Assembly (NCBI GenBank): GCA_029289235.1
Contig: JARFTZ010000056.1
Location: 37,721 to 101,720 of the forward strand
Source: Gammaproteobacteria bacterium
GTDB taxonomy: Bacteria > Pseudomonadota > Gammaproteobacteria > Burkholderiales > Rhodocyclaceae
Length of the DNA stretch: 64,000 bases
Direction of reading: 5' to 3'
Shown one piece after another: positions 1 through 64,000 of the stretch; position 1 is the first letter of the stretch; each line of letters opens with the position of its first letter. The position numbers and the translations under genes are program-made. The notes beneath the pieces are model-generated. The model was not told the DNA's origin, did not search any database, and saw only the letters and a program-made list of their open reading frames with translations.

Positions 1-1518
1 CAACTGGTGGTCAAGGAGCTGCCGCCGGGCGTCTCCAGCGCCAAGGTGCTCTCCGAAATCGGTGCGCTGATGAACCCGCAACCCAAACCGGGCAAGAAGG
101 CGATCGAACAATCTGCGGCGCAACTGAAGGCGCTGTTCGCCGCGCACCTTGAGCGCGCCCGCGACGAGTCGGGCAAGGACGACGACGTACGGCTCGTCTT
201 CGAGCCGGTCAGTTCCCGCCTCGACCGCGACGAATTCGTCGCTCTGCTGCTGGCGCACACCAGCCTGGAAACCACCGCGCCGATCAACCTCGTCGCCGTC
301 GGCCTCGACGGGCGGCCGTGCCAGAAGACGCTGGTCGAACTGGTCGGCGAATGGTGCCAGTTCCGCCTGACCACCGTGCGCCGGCGCAGCGAATTCCGCC
401 TCGCCAAGGCCAACGACCGCATCCACATCCTCGAAGGCCGGCACATCGTCTTCCTCAACATCGACGAGGTGATCCGCATCATCCGCGAGTCGGATGAGCC
501 GAAGCCGGCGCTGATGGCGCGTTTCAACCTCTCGGAACGGCAGGCCGACGACATCCTGGAAATCCGCCTGCGCCAGCTGGCCCGCCTCGAAGGCATCAAG
601 ATCGAGCAGGAACTGGAAAAGCTGCGCGCCGAGAAGGCGGAGCTGGAAAAGCTGCTTGGCAGCGACACGCTCATGCGCCGGCTGGTCGTCAAGGAAATCA
701 AGGCCGACGCCGCCAAGCATGGCGATGCGCGCCGCACGCTGATCGAAGCGGCGTCGATGGCCTCGCGCTCTGAAGTCGCCGCCGTCGCCGACGAGCCGGT
801 GACGTTGATCGTCTCGGAGAAAGGCTGGGCGCGCGTGCGCCAGGGCCACAACCTCGATCTCTCCGCCGTCGCCTACAAGGACGGCGACGGTCCCGGCGTG
901 AACCACGAGTGCCGCTCGGTCGATTCGCTGGTCATCCTCTCCAACGAAGGCCGCGCCTTCACCGTGCCGATCGCCGCGCTGCCCGACGGCCGCGGCATGG
1001 GCGCGCCGCTGCCCTCCTTCGTCGACATGGGCAACAGCCGCATCGCGCACGTGCTGGTCGGCAAGCCGGAAGACGAACTGCTCGTCGCCAAGACCTCCGG
1101 CTACGGCTTCATCTGCACCTACGGCGACCTCCTTTCGCGGCAGAAGGCCGGCAAGGCGTTCCTGACAGTGGAAGATGGCGCGACCATCCTGCCGCCGACG
1201 CGCGTAGTCGACGCGGACCACCTCGCCGCGCTCTCGGACGATGGCCGCCTGCTCGTCTTCCCGCTCGACCAGATGAAACGCCTGTCCGGCGGCAAGGGCG
1301 TGCAGATCATCGGCCTGAAAGGCAAGGAAACGCTGAAAGCGGCAATCGCCGTCAAGGGTCCGGTCGTCGCCATCAAGGGCGTCTTCCGCAATCGCCCGAA
1401 GGAACTCATTTCGGAAGAGAAGCACCTCGGCCAGCGCGCGCGGCGCGGCGCGGCGGTGGGGCTCGTCAACAATCCGGTGATCGAAGGCTCCCCCGCGGCC
1501 TCCGGCACGAAGGGCTGA
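1..1518 (+). CDS. parC: DNA topoisomerase IV subunit A, C-terminal part (5' end outside window)
   Basis: This is the C-terminal ~505 residues of a type IIA topoisomerase A subunit, which with ParE decatenates and relaxes DNA using ATP. The frame is already open at base 1 (Q-L-V-V-K-E-L-P-P-G), so the GTG used by the ORF track is not a start. Visible are the end of the breakage-reunion domain with its coiled coil (ERQADDILEIRLRQLARLEG) and then the beta-propeller C-terminal domain with repeated blades (for example SEKGWARVRQGHNLD and GKGVQIIGLKGKE). A GyrA-type CTD would carry a GyrA box and be longer, which favours ParC. The catalytic Tyr lies upstream, outside the window. rsuA follows after 4 bp, so the two are probably co-transcribed. 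Confidence 0.9.
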   Translation, partial: QLVVKELPPGVSSAKVLSEIGALMNPQPKPGKKAIEQSAAQLKALFAAHLERARDESGKDDDVRLVFEPVSSRLDRDEFVALLLAHTSLETTAPINLVAVGLDGRPCQKTLVELVGEWCQFRLTTVRRRSEFRLAKANDRIHILEGRHIVFLNIDEVIRIIRESDEPKPALMARFNLSERQADDILEIRLRQLARLEGIKIEQELEKLRAEKAELEKLLGSDTLMRRLVVKEIKADAAKHGDARRTLIEAASMASRSEVAAVADEPVTLIVSEKGWARVRQGHNLDLSAVAYKDGDGPGVNHECRSVDSLVILSNEGRAFTVPIAALPDGRGMGAPLPSFVDMGNSRIAHVLVGKPEDELLVAKTSGYGFICTYGDLLSRQKAGKAFLTVEDGATILPPTRVVDADHLAALSDDGRLLVFPLDQMKRLSGGKGVQIIGLKGKETLKAAIAVKGPVVAIKGVFRNRPKELISEEKHLGQRARRGAAVGLVNNPVIEGSPAASGTKG

Positions 1519-1522
1519 ACAC

Positions 1523-2239
1523 ATGGAACTGGAACGCCTGCTCCGCTCGCAAGGCTTCGGCAGCCGCGCCGACTGCCGGGCGCTGGTCCGTGCCGGCCGG
1601 GTGCGCTTCGGCGACGAAATCTGCGACGACCCGTTTCAGGAGGTCATCCCGGACGGACTGACTTTCAGCGTGGATGGCACGCCCTGGCTCTTTCGCCCAC
1701 AGGCTTACCTGGTCCTGCACAAGCCGGCGGACTACGAATGCTCGCACAAGCCGCGCTTTCACCCGAGTGTCTACTCGCTGCTGCCGAAACCGCTGGTGAC
1801 GCGCGGCGTGCAGGCCGTCGGCCGTCTTGACGAAGACACGACGGGACTGTTGCTGCTCTCCGACGACGGCCAGTTCATTCATCGCTGCACTTCGCCGAAA
1901 AAGCGCGTTGCCAAAATCTACGAGGTGACGACGAAACATCCGGTCGACGAGGCGCAAATCGCCGCCCTGCTCGGCGGCGTGCTGCTCAACGACGATCCGG
2001 AACCGGTCGCCGCGCTGGCGTGCGAGAAGATCGCCGACAACCTCCTGCGCCTGACGATCACCGAAGGAAAATACCATCAGGTCAAGCGGATGATCGCGGC
2101 CGTCAGCAACCGCGTCGAAGGGTTGCACCGTAGCGCCATCGGCGACTACGCACTCCCCGCCGATCTCAGGCCGGGCGAATGGCGCTGGCTGGAGGCAAGC
2201 GATCTCGCCCGGATCGAGACCCCGCTCGAAACCGCCTGA
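1523..2239 (+). CDS. rsuA: 16S rRNA pseudouridine(516) synthase
   Basis: RsuA-type pseudouridine synthase of 238 aa, the usual length, acting on the small-subunit rRNA. The N-terminus is an S4-like RNA-binding domain (MELERLLRSQGFGSRADCRALVRAGRV). The catalytic domain has the GRLDEDTTGLLLLSDDG motif, whose Asp in GRLD is the nucleophile, and the family signature GKYHQVKRM near the C-terminus. It starts 4 bp after the parC stop. The RsuA subfamily is preferred over RluB/E/F because of its length and the PADYECSHK segment. The specific target position is inferred from family knowledge. Confidence 0.88.
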   Translation: MELERLLRSQGFGSRADCRALVRAGRVRFGDEICDDPFQEVIPDGLTFSVDGTPWLFRPQAYLVLHKPADYECSHKPRFHPSVYSLLPKPLVTRGVQAVGRLDEDTTGLLLLSDDGQFIHRCTSPKKRVAKIYEVTTKHPVDEAQIAALLGGVLLNDDPEPVAALACEKIADNLLRLTITEGKYHQVKRMIAAVSNRVEGLHRSAIGDYALPADLRPGEWRWLEASDLARIETPLETA

Positions 2240-2248
2240 GACCAGCGC

Positions 2249-2695
2249 TCACTGCAGGCTGGCGACCAGCGCGGCCTCCTGCTTGTGCCAGCGCAGGGGC
2301 AGGATGTAGGCCTTGACGTTGCGTGGCACCTGGATAGCCTTGGCGTTGCCGGCGACGACGACGGGAACCGAGATCATGAAGTCCGGCCCGAACACGCGTC
2401 GGGCATTGCCGGAGATGGTATTGGCGACTTCGCCGACGAGATCGCTGAGGTTGTCGTCCGAGAGATCCGGTTCGCCGACGCGCAGCAGCAGGTTGCGCAG
2501 CAGGTCCCGGTGCGCGGTGAAATAGACGCAGCCGGGGCGGTTGCCGGAAATCCCGATGACGCCGGTGAAATCGTAGATCGGCAAGGCCGAGGGTTCGCCG
2601 AGGTACGGCGTGCCGAGATCGGGCAAACGGCCAGTCTGCCGCTCGAAATACTGATTGACGATCTCGACGAAGGCGCGCAGTTCCTGTTCTTCCAT
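2249..2695 (-). CDS. CheX-type CheY-P phosphatase / chemotaxis-like protein
   Basis: Protein of 148 aa resembling CheX/CheC-type phosphatases, which remove phosphate from phospho-CheY. The conserved helix E-x2-N is present (E89-V-A-N92, in GEVANTISGN), matching the acid-amide pair that CheX uses to position water at the response regulator aspartyl-phosphate. The ATG lies 1 bp after the stop of the CheY-like gene. The transcription order is kinase, CheY, CheX, so it probably resets that regulator. No methyl-accepting receptor, CheW or flagellar gene is nearby, which suggests a non-flagellar signalling role. Confidence 0.75.
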   Translation of the reverse strand: MEEQELRAFVEIVNQYFERQTGRLPDLGTPYLGEPSALPIYDFTGVIGISGNRPGCVYFTAHRDLLRNLLLRVGEPDLSDDNLSDLVGEVANTISGNARRVFGPDFMISVPVVVAGNAKAIQVPRNVKAYILPLRWHKQEAALVASLQ

Positions 2696-2696
2696 T

Positions 2697-3065
2697 TCAG
2701 TCGTCCCCCAGCAGTTCGTCCATCGCCTCGGTCAGGTCAGCCTCGGAAAACGGTTTGCAGAGAAAGCCCTGCGCGCCTTCCTTGAGCGCCTGAATGGCCG
2801 TGGCCTTGTCGGCCAGGGCGGAGACGACGAGGATATGCACCTGTGGATTCACTCGCCGCAGCGCGCGAATGCATTCCAGACCGTCCATGCGCGGCATGGT
2901 CAGATCCATCGTCACCACGTCCGGCCGGGCGGCGGAAAACTGGCGCACGGCCTCCTCGCCGTCGCCGGCGGTGGCCACGACGGCCATGTCATGCCGCGAC
3001 AGCGTGCGCGCGATCTTGCTGCGAATGATGTTCGAGTCATCGACGATCATCAGCTTGAGCCCCAT
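2697..3065 (-). CDS. CheY-like single-domain response regulator
   Basis: Stand-alone receiver domain of about 122 aa with no output domain. The acidic pair is in MIVDDSN, the phosphoacceptor Asp is in VVTMDLTMP (about residue 54) and the conserved Lys is in FLCKPFS (about residue 104). It probably receives phosphate from the adjacent CheA-like kinase and is dephosphorylated by the CheX-like protein. The ORF track opens at a GTG at 3068. The ATG at 3065 overlaps the kinase TGA by one base (TGATG), typical of coupled translation, and is preferred. Confidence 0.85.
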   Translation of the reverse strand: MGLKLMIVDDSNIIRSKIARTLSRHDMAVVATAGDGEEAVRQFSAARPDVVTMDLTMPRMDGLECIRALRRVNPQVHILVVSALADKATAIQALKEGAQGFLCKPFSEADLTEAMDELLGDD

Positions 3066-5218
3066 CACGCCGCCTCCCTGACCGGTTCGACTGTCTTCGC
3101 CGCGAGCGAAGGCTCGTTGCGCAGCGGAAGTTGCACGCGGAAATGGCAGTATTCGCCGCGGGTCGATCCGACCCGGATGCGCCCGCCGTGGCGCGAAACG
3201 ATCTCCTTAACCGCATCGAGGCCAACCCCACGCCCGGCATCCATGTCGGGCCGGTCGCATGTAGAAAAGCCCGGTTCGAAGATCATCGTCGTCAAGCGTC
3301 GTGCATCGAGCATTGCCGCCATTTCTGCGCTCATGCGCCCGGAAGCGATGGCGGCCTGCTTCACCTTGTCGAGATCGATGCCGGCCCCGTCGTCGCGGAA
3401 ACTCAGTTCGAGGAAACCGTCGCCCTGGTCGGAAACGTAGACCGACAGCCGCGCCGTTTCCGGTTTGCCCCGTTTGCGACGTTCCGCTGGCGGCTCGATG
3501 CCGTGGGCCAGCGCGTTGCGGACGAATTGATTGACGACGCTGTTCAGGGTTTCCCGCAGCATCGGCGAGAGCGTCCGGAGGTCAACGCCCTGATAGACCA
3601 GTTCGACCTTCTTGTGCAGCCGCTCTGCCAGTTGCTGCACGAAGCCGCTCCACTGCCGGACCAGAGGCTGTTGCGCCGACTCTCCGCCATCCGGCGCCGG
3701 CCGCGGCGGCTCGACGCAGACCACGCTGCGTACCTGGTTGATGCGCGTGATGATCTCCTGGATGGACTGGATCGCGGAAAAGAGTTCCTTGATGCGTACC
3801 GCGACCGGCAACAGATCCTCGCCCTTGCGCTGGGTACGCCCGCGCAACTCCTGCAACAACGTTTCCAGTCCGTGCAGCGTCTCGGTTGGCGTATCGAGTT
3901 GCAGTGCCGCCGCATCGCCTTTCAAGCGGTGGGCGATGCGCAGCATCGCGTCGATTTCGCTGCCAGCGACACCGTTTGCAGGATGGCTGTTCCGCAACAC
4001 CTCGTTGATCCGGTTCAGGCCGCTGCTCGCGTCGGCCAGAAACGCCTGGAGCAACTGCGGGTCGGCCTGCAGGACGTGTACCATCATCGCCATCTGATCC
4101 TGCACGCGACGCTCGCTTTCCTTGAGCTCCCTTTCCAGACGGACCTGGCGACTGATGTCGTTGGCCGTCACCAGCAAATGAGTCACCCTGGCGTTCCGCA
4201 TGACGCGGTTGAAGCGGATCTGGAGGCAGCGGGTATCGACGCCGCCGTCTTTGCGCACCGTGGCGATTTCGAGGCAATCGAGCGGATTCAGGCTGGCCAC
4301 CAGTTTCTCCTTGACATCGTGGCGGAGCAGCAACTCGATGTACTCCCTAGCGGTGTCGTAGGTCTTCGGAGAGACGGAGGGCCGCAGCAGTTCGAGAAAG
4401 TTCGCGCCCGGACGCACGTCGAATCCGAGCACTTTCGAAAGCGCCTGCGAGGTCTGCGAGCCCATGCGCAAGCGGTGGTCAAGCAGGAACAGCCCGTCCT
4501 GCGTGGTCCGGAAGATATCCTCGGTTTCCCGGTGCGCCTGTTCAACGCGGATCGAGAAGACCAGCCCCACCGCCAGCAAGAGGACGCCGACGACGCCGGC
4601 GCCGATGACCACGTAGTCCATCTGGCGCGACAACGCCAGCATCGGGTCGGCCGAACCGTAATCGATGCCGACGAACACGGCGCCGCGCGCGCCGTTGTCG
4701 AACGCCACCGGCAGGTACGTGGACATATGCCGCCGGTCGAACAGGGTGATCTGCCCGGAGTATTCCCGCCCCGCCTCCAGCGTCCTGGCGGCCTCCGAGG
4801 CCGGATCGAGCGCGGTGCCGATCGCCTGCTGCCCATCCGCTTTCTTCAGCGTCGTTGCGGCACGGACATAACGTCCATCCTTGTAGACAAACAAAGTTGC
4901 CACTGCCCGGCCTTCGGCGCTGAACGCGTCGAGCAAGCCATCACGCGTCAGTTCGGTGTCGCTCCATGCCTCGGGTCTGTTGCGAATTCCCTTGAGCGCG
5001 TGCGCCAAGGCGCCGGTCTGATTCTCAAGCGCCTTGTCGGTCAATTGGGGAATCATCGACAGCTTGATGAATGCCACGATGGCAACCACGACGAGTACCG
5101 CGCTGACACACGATGCCAGAAGCAATTTCGTCGCTACCGATTTCGATTTGAGCAGCATGCCGTTCGCCTCCCGGAAGATACGAATCGCATACTCCCAAAA
5201 CCGAATCATCTTGTGCAT
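3065..5218 (-). CDS. Membrane-bound CheA-like hybrid sensor kinase (Cache-like, PAS-like, Hpt, HATPase)
   Basis: Protein of 717 aa. TM1 is at about 31-53, followed by an extracytoplasmic Cache-like sensor domain (about 54-200), TM2 (about 202-223), a PAS-like domain (about 232-355) and a short coiled coil. An Hpt segment has phosphorylatable His430 in AHRLKGDA. The CheA-type ATPase domain has the N-box VRNALAHGIEPPAERRKRGK and G1 box DDGAGID. The kinase architecture is that of CheA (histidine on a separate Hpt domain) rather than a HisKA dimer domain, but the protein carries its own membrane sensor and has no CheW-like tail. It is the first gene of a kinase-CheY-CheX operon. A later start at M21 (MLLKSKSVATK) is possible. 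The ligand cannot be deduced. Confidence 0.82.
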   Translation of the reverse strand: MHKMIRFWEYAIRIFREANGMLLKSKSVATKLLLASCVSAVLVVVAIVAFIKLSMIPQLTDKALENQTGALAHALKGIRNRPEAWSDTELTRDGLLDAFSAEGRAVATLFVYKDGRYVRAATTLKKADGQQAIGTALDPASEAARTLEAGREYSGQITLFDRRHMSTYLPVAFDNGARGAVFVGIDYGSADPMLALSRQMDYVVIGAGVVGVLLLAVGLVFSIRVEQAHRETEDIFRTTQDGLFLLDHRLRMGSQTSQALSKVLGFDVRPGANFLELLRPSVSPKTYDTAREYIELLLRHDVKEKLVASLNPLDCLEIATVRKDGGVDTRCLQIRFNRVMRNARVTHLLVTANDISRQVRLERELKESERRVQDQMAMMVHVLQADPQLLQAFLADASSGLNRINEVLRNSHPANGVAGSEIDAMLRIAHRLKGDAAALQLDTPTETLHGLETLLQELRGRTQRKGEDLLPVAVRIKELFSAIQSIQEIITRINQVRSVVCVEPPRPAPDGGESAQQPLVRQWSGFVQQLAERLHKKVELVYQGVDLRTLSPMLRETLNSVVNQFVRNALAHGIEPPAERRKRGKPETARLSVYVSDQGDGFLELSFRDDGAGIDLDKVKQAAIASGRMSAEMAAMLDARRLTTMIFEPGFSTCDRPDMDAGRGVGLDAVKEIVSRHGGRIRVGSTRGEYCHFRVQLPLRNEPSLAAKTVEPVREAA

Positions 5219-5404
5219 CAGTAACTTCCGCCGTGAACCGCGGAAACTACGGAGTCATTACCGACCGACCGCCTCTCCCCGGTCGGAGAATCGTCCGGGA
5301 ACGGCGACACGCTGCAGAATCGGGGCCGCTTGCCCCCTGTTTTCATGCTAATCTTCGCGCGTTTTCAGGGGATCTACCGACCTCGTGCAGGCAGGGAGCA
5401 GGCA

Positions 5405-6508
5405 TTGAAAAAACAGTGGGTTCTGGAGTCCGTCGGCGCTGACGGCACCCGTTCCGATTTCGTCATTACGCAGCTGCCGTGCCGGATCGGGCGCAGCAAG
5501 GGGAATGACCTCGTGATTGCCAATCTCGGCCTGAGCCGGGACCAGGCGGTCATCGCCCGCGACATCACCGGCCAGCTCCGCCTCACCGACGAGAACAGCA
5601 CGAACGGAACCTTCGTCAATCGTCATCGGATCGACGGGTATTGCCTGCTCAAGGAGAACGACGTCATCCACTTCGCCAGCGCCGAGTTCAAGCTGTGTCG
5701 CCGGCTGCTGGACGAAGAAGACGCGCTCTCGTTCGACCAGATGCTGACCATGGTGATGCCGGCCGGGATGCCACTGTCCGAGCACTTTGCTCCGAACGAA
5801 GCGGAACTCGATGAATTGATCATGGGCCAGGGCATCTCCGGCGCAGCGCAACCGATCGTCGATGCCGTGTCCCGGCGTGTCGTCGCCTATGAACTGCTCG
5901 GGCGCGCCAACCATCCACGCCTGCCGGGCAGCCCGATCGAGCTTTTCGCCCTGGCGGAGGCACTCGACCGTGAAGAAGCCCTGAGCCAGGCCTTCCGCGA
6001 CTTCGGTGTCAGTCAGGCATCCCCGCGCCTGAACGGCAACACCCTGTTCATCAATGCCCACCCCAAGGAAACATTCAGCGCGGCCTTCCTCGCCTCACTG
6101 GAGCGCATCCGCAAAGCCTCGCCCACGCTCGACATCGTCGTGGAAATCCACGAATCCGCGGTCACCCGGATCGAAGAATTGCGCGAACTGGCCAACCGCC
6201 TGGAGGAACTCGGCATCCGCTTCGCCTACGACGATTTCGGCGCCGGGCAAGCACGCCTGCTCGAACTGGCCGATGTGCCGGCGCATTTCGTCAAGTTCGA
6301 CATGACGCTGATTCGCGGGCTGCACAATGCCAGCGAACGCAAGCGCAAGATCGTCCGCGACCTGGTACAGATGGTTCTCTCCATCGGATCGGTGCCGCTG
6401 GCCGAGGGCGTGGAGGACGAGGCCGAGGCGCAAGCCTGCCTCGACATGGGCTTCTGCCTGATCCAGGGCTACCTTACCGGCCGTCCGGTACCGGTAGACT
6501 CCCTGTAG
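5405..6508 (+). CDS. FHA-EAL domain protein, c-di-GMP phosphodiesterase-like
   Basis: FHA phosphothreonine-binding domain at the N-terminus (IGRSKGNDLVI, LGLSRDQAVI, STNGTFVN), then an EAL domain. The EAL signature is YELLGR rather than EAL. The Glu is retained, and so are the Asn (LFINAHP), EIHE, YDDFGAG, KFDMTLI, AEGVED and QGY elements, so c-di-GMP hydrolysis is plausible but not certain. In the FHA domain the usual SRxHA is SRDQA, so the conserved His is Gln. The TTG at 5405 is chosen because GGGAGCAGG sits just upstream and the longer ORF would put a hydrophobic stretch before the FHA fold. The gene is divergent from the CheA-like operon and its 3' end overlaps pepD by 35 bp. Confidence 0.75.
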   Translation: MKKQWVLESVGADGTRSDFVITQLPCRIGRSKGNDLVIANLGLSRDQAVIARDITGQLRLTDENSTNGTFVNRHRIDGYCLLKENDVIHFASAEFKLCRRLLDEEDALSFDQMLTMVMPAGMPLSEHFAPNEAELDELIMGQGISGAAQPIVDAVSRRVVAYELLGRANHPRLPGSPIELFALAEALDREEALSQAFRDFGVSQASPRLNGNTLFINAHPKETFSAAFLASLERIRKASPTLDIVVEIHESAVTRIEELRELANRLEELGIRFAYDDFGAGQARLLELADVPAHFVKFDMTLIRGLHNASERKRKIVRDLVQMVLSIGSVPLAEGVEDEAEAQACLDMGFCLIQGYLTGRPVPVDSL

Positions 6509-7961
6509 CGCAGGCGGCCAGGACGGCCCGCAGCAGCCGCCAGCAATCCCCCACCGAAGCCACCTCGACCGCTTCTCCCGGCGCATGCGCGCCACGGATC
6601 GTCGGCCCGAACGACACCATGTCCATGCCCGGATACTTGCCGCCGATCAGCCCGCATTCCAGCCCGGCGTGGATCACCTGTGTGGTCGCCTCGCCGCCGA
6701 ACTCCTGACGAAAAACGTCGCGACACAGCGCCAGCAACGACGATGCGGGATTTGGCGCCCAGCCCGGATAATGGCCCGACGGTTCCGCGGCGGTACAGGA
6801 AAGACCGAACAGACTGACGATCTGCTGGGCCAGATCGTCACCGGCACTATCGACCAGCGAACGGACCATGAAGTTGGCCGCACCCGCCGGCGGCTGAAGA
6901 TCGACAACGCCGAGGTTGACGGACGTTTCGACGACCCCGGGCACTGTCACGCTCATGCGCTGGAGGCCTTGCGGCGCAGCGTGCAGCGAGGCCAGCCAGG
7001 CGGCCTGGTCAGCTGGCGCCATCACCCGCTCGACGGTTGAGGAGGAAAACGACACGCTGACGTTGGCGTCCACCCCGGCCAACTCGCTGCGGAACGTCGC
7101 CTGCAGTTCGGCCAACAGTCCTTCCAGTTCCTGGAACACCTCGCCGGGGACAGCCAGCGTGGCGTGCGCTTCCCGCGGCAAGGCATTGCGCGCCGTTCCG
7201 CCGCAGAGCGTGGCAAGGCGCAACGGCCAGCGACGCTCGATCTCCCGCAGCACCCGCACCAGGAGCTTGATCGCACTGCCGCGCCCCTCGTGGATATTCA
7301 CTCCGGAGTGCCCGCCGCGCAGCCCGCGCACATCGATGCGCAGGCCGGCATGTCCGGCGGGAACGACATTCGGCACACCTGCGCGCGCGACATTCACATC
7401 AACCCCGCCTGCACAGCCGAGGTAGAACTGCCCCCACTCCTCGGTATCCAGATTGAGCAGCAACTGCCCCTGCAGAAGCTCCGGGGCGAGTCCCCGTGCG
7501 CCGCCCATGCCGCATTCCTCATCGACGGTGAACAGCGCCTCGAGCGGACCATGCACCAGAGAATCGTCTTCCAGCACAGCCAGCATCAGTGCCACGCCGA
7601 TACCGTTATCCGCACCGAGCGTGGTTTCCTCGGCGATCAGCCAGCCGTCTCGCAAGACGGGAACGATCGGATCGCGCGTGAAATCATGCGCCGTATCGCC
7701 GTTCTTCTGGCAAACCATGTCCAGATGCGACTGCAGGACGACACCGGGCGAAGCATCACAGCCCGCGCTCGCCGCTTTTCTCACGATCATGTTGCCCGCG
7801 GCATCGACGCTTGCGTCCAATCCCCGTTCTGCGGCCCAACGCCGCAGATGCTCGCGCAGGCCGGCTTCGCCCTTGGACGGCCGCGGAATCGCGCAAAGCG
7901 TCGCAAAATGCGTCCAGACGGCGGCGGGTTGAAGATCGTTGAAAACACTGGAAGTGGTCAT
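6474..7961 (-). CDS. pepD: Aminoacyl-histidine dipeptidase (Xaa-His dipeptidase, M20C)
   Basis: Cytosolic metallodipeptidase of 495 aa (E. coli PepD is about 485), cleaving Xaa-His and other dipeptides. Di-zinc motifs are QSHLDMV (H79, D81), GADNGIG (D118) and VDEECGMGG (E148/E149), in the order expected for M20 enzymes. Its lid domain (LRIDVRGLRGGHSGVNI) is of the PepD type. It is a single gene on the minus strand, and its stop lies inside the 3' end of the FHA-EAL gene (convergent overlap). Confidence 0.92.
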   Translation of the reverse strand: MTTSSVFNDLQPAAVWTHFATLCAIPRPSKGEAGLREHLRRWAAERGLDASVDAAGNMIVRKAASAGCDASPGVVLQSHLDMVCQKNGDTAHDFTRDPIVPVLRDGWLIAEETTLGADNGIGVALMLAVLEDDSLVHGPLEALFTVDEECGMGGARGLAPELLQGQLLLNLDTEEWGQFYLGCAGGVDVNVARAGVPNVVPAGHAGLRIDVRGLRGGHSGVNIHEGRGSAIKLLVRVLREIERRWPLRLATLCGGTARNALPREAHATLAVPGEVFQELEGLLAELQATFRSELAGVDANVSVSFSSSTVERVMAPADQAAWLASLHAAPQGLQRMSVTVPGVVETSVNLGVVDLQPPAGAANFMVRSLVDSAGDDLAQQIVSLFGLSCTAAEPSGHYPGWAPNPASSLLALCRDVFRQEFGGEATTQVIHAGLECGLIGGKYPGMDMVSFGPTIRGAHAPGEAVEVASVGDCWRLLRAVLAACATGSLPVPDGR

Positions 7962-8182
7962 ATCTCACCGGAGAAATCACAAGAACGAGGCACAGTCTAC
8001 CGCGTCCGAGGCCCCTCCTGACTACCCCCGACCTCACCGATTCACGTATCATTGCGCCTTCCGAGAGTTTCCGTCCCTTGCTGGAGACGTTCCCGCCCCC
8101 GGAGTATGTGGGCGCCACTCTCGCTCGTAGCCGCCTCGATCGCGGTTGCCATGTTGACCACAGAAATCCAGGAGTTTTGCTC

Positions 8183-8734
8183 GTGCTGCCCCGCCGTTAT
8201 CATCCCGCGATCCGTGCACTTCACTGGGCAATCGCGTTGCTCATCATTGCCGCCCTTTTTCTCGGCACCTTCGTCATGGCCCCCATGGACAACGCCGACC
8301 CCGGAAAAACCTTCGCCCTGCTCAAGCACATGGCTGCCGGCACCCTCATCTTCGCCCTTTGCGCCGCACGGATGTTCATCCGCCCGAAGACGAAGCGCCC
8401 CGCGCCGATGCTCTCCGGCATCGCCATCGCCGACAGCATCGTCCCGTTCGTGCATCGCATCTTCGACGTTCTGGTGCTGATCATGATCGGCAGCGGAATC
8501 GTCATGGCGATCAAGGCCGGTCTGCCGGAAATCCTGTTCAACAAGCGGGTGGTGCTGCCCGCCAGTTTCGACAGCGTTCCGCTGCATACGCTGCATGTCT
8601 TCACGGCCCGCGTGCTCGCCGCCATCGTCGCCCTGCACGTGGTCGGCGCCTTCTACCACCAGTTCATCCTGCGTGACGGCCTGCTCTCGCGCATGTCGCT
8701 CCCCTTCGGCAGACGGCAACCCGCAGCACGATAG
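8183..8734 (+). CDS. Cytochrome b561 family membrane protein
   Basis: Four-helix dihaem membrane cytochrome of the b561/CybB type, about 183 aa, expected to pass electrons between quinol and periplasmic partners. The N-terminus RYHPAIRALHWAIALLI carries the typical His of helix 1. Further haem His candidates are in LLKHMAAG, FVHRIFDV, LHTLHVFTA and ALHVVGAFYH. The GTG at 8183 is chosen because AGGAG lies 8 bases upstream and family members begin just before RYHP. The ORF track start at 8078 adds a non-homologous tail. A strong hairpin follows at 8767, but its U-tract faces the other strand. Confidence 0.85.
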   Translation: MLPRRYHPAIRALHWAIALLIIAALFLGTFVMAPMDNADPGKTFALLKHMAAGTLIFALCAARMFIRPKTKRPAPMLSGIAIADSIVPFVHRIFDVLVLIMIGSGIVMAIKAGLPEILFNKRVVLPASFDSVPLHTLHVFTARVLAAIVALHVVGAFYHQFILRDGLLSRMSLPFGRRQPAAR

Positions 8735-8760
8735 TCATCTCGAGCGTGCGCCTCCAGCGC

Positions 8761-8793
8761 AAAAAAAATCCCGAGCCGGTGTGGCTCGGGATT
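8761..8793 (-). terminator. Intrinsic terminator, minus strand
   Basis: Perfect 11-bp inverted repeat AATCCCGAGCC-5 nt-GGCTCGGGATT. On the minus strand it is followed by a run of eight T, a textbook Rho-independent terminator. On the plus strand the 3' side is GAAAG with no T-run, so it is not a good terminator for the upstream cytochrome b561 gene. No minus-strand protein gene lies upstream, which is why a small RNA is proposed. Confidence 0.7.
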
Positions 8794-8859
8794 GAAAGTC
8801 CCATCGTTGCGATGGGTCAGGGAGGGTCAAACATTGTCAGCGGAGACACTGAAACAATG
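8761..8859 (-). ncRNA. Candidate small RNA with intrinsic terminator (minus strand)
   Basis: Read on the minus strand, the cytochrome b561/DUF3014 gap shows three hairpins in a row. The first is CATTGT-TT-CAG pairing with CTG-ACAATG (8859-8832). The second is CCCATCG-CAA-CGATGGG (8816-8800). The third is an 11-bp perfect stem AATCCCGAGCC/GGCTCGGGATT followed by eight T. The unpaired linker GACCCTCCCTGACCC is C-rich and complementary to Shine-Dalgarno sequences. No ORF explains it. A sigma54-like element and a weaker sigma70 -10 lie just upstream on the same strand. Transcription has not been shown. Confidence 0.5.
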
Positions 8860-8861
8860 CA

Positions 8862-8877
8862 TGCAGTCTACGCGCCA
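8862..8877 (-). promoter_or_regulatory. Sigma54-like -24/-12 element upstream of candidate small RNA
   Basis: The minus strand reads TGGCGCG-TAGA-CTGCA against the RpoN consensus TGGCACG-N4-TTGCW, with two mismatches and exact spacing. The predicted start would be near 8851. The same stretch contains TAGACT (8870-8865), which could serve as a sigma70 -10 with a start near 8858, but no good -35 is visible. Confidence 0.4.
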
Positions 8878-9007
8878 GAGAGACACTGCGTCTGTTGCGG
8901 CCCTTTGGCCTCTCTGTAACCGTCCGTAACAAAAACACACCTGCGGCATTTCCCCAAGACCGGTTGTGGTCTATCCTCTCCGGAAATCGTCATTGGGGGA
9001 TACGTTC

Positions 9008-9841
9008 ATGAAGAGGAAATCCTGGGGGCTCGCAACGCTAATCGTCGTACTGCTCGGCGGCATCGCAGCCTATTTTTTGTTCTTCAATCCAGTTGACCGG
9101 CCATCAACGCTCACCGCGGCGATTTCGCCCCCACCGGCAGCAACTCCCGCGGCACCGGAGTCGACGCCTCTGCCCCCACCCAAACCCATCACCCCGCCGC
9201 CCGCGCCGGAACCACCAGCGATCCTCCATCCGATCGAGCCCGCGCCCCCGGAAACGCCGCTGCCGGATCTCGGCCAGAGCGATGCGCCTTTCCGCAAGGC
9301 GCTTGGCGAGATTCTCGGCCGGAAGGGTCTCGCGCTGATGCTCTCCGAGGAACTCATCCACCACATCGTCGTCACCGTGGATAACCTGCCCCGCAAGCAC
9401 CTCCCGGCCGCCATCGTTCCGCTCAAGCGCGCGGAAGGCGCCTTCATCACGGACGGCAAGGATGAAACACTGGCGATTGGAAAAGGTAACGCCGCCCGTT
9501 ATGCCGCTTATGTTTCCGTTGCAAAAACGATCGACAGTGCGAAGCTCGTTACCGTGTATCGCCGTTTCTACCCCCTGTTCCAGAAGGCCTACGGCGAAAT
9601 CGGCTACCCGAAAGCCAACTTCAACGACCGCCTCGTCGTCGCCCTGGACGACCTTCTCGCCGCCCCCGACCTGGAGCCGCCGGTCAGACTGCAACAGCCG
9701 AAAATCCTCTTTGAATATGCCGACCCCGATCTGGAAGCCCGGTCGGCCGGGCAGAAGATCATGATGCGAATCGGTCGCGAAAACGCCGGCGTGCTCAAGA
9801 AAAAGCTGGCTGAGGTCAGGAAGCTGGTTGCCTCTCCATAG
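9008..9841 (+). CDS. DUF3014 domain protein, membrane-anchored
   Basis: Conserved protein of unknown function, about 277 aa from ATG 9008 (preceded by TGGGGGATA). It has one N-terminal membrane anchor (GLATLIVVLLGGIAAYFLFF) and a long Pro/Ala-rich linker (about residues 40-90). The globular C-terminal domain (SDAPFRKALGEILG ... GEIGYPKANFNDRLVVALDDLL) is typical of DUF3014 proteins. The topology suggests a periplasmic domain on a flexible stalk. It stands alone, followed after 125 bp by an ABC transporter operon in the same direction. Confidence 0.72.
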   Translation: MKRKSWGLATLIVVLLGGIAAYFLFFNPVDRPSTLTAAISPPPAATPAAPESTPLPPPKPITPPPAPEPPAILHPIEPAPPETPLPDLGQSDAPFRKALGEILGRKGLALMLSEELIHHIVVTVDNLPRKHLPAAIVPLKRAEGAFITDGKDETLAIGKGNAARYAAYVSVAKTIDSAKLVTVYRRFYPLFQKAYGEIGYPKANFNDRLVVALDDLLAAPDLEPPVRLQQPKILFEYADPDLEARSAGQKIMMRIGRENAGVLKKKLAEVRKLVASP

Positions 9842-9966
9842 GGCACTCGCCGGGCTTTGATCGGGCTGGCGTTCGTTGTATTCTGTCGCCCTTTTGCGAA
9901 AACCGCTGGCGGCTTTTGCGTGCCCCATTGCGATTCGTTTCCCGACCAACCCGACCTGGAGTTCCC

Positions 9967-10737
9967 ATGAAACGACTGACAAAACTACTTACCGCCGTGT
10001 GCTGCCTGAGCGCACTGGCCGCCACCCCGGCCATCGGCCGCGACTGGAGCGAGATCAAGAGTTCCGGAACAATTGTTGCGGCCACCGAGGGCGCCTTCGC
10101 GCCGTTCAACTACTATGAAGGCAAGACGCTCACCGGCTACGAGGTCGATGTCGCCGAAGCGATCGCCAAGAAGATGGGGCTGAAGCTCGAATGGCGCGTC
10201 GTTCCCTTCGACGCGCAACTGGCCGCCGTCAAGCAGGACCGCTTCGACTTCGCCATTGCCTCGCACGGATACACCAAGGAACGCGCCGAAGCCGTGGACT
10301 TTGCCAGCCCGCACTATTGCACCGGCGGCCAGATCGCTGCGCGCAAGGGCGGAGCGCTGACTGCGGCGGACCTGAAAGGGAAAACGATCGGCGTCCAGCT
10401 TGCGACGAGCTACTTCGATGCGGCCAAGAAGATTGATGGCGTCAAGGAGGTGAAGACCTACAAGTCCGATCCGGAAGCCTTCTCCGCCTTGCGCGCGAAG
10501 AAAATCGACGCCTGGATCTCCGACAAGTTCACCGTCATGGAAACGCTCAAGAAGAACGCCAACGCCGGCATCGTGACCGGTGAGCAGGTCTTCGTCGAGC
10601 GCGTCTCGCTGATCATGCGCAAGGACAACAAGGAGTTCATGGACCAGATCAACCAGACGATCGCCGACCTGGTCAAGGACGGCACCTTCGCCACGATCTC
10701 CAAGAAGTACTTCAACGAAGACATCACCTGCCGTTAA
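9967..10737 (+). CDS. Polar amino acid ABC transporter, periplasmic binding protein
   Basis: Family 3 extracellular solute-binding protein of about 256 aa. The signal peptide [24 protein letters not shown] is followed by the two-lobed domain starting [20 protein letters not shown], with the family signature [16 protein letters not shown]. It delivers a polar amino acid to the permease encoded 18 bp downstream. ATG 9967 is chosen over the ORF track start because a GGAG motif precedes it and a clean signal peptide follows. Substrate specificity cannot be read from the sequence. Confidence 0.88.
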
Positions 10738-10755
10738 GCGGCGCGGCGAAGCACG

Positions 10756-11514
10756 ATGAACTGGATTTCGCGTCACCCGGGCTGGACGATGGTCGCGGCC
10801 ATGCTCGGCCTGCTGGCCTTTCTCTGGGGGCTGGCCATTCCGCTTTCCGCGGCGCCGGCGCCGATCGGCCCGGCGGCCGAGCAATTCGCCGAAGGCGCCC
10901 GCATCACGGTCTGGCTGACGCTGATCGCGGGCTCTGCGGGCATCGTGCTGGGCGTCCTCGGCGGCATGGGCAAGCTCTCGAAATTCCGGCCACTGAAATG
11001 GCTCTGCGATTTCTACGTCTGGCTGATCCGCGGCACGCCGCTGCTCCTGCAGATCCTGTTCGTCTGGCTGGTCGTGCCGACTATCCTGCCCGAGAGCATC
11101 CAGCTCTCCGATTTCGCCTGCGCGGCCATTGCCCTGTCGCTGAACATCGGCGCCTACAACACCGAATGCGTCCGCGCAGGCATCCTCGCCGTGCCGCACG
11201 GCCAGGTCGAGGCCGCCCGGGCACTCGGTCTATCACCGCTGCAGACGTTCATGGACGTGATCCTGCCGCAGAGCATGCGCGTCGCCCTGCCGGCGCTGGC
11301 CAACAACCTCGCGTCGCTGGTCAAGGACTCGTCGCTGGCCTACGCGATCAGCGTCGTCGAACTGACCATGGTCGGTTACCGCATCCAGGCCGAGAGCTAC
11401 CAGCCGATTCCCGTGTTCCTCACGATCGCCACGATCTACCTGATCCTCACCACCGCGTTCACCACGCTGACCTCGGCGCTGGAAGCGCAGCTGCAAACCG
11501 GCCAGAAACGCTGA
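10756..11514 (+). CDS. Polar amino acid ABC transporter permease
   Basis: Inner-membrane permease of the HisM/GlnP family, 252 aa, with about five transmembrane helices. It has the TIGR01726-type N-terminal region ([20 protein letters not shown]) and the EAA loop ([20 protein letters not shown]) that contacts the ATPase. It is the second gene of the binding protein-permease-ATPase operon. A single permease gene suggests a homodimeric channel. Confidence 0.88.
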
Positions 11515-11522
11515 GACCGCCC

Positions 11523-12290
11523 ATGCCCCAGCCCGCCCAGCCCAACACCGAGCGACCGATCATCGTCGCGCGCAACATCGACAAGCGTTTCGGCGCCTTC
11601 CACGCCCTGCGCAACGTCTCCGCCAGCTTCAGCGAAGGCCAGGTCACGGCCATCGTCGGCCCCTCCGGGTCGGGGAAATCGACCTTCCTGCGCACGCTCA
11701 ACCGCCTGGAGAAACATGACAGCGGCAGCATCGTCGTCGACGGCATCGAACTCAACGACGACCTGAAACATCTCGACACCATCCGGCGCGAGGTCGGCAT
11801 GGTCTTCCAGAGCTTCAACCTGTTCTCGCACCTGACCATCCTGCGCAATATCACGCTGGCGCCAATGCGCGTGCGCAAGATGTCGCGCGCCGACGCAGAG
11901 GCCAAGGCGCTGGCCCTGCTTGAGCGCGTCGGCCTGAAAAACCAGGCGCACAAATACCCTGTGCAGCTTTCAGGCGGCCAGCAGCAGCGCGTCGCCATCG
12001 CCCGTGCGCTGGCCATGGACCCGAAGGTGCTGCTGTTCGACGAGCCGACTTCGGCACTCGATCCGGAAATGGTCAACGAAGTCCTCACCGTCATGCGCGA
12101 ACTGGCGCACACCGGCATTACCATGCTCGTGGTCACGCACGAAATGGGTTTCGCCAAGGAAGTGGCCGACCGCGTCATTTTCTTCGACGAAGGTGCCATT
12201 CTCGAAGACACCACGCCACAGGCCTTCTTCACCAACCCCGACCACGAGCGGGCCCAGGCCTTTCTGGCCCAGGTAAGGCACGGATTCTAA
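11523..12290 (+). CDS. Polar amino acid ABC transporter ATP-binding protein
   Basis: ABC ATPase of 255 aa in the GlnQ/HisP class. It has Walker [11 protein letters not shown]-loop FQSFNLF, signature LSGGQQQR, Walker [13 protein letters not shown] and H-loop VTHEMGF. The ORF track merges it with an upstream read-through frame from 10998. ATG 11523 lies 8 bp after the permease stop and is the evident start. It ends 1 bp before the stop of the convergent EamA gene. Confidence 0.9.
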
Positions 12291-12291
12291 A

Positions 12292-13185
12292 TCAGCTGGC
12301 CGGCTTCGCCCCGAACAAGGGCATCAGTTGCACCGCCAGGATGCACACGAGGATCAGCGCACAGCCGGCCAGCCCCGCCGCGCTCAGACGGTCGCCCATC
12401 AGCAGGAAGCCGAACAGCGCGGCGAAAAGCGTCTCGGCCGACAGGATGATCGCCGCATCGGCGGCCTCGGCGTAGCGCTGCCCGACCACCTGGCCGGTGT
12501 AGGCGATGCCGACAGAGATGATGCCGGTGTAAAGGATCGGCATCGCCGCCAGGCGGATCCCGGCGAGCGAAATCGATTCGGCGAAAACAGCCCAGAGCAG
12601 ACAGGCCAGGCCGCACACCAGAAACTGCCCGGCCGCCACCAGAAAAGGCGCCGCCAGCCGGTCGGCAACGCGGCCGACGAGCATGACATGCAGCGCCCAG
12701 AACAGGCTGCTGGCGATCACCCACAGATCGCCGGCGCTAATCGCTACCTGCTGCGCTCCCGACAGCAGCCAGGTTCCGACCAGGCAACCGAGCGAGGTCG
12801 GCCAGACTGACCAGTGGGGACGCGCGCGCAGGAGCAGCCAGGAGATCAGCGGCACCAGTGGCACGTAGAGCGCCGTCAGGAAGCCGGCGTTGGTCACCGT
12901 CGTGCCGTTGATGCCGATCTGCTGGAACACCGCGCCGAGCATCAGGAGCAGACCGAGAACCAGGACGCCCATCATTTCCCGGCGCCCGGGCCGCACCTCG
13001 CGCCGGGCAACCGTCCGCAGATCGCGCCAGGCGAACGGCGCGATGATGAGCGCTCCAAGCAGGAAACGGATGCCGGTGAAGGTGTAGGGCTCGACCCCAA
13101 CCTTCGCGTGGGCCTGGGCAACGAATGCCGACCCCCAGATCAGGGCGACGAGAAGCAGCAGCAGATTGGCTTGGGTACGGGACAC
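12292..13185 (-). CDS. EamA/DMT family transporter
   Basis: Drug/metabolite transporter superfamily protein of 297 aa with about ten transmembrane helices in two EamA repeats. The first begins LLLLLVALIWGSAFVAQAHAKVG and the second ISAGDLWVIASSLFWALHVMLVG. The start is a GTG at 13185 without a clear Shine-Dalgarno sequence. It is the last gene of a long co-directional minus-strand array that includes the ECF sigma/anti-sigma pair, 45 bp downstream of the anti-sigma gene. Co-transcription with that array is possible but not certain, and the substrate is unknown. Confidence 0.82.
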   Translation of the reverse strand: MSRTQANLLLLLVALIWGSAFVAQAHAKVGVEPYTFTGIRFLLGALIIAPFAWRDLRTVARREVRPGRREMMGVLVLGLLLMLGAVFQQIGINGTTVTNAGFLTALYVPLVPLISWLLLRARPHWSVWPTSLGCLVGTWLLSGAQQVAISAGDLWVIASSLFWALHVMLVGRVADRLAAPFLVAAGQFLVCGLACLLWAVFAESISLAGIRLAAMPILYTGIISVGIAYTGQVVGQRYAEAADAAIILSAETLFAALFGFLLMGDRLSAAGLAGCALILVCILAVQLMPLFGAKPAS

Positions 13186-13230
13186 GGTGGAGAGGCCGGG
13201 AGCAAAGAGCGCGAGTTTACCAGCCGTTCA

Positions 13231-13428
13231 TCAGGTGTCGCTATCGGAAGACGTTTTTCCCGCCATGTATCGGCGACAGGCCAGGCGCAGGAAGCCCATC
13301 TGTTTCTTGAAATTCCGGCAACCCTGGCACATCGCCAGATGCATTTCCAGTTGCAGGCGTTCCGCAAGGGTGAGCTCCCGGTCCAGCGATTCGGACAATT
13401 TGTGGGTGACGTCCTTGCAGCTCAACAT
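13231..13428 (-). CDS. Small zinc-finger anti-sigma factor (zf-HC2, ZAS type)
   Basis: Protein of 65 aa with the zinc-binding anti-sigma signature H-x3-C-x2-C (HLAMCQGC) and an upstream helix CKDVTHKLSESLDRELTL typical of zf-HC2 anti-sigma domains. It has no transmembrane segment, so it should act in the cytosol and bind the sigma factor encoded immediately upstream. Its ATG overlaps the sigma gene by 7 bp (ATGTTGA), implying translational coupling and fixed stoichiometry. ZAS Cys/His centres are often redox-sensitive, but that is inference here. Confidence 0.85.
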   Translation of the reverse strand: MLSCKDVTHKLSESLDRELTLAERLQLEMHLAMCQGCRNFKKQMGFLRLACRRYMAGKTSSDSDT

Positions 13429-14021
13429 GCCTGTTCTCCCCCCAGGAACCAGTTCTTTTCAAGACAGCGCCGCAGGCCGTTGCGCGCGCGATGCAGGATG
13501 ACGTTGCAGTTGCTCACCGTGATACGCAACTCACGACAGACCTCGGCCGTTTCGAACTCCAGGAATTCGCGCATCATGAAGACGCGCGCGGTGTTTTCCG
13601 GCAGGTGGTTGAGACAGGCATCGAAGACATCCCAGAACCGTTGCTGCCGCAAGGCCTCTTCCGGATCGCCCCAGTTTGTCGGGCGATCTTCCGGCCGCCA
13701 GTGGTCGTTGCCCTTGAACAGCGTTTCGAAGGACTGATCGAGGCTTTCCTCGTCGGGCGCCAGCGCGGAAATATTTGTCGTACGGCTCTGCTGGCGGATA
13801 TGGTCGACGATCTTGTTGCGGAGGATGGCGAAGACCCAGGTCTTCAGCGCCGAGCGACCGGCAAAATCCTGCCCGTTGGCCAGCGCGGCCACCAGCGCTT
13901 CCTGCACCACGTCCTCCGCCATCGCCGCGTCGCGCAGCTGCAGCCGCGCGAACTTGATCATGTCGCGCCGGATGGCTTCGACGGCCTCATCGTTCATCCA
14001 TGGAAGTTGCGGGTCGCTCAT
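13422..14021 (-). CDS. ECF-type RNA polymerase sigma factor
   Basis: Sigma70-family ECF factor of about 199 aa. Region 2 (MIKFARLQLRDAAMAEDVVQEALVAAL, then ALKTWVFAILRNKIVDHIRQ) and region 4 (CLNHLPENTARVFMMREFLEFETAEVCRELRITVSNCNVILHRARNGLRRCLE) are clear and region 3 is absent. ATG 14021 follows GTGGGGAAA; the longer ORF would overlap the preceding gene. It lies 13 bp after the flavoprotein gene, so it is probably made from the same transcript. A shared ECF-like promoter lies upstream of this operon and of the arsS operon, making this factor the obvious candidate regulator of both. Confidence 0.9.
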   Translation of the reverse strand: MSDPQLPWMNDEAVEAIRRDMIKFARLQLRDAAMAEDVVQEALVAALANGQDFAGRSALKTWVFAILRNKIVDHIRQQSRTTNISALAPDEESLDQSFETLFKGNDHWRPEDRPTNWGDPEEALRQQRFWDVFDACLNHLPENTARVFMMREFLEFETAEVCRELRITVSNCNVILHRARNGLRRCLEKNWFLGGEQAC

Positions 14022-14034
14022 TTTCCCCACTCGT

Positions 14035-15147
14035 TCATTGCCCCGGAGCATGGTACTGGCTCATGAAGCGGCGGTCGATCCAGTCTTTCCAGCGCCAGAC
14101 CCAATGCCCCGTTGCCGACAGGCCGTTCCAGGACATGACGGCCTCCCTGGGGCCGGTGGCCAGCAGATAAAGCGTCCGCTTCTGCGGGCGATAGGGCAAA
14201 GGCGCCTGGCCGAGCAAAGCGCGTTCGAGGTTGGCCGCCAGCACCGGGCCGGCCCGGACCGCATAGACGCCGGACTTGGCATGCGGCGCATCGACCCGCG
14301 AGGCGAAATCGCCGCCGGCGAACACCTCGGAATGCGAAACACTATGTTGCCCATCCGCCACCGCAACGAATCCGTCAGCAGCCAGCGCCAGACCCGAACC
14401 GGCCAGCCAGGACTGTGGACGAACGCCGGTCGCGGCGATGACGGTATCGACCGCAACGGTGGTTCCATTGTCCAGCAGCAAACCTTCCGGCGATCCGGCG
14501 GCGTAACCGGGGATCTCGACGACCTGATGCTCCCGCAACGCCTGCCGCACGCGCTGCACGATGCGCGGGCCATGCCCCGGCATCAAGCCCGAGCCGGCCA
14601 CCAGCGACACCGCCACGTTCGCTCCCCCAGCTTCGCGGGCAAAACGGTAGCGCGCGGCCAGGGCCAGTTCGACTCCGGCGGCACCGCCCCCAACCACGAC
14701 CAACCTGGCGGTACCGCGTTGCCGGGCCAACTCAACCTGGCGCTTCCAGCCGACGACGAAATCCTCCAGCGGTCGGATCGGCAGCAGCGTTGCGCCGGTC
14801 GCGGCCAGGCAGGAACTGTCGACCTGCGCCCCCACATCGAGCGAGAGGAGGTCGTAGGAAAACTCCCCGGATGCAGCTGTCTGGACGCGTCGCCGCGCGG
14901 CATCGAGCCCGGTTACCGAATCCTGCACCAGATGAACGCCGGCTGCCCGCGCCAACGGCTCCAGCGGTGCAGCGCACTGATCCAGCGCATAATGCCCGGC
15001 CATCCAGCCCGGCACCATGCCGGAGTAGATCTGGCGCAGATACGGCGTCACCAACGACACCGCGACGCCCGGCCAGCGCCTCGCCGCCAGCGCCTTGAGT
15101 ACATGCAGGTGGGCGTGCCCGCCGCCGGCGAGGATCAGGCGCTTCAT
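14035..15147 (-). CDS. NDH-2-like FAD/NAD(P) oxidoreductase ('Nterm_to_SelD' family)
   Basis: Pyridine nucleotide-disulfide oxidoreductase of 370 aa. The N-terminal FAD site has the unusual GGGHAHLHVLKAL motif that defines the family also found fused to the N-terminus of selenophosphate synthetase (SelD). The second dinucleotide fold is VVVGGGAAGVELALAARYRF and the FAD-binding C-terminal motif is VFAGGDFAS. No redox-active CxxC is present, as in NDH-2-type enzymes. Its ATG overlaps the upstream glycosyltransferase stop (4 bp). In other genomes this family accompanies ArsS-type radical SAM proteins, and the physiological electron acceptor is unknown. Confidence 0.82.
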   Translation of the reverse strand: MKRLILAGGGHAHLHVLKALAARRWPGVAVSLVTPYLRQIYSGMVPGWMAGHYALDQCAAPLEPLARAAGVHLVQDSVTGLDAARRRVQTAASGEFSYDLLSLDVGAQVDSSCLAATGATLLPIRPLEDFVVGWKRQVELARQRGTARLVVVGGGAAGVELALAARYRFAREAGGANVAVSLVAGSGLMPGHGPRIVQRVRQALREHQVVEIPGYAAGSPEGLLLDNGTTVAVDTVIAATGVRPQSWLAGSGLALAADGFVAVADGQHSVSHSEVFAGGDFASRVDAPHAKSGVYAVRAGPVLAANLERALLGQAPLPYRPQKRTLYLLATGPREAVMSWNGLSATGHWVWRWKDWIDRRFMSQYHAPGQ

Positions 15148-15809
15148 GCGCCACCGCTATCCGGCAGAACCGCCGCCACGTCCGGAAACAAGCCAAGGAG
15201 GCGCTCGACGTCCTCGAATCGATCGACATCCCACAACGGGGCCAACTCGCGCCAAGTCAGTCCGGCCGCCTGCAGTTGCCGCCGCGTCTGCGCCATGACC
15301 CGGTCGGTACTCCAATCGACATCCCGGAATACCGCAAGCGCCGGTTTCTTCAGCCCGATCAGCACATACCCGCCATCCTCCGCGGGGATCACCACCGCGT
15401 CGTGCTCACGCAAAGCCGCCGCGGCCTCTCGCAGCACCTCGGGCGTCAGCGCCGGGCAATCGGTACCAATAACCAGCGTGCCGATGACCAGCGCCCCGGC
15501 GGCAGACGCCTCGTCCACCGCCGCATGCATGCGCCCGCCCAGATCGACATCCGGCTGCCGGCATCGGCGCACCGGCCCGAGCCCCTGGCACGCCGCAAAA
15601 TCCGGATGATCGGTCTCCGGCGCGCACCACAGCGTCACCGGCCCGAGCTCGGCGGCGAGGGCCGTTCCCAGCGTGCGCCGCAGCAACCAGCGTTGCAGCG
15701 CTGCGGCGCCCTCGGCGCCCAGATGCGGGATCAGCCGCGTCTTGGCCAGGCCCGGGACGGGTGCCTTGGCCAGGATCGCGACCGCGCACTCAGTCGTTAC
15801 GCGGGACAT
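15144..15809 (-). CDS. TIGR04282-type glycosyltransferase (rSAM/arsenosugar-associated, CofC-like)
   Basis: Nucleotidyl/glycosyl-transferase-like protein of the DUF2064/TIGR04282 family, about 221 aa. It opens with the substrate-binding AILAKAPVPGLAKTRLIPHLG and carries GTDCPALTPEVL and AEDGGYVLIGL, all diagnostic. The ORF track start at 15845 is upstream. ATG 15809 gives the normal N-terminus MSRVTTECAVAILAKAP and overlaps the TIGR04283 gene by 20 bp. These two transferases are paired in many genomes with ArsS and are annotated there as arsenosugar biosynthesis enzymes. The acceptor in this organism is unproven. Confidence 0.85.
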   Translation of the reverse strand: MSRVTTECAVAILAKAPVPGLAKTRLIPHLGAEGAAALQRWLLRRTLGTALAAELGPVTLWCAPETDHPDFAACQGLGPVRRCRQPDVDLGGRMHAAVDEASAAGALVIGTLVIGTDCPALTPEVLREAAAALREHDAVVIPAEDGGYVLIGLKKPALAVFRDVDWSTDRVMAQTRRQLQAAGLTWRELAPLWDVDRFEDVERLLGLFPDVAAVLPDSGGA

Positions 15810-16479
15810 AGCCGTACTCCCGGGCAAGCGTCTGCGGACTGACACCGAGCCAGAAACGCAGGCGCAGCCACCACATCGTCAGGATCGTGCGCCACACCCC
15901 GTGCTTCTCCCAGCGCCGCCCCGAGGTCGTGACCTTTTCGGCGAGACAGGCCGGACGCGCGATCCGGCACATCGCCGAGGAAAAGGCGATGTCCTCCATC
16001 AGCGGAATATCCGGAAAGCCGCCGACGCGCGCGAACGCCTCGCGCGTGATGAAGATCGCCTGATCGCCGGTGGCGATGCCGGTCAGGCGCGAACGCATGT
16101 TCATCAGCGCGGCCACTACCGGCAGCATGATGGAGGCGCCTTCGATGCGCACGTCGAAGCGCCCCCAGTGCGCGCCACCTTCCATCACCTCCTCGATCCG
16201 TTTGATCGCCGAGTCCGGCAGAACGGTGTCGGCATGCAGGAACAGCAGCACCTCGCCGGTCGCCTGTTCCGCCCCGGCGTTCATCTGCCTGCCGCGACCG
16301 CGCGGCGCAGTGATGACACGATCAGCGAACGGCAACGACCGCCCGGCGCTATCGTCGGCGCTGCCGCCATCGACGACAATCGCCTCCACGCCTCCCGCCC
16401 GCAGACCCTGCAAGGCAGCGAGCCGCGACACGAGGGTCTCGGCCTCGTTGAGCACGGGAATAATGATCGAGAGACGCAT
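15790..16479 (-). CDS. TIGR04283-type GT2 glycosyltransferase (rSAM/arsenosugar-associated)
   Basis: Family 2 glycosyltransferase of 229 aa. The nucleotide-binding start is MRLSIIIPVLNEAETL, with VVDGGSADDS and the DxD-like FLHADTVLP. A C-terminal region (GDQAIFITREAFARVGGFPDIPLMEDI) is characteristic of TIGR04283. A short hydrophobic C-terminal segment (TILTMWWLRLRFWLG) may associate with the membrane. It lies 9 bp after DUF3047 and overlaps TIGR04282, within the sigma-factor operon. Confidence 0.86.
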   Translation of the reverse strand: MRLSIIIPVLNEAETLVSRLAALQGLRAGGVEAIVVDGGSADDSAGRSLPFADRVITAPRGRGRQMNAGAEQATGEVLLFLHADTVLPDSAIKRIEEVMEGGAHWGRFDVRIEGASIMLPVVAALMNMRSRLTGIATGDQAIFITREAFARVGGFPDIPLMEDIAFSSAMCRIARPACLAEKVTTSGRRWEKHGVWRTILTMWWLRLRFWLGVSPQTLAREYGYVPRND

Positions 16480-16488
16480 CGTATCGCC

Positions 16489-17217
16489 CTAGCCCCCGCT
16501 CGGTGCCGGACACTCGCCCGCCGTGGCGACGAAACGGAAATCGGCGAAGCCGGCGTGCGCCTCCTCGCCGGTGTTGTCGGTATCGCTGGCAATCGCCAGC
16601 CCGCGCAACTGTCCGCCCATATCGCCGAACGCCAGCCGATAATCCTCCAGCACATTGCGCCGTTCCGTCACCCACCCCCCGGCCAGATCGCCGCCCGAGC
16701 GCAGCACCAGCATCCGGGCGCGATCGGTATAGGCATTCGCCTGCACGGTGCCGACGGGATGACGGTTATCCCAGATGTAATTGAGGGCGGCGTCCGGCAC
16801 CTGGTTGCCGTAAATCGAACGCGCCAGCGCCAGTCCGGCGCGGGTAAGCACGCCCAGTTGGCCCGGCGGTACATTGAAGGTGAGATAGACGCGCGCGGCG
16901 TAGTCGTCGCCCGATTTTTGCGCCATGTCCGCCGAGGCCACCGGCGCATCGATCCGCCATTGCCAGCAGAGGAACGGCGTCTTCTGCAGGTCGATTTCAA
17001 GCGGGCGGCCAAACAGCGCCATGCTCTTGTTGGCTTGCGCCTCGACCGCCGCGACGCCGTCCCAGACACGCAGACCATAGCGCGTCGGCGGCACGCGCTC
17101 ATCAAGCCGTTCGACCCTCCAGGGCGGAGGCGGGAAATCCCCGGCTGACGGGAAACGACCGACCCAACCACCATCGGCAAGCGCCGGCGCCGCTGCCAAA
17201 ACACAAAAGACACCCAA
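16489..17217 (-). CDS. DUF3047 domain secreted protein
   Basis: Exported protein of about 242 aa of the DUF3047 family (function unknown). The family core is visible as FLCWQWRIDAPVASADMAQKSGDDYAARVYLTF and NYIWDNRHPVGTVQANAY. The TTG at 17217 is proposed as start. It follows an AAGGAGGGGAGG ribosome-binding stretch and yields a short signal peptide GVFCVLAAAPALA. The longer ORF in the track runs backwards through a palindromic repeat (its PRRRPGS...LDSGFRRNDE stretch is the usual translation of such repeats) and is rejected. It sits between the TVP38-reductase and the two glycosyltransferases. Confidence 0.72.
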   Translation of the reverse strand: MGVFCVLAAAPALADGGWVGRFPSAGDFPPPPWRVERLDERVPPTRYGLRVWDGVAAVEAQANKSMALFGRPLEIDLQKTPFLCWQWRIDAPVASADMAQKSGDDYAARVYLTFNVPPGQLGVLTRAGLALARSIYGNQVPDAALNYIWDNRHPVGTVQANAYTDRARMLVLRSGGDLAGGWVTERRNVLEDYRLAFGDMGGQLRGLAIASDTDNTGEEAHAGFADFRFVATAGECPAPSGG

Positions 17218-17264
17218 CGCCCACCTCCCCTCCTTATCAGAAAGGCGCCGATTTCGTGCACGTT

Positions 17265-17333
17265 CGTCATTCCGGCGAAAGCCGGAATCCAGGAAATTCA
17301 ACGCACTGGACCCCGGCCTTCGCCGGGGTGACG
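17265..17333. repeat. REP-like double palindromic intergenic repeat
   Basis: Two hairpins of the common CGTCATTCCGGCGAAAGCCGGAATCCAG type face each other. TTCCGGCGAAAGCCGGAA lies at the left and CCCCGGCCTTCGCCGGGG at the right, bounded by CGTCA and TGACG. It fills most of the 150-bp gap between the TVP38-reductase stop and DUF3047. It may stabilise the upstream transcript end or be a mobile REP/MITE-type element. Confidence 0.8.
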
Positions 17334-17369
17334 AATACTTCAGCGTTTCCTTGAAAGAAAACACGTGAA

Positions 17370-19514
17370 TCACCCCCGCCGCCAGGCATGAAAACGTTCG
17401 ACCCACGCCAGCAGCTTCTCCGGTGCGTGCGCCTTCTTCCAGACGCCGGCGACGTACTTGTTGGCCTCGGCCAGCGTCGGGTAGATGTGGATGGTGCCGA
17501 GGATTTTGTTCAGGCCGATCCCCTGCTTCATGGCCAGCACGTACTCGGCGATCAGGTCGCCGGCGTGTTCGCCGACGATCGTCACGCCGAGAATGCGATC
17601 CTTGCCCGGCTCCGTCAGCACCTTGATGAAACCGTGGGCTTCGCCGTCGGCGATGGCGCGGTCGAGGTCGTCAATGCCGTAAGTGGTCACTTCGCAGGGA
17701 ATGCCATTTTCCCGGGCTTCGAGTTCGTTGAGCCCGACGCGCGCGACTTCCGGTTCGACGAAGGTCGCCCAGGGGATCACCGCGTAGTCCGCTTTGAACT
17801 TCCTGAACGGATCGAACAGCGCGTTGACCGCCGCGTACCACGCCTGGTGCGCGGCCGTGTGGGTGAACTGGAACGGCCCGGCCACGTCGCCTGCCGCATA
17901 AATGTTGGGGAAGCGGGTCTGCAGGAATTCGTTGGTCTCCACCGTACGCCCGGTCGGGATGTCCAGTTTTTCCAGCCCGTAGCCTTTCAGGTTGGCCGCA
18001 CGGCCGACGGCGACCAGCACGGCGTCGAAGGGAATGCGCACCTCCTGTCCGGCGTGCTCGGCGACGAGAATCTTCTCGCCGTTCTCCACCAGAAACGCCT
18101 TGGCCTGATGCCCGGTCAGCACGGCAACGCCCTCGGCACGGAAGCGCTGCGCCACGAGTTCGGAAACCTCCGGGTCTTCGCGCATCAGCAGGCGCGGCGC
18201 CATTTCCACCTGCGTCACCTGTGCGCCGAGGCGGGCAAAGGCTTGCGTCAATTCGGATCCGATCGGCCCGCCGCCGAGAACCACCAGCCGGCGCGGTAAT
18301 TCGCGCAGGTTCCAGACCGTGTCCGAGGTCAGATAGCCGACCTCGTCGATGCCAGGAATCGGCGGCACGAACGGCCGCGCGCCGGCGGCGATGACGATGC
18401 TGCGCGTGGTCAGCGTTCTCTGGGTGCCGCCCTCGCCCGTAACCTCCACTTCCCACGGCGAGACGATGCGGGCCGTTCCCTGCACGACATCGACGCCCAG
18501 CGACGTGTAGCGCTCCGCCGAATCGTGCGGCTCGACGCTGCGGATCACCGCCTGCACACGCTCCATCACCGTGGCGAAGTCGAACTCCGCCTTCGCCGAG
18601 GCAATGCCGAACTCCCTGGAACGCGCCATGTGCGAGAGCAGCTTGGCCGAACGGATCAGCGCCTTGGACGGCACGCAACCGGTATTGAGGCAGTCGCCGC
18701 CCAGCCTGTGCTTTTCCACCAACGTCACTTTCGCCTTGACGGCAGCGGCAATATAGGCGGTAACCAGCCCGGCACTGCCGGCACCGATGACCACCAGGTT
18801 GCGGTCGAAGCGCGCCGGCTTTTTCCAGCCGGCATAGACCCGGTTGGCGCGCACCGCATCAATGATCTTGCGCGCCAGCAGCGGGAATACGCCGAGCAAC
18901 GCGAAGGAGCCGAGCAGCGCGGGCGACAGGATACCCGCCAGCGAATCGAGCTGCGCCAGTTGGGTGCCGGCATTCACATACACCACGGTGCCGGCGAGCA
19001 TGCCGATCTGGCTGGTCCAGTAGAAGGTCGCCACCCTCATCGCCGTCAGCCCGAACAGCAGGTTGATGACGAAAAACGGGAACACCGGCACCAGGCGCAG
19101 GGTAAACAGGTAGAACGCGCCCTCGCGCCGCACGCCCGCGTCGATGGCCTGCAGGCGCGGACCGAAGCGCCCGGCCACCCAGTCGCGCAGCAGGAAACGG
19201 GCGATCAGGAAGGCCAGCGTGGCGCCGACGGTCGAGGCGAAGGACACGATCACCGTCCCCCACAGCAGGCCGAACACCGCGCCCCCCGCCAGCGTGAGCA
19301 GCGCGGCGCCGGGCAACGACAGCGCCGTGACCAGCACGTAGAGCAAAAAGTAGACAGCTACGGCCAGTACCGGCTGGCCGACGCGGAAAGTCTCGATCGC
19401 CGACTGCTGCGCCTTGAGCGTCTGCAGATTGAAATACTGGCCGAGATCGAAGGCAAAGAAACCTGCAACCGCGAGGATCAGCGCAACGAGCAACAACAGC
19501 TTCTTGAGACGCAT
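17370..19514 (-). CDS. TVP38/TMEM64 membrane domain fused to MerA-like flavoprotein disulfide reductase
   Basis: Fusion protein of 714 aa. Residues about 1-235 are a TVP38/SNARE-associated (DedA-like) membrane domain (SLPGAALLTLAGGAVFGLLWG, then FFVINLLFGLTAMRVATFYW). Residues about 240-714 are a class I pyridine nucleotide-disulfide oxidoreductase with FAD motif VVIGAGSAGLVTAY, redox pair GGDCLNTGCVPSKAL, NAD motif VVLGGGPIGSELTQAF and dimerisation end HIYPTLAEANKYVAG. The MerA C-terminal Cys pair and NmerA domain are absent, so mercury is not implied. ATG 19514 follows AGGGAAGGATCTC. The extended ORF N-terminus reads through the DoxX-like gene in another frame and is rejected. Confidence 0.88.
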   Translation of the reverse strand: MRLKKLLLLVALILAVAGFFAFDLGQYFNLQTLKAQQSAIETFRVGQPVLAVAVYFLLYVLVTALSLPGAALLTLAGGAVFGLLWGTVIVSFASTVGATLAFLIARFLLRDWVAGRFGPRLQAIDAGVRREGAFYLFTLRLVPVFPFFVINLLFGLTAMRVATFYWTSQIGMLAGTVVYVNAGTQLAQLDSLAGILSPALLGSFALLGVFPLLARKIIDAVRANRVYAGWKKPARFDRNLVVIGAGSAGLVTAYIAAAVKAKVTLVEKHRLGGDCLNTGCVPSKALIRSAKLLSHMARSREFGIASAKAEFDFATVMERVQAVIRSVEPHDSAERYTSLGVDVVQGTARIVSPWEVEVTGEGGTQRTLTTRSIVIAAGARPFVPPIPGIDEVGYLTSDTVWNLRELPRRLVVLGGGPIGSELTQAFARLGAQVTQVEMAPRLLMREDPEVSELVAQRFRAEGVAVLTGHQAKAFLVENGEKILVAEHAGQEVRIPFDAVLVAVGRAANLKGYGLEKLDIPTGRTVETNEFLQTRFPNIYAAGDVAGPFQFTHTAAHQAWYAAVNALFDPFRKFKADYAVIPWATFVEPEVARVGLNELEARENGIPCEVTTYGIDDLDRAIADGEAHGFIKVLTEPGKDRILGVTIVGEHAGDLIAEYVLAMKQGIGLNKILGTIHIYPTLAEANKYVAGVWKKAHAPEKLLAWVERFHAWRRG

Positions 19515-19528
19515 GAGATCCTTCCCTC

Positions 19529-19738
19529 CTAAACCACTCGGGCGCATTTGCCCGACAGGCATTGCCCCAGCCAGTGATCGAGCGACACCACACCGCCGCC
19601 CCGCGCGATCAGGAACAATAGTACCGTCATCCACACGCCATGCGCCGGGTACGCATCGGGATAGACAACGATCTGGATCACCAGCGTCATGATCAACAAG
19701 GCGAGGGCGAGCAAAGCAGAGGTCATCGTCTTGTTCAT
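19529..19738 (-). CDS. DoxX-like C-terminal half protein (small membrane protein)
   Basis: Protein of 69 aa with one strong membrane helix (LLALALLIMTLVIQIVVYP) followed by DAYPAHGVWMTVLLFLIARGGGVVSLDHWL. This matches the C-terminal end of DoxX-family proteins, which are normally 130-150 aa with four helices. The N-terminal half is missing. The upstream 300 bp show no recognisable remainder, while ATG 19738 has a good GGAGACTGACC ribosome-binding site. It may be a genuine half-size member or a decayed copy. It is the first gene of the sigma-factor operon, 14 bp before the TVP38-reductase. Confidence 0.65.
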   Translation of the reverse strand: MNKTMTSALLALALLIMTLVIQIVVYPDAYPAHGVWMTVLLFLIARGGGVVSLDHWLGQCLSGKCARVV

Positions 19739-19812
19739 GGTCAGTCTCCTTGGTTGCATTGGTCATCGGGCGGGAGCCCGAACCGCCAGCCGGAATGCCG
19801 GACTGTTAATCG

Positions 19813-19841
19813 TTAGTCGGAGCTAGCGGCGATTTCTTACA
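19813..19841 (-). promoter_or_regulatory. ECF-type promoter of the DoxX/reductase/sigma operon
   Basis: The minus strand reads TGTAAGAA-ATCGCC-8 nt-CGACTAA. The arsS operon has TGTAAGAA-TTCGCC-8 nt-CGTCTAA with the same 14-nt gap between the two boxes. A GTAAG-type -35 and a CGWC-type -10 are typical of ECF sigma factors. The predicted start is about 65-70 nt upstream of the DoxX-like ATG. The operon encodes an ECF sigma factor, so autoregulation is likely. Confidence 0.65.
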
Positions 19842-20119
19842 AGGAGCTTTCGTCGTCCTCAGAAACGAGGATGGATTGGCTCACGCTGAATGCTGCCAAA
19901 ATTGGACAAAAGCAATTACAATGGCGCGCCCATCTCGCGATCGCGAGATTCGCTGCGGCTCAGCGCAAGTACTTGATAGAAATACAATACTCTTGGTTTT
20001 TAGTGCCGGTCTGGTATCGAATTCAAGCGCTTGTGATCAAAGGATGATTGTTTCAGAAGTCTAAAACGCCTAGGACTATCAGGTCGTCCGAGGACAACGC
20101 ATTCAATTCGAAGAATCTC
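19842..20119. other. Non-coding, comparatively AT-rich intergenic region with an 18-bp palindrome
   Basis: No convincing gene lies here. ORF 19876-20064 has no family features and atypical composition. The stretch contains a perfect palindrome ATCTCGCGATCGCGAGAT at 19932-19949 and several AT-rich hexamers (TACAAT near 19983), but no clear paired promoter. It separates the ECF-type promoter (minus strand) from the DUF2062 gene (plus strand). Confidence 0.5.
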
Positions 20120-20713
20120 ATGCGCAAGCTGGACCATCAATCTCGTAAATCCATCTGCCACCGGTTCCGGTCATACATCGCCAGGTCAGTCCCTCAACGG
20201 GAAGATCTGGCCTGTTCACGCTGGTTGCGGCCGATCGCCCACCTGGTCGTTAAAGACGATCTATGGCGTTTCAAACGCGATACCGTTGCCCGCGGCGTGG
20301 CTATCGGCCTGTTCTGGGCATTCCTGCTCCCGGTCGCCCAGATCCCGTTCAGCGTGATGCAGTGTGTCTTTCAACGCGGAATGATCACGGCGTCGATCAT
20401 CGCGACATTTATTACCAACCCCCTCAACTTCCCGTTCTGGTGGTGGCTCGCCTACAAGGTTGGCAATGCCTTGATGGGAGGTGGATTGGCATATGCGCCA
20501 CCATCCGCGAGTGTGGACTGGCTCGATTGGGCGCTGAGCATCGGGAAACCGACCTTCCTCGGGATGGTCATTTTTGCGCTGGCGTTTTCCACGATCGGCT
20601 ATTTCTCCGTCAAGCTGGTCTGGAATTTCCGGGTACTGCACAAGCGCCGGACCCGCCGATTGCAGTACCGTTTGATTGTGGAGGCAGGCAGCGCCTCTGC
20701 GACAAGCTCCTGA
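20120..20713 (+). CDS. DUF2062 domain membrane protein
   Basis: Protein of about 197 aa with the DUF2062 core, KDDLWRFKRDTVARGVAIGLFWAFLLPVAQIPF followed by TFITNPLNFPFWWWLAYKVG, and three to four membrane helices. The function of the family is unknown. The ORF track begins at a TTG at 20048. ATG 20120 (MRKLDHQSRK) is preferred although its ribosome-binding site is weak. It is the only plus-strand gene between the two minus-strand arsenosugar-type operons and converges on the metallophosphoesterase gene. Involvement in that system is undecided. Confidence 0.72.
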   Translation: MRKLDHQSRKSICHRFRSYIARSVPQREDLACSRWLRPIAHLVVKDDLWRFKRDTVARGVAIGLFWAFLLPVAQIPFSVMQCVFQRGMITASIIATFITNPLNFPFWWWLAYKVGNALMGGGLAYAPPSASVDWLDWALSIGKPTFLGMVIFALAFSTIGYFSVKLVWNFRVLHKRRTRRLQYRLIVEAGSASATSS

Positions 20714-20756
20714 TTCTGAATTACCTACTGGCTCGCATCGAGACGGATAAAGGCCT

Positions 20757-21752
20757 TCACAAGGCAGTCGAATTGGCGAACGAGACGCCCGCCGCATAAC
20801 ATTCCGGATACTCACTGGACGCCATCGCCGCCGTCCTGACGGAGTAATCCGGCCCATCCATGATCCGCCGGTAATACGACTGCCACGCATCCGATTCCGG
20901 CGGCCAGTTGGCGAGGAAACGCGCTTCCCATGCCGCATGGTCATAGGCGACCGGCAGCGCATGAACCTGCGCCCCGGCGAAAACGCTGCCATAGAGCGCC
21001 GCATGGACCGGCGGCGCGATGCCGATGCGGGTAAGCACGCCGTGGCGCGAGCCGTGAAAGTTCGGTAGACCGGAGGCGCCATTATTGATGACCCTGCCGT
21101 TTGCAAAGCGCCGCAGCGCCGGCAAACAGGTGTGGCTGCTGGCGAACACGTCGACCTGAGCGTCGTGAAACGCCTCCTTCAGCCAGATGCCGTTCTCTGA
21201 CGCGTCCAACGCCTTGGCGTCGAAACGCCAGCCGGCGAGCGAGTCGGCATCGCCATGCACCACGCCAACACGGCAGCCGCCGACGCGAAAGCGCGCGACC
21301 ATGGGCAAGGCACTCAAACGCTGAAGAACGTCCGGGAAACGCGCTGCCGTCACCTTCAGCCGCGCATGGATGCGGTTCGAGCGCTCGACGAAGGCATCGC
21401 CAACGTCCTCCGGATACGCACAGCCGCACCCGGCACTCTCTTCCCCTGAAAACAATTCAGCTTCGACATTACCGAGCGTCGCCGAATGGCGCAGCACCCG
21501 TTCGTTGATTTCGGAAAATCCGGCCGGATCGACATTGAACCAGTTGAAATCGCCGTTGAAGCACAGCGTCACCGGGCCGTCCTCGGCCGCCGCCAGCGCC
21601 TCGATGGCGTCCAGCGCCGGCAGGTTGCCGTACAGTCCCCCGATCACGTAGAGCGTACGGGCCTCTTGTATCGGGGCCTGGCCAATCGCCGCGGCGCCGT
21701 AGCGATAGCGCAGCGGACAGGCTCGACCGGCGCGGCCTGATGTCTCGCTCAC
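20757..21752 (-). CDS. Metallophosphoesterase-like protein with altered active-site motifs
   Basis: Calcineurin-like phosphoesterase fold of 331 aa. Motif positions are recognisable but changed: VIGGLYGN instead of GDIHGN, FNGDFNWFN instead of GDxVDRG, LGNVEAE instead of GNHE, VVHGD retained, ASSHTC instead of GHTH, and INNGASGLPNF. Two metal ligands of motif I and the motif III His are therefore absent, so classical bimetal catalysis is doubtful. The start overlaps the ABC ATPase stop by 4 bp. It is the last gene of the arsS-ABC operon, where its role may be to process or sense the imported ligand. Confidence 0.75.
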   Translation of the reverse strand: MSETSGRAGRACPLRYRYGAAAIGQAPIQEARTLYVIGGLYGNLPALDAIEALAAAEDGPVTLCFNGDFNWFNVDPAGFSEINERVLRHSATLGNVEAELFSGEESAGCGCAYPEDVGDAFVERSNRIHARLKVTAARFPDVLQRLSALPMVARFRVGGCRVGVVHGDADSLAGWRFDAKALDASENGIWLKEAFHDAQVDVFASSHTCLPALRRFANGRVINNGASGLPNFHGSRHGVLTRIGIAPPVHAALYGSVFAGAQVHALPVAYDHAAWEARFLANWPPESDAWQSYYRRIMDGPDYSVRTAAMASSEYPECYAAGVSFANSTAL

Positions 21753-22564
21753 GGCTTGCTCCCGATTGCGGCGAGCACTTTCGAAGCCGATGGAACTTCC
21801 CAGAACGCCTTTTGTGGAGAGTCTTCCGGGCGATACAGCCGCATCAGCGTCGTGTCGTCGACTTCGCCGACCGGCAGGTCGAAGGCGATCCGCCCCTGCT
21901 TCAGGCCGATCACGCGTTCGGCGAGCAGCGGCAACAGCGAGGGGTTATGCACCACGGTAATCAATGTCTTCCCGGCGGCGGCCTGGACGAGCAGCCGGCA
22001 GACTTCCGCCGCCGCCGACGGATCGAGCGCGGCCGTCGGTTCGTCGGCCAGGATCAGGGACGGCGCCTGCACGAGCAGGCGGGCAATCGCCGCCTTCTGG
22101 CGCTCTCCTCCCGACAACCGGTCGGCCCGCGTGCCGGCCAGCGCCAGCAGGCCGACGGACTGCAGCGCCGCCTCCGCCCGAACGATCTCGCCGGCGGGGA
22201 AGCAACGCGTCCAGCCACGCCAGCCGGGAACACGTCCGAGCGCGCCGATCAGCACGTTCTCCAGCACCGACAGCCGGCCCACCAGATGCAGCCCCTGCAA
22301 CACCTGCCCGACCTCCCGGCGCAAGGCGCGCAATGTTTCGGCCGGTACCGGGTGGACCAGTTGGCGGCCGAGCACCTGCACCTGTCCGTGCTTTGGCGCC
22401 ATGAAGCCGGTCAGCAGGCGCAGAAGCGTCGATTTGCCGGCCCCGTTGTGCCCGACAACGGCCACGCGCTCGCCCTGTGCAAGGTTCAATTGCGGAATTT
22501 CCAGCACGGCCCGGCCACCCGCCATGCAGACGACGCCATCGAGGACGATGCTCGGGATCGTCAT
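21749..22564 (-). CDS. Phosphonate/phosphite-type ABC transporter ATP-binding protein (PhnC-like)
   Basis: ABC ATPase of 271 aa. It has Walker A GHNGAGKST, signature LSGGERQ, Walker B LILADEPTAALDPS and switch His TVVHNP. Similarity to PhnC is judged from the LTGF/LRREVGQVLQGLHLVGRLSVLENVL pattern and from its permease and binding-protein partners. The Q-loop region reads GQVLQGLHLV. It overlaps the permease gene and the metallophosphoesterase gene by 4 bp each (ATGA junctions). Confidence 0.85.
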   Translation of the reverse strand: MTIPSIVLDGVVCMAGGRAVLEIPQLNLAQGERVAVVGHNGAGKSTLLRLLTGFMAPKHGQVQVLGRQLVHPVPAETLRALRREVGQVLQGLHLVGRLSVLENVLIGALGRVPGWRGWTRCFPAGEIVRAEAALQSVGLLALAGTRADRLSGGERQKAAIARLLVQAPSLILADEPTAALDPSAAAEVCRLLVQAAAGKTLITVVHNPSLLPLLAERVIGLKQGRIAFDLPVGEVDDTTLMRLYRPEDSPQKAFWEVPSASKVLAAIGSKP

Positions 22565-23442
22565 AGCAGCGCCTCACGGATGCGCCGGCTGAGCGCGTCG
22601 AAGGCGGAGACCAGGGCAACGATGACAATCAGCACCGTCGCCAGCCGGCCCCACTGGAACAGCGCGACCGATTCGGTAATCAGCAGGCCCAGCCCGCCCG
22701 CGCCGATGAGGCCGAGGATGGTCGAATCGCGGATGTTGAATTCCCAGACGTAGAGGTGGCTCGACACGAACTGCGGCAGGACCGACGGCCAGATGGCGTT
22801 GAAGAACACCTGCACCGGCCCGGCGCCGACGCTGCGCACGGCATCGACGGCGGCCATGTCCAGCGTTTCGATCGCTTCCGCAAAGAGCTTGCCGTAGGTC
22901 CCCGAGGAATGCAGGGCGATGGCCAGGATGCCGGCCGTCGAACCGAGGCCGACGATGCCGACCAGCACCAGGCCGAACACCAGTGTATGGATCGAGCGCG
23001 TCACGTCGAGAATCCCCTTGGCCAGCCAGGCCAGCGGCTTCGGCGCGGCCAGGTTGCGCGCCGTCAGTACGGCCAGCGGCAAGGCCAGCAAGGCGCCGAG
23101 CAGGGAGCCAAGGGTGGCGATGCGCACGGTCGTCCACGTGGCGCGGCCGAGGCCGGCCAGGTAATCGGCCTCGGCCTGCCGGCGGTTCTCGATGCGAAGC
23201 ACGCGACCATCGTCGCTGCGGTATTCGAGCTGCGTTTCGCCGAACCACACGTCGAGAAAGCTCGGCCGGGCGAATTCGCCCGCCGTCTTGACCAGATTGG
23301 CCCACGGATTGCGCCCCAGCGACAACTCGTCTTCCTGCGCCAGCGAGCCGAGACAGACCGCCACCAGCAGCGCGTAGGCCAGCGTCAGCCCGAGGAAGCC
23401 CAGCCGTCCGGAAACGCCGGGGAGGCGGCGTGCGGCCATCAC
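22561..23442 (-). CDS. Phosphonate/phosphite-type ABC transporter permease (PhnE-like)
   Basis: Inner-membrane permease of 293 aa. It has an N-terminal helix, an extracytoplasmic loop, then the transport domain starting ATWTTVRIATLGSLLGALLALPLAVLTARNL. The EAA-like loop is VDAVRSVGAGPVQVFFNAIWP, and PhnE-typical segments include YVWEFNIRDSTILGLIGAGGLG. It overlaps the binding-protein and ATPase genes by 4 bp at each end, so all three should be translated together. Confidence 0.87.
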   Translation of the reverse strand: MMAARRLPGVSGRLGFLGLTLAYALLVAVCLGSLAQEDELSLGRNPWANLVKTAGEFARPSFLDVWFGETQLEYRSDDGRVLRIENRRQAEADYLAGLGRATWTTVRIATLGSLLGALLALPLAVLTARNLAAPKPLAWLAKGILDVTRSIHTLVFGLVLVGIVGLGSTAGILAIALHSSGTYGKLFAEAIETLDMAAVDAVRSVGAGPVQVFFNAIWPSVLPQFVSSHLYVWEFNIRDSTILGLIGAGGLGLLITESVALFQWGRLATVLIVIVALVSAFDALSRRIREALL

Positions 23443-24305
23443 TGCACCGAGAGTTTTCCGGTCGCCAGGCCGGCGTCGCGGATCGGCTTATAGAACGCGT
23501 TGTCGCTGCTGACGAAGCCGGTGTAGTGCGGCGGCAGCAGTTTGGGCTGGGTCTTCAGCACGTTCCCCACGTCGCCCAGCGCCCCCTGCAGCTTCGCGAC
23601 CAGCGCCGTGTCGGCGGCAAGCGCCTTGCTCACGGCGAATGCGTCGTTCGGCAACGGCTCGGACTGCCAGATGATCTTCGAGCGTTCAGCCTTGATCAGC
23701 CCCTGTTCGATCATCGCGTTGCGGTTGCGGTTGTAATCAGCGCCGGCATCGAGCACGCCTTGCGTCACCTGGGTCTGAATCGCCTGATGCGAGGTGTGCA
23801 CCACCCTCGCGAAATACGTTTCCGGCGTAATGCCCTGGGTCATCAGGTAGTGCAGCGGAATCAGGTAACCCGAGGTGGAGCCCTTGTCGCCGAAGGCGAA
23901 GGTCCGCCCCTTCAGATCCGCTGGCAAACGGATGCCCGAATCGGGGTGAGTCACCATGATCGCGAAATACTCCGGCTTGCCGTCGTAGAGGATGGTGGAG
24001 ATGACCTGCGCGCCGGACTGGTGGTTGGCCAGCACGTAGCCCCATGGCCCGAGCAGGGCGATGTCCGTCTCGCCGTTGGCCAGCGACTTGGCGAGTCCCT
24101 CCCAGCTATCGACGGTGCGCAACTGCACCGGCCGGTTCAGCCGGGCGGTGAGGTAATCGGCCAGCGGGCGGTAGGTCGCATCGTTCTTGTCCTTGTCCGG
24201 TTGGAAGAGGCCAACGCCGAACTTGAGTGGCGGCTCGGATGCAAACGCGGAAGAGAAGAAAAGCGAACTGGCCAGTGCGGTCAGGAATCGAAAAAAACCG
24301 TGCAT
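23439..24305 (-). CDS. Phosphate/phosphite/phosphonate-type periplasmic binding protein (PhnD-like)
   Basis: PhnD-family solute-binding protein of about 288 aa. It has a signal peptide (FFRFLTALASSLFFSSAFA), then LKFGVGLFQPDKDKNDATYRPLADYLTARL. Ligand-loop signatures are DSWEGLAKSLANGETDIALLGPWGYV, FGDKGSTSGYLIPL and DAGADYNRN. The family binds phosphonates, phosphite, phosphate or, in the AioX branch, arsenite. Two ATGs (24311 and 24305) are possible, and 24305 has better spacing to AAAGGAG. The 222-bp N-terminal extension in the ORF track lies inside arsS and is rejected. Confidence 0.85.
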   Translation of the reverse strand: MHGFFRFLTALASSLFFSSAFASEPPLKFGVGLFQPDKDKNDATYRPLADYLTARLNRPVQLRTVDSWEGLAKSLANGETDIALLGPWGYVLANHQSGAQVISTILYDGKPEYFAIMVTHPDSGIRLPADLKGRTFAFGDKGSTSGYLIPLHYLMTQGITPETYFARVVHTSHQAIQTQVTQGVLDAGADYNRNRNAMIEQGLIKAERSKIIWQSEPLPNDAFAVSKALAADTALVAKLQGALGDVGNVLKTQPKLLPPHYTGFVSSDNAFYKPIRDAGLATGKLSVQ

Positions 24306-24318
24306 TTGCATTCTCCTT

Positions 24319-25314
24319 TCACGAAGCCGCAGCCGGTTCCGATGCTTTTTCCGACCCCAGCGCCCCGCCACAACTGCTGCCCTGCCCTGCGGTGCAGCCG
24401 TAACAATGATCGGCCACGCGGATCGGCCGGCCCGCGAAATCCGTCTCCAGCAACTCGGAAAGATGCACCGGCCGCGCTTCCGCTCCGCCCGGATGCAAGC
24501 CGAGCATCTGGTTGAAATCGCAGTCGAACACATAGCCCTGCCAGCTGACGGAAATCAGGCTGCGGCACATCACGCCATCCAGGTTCTCGGCGCGATAAGC
24601 CCCCTTGAGCAGCGCCATGTACGGGTGGAACTCGTTGCGCGAGATGAGCTGGCTGCCGAAGCGCTGGATGGGCATGTTGGTCAGCGCGAAAAGGTGGTTG
24701 AAGACGATGCCGTAGCGCGTCGCCAGCTGTTCCTTGTAGGACTGCTCCAGCCGCACCTGGTCGGGCGGCAGGGATGGCCCGAGCGGGTTGTAGACGAGGT
24801 TGAGCACCCGCCCGCTGTCCGGCAGGCCATAGCCCAGGTCGTTGAGCTGGCGCAACCCATCGAGGCTGGACTGGAAAACGCCGTCGCCGCGCTGCTTGTT
24901 GAAGTTCTCTTCCAGATAGCAGGGCAGCGAGGCGGTGATCTCGACCGCGTTGTCGGCGAGGAACACCGCCAGCGTCTCGTAGCCCGGTTCGTTGAGGATG
25001 GTCAGGTTGCAGCGGTCGATCACGCGCAGCCCCATCGCCCGGGCTTCGCCGACCAGCCAGCGGAAATGCGGGTTCATCTCCGGCGCGCCACCGGTCAGAT
25101 CAAGCGTCTGGATCGCTTGCCGACGCGCGAAGTCCAGCAATACCTCCATGGTTTCCCGACTCATTTCTTCGGTGCGCTTCGGACTGGCCGCCACGTGGCA
25201 ATGAAAGCACGACTGGTTGCAGCGATAGCCGAGATTGGCCTGCAGGGTTTCCAGTTTGCCGCGCCGGATCGGCGGGAAGTCGGTCTTGACCAACAGCGGG
25301 AACGTGTCGCGCAT
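24319..25314 (-). CDS. arsS: ArsS-type radical SAM/Cys-rich protein (arsenosugar biosynthesis)
   Basis: Radical SAM enzyme of 331 aa. The 4Fe-4S cluster motif is CNQSCFHC (Cx3Cx2C) near residue 32, the SAM-binding region is LDLTGGAPEMNP, and the Cys-rich C-terminus ends DHCYGCTAGQGSSCGGAL, which is the layout of the ArsS/rSAM_SeCys family. In characterised members it joins arsenic to a 5'-deoxyadenosyl-derived sugar. Here no arsenite methyltransferase (ArsM) is in the window, so the substrate is inferred. AGGAGAAG precedes the ATG, and an ECF-type promoter starts about 28 bp upstream. It is first in the arsS-phnD-phnE-phnC-like-phosphoesterase operon. Confidence 0.85.
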   Translation of the reverse strand: MRDTFPLLVKTDFPPIRRGKLETLQANLGYRCNQSCFHCHVAASPKRTEEMSRETMEVLLDFARRQAIQTLDLTGGAPEMNPHFRWLVGEARAMGLRVIDRCNLTILNEPGYETLAVFLADNAVEITASLPCYLEENFNKQRGDGVFQSSLDGLRQLNDLGYGLPDSGRVLNLVYNPLGPSLPPDQVRLEQSYKEQLATRYGIVFNHLFALTNMPIQRFGSQLISRNEFHPYMALLKGAYRAENLDGVMCRSLISVSWQGYVFDCDFNQMLGLHPGGAEARPVHLSELLETDFAGRPIRVADHCYGCTAGQGSSCGGALGSEKASEPAAAS

Positions 25315-25341
25315 GCCTCTTCTCCTGAAAGGTTTTACCCA

Positions 25342-25370
25342 TTAGACGCACAAGCAGGCGAATTCTTACA
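25342..25370 (-). promoter_or_regulatory. ECF-type promoter of the arsS operon
   Basis: The minus strand reads TGTAAGAA-TTCGCC-8 nt-CGTCTAA, matching the element upstream of the DoxX/sigma operon in sequence and in spacing. The predicted start lies about 22 nt before the arsS ATG, leaving just room for the AGGAGAAG ribosome-binding site. Other sites of this quality were not found by eye in the window. Confidence 0.68.
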
Positions 25371-25406
25371 GGAACCGCGCAAATATTTCGCGAATGCAAG
25401 GCGACA

Positions 25407-25434
25407 CCCCCGGATATTTGCTATTTTCCGGGGG
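25407..25434. other. Hairpin in the arsS-marC divergent intergenic region
   Basis: Perfect 8-bp arms CCCCCGGA/TCCGGGGG enclose a 12-nt AT-rich loop TATTTGCTATTT. It lies upstream of marC and is not followed by a T-run, so it is not a terminator. It may be a leader structure or an operator. Confidence 0.35.
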
Positions 25435-25478
25435 GCCGTCCGGCTCGGCCGGGCAATCATCTCGACAGACACGCAACA

Positions 25479-26087
25479 ATGACAACAATGAACGGCGAAC
25501 TCTTTTCCTCGGTCTTCCTGCTGCTCCTCGTGCTCGACCCGCTCGGCAACATGCCTTTCGTGCTCTCGCTGCTGCGCAACACGCCGGAAGCGCGCCGGCC
25601 GCGCATCATCCTGCGCGAATGCGCGATCGCCACGCTGGTGCTGGTCGGGTTCCTGTTCGTCGGCGACTGGCTGCTTTACGCCATGCGCCTGAGCGACCCG
25701 GCACTGGAAATCGCCGGCGGCGTGATCCTCCTGCTGATCGCCTTGCGCATGGCCTTCCCGCCGCCCAAGCACACGGCGGCCGAGCACGAAACCGCCACCG
25801 AACCGCTGATCGTGCCGCTGGCCATCCCGATGATTGCCGGCCCCTCGGCGCTGGCGACCGTGCTGCTCGCCTCGCGCCATTCCAACGGCGAGACGCTGCT
25901 GTGGGTCGGCGCCGTCGTCCTTGCCTGCCTGATCAACGCCGCGCTGCTGCTTGCCTCCGGCTGGTTTTCCCGCCTCTTCGGCAAGGCCGGCATGGAAGCG
26001 CTGGAACGCCTGATGGGCCTGATCCTGACCGCGATCGCCGTGCAGATGCTGATCACCGGCATCCGCATCGCCTTCAAGATCGGCTGA
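25479..26087 (+). CDS. MarC family integral membrane protein
   Basis: MarC/UPF0056 protein of 202 aa with six membrane helices. The signatures are LLLLVLDPLGNMPFVLSLL and, in the second half, VPLAIPMIAGPSALATVLL. The molecular function of the family is not established, and the old link to multiple antibiotic resistance is not supported for all members. ATG 25479 lacks a good ribosome-binding site, and ATG 25488 (MNGELFSS) is an alternative. It is transcribed away from arsS. Confidence 0.88.
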   Translation: MTTMNGELFSSVFLLLLVLDPLGNMPFVLSLLRNTPEARRPRIILRECAIATLVLVGFLFVGDWLLYAMRLSDPALEIAGGVILLLIALRMAFPPPKHTAAEHETATEPLIVPLAIPMIAGPSALATVLLASRHSNGETLLWVGAVVLACLINAALLLASGWFSRLFGKAGMEALERLMGLILTAIAVQMLITGIRIAFKIG

Positions 26088-26133
26088 TCGGAGCGATTCG
26101 GAAACGCTCAGCGCCTGTGAAACGTCCGAAAAT

Positions 26134-26234
26134 CCACCGCAAAGGCGCAAAGAGGCAAAGAACACGCAAAGAAATTCCTCTGTTTCATTCGTTCTTCTTT
26201 GCGAAACCTTTGCGCCTTTGCGCCTTTGCGGTGG
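26134..26234. repeat. Intergenic inverted-repeat element (CCACCGCAAAGGCG family)
   Basis: About 101 bp with perfect 14-bp terminal inverted repeats CCACCGCAAAGGCG/CGCCTTTGCGGTGG. Internal copies of GCAAAG/CTTTGC allow an extended hairpin. There is no coding capacity. It sits between the convergent marC and the hypothetical gene, as such elements usually do. A related element is at 51149-51248. Confidence 0.8.
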
Positions 26235-26259
26235 ACGTAAAGGTTTTCGTCACCGACTC

Positions 26260-26700
26260 TCAATCCTGCAGCAACTTGATCCAGACGAACAGCGTCTGAT
26301 CCTGCGACTCGGCGAGTTGCGCCAGTTCGACCATTGCCGTGAGGTACGCCAGAACCTCCTCGGGATCCACGCCCTCGTCCTCGTACAGCTCGTTCGCCGC
26401 CAGTTCCCCGGCCAGGTCTTCCAGCGCTTCGTCATCGAGCGTCGCCAGGGCGTCGAACAATTCGGGGTCGATGCGCAGGAGCAGCGTTTCATCCTCGCCT
26501 TCGGCCACGAACACCGGCTCATAGCGATCAAGCGCCTCATGCAGCGAGTCGCCGGTCAGCAGCGAATGCAAGGCGGCGATCCGCGTCGTATCCAGACCAG
26601 GCGCCTCGAAACCGCTCCATTGCTTCAACGGCGCACCCGATACGGCAACCTCGGGATATTCATCCTCCTCCGCAGCCACCACACAGGTCAGAAATTCCAT
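26260..26700 (-). CDS. Hypothetical acidic protein
   Basis: I do not recognise this 146-aa protein. It is strongly acidic, with many Glu/Asp clusters (EEDEYPE, EGEDETLLL, YEDEGVDPEEV), no signal peptide, no membrane helix and a largely helical C-terminal half. The start ATG 26700 is the only sensible one. Codon use looks like that of its neighbours, so it is probably real. It lies 69 bp downstream of the bacteriohemerythrin gene on the same strand and could be co-transcribed. Confidence 0.6.
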   Translation of the reverse strand: MEFLTCVVAAEEDEYPEVAVSGAPLKQWSGFEAPGLDTTRIAALHSLLTGDSLHEALDRYEPVFVAEGEDETLLLRIDPELFDALATLDDEALEDLAGELAANELYEDEGVDPEEVLAYLTAMVELAQLAESQDQTLFVWIKLLQD

Positions 26701-26769
26701 GCTCCCTCCAGACGATCGATCTTCGAAGCGGCGGAGTTTACTCCCGAACGGCCCGCAGTCAGGAATCAG

Positions 26770-27171
26770 TCAGGAGCACACCACCGCGGCTCCGGAAAGA
26801 ACATGCTGGGCGAAACCGCGGTCGGAACCGACGATATGTTTGGTCATCCAGACACGGAGAAACTCGACCAGCTCCCTTTCGATCGCCTTGTTGATCGAAT
26901 TCTTCTCGATTTCGGCGAGCACCTTGAAGAAATGCGCGTGCTCCGCGGTATGCAAACGGAGATCCGGGAAATCGAACAGGCGCATGAGCGCTTCTTCGCA
27001 GGTGAAATGGAAGCGCGCAAAATCCCTCAGTTCGGCGACCAGGAAATAGATCGACGACCAGCTCTGGCCCTGCCGGATGGCCTCCTCGATGGCCCCGAAG
27101 TGGCCGATCAGCTGCTTGTGCTGGTCATCGAGTTCAACGATTCCCAGCGAGTATTCATTGCGCCAGTGCAT
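26770..27171 (-). CDS. Bacteriohemerythrin
   Basis: Non-haem di-iron oxygen-binding protein of 133 aa. The ligand set is complete: His in LDDQHKQL, His and Glu in FHFTCEEALM, two His in HTAEHAHF, and His plus Asp in TKHIVGSD. Single-domain bacteriohemerythrins carry or sense oxygen in the cytosol. It is a short gene with its own upstream region of about 190 bp shared with the divergent hsdM. Confidence 0.9.
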   Translation of the reverse strand: MHWRNEYSLGIVELDDQHKQLIGHFGAIEEAIRQGQSWSSIYFLVAELRDFARFHFTCEEALMRLFDFPDLRLHTAEHAHFFKVLAEIEKNSINKAIERELVEFLRVWMTKHIVGSDRGFAQHVLSGAAVVCS

Positions 27172-27365
27172 GGACGGCCTCCGGTCCGACGTCGCCGCCC
27201 CGAGGTTCGGGCCGCGCGCCGGATGTATGACTTTAGTAATAAATCCTTATAGCGCAGAACACCGCTCTCCCCATGTGCAGAAAGTCACACTCTTTGCGCA
27301 CCCGTACGCCAACAGAAACCACAGCGTAAAATTGCCCCTCCCCGTTTCAGCCGACAAAAACAACA

Positions 27366-29705
27366 ATGACCCAGGAAACCAACAACCTCGCCGCCTACAT
27401 CTGGTCGCTCGCTGATCTGCTGCGCGGCGACTTCCGGCAAAGCCAGTACGGCCGCATCATCCTGCCCTTTACCCTGCTGCGCCGTCTCGAATGCGTGCTC
27501 GCCGCCAGCAAGGACGCCGTCCTCAAGCAGGTTCCGGTGGTCGAAGCGATGAAGCTGCCGGAAGAAGCGCAGGAAAAACTGTTGCTGCGCGCCACCGGCG
27601 GACTCTCGTTCTTCAACACCTCGCCGATGGACCTCGCCAGTCTGGGCGAAGCCGGCATCAAGGCCAACCTCGAACGTTACATCCAGTGTTTCTCCAGGGA
27701 TGCGCGCGAGATTTTCGATCACTTCAAGTTCGCCGAATTCATCGGCCTGCTCAACGACGCCAACCTCCTCTACAAGGTCGTGCAGAAGGTCAAGGCCACC
27801 GACCTCAGCCTCAAGGCCGTTTCCAACTACGAGATGGGCCTGGTCTTCGAGGAGCTGATCCGGCGCTTTGCCGAAAGCTCGAATGACACCGCCGGCGAGC
27901 ACTTCACCCCGCGCGACATCGTCCGCCTCACCACCTCATTGGTGTTCATGGAAGACGACGAGGCGCTGACCCAGCCCGGCATCATCCGCACCATCTACGA
28001 CCCCACCGCCGGCACGGGCGGTTTCCTCTCCGCCGGCATGGAATACGTACACGAACTCAACCCGCAGACCGTGATCCGCGCCTTCGGCCAGGAGCTCAAC
28101 CCGGAGAGCTACGCCATCTGCAAGGCCGACATGCTGATCAAGGGCCAGGACGTCAGCCAGATCAAGCTCGGCAACACCCTCTCCAACGATCACCTCTACG
28201 CCAGCAAGTTCGACTACATGCTCTCCAACCCGCCCTTCGGCGTGGACTGGAAGAAGATCGAAGGCGCCATCGTCGACGAGCACACGCTCAAGGGCTACGA
28301 CGGCCGCTTCGGCCCCGGCCTGCCGCGTGTTTCCGACGGCTCGCTGCTCTTCCTGCTGCACCTGCTCAGCAAATTGCGCGACCCGAAGGACGGCCAGGGC
28401 GGGGATAGCGGCTCGCGCATCGGCATCATCCTCAACGGCTCGCCACTGTTTACCGGCGGCGCCGGTTCCGGTGAATCGGAAATCCGCCGCCACATCCTGG
28501 AAGCCGACCTGCTCGAAGCCATCGTCGCGTTGCCCACCGACATGTTCTACAACACCGGCATCGCCACCTACGTCTGGGTGCTGACCAACAAGAAAACCGC
28601 CGAGCGCAAGGGCAAGGTACAGCTCATCAACGGCGTCAACCTCTGCGGCAAGATGCGCAAGTCGCTCGGCAGCAAGCGCAACGTGATGGATGAGGCCGAC
28701 ATCGCCACCATCACCCGCTGCTTCGGCAACTTCGAAGTCGTCGACGCGCGCGAACTCGACAAGCCCGCCGAGCAGAAGAGCAACCGCGGCCGGCAAGCAA
28801 CATCCGCAAAAACCGAAGCCCCCAAGACCTTCGCCAGCAAGATTTTCCGGACGCACGAATTCGGCTACCGCCGCATCACCGTCGAACGCCCGCTGCGCCT
28901 CTCCTGGCAGTTCAGCGACGAACGCATCGCCCCGCTGCGCTTCCCGACCGGCGCGCTCAACGCCGCCGCGCAGTGGATCTACGCCGAATATGGTTGCGAC
29001 CACTGGAACGATGAAGCCGACGGCGAAAACTACGGCCGGCTCGCCGAGCACGCCGAAGCGATCCGCGCCCACTGCAAGCGCCACTTCGCCGAACTCAAGG
29101 AAAAGCAGATCAAGGACCTGCTCGACGCCGAAACCTGGCTCAGCCAGCAGCGCCTCCTGCACAAGGCCCGGCAACTGCAACAGGCGATCGGCACGGCGCA
29201 GTGCGACGACTTCAACACCTGGGACGACGCGCTCAAGGCCGCCTGCCAGGAAGCCGGCATCAGCCTCGACACCAGGGAGAAAAAGCAGCTCGCCGATGCC
29301 GTCAGCTGGAAGAACCCGGCCGCCGAGAAAGTCATCAAGAAACTGCACAAGGGCAAACCGGCGCGGCTCTACGGCCTGTTCCCCGTCGGCCAGAACATCG
29401 TCGAATACCAGGCCGACGGCGACCTGCGCGACTTCGAGAACATCGCCCTCGACCCGAGCCGCCCGGTGGACGACGTCATCGAAGCCTATTTCCTCAAGGA
29501 AGTGCAGCCGCACGTGCCGGACGCCTGGATCGACGCCGGCAAGCGCGATGCCAGGGACGGCGAAATCGGCATCGTCGGCTACGAAATCCCCTTCAACCGC
29601 CACTTCTACCAATACCAGCCGCCGCGCCCGCTGGAAGAGATCGACGCCGACCTCGACGCGGTGAGCAAGGAGATCATGGACCTGTTGCGCGAGGTGCATT
29701 CATGA
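27366..29705 (+). CDS. hsdM: Type I restriction-modification system, DNA methyltransferase subunit
   Basis: N6-adenine DNA methyltransferase of 779 aa. It has the HsdM N-terminal helical domain (about 1-160), SAM motif [11 protein letters not shown] and catalytic motif IV SNPPFG. A long C-terminal extension (about 480-779) makes it larger than classical HsdM (about 500 aa). Similar long forms exist in type I systems, so this is not obviously a fusion artefact. With HsdS it methylates the recognition site and with HsdR it restricts. Its TGA overlaps the ATG of the DUF1016 nuclease gene (ATGA). Confidence 0.92.
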
Positions 29706-30708
29706 GTAATCTCATCCGCCCCGATCATGACTTCATGGCCGTCGTTCAGCTCATCGAGTCGGCCAGGCAGCGCGCCAGCCGTGCCGTTAACACCGAGTTG
29801 ATTGATCTGTACTGGGCCGTCGGCGAATACGTCAGCCAGAAACTTTCCACGGATGCTTGGGGCAAAGGCACGGTGGAAGCGCTGGCCGACTACATCCAGC
29901 AACAACAGCCCGGTTTGCGCGGATTTTCGGCCAAGAACATCTGGCGCATGCGGCAGTTTTACGAGGCTTATCGCGAAACGCCAATTCTCTCAACGCTGTT
30001 GAGAGAATTGCCCTGGTCGGCTCACCTGCATGTTCTGACCCGCTCCAAGTACCCGGAAGAGAGGGAGTTCTACTTGCGCACCGCCACTGAACAGCGCTGG
30101 TCCGTGCGAGAAGTCGCCCGACAGATGGACAACCAGCTCTTCGCGCGGACGATCACTGAGCCCGTCAAGATGGCCAAGGCGCTGCGAGAGGCGCAACCGC
30201 AAGTGGGCAACCATTTCAAGGACAGCTACTACCTGGAGTTCCTCGGTTTGCCACAGGAACACGCGGAAGCCGACCTGCATCGAGCCCTGATGCAGCATCT
30301 GCGGCGTTTCCTGACCGAGTTGGGGCGAGACTTCTGCTTTGTCGGTTCCGAGTTTCCGCTGCAGGTGGGCGGGCAGGATTTCGCCCTCGACCTGCTCTTC
30401 TTCCATCGCGGACTCAACTGCCTGGTCGCCATCGAGTTGAAGGTCGACCGCTTTGAACCGGAACACCTTGGCAAGCTCAATTTCTACCTCGAAGCCCTCG
30501 ACCGCGACCACAAGAAGCCCCACGAAAACCCGACCATCGGCCTGCTGCTCTGCGCCAGCAAGGACGACGAAGTGGTCGAATACGCCCTCAGCCGCAGCCT
30601 GTCGCCGGCCCTGGTCGCGCAATACCAGACCCAGCTGCCGGACAAGAAACTGCTGCAGGCGAAGCTGCACGAGTTCTATCTGGCCAATCTGGGCGCAGGG
30701 GAAGTGGA

Positions 30709-30712
<4 letters not shown>
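29702..30712 (+). CDS. DUF1016/YhcG-type PD-(D/E)XK nuclease family protein
   Basis: Protein of 336 aa with an N-terminal DUF1016 region ([25 protein letters not shown] and [17 protein letters not shown]). The C-terminal PD-(D/E)XK nuclease-like domain has Asp in DFALDLLFF and the ExK element in [12 protein letters not shown]. The YhcG family is implicated in DNA processing or defence, and biochemical function is largely unknown. It is inserted between hsdM and hsdS with 4-bp ATGA overlaps on both sides, so it should be made together with the methylase and specificity subunits. The gene contains a perfect 13-bp inverted repeat at 29982-30010. Confidence 0.87.
29982..30010. repeat. Perfect 13-bp inverted repeat inside the DUF1016 gene
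   Basis: CAATTCTCTCAAC-GCT-GTTGAGAGAATTG, arms fully complementary with a 3-nt loop. It encodes the segment [10 protein letters not shown]. The A/T content of the arms differs from the surrounding GC-rich coding sequence. Confidence 0.85.
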
Positions 30713-31992
<1,280 letters not shown>

Positions 31993-32028
31993 TCTTCCTT
32001 CCACCCGCCCACCGACCCAAACCCAGCC

Positions 32029-35000
32029 ATGACCGACCAAGCCAGCGAACGCATCTTCCAGGACGACATCCTCCGGCAATTGCAGGCGCACGGCTGGCTG
32101 CTCGGTACCCAGAAGGGGTACAACCAAGCACTTGCTCTTTACTCCGAGGACGTGCTGGCCTTCGTTCAGGAAACGCAGCCGGCGCAGTGGCAGCGTTTCT
32201 GCGCCAACCATCCGAAGGACAGCGCGCAGAAGTTCCTCGATCTGGTCGCCGGCCAGCTGGCCAAGGCCGATCCGAACGCGACCAACGCCGACAGTCGCCG
32301 CTTCGGCACGCTGGGCGTGTTGCGCCACGAGCTGCGCGACCGCAATGCGCGCCTGTCGCTGTGCCAGTTCAGGCCCGAGCACGAGCTGAATCCGGACACG
32401 CTGGCGCGCTATGCGAAGAATCGCCTGCGCGTGGTGCCGGAGCTGGTCTATAGCCCGTGGGCGTCGGCGGCGCAACTTGCGGAGACGGGCGCCAAGGCCA
32501 AGGCCTGGCGCATCGACCTGGTGCTCTTCGTCAATGGCCTGCCGGTGGCGACGCTGGAGCTGAAATCGGAGTTCAAGCAATCAGTCGAACGCGCCCTCCG
32601 CCAGTACAAGACGACGCGTCTGCCGGTCGATCCGCTGGCGAAGAAGGCGGAGCCGCTGCTCGCCTTCAAGCGCGGCGCGCTGGTGCATTTTGCGGTGAGC
32701 CAGTACGAGGTGCACATGGCGACGCGGCTGGACGGCGAGCACACGGTTTTCCTGCCCTTCAACAAGGGCACGGCCGACGGCGGTGCCGGCAACGATGTGC
32801 CGGCGGACGTGAACCGCTATGCCACCGATTACCTGTGGAACGAGGTGCTGCGGCCGGACAACCTGCTCGCCATCCTCGCCCGCTTCGTGCATCTGCAGAT
32901 CGAGGACAAGGAAGACTGGGAAGGCCGCAAGTACAGGAAGGAGAGCCTGATCTTCCCGCGCTATCACCAGTGGGACGTGGTCGGCAAGCTTCTCGACGCC
33001 GCCCGGTGCGAGGGGCCGGGACAGAAGTACCTGATCCAGCACAGCGCCGGTTCGGGCAAGTCGAATTCGATTGCCTGGGTGGCGCACCAGTTGTCGTCGC
33101 TCTACAAGGCCGACGGCAGCAAGCAGTTCCATTCGGTGATCGTCGTCACCGACCGCACGGTGCTCGATGCGCAGCTGCAGGACACGATCACCCAGTTCGA
33201 GCACACCGACGGCGTGGTCGGGCGCATCAACAACAAGGAAGGCGACGGCTCGAAGTCCGAGAAACTGGCAAGCGCGCTGGAGAACGCACAGCCGATCATC
33301 ATCGTCACCATCCAGACCTTTCCCTTCGTGCTCAAGGCGATTGAAGACAGCGTCAGCCTCAAGGCGCGCTGCTACGCGATCATCGCCGACGAGGCGCATT
33401 CCTCGCAGAGCGGCCTGACGGCGCGGCAGATGAAGGAAGTGCTGATGAAGGAGGCTGGCAACGGGGATGAGGACGAAGCGCCGGACAGCGAGGAGATCAT
33501 CGCGGCGACGGTCGCCGCGCGCCCGGCCTCCGGCAACCTGAGCTTTTTCGCCTTCACCGCCACGCCCAAACCGAAGACGCTGGAACTGTTCGGCCGCCGC
33601 CCCAATCCTGCCGAGGAGCCCTCGAAGAACAACAAGCCGGCGGCGTTTCACGTTTACAGCATGCGTCAGGCCATCGAGGAGGGTTTCATTCTCGATGTGC
33701 TGAAGAACTACACGAACTACAAGGTGGCCTACAAGCTGGCGCTGAAGATTCAGGAAGCCGACCAGGAAGTCGAGAGCAAACGCGCGCGGGTGCGGCTCAA
33801 CCAGTGGGTGCGCCTGCACGATCACAACATCGCGCAGAAGGTGATGGTGATCGTCGAACACTTCCGCAACAACGTGCTGGGCCTGCTCAACGGCCAGGCC
33901 AAGGCGATGGTGGTGACCAGCTCGCGCAAGGAGGCGGTGCGCTACAAGCAGTGTTTCGACAAGTACATCGCCGGCAAGGGCTATCAGAAGATCCACGCGA
34001 TGGTCGCGTTTTCCGGCGAGGTGCAGTTCGGCGAGAAAGACCCGAATGCGGCGGACCTGATCGGCCGCAAATTCACCGAGACCAGCATGAATCCCGGGCT
34101 GAAGGGCCGCGACCTGCGCAAGGCCTTCGATTCGGACGACTATCAGGTGATGATCGTCGCCAACAAGTTCCAGACCGGCTTCGACCAACCCAAGCTGTGC
34201 GCGATGTACGTGGACAAGAAGCTGGCCGGGATGGAATGCGTGCAGACGCTGTCGCGCCTCAACCGCACCTATCCGAACAAGGCCGAGACGGGTACCTTCG
34301 TGCTCGATTTCTTCAACGAGCCGGACGACATCCTTGAGGCGTTCCAGCCTTATTACCAGACGGCGGAGCTGGCCGATGTCTCCGACCCGAACCTGATCTT
34401 TACCCTGCACGACAAGCTGCGGGCGGCGGGCATCTTCACCTGGCCGGAGGTGGAACAGTTCTGCGTCGCCTTCTATGTGAAGAACAAGAGCAGCGCGGCC
34501 ATCGCCAACATCTGCAAGCCGGCGGTGCAGCGCTGGCAGCAGCGCTACAAGTCCGCCGTGGCAGCGTTCAAGCAGGCCAGGGCGATGTTCGAGCGCACGA
34601 AGAAGACCGGCGACGCGGTGCTGATCGCCAACGCCGAGAATTGCCTGAAGGAATGCAAGAAGGAAAAGGACGCGCTGGAAATCTTCAAGAAGGATCTGGG
34701 CACCTTCGTGCGCTTCTATGAATTCATGTCGCAGATTGTCGACTACGACGACACCGACCTGGAAAAGCTCAGTCTCTATGCCCGCAACCTGCGGCCGATG
34801 CTGCGCGAGGAGTTGCTCGAAGAAGACGAAATCGACCTCGGCAACGTGGTGCTCAGCCACTACCGCGTGGCGAAAATCCGCCAGCAGGACCTGAAGCTCG
34901 AGCAGAACAGCGCCGAATACCAGCTGGAGCCGGGCGAAGGCCTGGGCACAGCGAAACCCGGCGACAAGAAGGAGGATTTCCTCTCGCAGATCATCCGCCG

Positions 35001-35283
35001 CCTGAACGAGATCTTCGTCGCCGACCAGCTGACCGACAAGGACATGGTGAACTACGCCTACACCATCCGCGACAAGATCGGCGAGAACGACAAGGTGATG
35101 AAGCAGATCGCGAACAACGCGCCCGAGCAGGCGTTGCTGGGCGATTTCTCCAAGGCCATCGACGACGCCATCATGGACAGCGGCGCCGCCCACCAGAACC
35201 AGATGATGCAGTTGCTGGCCGACCCGAAGAAGGCGGCCGGCTTCGCCCGGGTGGTGTTTGATTTGCTGGTTAGCCGGCCTTGA
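32029..35283 (+). CDS. hsdR: Type I restriction-modification system, restriction/translocase subunit
   Basis: HsdR of 1084 aa. The N-terminal nuclease domain has RIDLVLFVNGLPVATLELKSEF (D...ELK of PD-(D/E)XK). The SF2 motor has Walker A QHSAGSGKSNSI, DEAH box IADEAHSSQ, motif III FFAFTATPKPKTLELFG and motif VI QTLSRLNRTYPNK. A C-terminal helical domain follows. It hydrolyses ATP to translocate DNA and cleaves unmethylated DNA at collision points. It starts 36 bp after hsdS and is intact, so the restriction system appears functional. Confidence 0.93.
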   Translation: MTDQASERIFQDDILRQLQAHGWLLGTQKGYNQALALYSEDVLAFVQETQPAQWQRFCANHPKDSAQKFLDLVAGQLAKADPNATNADSRRFGTLGVLRHELRDRNARLSLCQFRPEHELNPDTLARYAKNRLRVVPELVYSPWASAAQLAETGAKAKAWRIDLVLFVNGLPVATLELKSEFKQSVERALRQYKTTRLPVDPLAKKAEPLLAFKRGALVHFAVSQYEVHMATRLDGEHTVFLPFNKGTADGGAGNDVPADVNRYATDYLWNEVLRPDNLLAILARFVHLQIEDKEDWEGRKYRKESLIFPRYHQWDVVGKLLDAARCEGPGQKYLIQHSAGSGKSNSIAWVAHQLSSLYKADGSKQFHSVIVVTDRTVLDAQLQDTITQFEHTDGVVGRINNKEGDGSKSEKLASALENAQPIIIVTIQTFPFVLKAIEDSVSLKARCYAIIADEAHSSQSGLTARQMKEVLMKEAGNGDEDEAPDSEEIIAATVAARPASGNLSFFAFTATPKPKTLELFGRRPNPAEEPSKNNKPAAFHVYSMRQAIEEGFILDVLKNYTNYKVAYKLALKIQEADQEVESKRARVRLNQWVRLHDHNIAQKVMVIVEHFRNNVLGLLNGQAKAMVVTSSRKEAVRYKQCFDKYIAGKGYQKIHAMVAFSGEVQFGEKDPNAADLIGRKFTETSMNPGLKGRDLRKAFDSDDYQVMIVANKFQTGFDQPKLCAMYVDKKLAGMECVQTLSRLNRTYPNKAETGTFVLDFFNEPDDILEAFQPYYQTAELADVSDPNLIFTLHDKLRAAGIFTWPEVEQFCVAFYVKNKSSAAIANICKPAVQRWQQRYKSAVAAFKQARAMFERTKKTGDAVLIANAENCLKECKKEKDALEIFKKDLGTFVRFYEFMSQIVDYDDTDLEKLSLYARNLRPMLREELLEEDEIDLGNVVLSHYRVAKIRQQDLKLEQNSAEYQLEPGEGLGTAKPGDKKEDFLSQIIRRLNEIFVADQLTDKDMVNYAYTIRDKIGENDKVMKQIANNAPEQALLGDFSKAIDDAIMDSGAAHQNQMMQLLADPKKAAGFARVVFDLLVSRP

Positions 35284-35385
35284 GAAAGCAAACGCGAGAC
35301 GGCGAACGCCACAAACGATAGAATCGCGCCTTTTCGGCGGCGGGCCGGACCCGAACGATGCTGAAGGAACGAAGGGAAGTCTTCG

Positions 35386-35470
35386 TGGTGCCCCGAGCCA
35401 GAGTCGAACTGGCACGCCTTGCGGCGGCGGATTTTGAATCCGCTGCGTCTACCGATTCCGCCATCGGGGC
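35386..35470 (-). tRNA. tRNA-Leu (anticodon CAA)
   Basis: 85-nt type II tRNA on the minus strand. The acceptor stem GCCCCGA pairs with TCGGGGC and is followed by A-CCA (CCA encoded). The D-loop region is TGGCGGAATCGGTAGACGC, the anticodon stem-loop is GCGGA-TTCAAAA-TCCGC with anticodon CAA, and there is a long variable arm (GCCGCAAGGCG) and T-loop GTTCGACTC. It reads UUG codons. Confidence 0.95.
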
Positions 35471-35504
35471 CGTGGCTCGCGGGAGGCGAACCGAAGGAGG
35501 GCGA

Positions 35505-35533
35505 ATTATCCATGATTCACCCTTGCCCCACAA
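35505..35533 (-). promoter_or_regulatory. Sigma70 promoter of tRNA-Leu
   Basis: -35 TTGTGG, 17-nt spacer, -10 GATAAT on the minus strand. The predicted start is about 28 nt before the mature 5' end of the tRNA. Confidence 0.65.
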
Positions 35534-35590
35534 GACCATAAGCAACCGACAAAACAACTGACTGACAAACCGACAACCTTTTTTCTCGAC

Positions 35591-37736
<2,146 letters not shown>

Positions 37737-37821
37737 CCACCCCGGTGATACAATGCCCCGTTAAATTCCCAGTTACACAGACTGTGACTGTTGTTCCATC
37801 AACCAACCAGGAGAGATTACT

Positions 37822-38145
37822 GTGCTGATCAGCAACGCCTACGCTCAAGCCGCCGCCGGAGGACCCATGGAAAGTGCAATGCAGTTCCTGCCGATCATTC
37901 TGATGTTCGTCGTGCTGTACTTCCTGATGATCCGCCCGCAACAGAAGAAAGCCAAGGAACACAAGGCCCTGCTCGAAGCGCTGGGCAAGGGTGACGAGGT
38001 CGTCACCGCCAGCGGCATGGCCGGCCGCATCACCAAGGTCGGCGACGACTACGTAACGATCGAAATCGCCGCGAACGTCGAAGTGCAGATGCAGAAGCCT
38101 TCCATCGCCGTCGTGCTGCCCAAGGGCACGCTGAAAAACCTGTAA
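37822..38145 (+). CDS. yajC: Preprotein translocase auxiliary subunit YajC
   Basis: Small membrane protein of 107 aa associated with SecDF. One helix (FLPIILMFVVLYFLMI) is followed by the family hallmark RPQQKKAKEHKALLEALGKGDEVVTASGM. GTG 37822 is chosen because AGGAGAG lies at correct distance and the N-terminus MLISNAYAQAA matches family members. A strong terminator separates it from secD. Confidence 0.93.
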   Translation: MLISNAYAQAAAGGPMESAMQFLPIILMFVVLYFLMIRPQQKKAKEHKALLEALGKGDEVVTASGMAGRITKVGDDYVTIEIAANVEVQMQKPSIAVVLPKGTLKNL

Positions 38146-38156
38146 GGACCGGGAAC

Positions 38157-38187
38157 GCGGGGGCTCACGGGCCCCCGCTCTGTTTTT
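38157..38187 (+). terminator. Intrinsic terminator between yajC and secD
   Basis: GCGGGGGC-6 nt-GCCCCCGC stem, then CTCTGTTTTT. It lies within the usual yajC-secD-secF operon and could act as a partial terminator that lowers secDF relative to upstream genes. Confidence 0.7.
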
Positions 38188-38214
38188 CCCCTTACTTTTT
38201 ACCCCCACCGAAAA

Positions 38215-40086
38215 ATGAATCGCTACCCGCTCTGGAAATACATTACCGTCGTCGTTGCGCTGCTGATCGGTTTCATCTACACCCTGCCGAACTTCTTCGG
38301 CGAATCTCCCGCCGTCCAGGTTTCCAGCGCCAAGGCCACCCTCAAGGTGGACACCAAGACACTCGACCTTGCCGAAAGCACGCTGAAAGCCGCCGGCGTC
38401 GAAACGAGCGGCCTCTTCCTCGACGCCAACGGCGTCAAGGTTCGCCTGAAGGACACGGACACGCAGCTCAAGGCCAAGGATCTGCTCGAGAAGGCCTTCA
38501 ACCCTGATCCCGCCGACCCGCACTACGTCGTCGCCCTCAACCTGCTCTCCAGTTCGCCGAAGTGGCTGACCGACATGGGCGCGTTGCCGATGTACCTCGG
38601 CCTCGACCTGCGCGGCGGCGTGCACTTCATGCTCCAGGTCGACATGAAGGGGGCGCTGACCAAGCGCCTCGACGCAGTCAGCGCCGACCTGCGCAGCCTG
38701 CTCCGCGACAAGTCGGTCCGCCATGGCGGCGTGAATCGCGAAGGCGAGCGCATCAGCATCCGCTTCCGCGACGAGGAAACGCGCGGCAAGGCGCGCATCG
38801 TTCTCGAAGACAATCAGCCGGATCTGGCGCTGGTCGAACAGGGCGACGGCAGCGACCTGCGCCTGATCGCCACGCTGAAGCCGACGGCGATCCTGAAGCT
38901 GCAGGAGTCGGCGATCAAGCAGAACATGGGCACACTGCACAACCGGATCAACGAACTCGGCGTCGCGGAGCCGGTCATCGCCCAGCAGGGCGCCGACCGC
39001 ATCGTCGTCCAGCTGCCCGGCGTGCAGGATACGGCCAAGGCCAAGGATATTCTCGGCCGCACGGCCACTCTGGAAATCCGCATGGTCGATGACACGCCCG
39101 GATCGCTGGAAGCCGCGCTCGCCGGTCAGGTGCCGTTCGGTACGGAGCTCTATATCGAGCGAGGCGGCCGTCCGTTGCTGGTGAAGAAACAGGTGATGCT
39201 CACCGGCGACCGCCTGACCGACGCCCAACCAGGCTTCGACAACCAGACGCAGGAGCCGGCAGTGCATCTGAGCCTCGACTCGGCCGGTTCGCGCATCTTC
39301 AAGGACATCACCCGCGAGAATGTCGGCAAGCGGATGGCCATCCTGCTGATCGAGAAAGGCAAGGGTGAAGTCGTCACCGCGCCGGTGATCCGCACCGAGA
39401 TCGGTGGTGGTCGCGTACAGATTTCCGGCTCGATGAGCACCGTGGAAGCCAATGACACGGCCCTGCTGCTGCGCGCCGGTTCACTGGCTGCGCCGATGGA
39501 AATCGTCGAGGAGCGTACCATCGGCCCGAGCCTCGGCGCCGAGAACATCAAGAAAGGCTTCGACTCGACGATCTGGGGCTTTGCCACGATTGCCGTGTTC
39601 ATGACCGCCTACTACCTGCTGTTCGGTCTGATCTCGGTCACCGCGCTGGCCGCCAACCTGTTGTTCCTCGTCGCCCTGCTCTCGATGCTCCAGGCGACGC
39701 TGACGCTGCCCGGCATCGCGGCGATCGCACTCACGCTGGGCATGGCCATCGACGCCAACGTGCTTATCAACGAGCGCATCCGTGACGAACTACGCAACGG
39801 CGCCCCACCGCAGACGGCCATTCACACAGGCTACGACCGTGCCTTCGACACGATTCTCGACTCGAACATCACGACACTGATCGCCGGCATTGCGCTGCTG
39901 ATCTTCGGTTCCGGCCCGGTGCGCGGCTTCGCCGTGGTGCACTGCCTGGGCATCCTGACCTCGCTGTTCTCGGCCGTGGTCGTCTCGCGCGCCCTGGTCA
40001 ACCTCGTTTACGGCGGTCGCAAGGTCAAGTCCCTGTCGATCGGACAGGTCTGGAAACCGGGCGTCGACACCGCCGTCCCGAAGTAA
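38215..40086 (+). CDS. secD: Protein translocase subunit SecD
   Basis: Proton-motive-force-driven Sec accessory subunit of 623 aa. TM1 (WKYITVVVALLIGFIYTLPNF) is followed by the P1 periplasmic domain with LGLDLRGGVHFML and five further helices. The transmembrane signature GMAIDANVLINERIRDE includes the functional Asp. It acts with SecF, encoded 18 bp downstream, to pull translocated chains across the inner membrane. Confidence 0.96.
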   Translation: MNRYPLWKYITVVVALLIGFIYTLPNFFGESPAVQVSSAKATLKVDTKTLDLAESTLKAAGVETSGLFLDANGVKVRLKDTDTQLKAKDLLEKAFNPDPADPHYVVALNLLSSSPKWLTDMGALPMYLGLDLRGGVHFMLQVDMKGALTKRLDAVSADLRSLLRDKSVRHGGVNREGERISIRFRDEETRGKARIVLEDNQPDLALVEQGDGSDLRLIATLKPTAILKLQESAIKQNMGTLHNRINELGVAEPVIAQQGADRIVVQLPGVQDTAKAKDILGRTATLEIRMVDDTPGSLEAALAGQVPFGTELYIERGGRPLLVKKQVMLTGDRLTDAQPGFDNQTQEPAVHLSLDSAGSRIFKDITRENVGKRMAILLIEKGKGEVVTAPVIRTEIGGGRVQISGSMSTVEANDTALLLRAGSLAAPMEIVEERTIGPSLGAENIKKGFDSTIWGFATIAVFMTAYYLLFGLISVTALAANLLFLVALLSMLQATLTLPGIAAIALTLGMAIDANVLINERIRDELRNGAPPQTAIHTGYDRAFDTILDSNITTLIAGIALLIFGSGPVRGFAVVHCLGILTSLFSAVVVSRALVNLVYGGRKVKSLSIGQVWKPGVDTAVPK

Positions 40087-40104
40087 GGAAAGAAGGAAAA
40101 AAAG

Positions 40105-41049
40105 ATGGAATTTTTCCGCATCAAGAAAGACATTCCCTTCATGCGCCACGCGCTGGTGTTCAACGTCATCTCGTTGATCACCTTCCTGCTGGCAGTCTTT
40201 TTTCTCGCAACGCGCGGCCTGCATCTTTCGGTCGAATTCACCGGCGGCACGCTGATCGAGGTTAACTATTCACAGGCGACCGATCTCGGAAAGATCCGTG
40301 AAGGTCTTGGCAAGGCTGGCTATACCGACATCACCGTACAGAACTTCGGCTCCAGCCGCGACGTAATGATCCGCCTGCCGCTCAAGGCTGAACAGAACTC
40401 GGCGAAGATCGGCGAGGCGGTGATGGGCGTGCTCGACGCCGAAGCCCCGGGGGCCAGTCTGCGCCGTGTCGAGTTCGTCGGCCCTCAAGTCGGCAGGGAA
40501 CTCGCCGAAAACGGAGCGCTGGCCCTGCTGCTGGTGATCATCGGGATCGTCATCTACCTCGCAATGCGCTTCGAATGGCGCTTCTCGGTATCAGCCATCG
40601 TCGCCAACCTGCACGACGTGATCATCATCCTCGGCTTCTTCGCCTTCTTCCAATGGGAGTTCTCACTTTCGGTACTGGCCGCCGTGCTCGCCGTTCTCGG
40701 CTACTCGGTCAACGAATCCGTGGTGGTCTTCGACCGCGTCCGCGAGACCTTCCGCAAGGTGCGCGGGCTGACCACGCCGCAGATTCTCGATCATGCGATC
40801 ACCAGCACCATCTCCCGCACCGTGATCACCCACGGCAGCACGCAGGTGATGGTGCTGTCGATGCTGATCTTCGGCGGCGAGACGCTGTATTACTTCTCGC
40901 TGGCGTTGACCATCGGCATTTGCTTCGGCATCTACTCGTCGGTCCTCGTCGCCAGCCCGCTGGTGATGTGGCTCGGCGTCTCGCGCGAACACTTCGTCAA
41001 GCCGAAGAAGCAGATCGAAGGTGCCAACGAGGACGGCGCCGTCGTCTGA
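40105..41049 (+). CDS. secF: Protein translocase subunit SecF
   Basis: SecF of 314 aa with six membrane helices. It has the SecF motif LSVEFTGGTLIEV, and VLAVLGYSVNESVVVFDRVRE corresponds to the SecD proton-relay helix. ATG 40105 follows AAGAAGGAAAAAAAG. A strong terminator follows at 41088, ending the operon. Confidence 0.96.
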   Translation: MEFFRIKKDIPFMRHALVFNVISLITFLLAVFFLATRGLHLSVEFTGGTLIEVNYSQATDLGKIREGLGKAGYTDITVQNFGSSRDVMIRLPLKAEQNSAKIGEAVMGVLDAEAPGASLRRVEFVGPQVGRELAENGALALLLVIIGIVIYLAMRFEWRFSVSAIVANLHDVIIILGFFAFFQWEFSLSVLAAVLAVLGYSVNESVVVFDRVRETFRKVRGLTTPQILDHAITSTISRTVITHGSTQVMVLSMLIFGGETLYYFSLALTIGICFGIYSSVLVASPLVMWLGVSREHFVKPKKQIEGANEDGAVV

Positions 41050-41087
41050 ACGAATTCCCGCGGGCCATGTCCTACCGGACGTAACTG

Positions 41088-41114
41088 ACGGGCGCCTGAT
41101 TGGCGCCCGTTTTT
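41088..41114 (+). terminator. Intrinsic terminator after secF
   Basis: ACGGGCGCC-5 nt-GGCGCCCGT perfect 9-bp stem followed by TTTTC. It separates the Sec operon from the cytochrome b gene. Confidence 0.85.
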
Positions 41115-41130
41115 CTTCCGGAGGAATGAC

Positions 41131-41853
41131 ATGACAGACACCCCCCCCGTCCGCATCAAGCTGTGGGATCTGCCGACCCGCCTTTTCCACTGGCTGCTCG
41201 CGGGACTCGTGGTTGCCGCGGTGATCACCGGCAAGATCGGCGGCAACGCCATCGTCTGGCATGGCCGGATCGGTCTGGCCATACTCGCCCTGCTCGCCTT
41301 CCGGCTTGTTTGGGGTTTCGTCGGTCCGACTCCGTCGCGGTTCGGCAGTTTTTTCCCCACCCCGGCAACGATCACCGCTTACCTGCGCGGTCACTGGCGC
41401 GGCATCGGCCACAATCCGCTCGGCGCCCTGTCGGTCTTCGCGTTGCTGGCATTCCTGTGCATCCAGGTCGGCACCGGGCTGTTCGCCAACGACGACATTG
41501 CCTTTCGTGGCCCGCTCCATGAACTGCTGAGCAAGGAATCAAGCGACACGCTGACGGGCTACCACCGTCTGGCGATCAATGTCCTGATCGCCCTGATCGC
41601 CCTGCACGTCGGCGCCATCGCCTTCTACGCGCACGTCAAGAAAGAAAATCTGGTCAAACCGATGATCGACGGCTGGAAAACCGTTGAACCCAAAAACGCG
41701 CCGGCTCCGATCCGGGGCGGCGGAAGCATCGCCCTGATCGTCGCGTTGAGCGTGGCCGGCGCCGCGGTTTATGCCGGATCGGGGCTGTGGATTCAGCCTG
41801 CCGAACCTCCCCCTGCGACAGAAACACCGCAGACACAAACGCCGTCCTGGTAG
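41131..41853 (+). CDS. Cytochrome b561-domain (Ni/Fe-hydrogenase-type) diheme membrane protein
   Basis: Membrane cytochrome b of 240 aa. The first helix is LWDLPTRLFHWLLAGLVVAAVITG with the usual RLFHW haem ligand. Further His candidates are VWHGRIG, TGYHRLAIN and ALHVGAIAFYAHVKKENL. A C-terminal Pro/Thr-rich tail follows a fifth helix. Proteins of this class commonly pair with soluble c-type cytochromes, and the convergent neighbour encodes cytochrome c'. The ribosome-binding site GGAGGAAT precedes ATG 41131. Confidence 0.85.
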   Translation: MTDTPPVRIKLWDLPTRLFHWLLAGLVVAAVITGKIGGNAIVWHGRIGLAILALLAFRLVWGFVGPTPSRFGSFFPTPATITAYLRGHWRGIGHNPLGALSVFALLAFLCIQVGTGLFANDDIAFRGPLHELLSKESSDTLTGYHRLAINVLIALIALHVGAIAFYAHVKKENLVKPMIDGWKTVEPKNAPAPIRGGGSIALIVALSVAGAAVYAGSGLWIQPAEPPPATETPQTQTPSW

Positions 41854-41869
41854 CCACCCCGAACGAACA

Positions 41870-41892
41870 GACGCCCGCGCAACGCGGGCGTC
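41870..41892. terminator. Hairpin between convergent cytochrome b and cytochrome c' genes
   Basis: GACGCCCGC-5 nt-GCGGGCGTC, perfect 9-bp arms. It has no T-run on either side, so efficiency as an intrinsic terminator is doubtful, but its place between two converging stops suggests transcript-end formation. Confidence 0.5.
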
Positions 41893-41905
41893 CCCATGCG
41901 TTTCG

Positions 41906-42358
41906 TCAGTTGCGGAAATTGTCGTGGCACGCCTTGCAGGATGCCCCGGTCTTGCCGAACTGCGCCTGGATCGCCGCCTTGTCGCCCGCCGCCGCCACTT
42001 TCGCGAGTTCGTTGGCTTCCTTGTTGAAATTCATTGCCACTTCCCGAACCTTGTCCTGATTCTGGAAATACTCCGATTTCAGCCGGGTCTTTTCCCCGCC
42101 GACATCCTTGTCCGACCCCGGTCCATGCAACGCACCCAATCCTGAATTCGCCGTTGCGGCTATCGCGTTGGCCGCGGCCAAGGTCTGCTCAGCGTTGAAC
42201 GTCCCGTCCAGATTGGCCTTGATCTTGCCCATGTTCCAGCCCATGAAATTCATGGCGGCCTTGCGATACTTGATCATCTCTTCGGGCTTCAGCGCCTGCT
42301 GCGCCATGGCGGCTCCGGCGAAACTCACGAGAACGAGCGTTGCGAGGGTTTTCTTCAT
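41906..42358 (-). CDS. Cytochrome c'
   Basis: Periplasmic class II c-type cytochrome of 150 aa. It has a signal peptide (MKKTLATLVLVSFAGAAMA) and a four-helix bundle. A single C-terminal haem motif CKACH (GASCKACHDNFRN) has the Lys/Arg-rich surroundings of cytochromes c'. Family members bind NO or CO at a five-coordinate haem and protect against nitrosative stress. A perfect palindrome GTTAACCG-GG-CGGTTAAC lies 28 bp upstream of the ATG. Confidence 0.92.
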   Translation of the reverse strand: MKKTLATLVLVSFAGAAMAQQALKPEEMIKYRKAAMNFMGWNMGKIKANLDGTFNAEQTLAAANAIAATANSGLGALHGPGSDKDVGGEKTRLKSEYFQNQDKVREVAMNFNKEANELAKVAAAGDKAAIQAQFGKTGASCKACHDNFRN

Positions 42359-42385
42359 GATTCATCTCCACAGAGCGGATTAACC

Positions 42386-42403
42386 GTTAACCGGGCGGTT
42401 AAC
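42386..42403. promoter_or_regulatory. Palindromic operator candidate upstream of cytochrome c' gene
   Basis: GTTAACCG-GG-CGGTTAAC, perfect 8-bp arms. An additional half-site TTAACC lies at 42380-42385 toward the gene. It is located between the cytochrome c' start and the terminator of the upstream operon. The binding factor is unknown. Confidence 0.45.
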
Positions 42404-42429
42404 AAAAATCGGGGCAGAAACTGCCCCGA
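42404..42429 (-). terminator. Intrinsic terminator of the purB operon
   Basis: The minus strand reads TCGGGGCAG-TTT-CTGCCCCGA followed by TTTTT. The perfect 9-bp stem lies 65 bp past the stop of the small downstream gene. Confidence 0.88.
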
Positions 42430-42493
42430 CCGTACAACACCCCTTAGTCAACGATGGTTATCAGAAGTTCGCCATCGATCCCGCCCACTTTTT

Positions 42494-42814
42494 TCAGACC
42501 GCGAACACGTGCTTGACGCGCAACGTTTTTTTCTCCTCGGCCACGACAATCAGCCGATCAATGTTCGGATGCTTGCCAGGATGCTGGCGGGCATCTTCGG
42601 TATGCTCGGCGTAGATTTCCAGTCCCTTGCGGGCGGCGTCCGGCGTTATGGCGCCATAGGTCTGCGCAAGGTGGTTATAGACGGCCAGCGACCCCTGGCT
42701 GCCCGCCTTGTTCTCGATCACCGCGACAACATTGCCTTCGGCGTCGAGCAGGTTGATCGCCGCCAGATGTGAAATTCCGGGCAGTTTTTTCAGGTTATCG
42801 GCAAATTGCGACAT
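42494..42814 (-). CDS. Small conserved protein (DUF2322-like)
   Basis: Protein of 106 aa starting MSQFADNLKKLPGISHLAAINLLDAEG, with an ENKAGSQGSLAVYNHLAQ stretch and ending with EHTEDARQHPGKHPNIDRLIVV. I associate this pattern with DUF2322, a family of unknown function, with moderate confidence. ATG 42814 is preceded by GAGGGGGCGG. The longer ORF in the track lies inside purB and is rejected. It begins 11 bp after purB and is followed by a strong terminator, so the two genes form one operon. Confidence 0.68.
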   Translation of the reverse strand: MSQFADNLKKLPGISHLAAINLLDAEGNVVAVIENKAGSQGSLAVYNHLAQTYGAITPDAARKGLEIYAEHTEDARQHPGKHPNIDRLIVVAEEKKTLRVKHVFAV

Positions 42815-42825
42815 GGTCCGCCCCC

Positions 42826-44942
<2,117 letters not shown>

Positions 44943-44960
44943 CAAAGCCAGAAGGAACAT

Positions 44961-44984
44961 GAAGGGCCGCGAAAGCGGCCCTTC
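44961..44984. terminator. Terminator hairpin between GST and PfkB-type kinase genes
   Basis: GAAGGGCCGC-GAAA-GCGGCCCTTC, a perfect 10-bp stem with stable GNRA tetraloop, placed between two converging stops. It lacks a strong T-run and probably serves both strands. Confidence 0.65.
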
Positions 44985-44990
44985 TGTCGT

Positions 44991-45917
44991 TCACCCAGCG
45001 CTGACCTGCGTCCCGGCCGCCAGCCGCTCCCGCAGTTCGTCGGATGGCGGTGTCGCGCCGGCCGCGAGGCAGGCGCCTGTTCCCGCCGCCACCGAAGCGC
45101 GCAGGTGAACGTCCCAGCCCGCGTCCGGAAAGTGCAACAGGCTGCTCAGGAGCCCGGCCAGACTGCAGTCGCCGGCACCGACGGTGTCGACCACCTCGAT
45201 GTCCGGTGGCACGGCACGCCAGGTGCGCTCACCAACGTACAGCGCAGCGCCTTCGCCGCCCCGCGTGTAGAGAATCGGCACATTCGGGGCCATGGCACGC
45301 AGGCGGGTGAAGCCGGCCTCCTCGTCGGCCGTGCGAAAGAGGCCGCGCAGGTCTTCCTCGGAAACCTTGACGAGGTCGGCGATGGCCATCATGCGCTTCA
45401 GGACGGGATCGTAGCCCTCATCCATCACGGCGCGGAAATTGGGGTCGTAGCTGATGCGGACGCCTTTTGCGTGCAACCGCTCTGCCAGTTCAACGAGCCG
45501 TCCGGCAAGCGGCTGTCGCGCCAGGCTGATGCAACCGAAATTGGCCCACCGCGCGCGACTTTCCCAACCTGAAGGCAGGGCAGCCACGTCGAAGTGCAAA
45601 TCGGCGCTGTCATCGCCGACGAAGAAATACTTCGGTGGGTGTGTCTCATGGACGATGGCGAGCAATGGCGATTGCGAGGTACGTTGCAAAAAGCGCATGT
45701 CGAGCCCGGCGCTTTCGCTTGACTGCCACAACTCATCGCCGAAACAATCCCGGCTGATTGCACCGCCAAACGCGCTCGACACGCCGAAGCAGGCCATCAC
45801 CCGCGCGACATTCCACGGCGCGCCGCCGGGAACGCTCGTCCATGTCGTGCAATCCCGCCGGATCAGGTCGGTCAGCGCCTCGCCAAACGAGACAAAAAGC
45901 GGGAATTCACTCATCAC
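44991..45917 (-). CDS. PfkB-family carbohydrate kinase, probable fructokinase
   Basis: Sugar kinase of 308 aa in the ribokinase/PfkB family. It has N-terminal FVSFGEALTDLI, substrate-loop SVPGGAPWNVARVMACFG (PfkB signature 1) and the ATP/anion-hole signature DTVGAGDCSLAGLL (signature 2) with catalytic Asp. Fructokinase is the most likely activity by the motif pattern and by its partner. It overlaps by 4 bp an AGE epimerase gene that could supply fructose from mannose. Adenosine- or keto-sugar kinase activity cannot be excluded. Confidence 0.8.
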   Translation of the reverse strand: MMSEFPLFVSFGEALTDLIRRDCTTWTSVPGGAPWNVARVMACFGVSSAFGGAISRDCFGDELWQSSESAGLDMRFLQRTSQSPLLAIVHETHPPKYFFVGDDSADLHFDVAALPSGWESRARWANFGCISLARQPLAGRLVELAERLHAKGVRISYDPNFRAVMDEGYDPVLKRMMAIADLVKVSEEDLRGLFRTADEEAGFTRLRAMAPNVPILYTRGGEGAALYVGERTWRAVPPDIEVVDTVGAGDCSLAGLLSSLLHFPDAGWDVHLRASVAAGTGACLAAGATPPSDELRERLAAGTQVSAG

Positions 45918-47131
45918 AGGCCTTCCGGCAGATCGCCCCTGGCGCGCAACACGTCGAAGCAGGCCCCGATGTCATGGTAATCGACCTTGCCTGCGGGGCT
46001 TTTCTCGCGCGTGTGGTTAAGGTTGCCCGGATCAAGGATACGGAACCAGGCGCCCTGCCCGTGATCGACAAAATGCCGCCAGCAGTAGTCCCAGATGCGG
46101 TCGTACCACCCCCAGTAGGCGGCCTTGCCGGTACGCTGCGCCAGCAATCCCGCCGCGGCGAACGATTCGGCCTGAACCCAATGGTACTTGTCGCCGTCGC
46201 AGATACTGCCGTCGGGCGCAAAGCCGTAATGCACCCCGCCGTGCTGCGTATCCCAGGCGTGGCTGACCGCGGCGTCGAACAACGCCTCGGCGCGTGGCAG
46301 ATGCCAGTCGGCGGGCAAGTACGCGTCGAGTTGCAGCAGCAGCTTGGCCCATTCGGTCTGATGCCCGGGCTGGAAACCCCACGGGCGGAAGATGTTGCTC
46401 TTGTCGTGCCGGTTGTACTCCCAGTCGACGCTCCAGTCGGCGTGGTAGTGCTCCCAGACGAGGCCGTCAGCCAGCGCGGCCTGCCGGACCGTGATGTTGT
46501 GCGCCAGCGTCTCCGCGCGCTCGATGTAGCGGCGCTCGCCGGTCGCGGCGTACGCGTAGATCATCGCCTCGCAGGCGTGCATGTTCGCGTTCTGGCCGCG
46601 GTATGGCGAGAGCGTCCAGTCCGACTGCGCCTCGTCCGCATAGAGGCCGAAACCGGGTTGCCAGAAGCGCTGTTCGGCAACGCCGAAGGCTTCCTCCAAC
46701 CAACTGCGTGCCTGCTCGATGCCGCTCTTCAGGGCATGCGCATAGGCCAGCACGACGAAAGCCATGCCATAACAGTGGCGGTTAGCGTCGAGCACCGTGG
46801 CACGCCCCCCGTGCCAGTCGATCAGCCAGGCGTAGCCTCCGGTCGCCGGATCGAAAAATGCCCCGCGCAGGAAATCGACGCCGTGGCGCACGCCTTTCCG
46901 GAAACGTTCTTCACCGGTCAGCTGGAAGAGCATGGCGTGCGTGATCACGAAGCGTGTGGCGCTGACCAGGTGCCGCGTGCGCGCGTCGTAGACCGTCCCG
47001 TCGTCGAGGAAGAAGTGATACATGCCGCCGCTCGGGTCAATCGCCCGGTCAGCGTAGAAATCCATGATCCAGATGATGTGCTGGCGCAGGAAACCCGGGG
47101 AACGGAAATCAGGCAACGGAGGAATGGCCAT
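45914..47131 (-). CDS. AGE-family epimerase/isomerase (probable mannose isomerase)
   Basis: Alpha/alpha-barrel enzyme of about 405 aa of the N-acylglucosamine 2-epimerase family. Family residues include RHLVSATRFVITHAMLF, DANRHCYGMAFVVLAYAHAL, NANMHACEAMIYAYAATGE and FQPGHQTEWAKLLLQL with catalytic His pairs. The YihS/mannose isomerase branch fits best, interconverting mannose and fructose (or similar aldoses/ketoses). ATG 47131 (MAIPPLPDFRS) is preferred to the longer ORF. It is translationally coupled to the downstream fructokinase gene (ATGA). Confidence 0.82.
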   Translation of the reverse strand: MAIPPLPDFRSPGFLRQHIIWIMDFYADRAIDPSGGMYHFFLDDGTVYDARTRHLVSATRFVITHAMLFQLTGEERFRKGVRHGVDFLRGAFFDPATGGYAWLIDWHGGRATVLDANRHCYGMAFVVLAYAHALKSGIEQARSWLEEAFGVAEQRFWQPGFGLYADEAQSDWTLSPYRGQNANMHACEAMIYAYAATGERRYIERAETLAHNITVRQAALADGLVWEHYHADWSVDWEYNRHDKSNIFRPWGFQPGHQTEWAKLLLQLDAYLPADWHLPRAEALFDAAVSHAWDTQHGGVHYGFAPDGSICDGDKYHWVQAESFAAAGLLAQRTGKAAYWGWYDRIWDYCWRHFVDHGQGAWFRILDPGNLNHTREKSPAGKVDYHDIGACFDVLRARGDLPEGL

Positions 47132-47164
47132 GTTATTCGCTGAACGACAAAGACGGAGATGCAT

Positions 47165-48274
47165 TCAGATAATGATGCCGCCGCCGAGACACACGCGGCT
47201 CTCGTAAACCACCACAGACTGCCCCGGCGTCACCGCCCATTGCGGGCTGGCAAAGCGGATCAGACACTCGTCCGCATCGACACGCTCGATCTCGCACGGC
47301 GCATCGGCCTGGCGGTAACGGGTCTTGGCGCCATAGACCCAGTGTGTATGCGGGGCCTCGCCGGAAATCCACGAGAGCTGGTCGGCACGCAATTCATCGG
47401 AAAGCAGCGCCGGATGACCATGCCCCTGCACGACGTAGAGGATGTTGCGCGCCATGTCTTTCCTGGCCACGAACCACGCCTCGTGCTCGCCGGTGTCGGC
47501 GCCCTTGCCGCCCTTCACTCCACCGATCTGCAGGCCCTTGCGCTGACCGAGCGTGTGATAGGTCAGGCCATCGTGTTCGCCGAGCACGCGTTCGTCGTCG
47601 AGACAGCGGATTTCGCCCTTCTTCGGCGGCAGGTAGCGCATCAGGAATTCCTTGAACGGGCGCTCGCCGATGAAGCAGATGCCCGTCGAGTCCTTTTTGA
47701 CCGCCACGTGCAGGCCGGCATCTTCAGCCATCTTGCGCACGTCGCGCTTATAGATGTCGGCCAGCGGAAACAGCGTCTTCGACAACTGCGCCTGGTTCAG
47801 GCGGTGCAGGAAATAGCTCTGGTCCTTGGTGCCATCCTCTGCCTTCAGGAGCTGGAAACGACCATTAAACTCGCGCACGCCGGCGTAATGGCCGGTGGCG
47901 ATCTTCTCGGCGCCCATCTGCAGCGCGTGGTCGAGGAAGGCCTTGAACTTGATCTCCGAATTACAGAGCACGTCCGGGTTCGGCGTGCGGCCGGCCTGGT
48001 ATTCCTTGAGGAAAATGGAGAAGACACGCTCGCGATACTCCTTGGCGAAATTCACCACCTCGACATCGATGCCGATCGTGTCGGCGACGCTCATCACGTC
48101 GATCAGGTCCTGGCGCGACGAGCAGTATTCGTCGTCATCGTCGTCTTCCCAGTTCTTCATGAACAGGCCGACGACGTTCCAGCCCTGTTGCTTGAGCAAC
48201 AGCGCCGCCACCGACGAATCGACACCGCCGGACAAACCGACGACCACCGTTTTTCCCTTGCCTTCACTCGACAT
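47165..48274 (-). CDS. mnmA: tRNA-specific 2-thiouridylase
   Basis: MnmA (TrmU) of 369 aa, which inserts sulfur at U34 of Lys/Glu/Gln tRNAs using ATP and relayed sulfur. It has the PP-loop [33 protein letters not shown] with catalytic Cys, and [19 protein letters not shown] with the second catalytic Cys. The C-terminal beta-barrel domain is [15 protein letters not shown] 48274 is preceded by GGGGAGAG. The gene overlaps the upstream secreted-protein gene by 11 bp, part of a nudix-secreted protein-mnmA-AGE-kinase array. Confidence 0.95.
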
Positions 48275-48845
48275 TCGGGCTCTCCCCATTCAGCCACGCC
48301 GCCAACGGCATCACCGCCGCCGGCCGACCATTGTCAAAAAACCAGCTATCCACGACGAAAAGCGCACCATCGATTTCCGCAGAATTCACCGAGATCTCCT
48401 CGATCTGCGCAGAATAGTGTTCAAACACCAGAAAGCGCGAACGCAGGGCCGGCGCCAGCACGCGATGGAAACGCAGCCAGCCGTGCCGCTCCATCAGTTG
48501 CAACAGGCGGGTCGTCGTCGTCGAATGATCGATGCAATCCATCCGGCCGTAGACCGCGTCATCGGCATAGTTGCCGCCCCGATCGGCGGCGATCGGCGAC
48601 TGCTGCCCGGCCCAGGCGAGCAAGCGGCCAACCGCCTCGCCGATGATCCTTCGCTCCTCCAGCGAATTACGGGCAGCCGCCAGCCACTGCCCCACTTCGT
48701 CGAGTTGCTCATCGCTGAATTCAACCTCGGCCTGCGCCAGGCAGCCATAGTTGAAGCAGACGGAAACACGCTCCACCGCGGCGACTGAAAATGCGGCCAA
48801 GGCGATCCATGCGCCGACACACAGGCGCAACCAGCAAGCCATCAT
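48264..48845 (-). CDS. Secreted protein of unknown function with a possible Cys-His-Asp triad
   Basis: Exported protein of about 193 aa: signal peptide [23 protein letters not shown], then an N-terminal helical region and a C-terminal part. The C-terminal part contains [35 protein letters not shown] and [15 protein letters not shown]. The Cys, His and Asp in that order recall transglutaminase-like cysteine peptidases, but this is only pattern similarity. Its ATG overlaps the Nudix stop (ATGA) and its end overlaps mnmA by 11 bp. I do not recognise a named family. Confidence 0.6.
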
Positions 48846-49288
48846 GCGTAATGGGTGATCAGTTCCAGCGGATAGCGCTTGCCGGCCTGCCAATCCTCGA
48901 TGCAGCGCAGGATCAACGGGCTGCGATGCTGGCCTGCGCAGGCTCGTACTTCGTCGAACGTCAGCCAGCGCGGGCCGATGATTCCGGCATCAAGCTGGCG
49001 CCCGGGATCGTGACCGGTGATCTCGCCACCGAAGGCAAAACGAAGGTAGGTAATGTCCTTGTCCGGATGGCGCCAGTTATAGACGCCGACCAGGAAGCGC
49101 GGCAGGAATGCATAGCCGGTCTCTTCCAGCGCCTCGCGCACGACCGCGTCGGTCAACGCCTCCTCGCACTCCAGGTGGCCGGCCGGCTGGTTGAATCGGA
49201 TGCCTTCGTCGGTTTCCTCCTCGACCAGCAGGAACTTGCCGTCGCGCTCGATGATCGCGGCCACGGTGACATGGGGTTTCCAGATCAT
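48842..49288 (-). CDS. Nudix hydrolase (NudJ-like)
   Basis: Nudix pyrophosphohydrolase of 148 aa with a full Nudix box GHLECEEALTDAVVREALEETGY (G-x5-E-x7-REUxEExGU). The N-terminus MIWKPHVTVAAIIERDGKFLLVEEETDEGIRFNQPAGHLE is typical of NudJ-type thiamine/nucleoside pyrophosphate phosphatases. In many proteobacteria NudJ precedes mnmA, as here (with one gene between). ATG 49288 follows CCGAGGCACC. The longer ORF upstream overlaps the divergent zf-CHCC promoter region and is rejected. Confidence 0.88.
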   Translation of the reverse strand: MIWKPHVTVAAIIERDGKFLLVEEETDEGIRFNQPAGHLECEEALTDAVVREALEETGYAFLPRFLVGVYNWRHPDKDITYLRFAFGGEITGHDPGRQLDAGIIGPRWLTFDEVRACAGQHRSPLILRCIEDWQAGKRYPLELITHYA

Positions 49289-49448
49289 GGGGGTGCCTCG
49301 GGGTCTGCAAAGGCAGTATTTTAGCGCCATCCCGCCGGCGAAATCGGCTAGAATTTCCGCCTGCCCGCGCGCTGGCAACGAACCGGAACAGGCCCTGCCT
49401 CCCGCCGGCAATCCACCGATACAGAACACGCCACTCCCGGAAACAACC

Positions 49449-49634
49449 ATGGCCGACAACAAGACCGTCGAAGTCACCGCTCACGACCTGCCGCTGCACT
49501 GCCCGCCTGCCGGCACCGTCGCCTGGAACCTGCATCCGCGTGTGTATCTTGACGTGCTGCAGACCGGCGAAGTGACTTGCCCTTACTGCAGCACCCACTA
49601 CGTCTTCAAGGGCGACGCCCCCAAGGGCCACTGA
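49449..49634 (+). CDS. CHCC-type zinc-finger protein
   Basis: Protein of 61 aa with a zf-CHCC motif: Cys in LHCPP, His in NLHPRVYLD and the pair CPYC, followed by STHYVFKGD. Bacterial homologues of the NDUFS6 zinc domain of complex I have this layout and size. ATG 49449 (MADNKTVEV) is inside a longer ORF, whose upstream part crosses the nudix start and is not homologous. It is followed after 10 bp by waaF. Confidence 0.82.
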   Translation: MADNKTVEVTAHDLPLHCPPAGTVAWNLHPRVYLDVLQTGEVTCPYCSTHYVFKGDAPKGH

Positions 49635-49644
49635 CGCGCCGCGC

Positions 49645-50688
49645 ATGAAGGCATTTCGCGCACTGGTCGTCGCTCCGGCCTGGATCGGCGACACGGTCAT
49701 GGCCCAGCCGCTGTTCATGCGCCTGCACCGGACATTTCCCGGCCTGCAACTCGACGCGCTCGCCGCGCCCTGGGTCGCGCCGGTGCTGCGCCGCATGCCC
49801 GAAATCGGCGAGATCATCGACAATCCGTTCGCCCACGGGGAACTGTCGCTCGCTGCGCGCTTCCGTCTCGGACGGCAACTCGCGCAACGGCGCTACCGAC
49901 AGACCTATGTCCTTCCCAATTCGGCCAAGTCGGCGCTGATCCCCTTTTTCGCCGGCATTCCCGAACGCATCGGCTTTACCGGAGAAGCCCGCTACGGCCT
50001 GCTCAACGTTCGCCACACGCTCGACGAGAACGCGCTGCCGCAGATGGCCGAGCGCTTCGCCCAACTGGCACAGGCGCCCGGATCGCCGCTGCTTCGTCCG
50101 CTCGAGTACCCGCGCCTGACCTCGACGCCGGAGCACCAGGCGACAACACTGGCCACGCTCGGCATCGAGCGCCCGCCGCGCATCGCCATATTCTGCCCCG
50201 GCGCCGAGTACGGGCCTGCCAAACGCTGGCCGACGAGCCATTTCGCGGCACTGGCCGACGGACTGGCCGCACGCGGCTACGCCGTCTGGCTGCTCGGCTC
50301 GGGCAAGGACAAGGCTGCCGGCGACGAGATTATCCGCCTGTCGGAGACCGCCACACCCCGCAACTTCTGCGGGGAGACCTCCCTGGCACAGGCCATCGAC
50401 CTGATCGGCGCAGCCGACTTCGTTGTCTGCAACGACTCCGGCCTGATGCATGTATCCGCGGCGCTCGACAAACCGCTGGTGGCACTCTATGGCTCATCCT
50501 CGCCGGGATTCACGCCGCCGCTCTCCGACCGGGCGACGATCCTCAGCCTCAACCTCGACTGCAGCCCCTGCTTCAAGCGCGAATGCCCGCTCGGCCATCT
50601 GGACTGCCTGAACAAGCTCACCCCCCAGCGCGTGCTGGAAGCCTGTCTGGCGGCCGGGGCGACAGGAATGACCGGAGAGAACTCATGA
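49645..50688 (+). CDS. waaF: Lipopolysaccharide heptosyltransferase II
   Basis: GT9 heptosyltransferase of 347 aa acting on the LPS inner core at the cytoplasmic face. It has ALVVAPAWIGDTVMAQPLFMRLH (N-terminal fold, catalytic Asp region), FCPGAEYGPAKRWPTSHFAALAD (donor binding) and VCNDSGLMHVSAALDKPLVALYGSSSPGFTPPLS. The PAWIGD and GAEYGPAKRWP motifs distinguish WaaF from WaaC. Its TGA overlaps the ATG of the NTF2-like gene. Confidence 0.92.
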   Translation: MKAFRALVVAPAWIGDTVMAQPLFMRLHRTFPGLQLDALAAPWVAPVLRRMPEIGEIIDNPFAHGELSLAARFRLGRQLAQRRYRQTYVLPNSAKSALIPFFAGIPERIGFTGEARYGLLNVRHTLDENALPQMAERFAQLAQAPGSPLLRPLEYPRLTSTPEHQATTLATLGIERPPRIAIFCPGAEYGPAKRWPTSHFAALADGLAARGYAVWLLGSGKDKAAGDEIIRLSETATPRNFCGETSLAQAIDLIGAADFVVCNDSGLMHVSAALDKPLVALYGSSSPGFTPPLSDRATILSLNLDCSPCFKRECPLGHLDCLNKLTPQRVLEACLAAGATGMTGENS

Positions 50689-51122
50689 CCACCCTCTACA
50701 CGACGGCGGAAGATGCTGAAGAAGCCTTTTACGAAGCGATCGGGCGTGCCGACCTGGACGCGCTGATGGCCACCTGGTCCGACGATGAGGAAATCGTCTG
50801 CATCCATCCGACCGGACAGCGCATGGACGGCCACGCCGCCATCCGCGAAAGCTGGCGCTCGATCTTCGAGAGCAACCCGCGCTTTTCGGTGCATATCCGC
50901 AGCAAGATTCGCTGGCAGAGCCTGCTGCTCTGCGTGCACAGCGTCGTCGAAACCCTGTATCTGGAGAACGACCGGACCACCCACGGCCCGATGCTGACCA
51001 CCAACGTCTTCATCCGCGGCGCCAACGGCTGGCGATTGCTGTCAAGGCACACGTCGGCGGCGGCCGAAGCCTCGGACGGCGAGAACGATGACCTCGACAC
51101 GAAACAACACACGCTGCACTGA
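50685..51122 (+). CDS. NTF2/SnoaL-like protein (DUF4440-type)
   Basis: Cystatin-like cone-fold protein of 145 aa. It has an N-terminal helix EDAEEAFYEAIGRADLDALMATWSDDEEIVCIHPTG, then RMDGHAAIRESWRSIF and a beta-sheet ending ANGWRLLSRHTS. It resembles YybH/SgcJ-type small-ligand-binding or dimerisation proteins, and specific function is unknown. ATG 50685 lies in an ATGA overlap with waaF and is preceded by GGAGAGAACTC, so it is translationally coupled. Confidence 0.8.
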   Translation: MTTLYTTAEDAEEAFYEAIGRADLDALMATWSDDEEIVCIHPTGQRMDGHAAIRESWRSIFESNPRFSVHIRSKIRWQSLLLCVHSVVETLYLENDRTTHGPMLTTNVFIRGANGWRLLSRHTSAAAEASDGENDDLDTKQHTLH

Positions 51123-51148
51123 GAGGTTGTAATCAAACGGCGAACACC

Positions 51149-51248
51149 CACCACAGAGACATAGAGACGCGGAGTTTTCGCAGAGAAAACCCTTATAAAC
51201 AAATCGCTTCTCTCTGTGTTCCCTCTATGTCTCTGCGCCTCTGTGGTG
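51149..51248. repeat. Intergenic inverted-repeat element (CACCACAGAG family)
   Basis: About 100 bp with 10-bp perfect terminal arms CACCACAGAG/CTCTGTGGTG and further imperfect pairing (ACATAGAG with CTCTATGT). It is non-coding and lies between the converging NTF2-like and xylA genes. It resembles in size and design the element at 26134-26234, although the sequence of the arms differs. Confidence 0.78.
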
Positions 51249-51283
51249 AGGTTTTCAAGACCAACCGCTATGCACTGAAGGCA

Positions 51284-51303
51284 GCGGAGAGTTTCCTCTC
51301 CGC
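51284..51303 (-). terminator. Hairpin downstream of xylA
   Basis: GCGGAGAG-TTTC-CTCTCCGC, a perfect 8-bp stem starting 11 bp past the xylA stop on the minus strand. There is no T-run, so its strength is uncertain; it probably marks the end of the xyl operon. Confidence 0.5.
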
Positions 51304-51314
51304 CGCTCTCCCGA

Positions 51315-52631
51315 TTACATGCAGCGGTTGACGATGTTTTCGAGCATTTCCTGACGCCCGGAGCGCGGTGTCGGTTCCAGCCCTTCCTTGACGGCCTGGT
51401 CGGCCACGGCGGCAAGGTCGACTTTCCCGGTCATGATCCGCTGCCCGAGATCGCCGTCCCAACCGGCGTAACGTTGTGCCTTGAAGGCGCCGAGCCTGTC
51501 ATCCTCGATCATCCGTGCGGCGATCAGCAACCCCTGCGCCAACGTGTCGATGCCGCCGACGTGTGCATGCACGAGGTCGACGGCGTCAACGCTCTGCCGG
51601 CGAATCTTCGCATCGAAGTTGAATCCGCCCTGGGTCAGACCGCCGGCCTTGAGCACGTGGTACAGCGCCAGCGCCGCCTCGCCGGCGTCGTTGGGGAACT
51701 GGTCCGTGTCCCAGCCGTTCTGGGAGTCGCCGCGATTGGCGTCGACCGAACCGAAGCAGCCCAGCGCCGTGGCTAGCGCCACTTCGTGTTCGAAGCTGTG
51801 TCCGGCCAGCGTGGCGTGGTTGCATTCGATGTTGACCCTGACCTCCTTTTCCAGCCCGTACTGCTTGAGGAAGCCATAAACAGTGGACACGTCGAAATCG
51901 TACTGGTGCTTGGTCGGCTCCATCGGTTTCGGCTCGATCAGAATCTGGCCGGAGAAACCGATCTTGTACTTGTGCTCCACGACCATCGACAGGAAGCGGC
52001 CGAGTTGATCGAGTTCACGCTTGAGATCGGTGTTGAGCAGCGTGTCGTAGCCCTCGCGCCCGCCCCAGAGCACGTAGTTTTCGCCGCCCAGGCGATGCGT
52101 CGCTTCCAGTGCGTCACGCACCTGCACCGCAGCGCAGGCGAATACTTCAGGGTCCGGGTTGGTTGCCGCACCGGCCATGTAGCGCGGGTGCGAGAACAGG
52201 TTGGCGGTACCCCAGAGCAGTTTCACGCCGGTCCGTTCCTGCGCTTCCGCCGCCTTGTCGACCATGTGGGCGAAGGCCTTCTGGCTTTCGCGCAACGGCC
52301 CCAGTTCCGGCGCGAGATCGCGGTCGTGGAAGGTGTAGAAAGGAACACCGAGCTTCTGCACGAAGGCCATCGCTTCATCGAGTTTTAGCTCGGCCAGCGC
52401 CAGCGGATCGCCGCCCTTGTGCCAGGGCCGGTCGAAGGTGCCGCTGCCGAACATGTCGCTGCCGTTGGAACAGAACGTGTGCCAATAGCAGACGGCAATG
52501 CGCAGGTGCTCTTCCATCGTCCGGCCGAGCACGACGCGCTTGGCGTCGTACCAGCGATAGGTCAGCAGATCATCGCTGTCCGGGCCGGCATAACGGATCG
52601 GCTCGATCGCCGCAAAATAGCTTTCTGTCAT
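51315..52631 (-). CDS. xylA: Xylose isomerase
   Basis: Group II xylose isomerase of 438 aa (E. coli 440), converting D-xylose to D-xylulose and, less well, glucose to fructose. Metal- and sugar-binding stretches are visible: [11 protein letters not shown] with the catalytic His, [54 protein letters not shown] and [26 protein letters not shown] precedes the ATG. It is last in the xylF-G-H-glucokinase-xylA series. No xylulokinase gene is in the window. Confidence 0.96.
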
Positions 52632-52678
52632 TTACGTTTCTCCTTGGGTTAATCGCTGCCGCGGCACAGGTGACTGAG

Positions 52679-53440
52679 TCACTTCGTCGCGCGGGGGTTG
52701 TTCAGTTGCTCCTCGGCGTAGAGGGCCGCGCCGACGATACCGGCCTGGTTCAGGAAGCTGGCAGCCACCACCGGCGCCTTGGTGGTGAGCATCGGAGCAT
52801 ATTCGTGCAACGTGGCGCTGACCGCACCGCCGAGCACGATGAGATCGGGCCAGAGCAATGCTTCCAGGGTACGCAGATAGAGGTTGAGGCGATCGCCCCA
52901 GACAGCCCAGGACAACCCCTGCGTCACGCGAACCGCCTCCGAAGCGTAGCGCTCGGCTTCATGTCCGTTTTCCAGATAGACATGCCCGAGTTCGGTATTC
53001 GGCTGCAGGTGCCCGGCGCTGAACAGGGCGGTCCCGAGACCGGTGCCGATCGTCACGATCAGCACTTCGCCGGGGTGATCCTTGCCGGCACCGAAGCGCA
53101 TTTCAGCCATTCCGGCCACGTCGGCATCGTTGGCGATGTGCACCGGCATGCCGATCTCGCGGCCAAAATAGTCGGCAATCGGCAAGTCGATGAACGATTT
53201 GTCGACATTCGATGCCGTGCGCGAAATGCCGTGCTGGATGGCCGCCGGAAAACCGATGCCGATCGGGCCGTTCCAGCGATGGCGCTCGACGACCGCGCGC
53301 AGCGCCTCCCCGACGGCCTGCGGCGTGGCGGGCCGCGGCGTATCAACGCGGAGATGCTCGCTGACGAGTTCGCCGGTGCCCGTCTCGACGATCGCGGACT
53401 TGATGCCCGTGCCGCCGACGTCAATGCCCAGGATTTGCAA
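52679..53440 (-). CDS. ppgK: Polyphosphate glucokinase (ROK family)
   Basis: Kinase of 253 aa. The ROK phosphate loop is GIDVGGTGIKSAIVETGTG. Polyphosphate-glucokinase signatures are FPAAIQHGISRTASNVDKSFID, ANDADVAGMAEMRFGAGK, GTGLGTALFSAGHLQPNTELGH and GLSWAVWGDRLNLYL. The family phosphorylates glucose with inorganic polyphosphate (often also ATP). The start is a TTG at 53440 with GGAAAGGA upstream, and the protein then begins MQILGIDVGG as expected. Its place between xylH and xylA suggests that glucose enters through this transporter. Confidence 0.85.
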   Translation of the reverse strand: MQILGIDVGGTGIKSAIVETGTGELVSEHLRVDTPRPATPQAVGEALRAVVERHRWNGPIGIGFPAAIQHGISRTASNVDKSFIDLPIADYFGREIGMPVHIANDADVAGMAEMRFGAGKDHPGEVLIVTIGTGLGTALFSAGHLQPNTELGHVYLENGHEAERYASEAVRVTQGLSWAVWGDRLNLYLRTLEALLWPDLIVLGGAVSATLHEYAPMLTTKAPVVAASFLNQAGIVGAALYAEEQLNNPRATK

Positions 53441-53464
53441 GATAGCGTCCTTTCCTCATTCGTT

Positions 53465-54610
53465 TCAGCGTTCGCTGCCGGCGCCCGATACCACGTCGAT
53501 CCATACCGCCAGCAGCAGGATCGCGCCCTTGACGATCATCTGCCAGAACGATTCGACGCCGAGCATCGACATGCCGTTGTCGAGACTGGCCATGATCAGC
53601 GCGCCGATCAGCGCGCCATAGACCGTTCCCACGCCACCGCGGCTTGACGCGCCGCCAATGAAGCAGGAAGCGATGGCGTCGAGTTCGCCGAGCGTCCCGG
53701 CGGACGGCGAACCGGCGGCGAGACGGGCGGTGGTGGTCAGCCCGGCGAAGGCGGCCATCAGCCCCATCATCCCGAACACCAGCATCTTCACCGCCCGCAC
53801 GTTGACGCCGGACAGGCGCGTCGCCTCGAGATTGGAACCAACCGAATAGATCCGCCGCCCGAACACCGTCTGGTTGGCCATGAAGCTGAAAACACCGAGG
53901 ATGACCAGCGTCACGAGGACCGGAACCGGAATCCCCTCGTACTGGTTCAGCGTATAGACGAAGCCGACGATCAGCACGCCGATGACGCCCAGCTTGCCCA
54001 GATCCTGCCAGAGCGGCGGCACGGCCAGACCGTGCTGCGCGCGTCCGGCGCGGGTCCGGAAGGTCAGGAAGGCCATCAGCGCGAACACCGCAACGCCGAG
54101 GAAATTGCCGAGCATCATCGGCAGATACGCCTGCCCGATCATGATCATCGGCTCGGACTCCAACGGCACGGTCGTCCCCTTGGTGATGCCGAGCAGAATG
54201 CCGCGGAACGCCAGGAACCCGGCCAGGCTGACGATGAACGACGGCACGCGCAGGTAGGCCACCCAATAGCCGTTGAACAGGCCGATGCCGATGCCGAGCG
54301 CGACCACGATCAGGATGATCAGCGGCATCGGCAGCTGATAGGTGTAATCGAGGATCGCCGCGATTCCACCGAGCAGGCCGAGCGATGCCCCCACGGAGAG
54401 GTCGATTTCGCCGGAGATGATGATGAACACCATGCCCGATGCCAGCATCCCGGTGATGGCCATCTGCCGCAGCAGGTTGGAGAAGTTGCGCGGCGTCAGG
54501 AACGCGCCGTCGGTCAGCTGTTCGAAGAACAGCCAGATCATCGCGATGGCGAGCAGCAGCGCGAGAATCTTGTATTGCGAAAAGAAGCGTTTGAAATCGC
54601 GGGTCGTCAT
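53465..54610 (-). CDS. xylH: Xylose ABC transporter permease
   Basis: BPD_transp_2 family permease of 381 aa with about ten helices. It has LRQMAITGMLASGMVFIIISGEIDLSVGASLGLLG, FIVSLAGFLAFRGILLGIT, YSVGSNLEATRLSGVNV and FIGGASSRGGVGTVYGALIGALIMASLDNGMSMLG. The combination with XylF- and XylG-like genes points to XylH. It lies 60 bp after xylG and 24 bp before the glucokinase gene. Confidence 0.92.
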   Translation of the reverse strand: MTTRDFKRFFSQYKILALLLAIAMIWLFFEQLTDGAFLTPRNFSNLLRQMAITGMLASGMVFIIISGEIDLSVGASLGLLGGIAAILDYTYQLPMPLIILIVVALGIGIGLFNGYWVAYLRVPSFIVSLAGFLAFRGILLGITKGTTVPLESEPMIMIGQAYLPMMLGNFLGVAVFALMAFLTFRTRAGRAQHGLAVPPLWQDLGKLGVIGVLIVGFVYTLNQYEGIPVPVLVTLVILGVFSFMANQTVFGRRIYSVGSNLEATRLSGVNVRAVKMLVFGMMGLMAAFAGLTTTARLAAGSPSAGTLGELDAIASCFIGGASSRGGVGTVYGALIGALIMASLDNGMSMLGVESFWQMIVKGAILLLAVWIDVVSGAGSER

Positions 54611-54670
54611 GTTCGTATCACCTTCCCTGTGAAGTCTTGAAGTGAGTGCGGATCCGGCGGATTGCGCGAA

Positions 54671-56209
54671 TCAGGCGGCCAGCGCCGCTGACTGACCAAG
54701 CGCGGCGGTGAGAACCTGCTCCTGGGTCAACCCGTCATTGATGAAATCGCCCCGCAACTGACCCTCGCCGATGACGAGGACGCGGTCGGAAATCCCGAGA
54801 ACCTCCGGCAGTTCCGAGCTGATCATGATGATCGACAGCCCTTGCCGGACCAGCTCGAACATCAGCTTGTAGATCTCGTACTTGGCGCCGACGTCGACGC
54901 CACGCGTCGGCTCGTCGAGAATCAGCACCTTCGGATTGGGCAGCAGCATCTTGGAAAGCACGGCTTTCTGCTGGTTGCCCCCGGAGAGTCCGCGAATCGG
55001 CAAATCCGGCGAAGCCGTCTTGATGCGCATGCGGGCAATCGATTTCTCGATCTGGCACAACTCTTTCTCGGCGTTGATCACGCCATGCCGGGCATACTCG
55101 CCGAGCACGGCCATCGTGATGTTGGCGCCGACGCCCTGCAGCGGGACGATCCCGTGGCGCTTGCGATCTTCCGGCACCAGGCAGATGCCCTGCGTCACCG
55201 CCGCGCGCGGGGAGTCGACGGAAATTCTCCGCCCATCGAGCCACAGCTCGGCACTGTACTGCCCGGGGTAGCAGCCGAAAATCGCCATCGCCAGTTCGGT
55301 GCGCCCGGCGCCGACCAACCCGGCGACGCCGAGGATCTCGCCCTTGCGCAGCTGGAAGGAAATGTTGTCGACCCGCTTGCGCCGGGGATTGTTGACGTCC
55401 AGGCAGGTCACGTTGCGCGCCTCGAAGAACACCTCGCCGACCGGATGCTCTTCGCGCGGGAACAGGTTCTTGATCTCGCGGCCGACCATCATGGTAATGA
55501 TCTCGTTGGTATCCATTCCGCTCATCGGCCGCGTGCCGACATGCGCGCCGTCGCGGATGACGCTGATCGTGTCGCAGACGGCGGCAATCTCGTCGAGCTT
55601 GTGCGAGATCATCACGCAGGCCACACCCTTGCGCTTCAAATCACGAATGATGTCGAGCAGGATTTCGGTTTCCGACTTGGTCAGCGACGATGTCGGCTCG
55701 TCGAGAATCAGCAGCCGTGCCTTCTTGTTCAACGCCTTGGCGATCTCGATCAGCTGTTGATGGCCGCCGCCGTAGTGATATACCGGCAAGGCGACGTTAA
55801 CATCCGGCATTTTCAGTTCGGCCATCAATTCCTCGGCGCGCTTGTACATCGCCGAGTAATTCATGCGTCCGCCGGGCAGCGTGATTTCGTTGCCCATGAA
55901 GATGTTCTCGGCTACCGACAGTTGCGGCACCAGCATCAGTTCCTGGTGAATGATGACGATGCCCGCCTCCTCGGTCTCGCGGATCGACGTGGCCTTGAGC
56001 TCGTGCCCATCCCAGAAAATCTGTCCTTGCCAGGTGCCGTAGGGATAGACCGCCGACAGCACCTTCATCAGCGTCGACTTGCCAGCGCCGTTCTCGCCAC
56101 ACAAGCCGACGACTTCGCCGGCACGCACCTTGAGGTCGATGCCGTCAAGCGCCTTCACGCCATTGAAGTCCTTGACGATACCTCGCATATCGAGCAGATA
56201 CTCGGTCAT
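54671..56209 (-). CDS. xylG: Xylose ABC transporter ATP-binding protein
   Basis: Double-cassette sugar ABC ATPase of 512 aa. The first domain has [15 protein letters not shown] and [15 protein letters not shown], and the second has the degenerate Walker [31 protein letters not shown] and [23 protein letters not shown] 56209 follows GGAGGATC closely. The ORF track extension into the xylF-xylG gap and xylF is rejected. A strong hairpin lies in the gap upstream. Confidence 0.94.
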
Positions 56210-56243
56210 GATCCTCCGTCCCGAAAAATGAATACGCCTGACC

Positions 56244-56269
56244 GCGGTGGCGGGAACACCCGCCACCGC
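56244..56269 (-). other. Strong hairpin in the xylF-xylG intercistronic gap
   Basis: GCGGTGGCGGG-4 nt-CCCGCCACCGC, perfect 11-bp arms, 10 bp past the xylF stop. There is no T-run. It probably protects the xylF message from 3' decay or reduces read-through, giving excess binding protein over membrane subunits. Confidence 0.65.
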
Positions 56270-56279
56270 GCCATGACGT

Positions 56280-57290
56280 TTACAGCCCGAGTTGCTCCTT
56301 GGTGTAGAAGTTGTCCTTGACCAGGATGTCCATGTTGTCCTTGGTGATGACGATCGGGTCGAGGAGGATCTGCGGTGCACCACCCTCTGCCTTCTCGGCG
56401 TTGTAGCTGACCTTCTCGCCCTTGACCAGAGCAACTGATACCTTGGCGGCTTCGGTGGCGATCAGACGCAGTGATTTATAAACGGTCATCGTCTGGGTTC
56501 CTGCAAGGATGCGCTTGCAGGCCGCGAGCTCGGCGTCCTGGCCGGTGACCGGCACCTTGCCTGCGAGTTTCTGGCCGGCCAGCGCCTGGATGATGCCGCC
56601 GGCGGTGCCGTCATTCGGGCCGAGGAAGCCGTCGATCTTGTTCTGGTGCTTCGTCAGGACGTTCTCGGCGATGGACAGCGCGTTCGACGGCAACCAGTCC
56701 TTGACCGCCTGCTCGCCGAGAATCTTGATCTTGCCGCTCTTGATCGCCGGATCCATCGCCTTCATCGCCCCGGCCTTGAACAACTTGGCGTTGTTGTCAC
56801 CGGGATCTCCGGAAAGCACATAAACACCGCCGCCGTTCGGCATGGCCTTCATCAGCGCCTCGCCCTGCATGAAGCCGACGCGCTCGTTATCAAACGAAAT
56901 ATAGACATCGATGTTCCGGCTCTTGATCAGGCGATCGTAGGAGACGACCTTGATCCCGGCTTTCTTGGCTTCCCGGAGCACGTTGGACAACGTGGACTGG
57001 TCCTTCGGCACGATGACCAGCGCATCGACCTTCTGCGAAATCAGGTTCTCGATCTGCGATACCTGCTTGGCGGTATCGCCATCCGCCGACTGCACATTGA
57101 CTTCGGCCCCCAACTGCTTGGCCGCCTCGATGAAATAGTCGCGATCGCGGGCCCAGCGTTCGACGCGTAAATCGTCGATCGAGAAACCGATGACGGGTTT
57201 TTCCTTGGACGCCATGGCCGGCATGGAAACGCAAGCGGCCGCGGCGACGAGAACTGACAAAAGGGTACGGCGGACTGTGAAACGGCTCAT
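56280..57290 (-). CDS. xylF: D-xylose periplasmic binding protein
   Basis: Sugar-binding protein of 336 aa. The signal peptide ends CVSMPAMA, then comes [23 protein letters not shown] (XylF-specific start of lobe 1), [17 protein letters not shown] and [25 protein letters not shown]. coli XylF binds xylose, and related proteins also take glucose. It is first of the structural genes, with a long (about 270 nt) leader that carries a small ORF. AAGGAGAATTCAG precedes the ATG. Confidence 0.93.
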
Positions 57291-57440
57291 CTGAATTCTC
57301 CTTCAATTTACGGGGCGTACCCCGGTCAGGACAACCACATCGAACGAAATCCCTCAGCAGGACGCTGACGGACGCTCACCACACAGCAACAAACCGGCGA
57401 CACGCACCCGCTGGAATACGGGAACGCCTCGCCGAACACT

Positions 57441-57548
57441 TCACGGGATGTTTTGCAATGAAGGGGCCGGGCGAACGGAAAAACCACGCACAGCGCCAGA
57501 GACGCACCGACGGCGCGCGGACGCCTTCAATTCGACTGTCTGAACCAT
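57441..57548 (-). CDS. Candidate leader peptide ORF upstream of xylF
   Basis: 35-codon ORF (MVQTVELKASARRRCVSGAV...) with an excellent ribosome-binding site CAGGAGGGG five bases before its ATG. It lies between the predicted xylF promoter and xylF. It resembles no known peptide, and coding quality cannot be judged at this length. It could be a translated leader, or the Shine-Dalgarno-like sequence may be coincidental. The 73-aa ORF of the track in another frame (57376-57597) has no ribosome-binding site and is not favoured. Confidence 0.3.
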   Translation of the reverse strand: MVQTVELKASARRRCVSGAVRGFSVRPAPSLQNIP

Positions 57549-57573
57549 CAACCCCTCCTGTTTCCCGGCAGTA

Positions 57574-57601
57574 TTTATCTTTTTTTGCCTGCCGCAATCA
57601 A
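57574..57601 (-). promoter_or_regulatory. Sigma70-like promoter of the xylF operon
   Basis: -35 TTGATT, 16-nt spacer, -10 GATAAA on the minus strand, with an A-tract in the spacer. The predicted start is near 57567, giving a leader of about 270 nt before xylF. Confidence 0.5.
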
Positions 57602-57661
57602 TCGCTTTTACCTGCGCCCGCCAGCGTTATGTTTTTGTGCCGGTCGAGCGTGCGCAGAACA

Positions 57662-57682
57662 TTAGTTCATTTTTCTTACTAA
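57662..57682. promoter_or_regulatory. Candidate ROK-repressor operator upstream of xylF
   Basis: TTAGT-11 nt-ACTAA within an AT-rich stretch (TTAGTTCATTTTTCTTACTAA). The TTAGT...ACTAA arms resemble XylR/ROK operators of the TTAGTTTGTT type. It lies 61 bp upstream of the predicted -35, in the xylR-xylF gap. Confidence 0.35.
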
Positions 57683-57726
57683 CACAACAGTTTTTTTCGC
57701 CCATAGAAACGCGACACCATGCCGCG

Positions 57727-58926
57727 TCAGCGATCACACAGACGATAGTCCATCGGCCGGGTCAGGACGTGCTTGACCAGCGCCGCCGCGCCCATGCCGA
57801 TCGAACGCGAGCCAAAACGCGCCAGCCTCAACTCGGGCAATGGCAGCGAGCAATCGCGCGAAAACCCTTCAAGACAGGAAAAAGCCGCGTCAAACAATGG
57901 CGGTCCGAGGTCGCACAAGGGACCGCCGATGACGACTCGCCCCGGGTTGAACGACGTCCACAGATTCTGGATCAACACCCCGAGGTAATGCCCGGCACGC
58001 CGTACCGAGAGATGGGCGGATTCATCGTTTCGATCGAGCAACTGACGGATGGTTTCCACTGGAAGCAGATCGTCGGCTCGCCCGGAAATCCGCGTACTGA
58101 CTGCGCGCTGCCCGATAAAGGCCTCGGCACACCCGCGCCGTCCACATGAGCACACGGGCCCTTCGACCTGCAGGATCGAATGCCCGACCTCCCCGGCAAA
58201 ACCGTCGGCGCCAAGAAACAGGCGCCCGCGCACAACCACTCCGGCACCGACGCCGACGCCGAGTCCGAGGTAAATCAGCGGATCGGGCAACGGCGCCTCG
58301 CCAAACTCGTACTCGCCGAGCACCGCCACGTCATAGTCGTTCTGCACCAGAATCGGCAGGTCGGCAACGCCACAGGCCGCCAGTTCGGCACTGAACACCG
58401 CATGAAAAGAATAATCCCGCCACCCCAGGTTCGGGGCCAACTTGACCGTTCCCTGATGATCGAGCACCGCGCCTGGAACCCCCACGCCAACCCCGAGCAG
58501 CCAACGCCCCGCTGAACGCGCTTTGGCCACGACATCCGCCACCAGGACGGCAAGACGTGGCAGAACATCCTCCGGCCGCCTGCCGGGGAGCGGCTCCGAC
58601 GCAGCTTCGAGCACCTCCCCGGTCAGCGAAACCGCCAGGACGCTCAAGCCCTCCAGGCTCACATCGGCGCCGATCATCGCCAGGCGCCGGCCGTCCAGAC
58701 CGAGCGGTATCGGCCGCCTCCCGATCGCCCCGGTTGCCTGCACATCCGACTCGCACAACCAGCCGGAATCGATCAGATCCTGTACCAGCAGGCCGACAGT
58801 CGATTTCGTCAGCCCGGTCGCCTTGGCCAGGTCGGCACGCGACAACCCCGCCCCCTGCTGGACCGCACGTACGATGGCCATCCTGTTGATCTCACGCAAC
58901 AGACTCTGATCGCCGCTGATTGTCAT
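57727..58926 (-). CDS. xylR: ROK family transcriptional repressor (XylR-like)
   Basis: Regulator of 399 aa with an N-terminal winged helix (INRMAIVRAVQQGAGLSRADLAKATGLTKSTVGLLVQDLIDSGWL) and a ROK sugar-binding domain. The ROK zinc motif is GHSILQVEGPVCSCGRRGCAEAFIG (C-x-C-x4-C with upstream His). The kinase phosphate-loop region is changed (GADVSLEGLSVLAVSLTG), as in ROK repressors. ATG 58926 is chosen; the ORF track extension runs into the divergent EAL-HDOD upstream region. It is transcribed in the same direction as the xyl operon. A dyad TTGT-CGA-ACAA lies 35 bp upstream of its ATG and may be an autoregulatory site. Confidence 0.85.
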   Translation of the reverse strand: MTISGDQSLLREINRMAIVRAVQQGAGLSRADLAKATGLTKSTVGLLVQDLIDSGWLCESDVQATGAIGRRPIPLGLDGRRLAMIGADVSLEGLSVLAVSLTGEVLEAASEPLPGRRPEDVLPRLAVLVADVVAKARSAGRWLLGVGVGVPGAVLDHQGTVKLAPNLGWRDYSFHAVFSAELAACGVADLPILVQNDYDVAVLGEYEFGEAPLPDPLIYLGLGVGVGAGVVVRGRLFLGADGFAGEVGHSILQVEGPVCSCGRRGCAEAFIGQRAVSTRISGRADDLLPVETIRQLLDRNDESAHLSVRRAGHYLGVLIQNLWTSFNPGRVVIGGPLCDLGPPLFDAAFSCLEGFSRDCSLPLPELRLARFGSRSIGMGAAALVKHVLTRPMDYRLCDR

Positions 58927-59113
58927 GACTGCCCACCCCGAGCACGGTAATTGGTAAGTTTGTCGAACAATTATCCTCACTCGCGTGACAACAATCAACC
59001 GGGAGAGGCGCAGAGCAGATTGAGTCGGGTCGTTTCCCGCCAGCGATGCTAAGATGAAAAAAACAAAAATCACGGCGGCCACCCCCTCTCGCGGTCGCCA
59101 TGGAGGAGTCGCC

Positions 59114-60382
59114 ATGCCCGATAACGATCTCAAGGACGTGTTTCTTGGCCGCCAGCCGATTCTCGATCGCAAGCAGCAGCTGTTCGCCTACGAGCTGCTC
59201 TTTCGCAGCGGCAGCGCCGAAAGCGGCAATTTCGCCAGCTTCATCGACGGCAATCAGGCCACGGCCACCGTTATCATCAATGCGTTCACAGAGTTCTCCG
59301 TCGCCAATGCGCTCGGGCCGTACCAGGGGTTCATCAAGGTCGACCACGGTCTGCTCTTCAGCGACCTGATCCACGCGCTGCCGCCGCATACGGTGGTGCT
59401 CGAGATTCTCGATACGGTGGCCCAGACGCCGGAAATGATCGAGCGCTGCGAACAGTTGCGTCAGGCGGGTTACGTGCTGGCCATACGCATGCGCCCCGAG
59501 TCGCTGGATACGGAGAAGGCGCTGCTGCGCATCGCCGAGGTCATCAAGGTCGACATCAGCCGCGTCGAGCCGGAACGCCTGAAGCAACTGGCCCCTGCGC
59601 TGAAGCCGCTGAAAAAGACCCTGCTCGCCGAGAAAGTCGAGAGCGACGCGCAGATGCGCTTGTGCCACGAACTCGGCTTCGATCTGTTTCAGGGCTACTA
59701 TTTCGCCCGCCCGACGGTCATCCAGGGGAAACGGCTGCAGAGCTCGGAAGTGGCGCTGCTGCGCCTGCTCGGACTGATCAGCCAGGACGCCGACACCACG
59801 GAGATCGAGAAAGTATTCAAACAGGAGCCGGTACTCACGCTCAACCTGCTGCGCCTGACCAACTCCGCGGCGGCCGGCATGCCGACGAAAATCACCTCGT
59901 TGCGCCATGCCATCACCCTGCTCGGCCGCCGCCAGCTGTTGCGCTGGCTGCAGCTTCTGCTTTACAGCGGTGCTGCGAACGCAACCAGCGCGGTCAATCC
60001 CCTGCTGCAACTCGCGGCGACGCGCGGCCGCCTGATGGAGTTGCTGCTCGACCGCACGCCGGACGTCAAGGAAGGCGGACGCGACCTGATCGACCAGGCA
60101 TTCATGGTCGGCATCCTGTCGCTGATGCCGACGCTGATCGGCAGCGGCATGAGCGAGATCCTCGCCCAGCTGCCGCTGGCGCGGCCGGTACTCGACGCGC
60201 TCGGGGAACGCCGCGGCATACTCGGTGATCTGCTGAGCCTGATCGAGTCACTCGAAAACGAGGAAAGCGAAAAGGCATCCACCGCGCTCACCCGCCTGCC
60301 GGAGATCGACGCCACCTACGCCAACAGCTGTCTGACGCGTGCGCTGACCTGGGCCAACAACCTGGCGCGCGAGTCGTCATAA
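59114..60382 (+). CDS. EAL-HDOD domain signalling protein (copy 1)
   Basis: YuxH-type protein of 422 aa: degenerate EAL domain (about 1-210) followed by an HDOD domain (about 210-400). EAL landmarks are FLGRQPILDRKQQLFAYELLFRSG, VVLEILDTV and LLAEKVES. The DDFG position reads AIRMRPESLDT, so the metal-binding Asp pair is lost and c-di-GMP hydrolysis is unlikely. The HDOD part has LLRLTNSAAAGMPTKITSLRHAITLLGRRQLLRW. ATG 59114 follows GGAGGAG. It is first of three tandem paralogues in the same direction. Confidence 0.85.
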   Translation: MPDNDLKDVFLGRQPILDRKQQLFAYELLFRSGSAESGNFASFIDGNQATATVIINAFTEFSVANALGPYQGFIKVDHGLLFSDLIHALPPHTVVLEILDTVAQTPEMIERCEQLRQAGYVLAIRMRPESLDTEKALLRIAEVIKVDISRVEPERLKQLAPALKPLKKTLLAEKVESDAQMRLCHELGFDLFQGYYFARPTVIQGKRLQSSEVALLRLLGLISQDADTTEIEKVFKQEPVLTLNLLRLTNSAAAGMPTKITSLRHAITLLGRRQLLRWLQLLLYSGAANATSAVNPLLQLAATRGRLMELLLDRTPDVKEGGRDLIDQAFMVGILSLMPTLIGSGMSEILAQLPLARPVLDALGERRGILGDLLSLIESLENEESEKASTALTRLPEIDATYANSCLTRALTWANNLARESS

Positions 60383-60459
60383 CCCGCCACCAGTCGCGCG
60401 GGGCGCCCGTTCGCCTATAGAATGCATTTTTGATCCATGACCGGGGCGCTCTCGCCGAC

Positions 60460-61728
60460 ATGTCCGAATCTCACCATTCCAATATTTTTCTCGGCCGCCA
60501 GCCGATTCTCGGGCGCGAACAACAGCTGCTGGCCTACGAACTGCTCTTTCGCGACGGCCCGATCCTCACCGCCAACCGCGCAGAAATCGTCGATCCGTCA
60601 CAAGCCACCGCCACGGTCATTGCCAACGCGTTCACCGAACTTTCCGCCAACGAAGCGCTCGGCCCCTACCGCGGCTACATCAACGTCGATCAGGAATTCC
60701 TGTTCAACGACCTGATCGAGGCATTGCCGCCCAAAGCCGTCGTATTGGAAATACTGGAAACAGTGGAGCCCACCGCCGAAGTGATCGCGCGCTGCCGGCA
60801 ACTGCGCGACAAGGGGTTTTCGCTGGCCATCGACGACGTCATCGAACTCACCGACGCCGCCCGCCCACTGCTCGAACTGGCAGAGATCATCAAGGTTGAC
60901 GTGCTCGGCCTCGACGCGGAAAAGCTCACCACGCTGGTCCAGCGCCTCAAGCCATTCGGCAAGAAACTGCTCGCCGAGAAAGTCGAATCGGCGGAGCAGG
61001 TGGAACTGTGCAAGCGCCTCGGTTTCGAACTGTTCCAGGGCTACTACTTTGCCAAACCGGCGATCATCGTCGGCAAGAAACTCAATCCGTCACAACTGGC
61101 GCTGCTCCGCCTTCTGTCGCTCGTCCTGCAGGACGCCGACACCAGCCAGATCGAGAATGCCTTCAAGGTCGAACCGGGGCTGACGGTCAACATGCTGCGG
61201 CTGACCAATTCGGTGAGCAACGGACTGACCACGCACATCACCTCGCTGCGCCACGCCATCACCATCCTCGGTCGCCGCCAGCTGCAACGCTGGTTGCAAC
61301 TGCTGATCTACACCAATCCGAAGGGCGGAGGACCGGGTGACAACCCGCTGCTGCAACTCGCCGCGACCCGGGGACGTCTGCTGGAACTGCTGTCCGATCG
61401 GGTCGTGCCGCGCAACCGGGAATTTGCCGACCAGGGTTTCATGGTCGGCATCATGTCGCTGATGCCGGCACTGCTCGGCGTCACGATGGAGGAAATCCTC
61501 ACGCACCTGCCGGTGGCGCAGCGCGTCAGGCTGGCACTCGTCGAGCAGGCCGGCCAGCACGGCCAGCTGCTGCAACTGGCCATCGCCACCGAACAAACCA
61601 ATCCGGAGGTAATCGAAGAAGCGCTGCAGCGCGTGCCGGCCATCGGGCTCGATTTCCTCAACGATTGTCTCTCCCAGGCGCTGTTCTGGGCCAACAACCT
61701 CGGGCGCGAAAAGGCCGACGACCTCTGA
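60460..61728 (+). CDS. EAL-HDOD domain signalling protein (copy 2)
   Basis: Protein of 422 aa, closely similar to copy 1: FLGRQPILGREQQLLAYELLFRDG, VVLEILETVEPTAEVIARCRQLR and HDOD segment LLRLTNSVSNGLTTHITSLRHAITILGRRQLQRW. At the DDFG position it keeps an Asp pair (LAIDDVIELTD) but not the FG, so it is the least degenerate of the three. ATG 60460 gives the same N-terminal length as copy 1; an upstream TTG at 60430 is less likely. It is separated from copy 1 by about 77 bp and from copy 3 by 2 bp. Confidence 0.85.
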   Translation: MSESHHSNIFLGRQPILGREQQLLAYELLFRDGPILTANRAEIVDPSQATATVIANAFTELSANEALGPYRGYINVDQEFLFNDLIEALPPKAVVLEILETVEPTAEVIARCRQLRDKGFSLAIDDVIELTDAARPLLELAEIIKVDVLGLDAEKLTTLVQRLKPFGKKLLAEKVESAEQVELCKRLGFELFQGYYFAKPAIIVGKKLNPSQLALLRLLSLVLQDADTSQIENAFKVEPGLTVNMLRLTNSVSNGLTTHITSLRHAITILGRRQLQRWLQLLIYTNPKGGGPGDNPLLQLAATRGRLLELLSDRVVPRNREFADQGFMVGIMSLMPALLGVTMEEILTHLPVAQRVRLALVEQAGQHGQLLQLAIATEQTNPEVIEEALQRVPAIGLDFLNDCLSQALFWANNLGREKADDL

Positions 61729-61730
61729 GC

Positions 61731-62996
61731 ATGAGCGATCCAGCCCTCGACGACACCTACCTCAGCCGTCATCCAGTCCTCGACCTGCAGCACGAACTGT
61801 TTGGTTACGAGCTGCGGCTGCAGACGTCCGGAGACGCGCTTTCAGTCCGGAAAGACAAGGAAGACGCTGCCCTGCTGATTTGCTCGGCGTATGCCGAACT
61901 CGGCATACGCCGAGCACTGGGACGCAAACGGGCATTTCTCCGCATCGACCAGGGCTTCCTGCACGACGACGCCATCGAAGCCCTGCCGGCCGACTGCGTG
62001 GTACTGCAGATCGCGCCAGACCGCGTGCCCGACGCGACCACGCTGGAACGCTGCCGCGCCCTGCGCGACCGGCGCTATTCGCTGGCGCTCGCCGACTACA
62101 CCGGGCTCGACGAACGCAGTGCGCCGCTGCTGACGATGGTCGACCTGATCGGAATCGACATCCGTGACAGGAGCACACAACAACTCCTCGCCCTCGCCGG
62201 TCCGCTCAAGCACCTGCCACTCAAACTGCTGGCCCAGCGCGTGGAGACACAGGAAGCTTTCACACGCAGCCGCGACGCGGGCTTCCAGCTGTTCCAGGGG
62301 AATTACTTCGCCCATCCGGAAGTTGTCAGCGGACGCCGCCTGTCGGCCTCGCAAACGACCCTCATCGAGCTGATCAACCTCGCCAACCGCGACGCCGACA
62401 CGGTGAAGCTGGAAGAAGGCATCAAGCACGACGCCGCGTTGACGGTTAACTTGCTGAGCATCGTCAATTCGGTAGGCTTCGGCATGACCCGGCGCATCAG
62501 TTCGCTGCGCCACGCCATCACGATCCTCGGTCGGCGCCAGCTGCAACGCTGGCTGCAGCTGCTGCTGATGACGCCGGCCGGCAAGGCGCCGGACCCGAGC
62601 CGCATTCCGCTGCTCCAGGTCGCCGCCTTGCGCGGGCGGATGCTTGAACTGCTCGTCGGCCACCTGCGCCCGCGCGACGCCACCCTGGCCGGGCAGGCTT
62701 TCATCACCGGCATCATGTCGATGATGCCTGCGGCGCTTGGCCTGCCGATGGATGAAATCTTCGAGCAGATCGCCCTTGAGCACGAAATCATCGCCGCCTT
62801 GCAGTCCTACCAGGGAATCCTCGGCAAGATGCTGGCGCTGATCGAATGCTACGATGCGGAAGACATCCACGGCTGCGACGAGATTCTGGCCGGTTTCCTC
62901 GGCACCGGGCTGGATCGCCACATGCTTAACACTTGCCTGACGGATTCACTGCGCTGGATCAACGGCAACAACGAAATTGACCAACCACCTGACTGA
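61731..62996 (+). CDS. EAL-HDOD domain signalling protein (copy 3, most divergent)
   Basis: Protein of 421 aa. The EAL half is strongly degenerate (YLSRHPVLDLQHELFGYELRLQTSGD; DDFG position LALADYTGLDERS), while the HDOD half stays close to the others (LLSIVNSVGFGMTRRISSLRHAITILGRRQLQRWLQLLL). ATG 61731 lies 2 bp after the stop of copy 2, so the two are co-translated. HDOD proteins act in signal transduction through protein-protein contacts. Divergence suggests a separated partner or role. Confidence 0.83.
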   Translation: MSDPALDDTYLSRHPVLDLQHELFGYELRLQTSGDALSVRKDKEDAALLICSAYAELGIRRALGRKRAFLRIDQGFLHDDAIEALPADCVVLQIAPDRVPDATTLERCRALRDRRYSLALADYTGLDERSAPLLTMVDLIGIDIRDRSTQQLLALAGPLKHLPLKLLAQRVETQEAFTRSRDAGFQLFQGNYFAHPEVVSGRRLSASQTTLIELINLANRDADTVKLEEGIKHDAALTVNLLSIVNSVGFGMTRRISSLRHAITILGRRQLQRWLQLLLMTPAGKAPDPSRIPLLQVAALRGRMLELLVGHLRPRDATLAGQAFITGIMSMMPAALGLPMDEIFEQIALEHEIIAALQSYQGILGKMLALIECYDAEDIHGCDEILAGFLGTGLDRHMLNTCLTDSLRWINGNNEIDQPPD

Positions 62997-63002
62997 AACG
63001 CC

Positions 63003-64000
63003 ATGCAGAACATACTGATCACCGGAGGTGCCGGCTACATAGGATCTCATACGTGCGTCGAACTGCTGGCGGCCGGCTACAACCTGGTCGTCATCGACAA
63101 TTTCTCCAACAGCAAGCCGGACGTCCTGCGCCGGGTGGAGCAGATCAGCGGCCGGACGCTCACCTTCGAGGAAGTCGACATCCGCGACCGCGGTGCCTTG
63201 CGCGACGTCTTCCGGCACCACGCCATCGACGCGGTCATCCATTTCGCCGGGCTCAAGGCCGTCGGCGAATCCGTTTCGCAACCGCTGCGCTACTACGACA
63301 ACAACATCTCCGGCAGCGTCGCGCTGTTCGAGGTGATGGCCGAATCCGGCGTCAAGACGCTGGTCTTCTCCTCCTCGGCGACAGTCTACGGCGACCCGCA
63401 CAGCGTCCCGATCCGCGAGGATTTCCCGCTATCCGCAACCAATCCGTACGGCCGCTCGAAGCTGATGCTGGAGGAGATCCTGCGCGACCTGTCGCGCTCC
63501 GATGAAACCTGGCACATCGCCCTGCTGCGCTACTTCAACCCGGTCGGCGCGCATGAATCCGGGATCATCGGCGAAGACCCGAACGGCATCCCGAACAACC
63601 TGATGCCCTTCATCACCCAGGTCGCAGTCGGCAAGCTGCCGGAGCTTTCCGTCTTCGGCAACGACTACCCGACGCCCGACGGCACCGGCGTGCGCGACTA
63701 CATCCATGTCGTCGACCTGGCGCGCGGCCACCTCGCGGCACTCAAGGCGATCGAAGGAAAATCCGGTGTAACGACGGTCAATCTCGGCACCGGCCAGGGC
63801 TACAGCGTTCTCGATGTCGTCAGCGCCTTCGAGAAGGCCAGCGGCCGCCCGGTCCCCTACCGGATCGTCGATCGCCGACCGGGCGACGTCGCCCAGTGTT
63901 TCGCCGACCCGGCCCTGGCCCACGAACTGCTCGGCTGGAAAGCGGAGAAGGATCTCGATGCCATGTGCCGCGATTCCTGGCGCTGGCAGGAGTGGGCCGC
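63003..64000 (+). CDS. galE: UDP-glucose 4-epimerase (3' end outside window)
   Basis: Short-chain dehydrogenase/reductase, 332 codons visible of about 340. The NAD motif is [20 protein letters not shown], the catalytic Ser is in [12 protein letters not shown], and the Tyr-x3-Lys is in [12 protein letters not shown]. Substrate-binding stretches are [30 protein letters not shown] and [17 protein letters not shown]. It interconverts UDP-glucose and UDP-galactose for envelope polysaccharides. It starts 6 bp after copy 3 of the EAL-HDOD genes. The ORF track misses it because no stop occurs before base 64000. Confidence 0.96.

Follow-up and report, generated by a model that had tools for sequence, protein, structure and literature searches.

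The window, i.e. the whole stretch of 64,000 nucleotides analyzed here, carried three head-to-tail genes, named A, B, and C, whose products each had an N-terminal EAL and a C-terminal HDOD domain (Table 1). The initial annotation had described three full-length genes of 422, 422, and 421 aa followed by galE after 6 bp, and the ORFs were confirmed as such. The strings it had listed (AIRMRPE, AIDDVIE, ALADYTG, ITSLRHAIT or ISSLRHAIT, and GRRQL) were likewise all found in A-C. The ATG of C lay 2 bp beyond the stop codon of B. The array was bordered by a sugar ABC transporter and a ROK regulator on one side and by galE on the other; the context of the transporter was common to genome G018 and, in part, to G027, G006, and G016. 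The transporter may be of the xylose type (XylFGH). A consensus scan of the A-B gap for promoters and terminators and a search with Rfam yielded nothing useful. Outside the array, a separate EAL-domain stretch at 5846-6493 matched B weakly, with 32% identity. Two further EAL-HDOD-like proteins of the same genome (L019, G000:C60:13388-14419; L020, G000:C61:9830-10987) had EAL halves that were wrecked or unrecognizable, and Pfam found HDOD alone in them. The genome therefore held five EAL-HDOD-like proteins, with the catalytic set kept in B only.

Table 1. Features of the EAL-HDOD array and its surroundings, in positions of the window
Feature	Position	Strand	Basis or remark
Gene A: EAL-HDOD pseudo-phosphodiesterase, 422 aa	59114..60382	+	Pfam, motif reading, AlphaFold model
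A-B intergenic gap, 77 bp	60383..60459	+	Consensus scan: no promoter/terminator match
Gene B: EAL-HDOD, catalytic residues all kept, predicted c-di-GMP phosphodiesterase, 422 aa	60460..61728	+	Pfam, residue alignment
Gene C: EAL-HDOD with eroded EAL and conserved HDOD core, 421 aa	61731..62996	+	Pfam, alignment, AlphaFold model
galE-like NAD-dependent epimerase, 6 bp past C, open at window end	63003..63998	+	
Divergent neighbor: HTH + ROK family regulator	57727..59172	-	Longest ORF; true start probably internal
Sugar ABC transporter: periplasmic binding protein, ATPase, permease	53465..57290	-	

The HDOD domain scored above the Pfam cut-off at the C-terminus of all three proteins. The EAL domain scored 48.2 bits in A, 63.8 in B, and 30.9 in C (cut-off 31.3), the marginally low match of C being backed by an AlphaFold model that matched EAL structures. 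The EAL fold was kept in the models of both A (pLDDT 84.7) and C (86.2), with that of A showing an EAL barrel plus an all-helical HDOD half, and the structure matches of both included FimX and LapD (4ag0, 3hv9, and 3pju among the fold matches). Overall identity was 57% between A and B and 39% between A and C. Between A and B, the EAL half, HDOD half, and HDOD core were 57%, 57%, and 67% identical, and C resembled A and B at 35-36%, 42-43%, and 56-59% over the same regions. The statement in the initial annotation that the HDOD halves remain alike thus held for the HDOD core, but not for the A-B HDOD half as a whole, which was no more similar than the EAL half.

We then compared the active sites. 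B possessed E27, R31, N75, E97, D125, D126, K145, D147, E173, E176, and Q193; from E97 onward these could be matched one by one to residues of EAL enzymes with solved structures (DosP, BlrP1, and a V. cholerae EAL protein), the alignment being less certain at the positions of E27 and N75. The residues for metal binding and catalysis (E of ExL, N, E, DD, K, D, E, and Q) formed a complete set in B, but not in A or C. Among orthologs in the genus, B was intact in 11 of 17 and degenerate in six genomes, whereas a fully intact set was found in 0/16 orthologs of A and 0/15 of C. The AIDDVIE string of B had been counted as a loss at the DDFG position. This reading was not borne out, in that B kept all catalytic residues and its DDVI was usual for the family (LDDV in 43 and LDDF in 23 of the non-A, non-C proteins), the canonical DDFGTGYSS loop being absent from B and nearly the whole EAL-HDOD family. 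As the canonical FGTGYSS is missing from its post-DD loop, B could nevertheless be only weakly active.

In A, residue 75 was changed from N to K and DD read RM, and both changes were found in 16/16 orthologs of the genus. Metal M1 of EAL enzymes with solved structures is coordinated by the Asn together with the first Asp, and M2 by the second Asp (PMC5301497), so the loss in A was specific to metal ligands. A retained E27-R31 (ExLxR) and the positions equivalent to E97, K145, D147, E173, E176, and Q193 of B. These eight other active-site residues (Glu and Arg of ExLxR, LEI Glu, K, D, both Glu, and Gln) were invariant in all 16 orthologs, 14 of which had the full ExLxR and the remaining two ExFxR. 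The C protein of the window was changed at ExLxR, N, the LEI Glu, the first Asp of DD, the K of KxD, and the AE Glu, and ExLxR, N, and an intact DD were found in 0/15 of its orthologs in the genus. The "graded loss" of the EAL active site proposed for the three genes was therefore real for A and C, but with B intact the order of loss was B < A < C and not the gene order.

The age of the copies was examined on a tree of 111 proteins, with AU tests on 36 rows. The C proteins of the genus, together with the C copies of three other genera (g41, g56, and g77), formed one 100/100 clade outside all B, and A of the genus formed a 100/100 clade with A of g41. The initial annotation had proposed a local triplication, and a recent one within this lineage would fit the adjacency and equal length of the genes and the 57% identity of A and B. 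It is contradicted by the grouping of C with the C of other genera and of A with that of g41, and by the AU tests, which rejected joint monophyly of the A, B, and C of the genus (p = 1.3e-5; with g41 included, p = 4.4e-6) as well as an independent duplication in g77 (p = 6.8e-6); we consider it highly implausible. The phylogeny suggested as a check, on the expectation that the copies are each other's closest relatives, thus went against that expectation for C, since an A-B-C clade was rejected. The trees and AU tests instead argued for two or more duplications that differ in age and whose products stayed in tandem. By this phylogeny the A/B split is younger than C, which is placed as an old paralog common to other Rhodocyclaceae genera; the A/B node is placed approximately, since the AU test did not reject the union of g1+g41 A with B (p = 0.053). 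Two of the three C copies in g77 were changed at DD alone (to SR), with the other residues kept, which suggests that DD went first in the C lineage, before the binding motif. Among named records, a Propionivibrio MAG and the Accumulibacter-labelled MAG UBA704 (88% for B) came closest, which places the genome in Rhodocyclaceae.

To assess constraint, dN/dS was calculated by NG86 between the window and G018. The values for EAL and HDOD were 0.12 and 0.13 in A, 0.08 and 0.09 in B, and 0.30 and 0.18 in C, these ratios being rough since dS was 0.6-1.0, near saturation; in the two species pairs compared so far, dN/dS was well under 1. Mean ortholog identity of the EAL domain was 71.6% for A and 70.8% for intact B. 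Since the dead EAL of A had a dN/dS like that of its HDOD and an ortholog identity like that of intact B, it is evidently maintained. The EAL of C, judged by dN/dS, is loosening while its HDOD stays held. Both A and C are of long inheritance. One might instead regard A and C as decaying redundant duplicates, with B, where intact, the only copy that matters. The many lineage-specific partial sets in the genus, the breakage of A into several frames in G016, and the faster evolution of the EAL of C than of its HDOD would all fit such decay. However, the EAL of A was about as constrained as that of intact B, the N to K change and the loss of DD were fixed in 16/16 orthologs while eight active-site residues stayed unchanged, the HDOD half of C was constrained, and A or C persisted where B was dead or not found. 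We therefore judge decay an unlikely account of the array.

The retained ExLxR of A, together with its strong constraint, fits a c-di-GMP receptor or scaffold. In dead EAL domains such as those of FimX and LapD, it is the ExLxR motif that decides c-di-GMP binding (PMC10333796), and the pattern of a degenerate-EAL receptor, with catalytic residues lost and ExLxR kept, was seen in A and not in C. The earlier suggestion that the divergent copies may be c-di-GMP receptors or scaffolds was accordingly plausible for A, but unlikely for C, which has no ExLxR. The dead EALs could also serve as scaffolds that bind protein or RNA without binding c-di-GMP, in the manner of YdiV or E. coli CsrD. This would suit C, its ExLxR being lost, and E. 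coli CsrD (ExMxR) is a documented non-binder (PMC10333796); for A it is at odds with the retention of ExLxR and pocket residues in nearly all orthologs. As an explanation of both dead copies we find it unlikely.

We further surveyed how the copies are distributed. The A-B-C order was found in eight genomes of the genus (the window counted) and in a second genus (L196), and since the same order recurs it is not due to chance. Other genomes of the genus carried A+B, B+C, A+C, or A, B, or C alone, and B was not found at the locus in genomes showing only A, only C, or A+C, although some contigs in both cases end close by. With B degenerate in some genomes and not found in others, an intact enzyme is not required for A or C to persist. 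In G016, gene A (L075:4709-6001) was split over three frames, either by a recent break or by assembly error. Among the 29 arrays (window included), 16 had one intact copy, 12 had none, and 1 had two, so that at most one copy was intact in 28/29. By comparison, the catalytic set was complete at 93/103 standalone EAL-HDOD loci; of the ten others, five were A-only or C-only loci of this genus, and two were cut or gapped in the alignment. The tree required a minimum of 9 changes in catalytic state. Judged by counts, arrays and standalone loci differed strongly; a phylogenetically paired comparison of array with catalytic loss pointed the same way, with 2.3 pairs for and 0.0 against, but this small test was not significant. 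In the two-copy arrays of genus g45 (L213-L215), copy 1 had GG for DD, and copy 2 kept DD with the KxD Asp changed to Cys or Val, so that both copies look impaired, each differently. A distinct subfamily of EAL-HDOD proteins from other orders (L090-L092) lay beside upstream genes that by reading only resemble those of CheA/CheW-type chemotaxis.

The standalone genes also bear on whether any of the three proteins hydrolyzes c-di-GMP. If B too were a receptor, its loop lacking FGTGYSS would be accounted for, the post-DD loop being non-canonical in B and nearly the entire family. Against this, retention of the full metal and catalytic set in 93/103 standalone relatives is hard to explain without catalysis, and ZpdA, which has the same architecture, is active (PMC12607878). 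The prospect that none of A-C is an enzyme is thus a slim one.

The initial annotation had taken galE next to the array as a hint of a link with envelope polysaccharide, and had called for a survey of three-copy arrays upstream of galE. Apart from the window, galE adjoined the locus in no more than 6 genomes, each belonging to this genus, and it is probably an incidental neighbor. The usual order in Rhodocyclaceae and some neighbors was a waaF-like heptosyltransferase, an algC-like phosphomannomutase/phosphoglucomutase, and EAL-HDOD. The EAL-HDOD gene came a median 9 bp after the preceding gene (60 loci measured), and an alaS-like gene lay downstream on the opposite strand in 52 loci. algC adjoined EAL-HDOD in 59/131 loci, and waaF was kept upstream in seven genomes of this genus. 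No algC-like gene was detected between waaF and EAL-HDOD at L060, L062, L063, L064, L066, and L074 of this genus, and the genome of the window had no close algC (best 32%). Downstream of the array in G006 lay genes for a sugar transferase, an outer-membrane barrel, and a GNVR-domain (Wzz-like) protein. From these gene orders, waaF-algC-EAL-HDOD is the ancestral arrangement. The envelope-sugar association is then older than galE, and the direction of the earlier guess was reasonable even though the gene it rested on is local. The association with envelope-sugar genes is recurrent across the loci surveyed, and a causal link is only putative.

Together, these results led us to propose that A-C are a long-inherited tandem set comprising a phosphodiesterase (B), a c-di-GMP-binding pseudoenzyme (A), and a non-binding protein acting through HDOD (C), a reading to which we give about an even chance. 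B, a predicted c-di-GMP phosphodiesterase, would set the local c-di-GMP level. A, a descendant without a metal site, most likely binds c-di-GMP metal-free and without cleavage, like FimX and LapD. C, the oldest paralog, would have lost DD first and its binding motif later, and probably acts via HDOD without binding or cleaving c-di-GMP. In the simplest joint mechanism, A would read the c-di-GMP set by B, and A and C would tune B or shared partners. Mixed EAL dimers of A, B, and C, and an effect of the set on envelope polysaccharide, are speculative. A broader proposal, held more tentatively and at well below even chances, is that enzyme B, metal-free receptor A (with the Asn to Lys change of a metal ligand), and non-binding regulator C form a co-inherited module, perhaps with mixed dimers, and that tandem EAL-HDOD duplication in Rhodocyclaceae repeatedly yields such sets.

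It has been named as an open question how proteins of c-di-GMP turnover turn into receptors and later into non-binders, and why they do so (PMC10333796). At this locus one genome holds three adjacent stages, with orthologs in more than 20 species, and since intermediates such as the g77 C copies with DD alone lost are visible, the phylogeny can tell in which order the steps occurred. A-B-C is thus a natural series for studying the change from enzyme to receptor. The findings further connect the EAL-HDOD family, on which few studies exist, with an algC/waaF envelope-sugar locus across Rhodocyclaceae.

Among known systems, FimX and LapD resemble A in having a dead EAL with ExLxR kept. They have different domain partners and are not known to carry HDOD or to adjoin an intact paralog in an array. 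CsrD and YdiV resemble C in having an EAL fold without a working binding motif; the comparison covered that fold, and their architecture differs. The HDOD proteins SadB, GsmR, and I2285, with reported effects on motility, flagella, or biofilm (PMC6543031, PMC9040570), have HDOD in common with A-C, but EAL is missing from the same protein. V. cholerae ZpdA (VC0515), CdgJ, and VC1851 are EAL-HDOD phosphodiesterases with the same N-terminal EAL and C-terminal HDOD architecture as A-C, and ZpdA, like B, has conserved metal-binding residues. In contrast to A-C, they are described as separate genes and not as a tandem array with pseudoenzymes (PMC12607878), the likeness being drawn from published description. 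No description of tandem EAL-HDOD arrays was found in the literature searched, whose coverage extended to papers outside subscription. The EAL-HDOD architecture (ZpdA) and degenerate EAL receptors were therefore known already, and what is new here is the co-inherited array of a predicted enzyme with pseudoenzymes.
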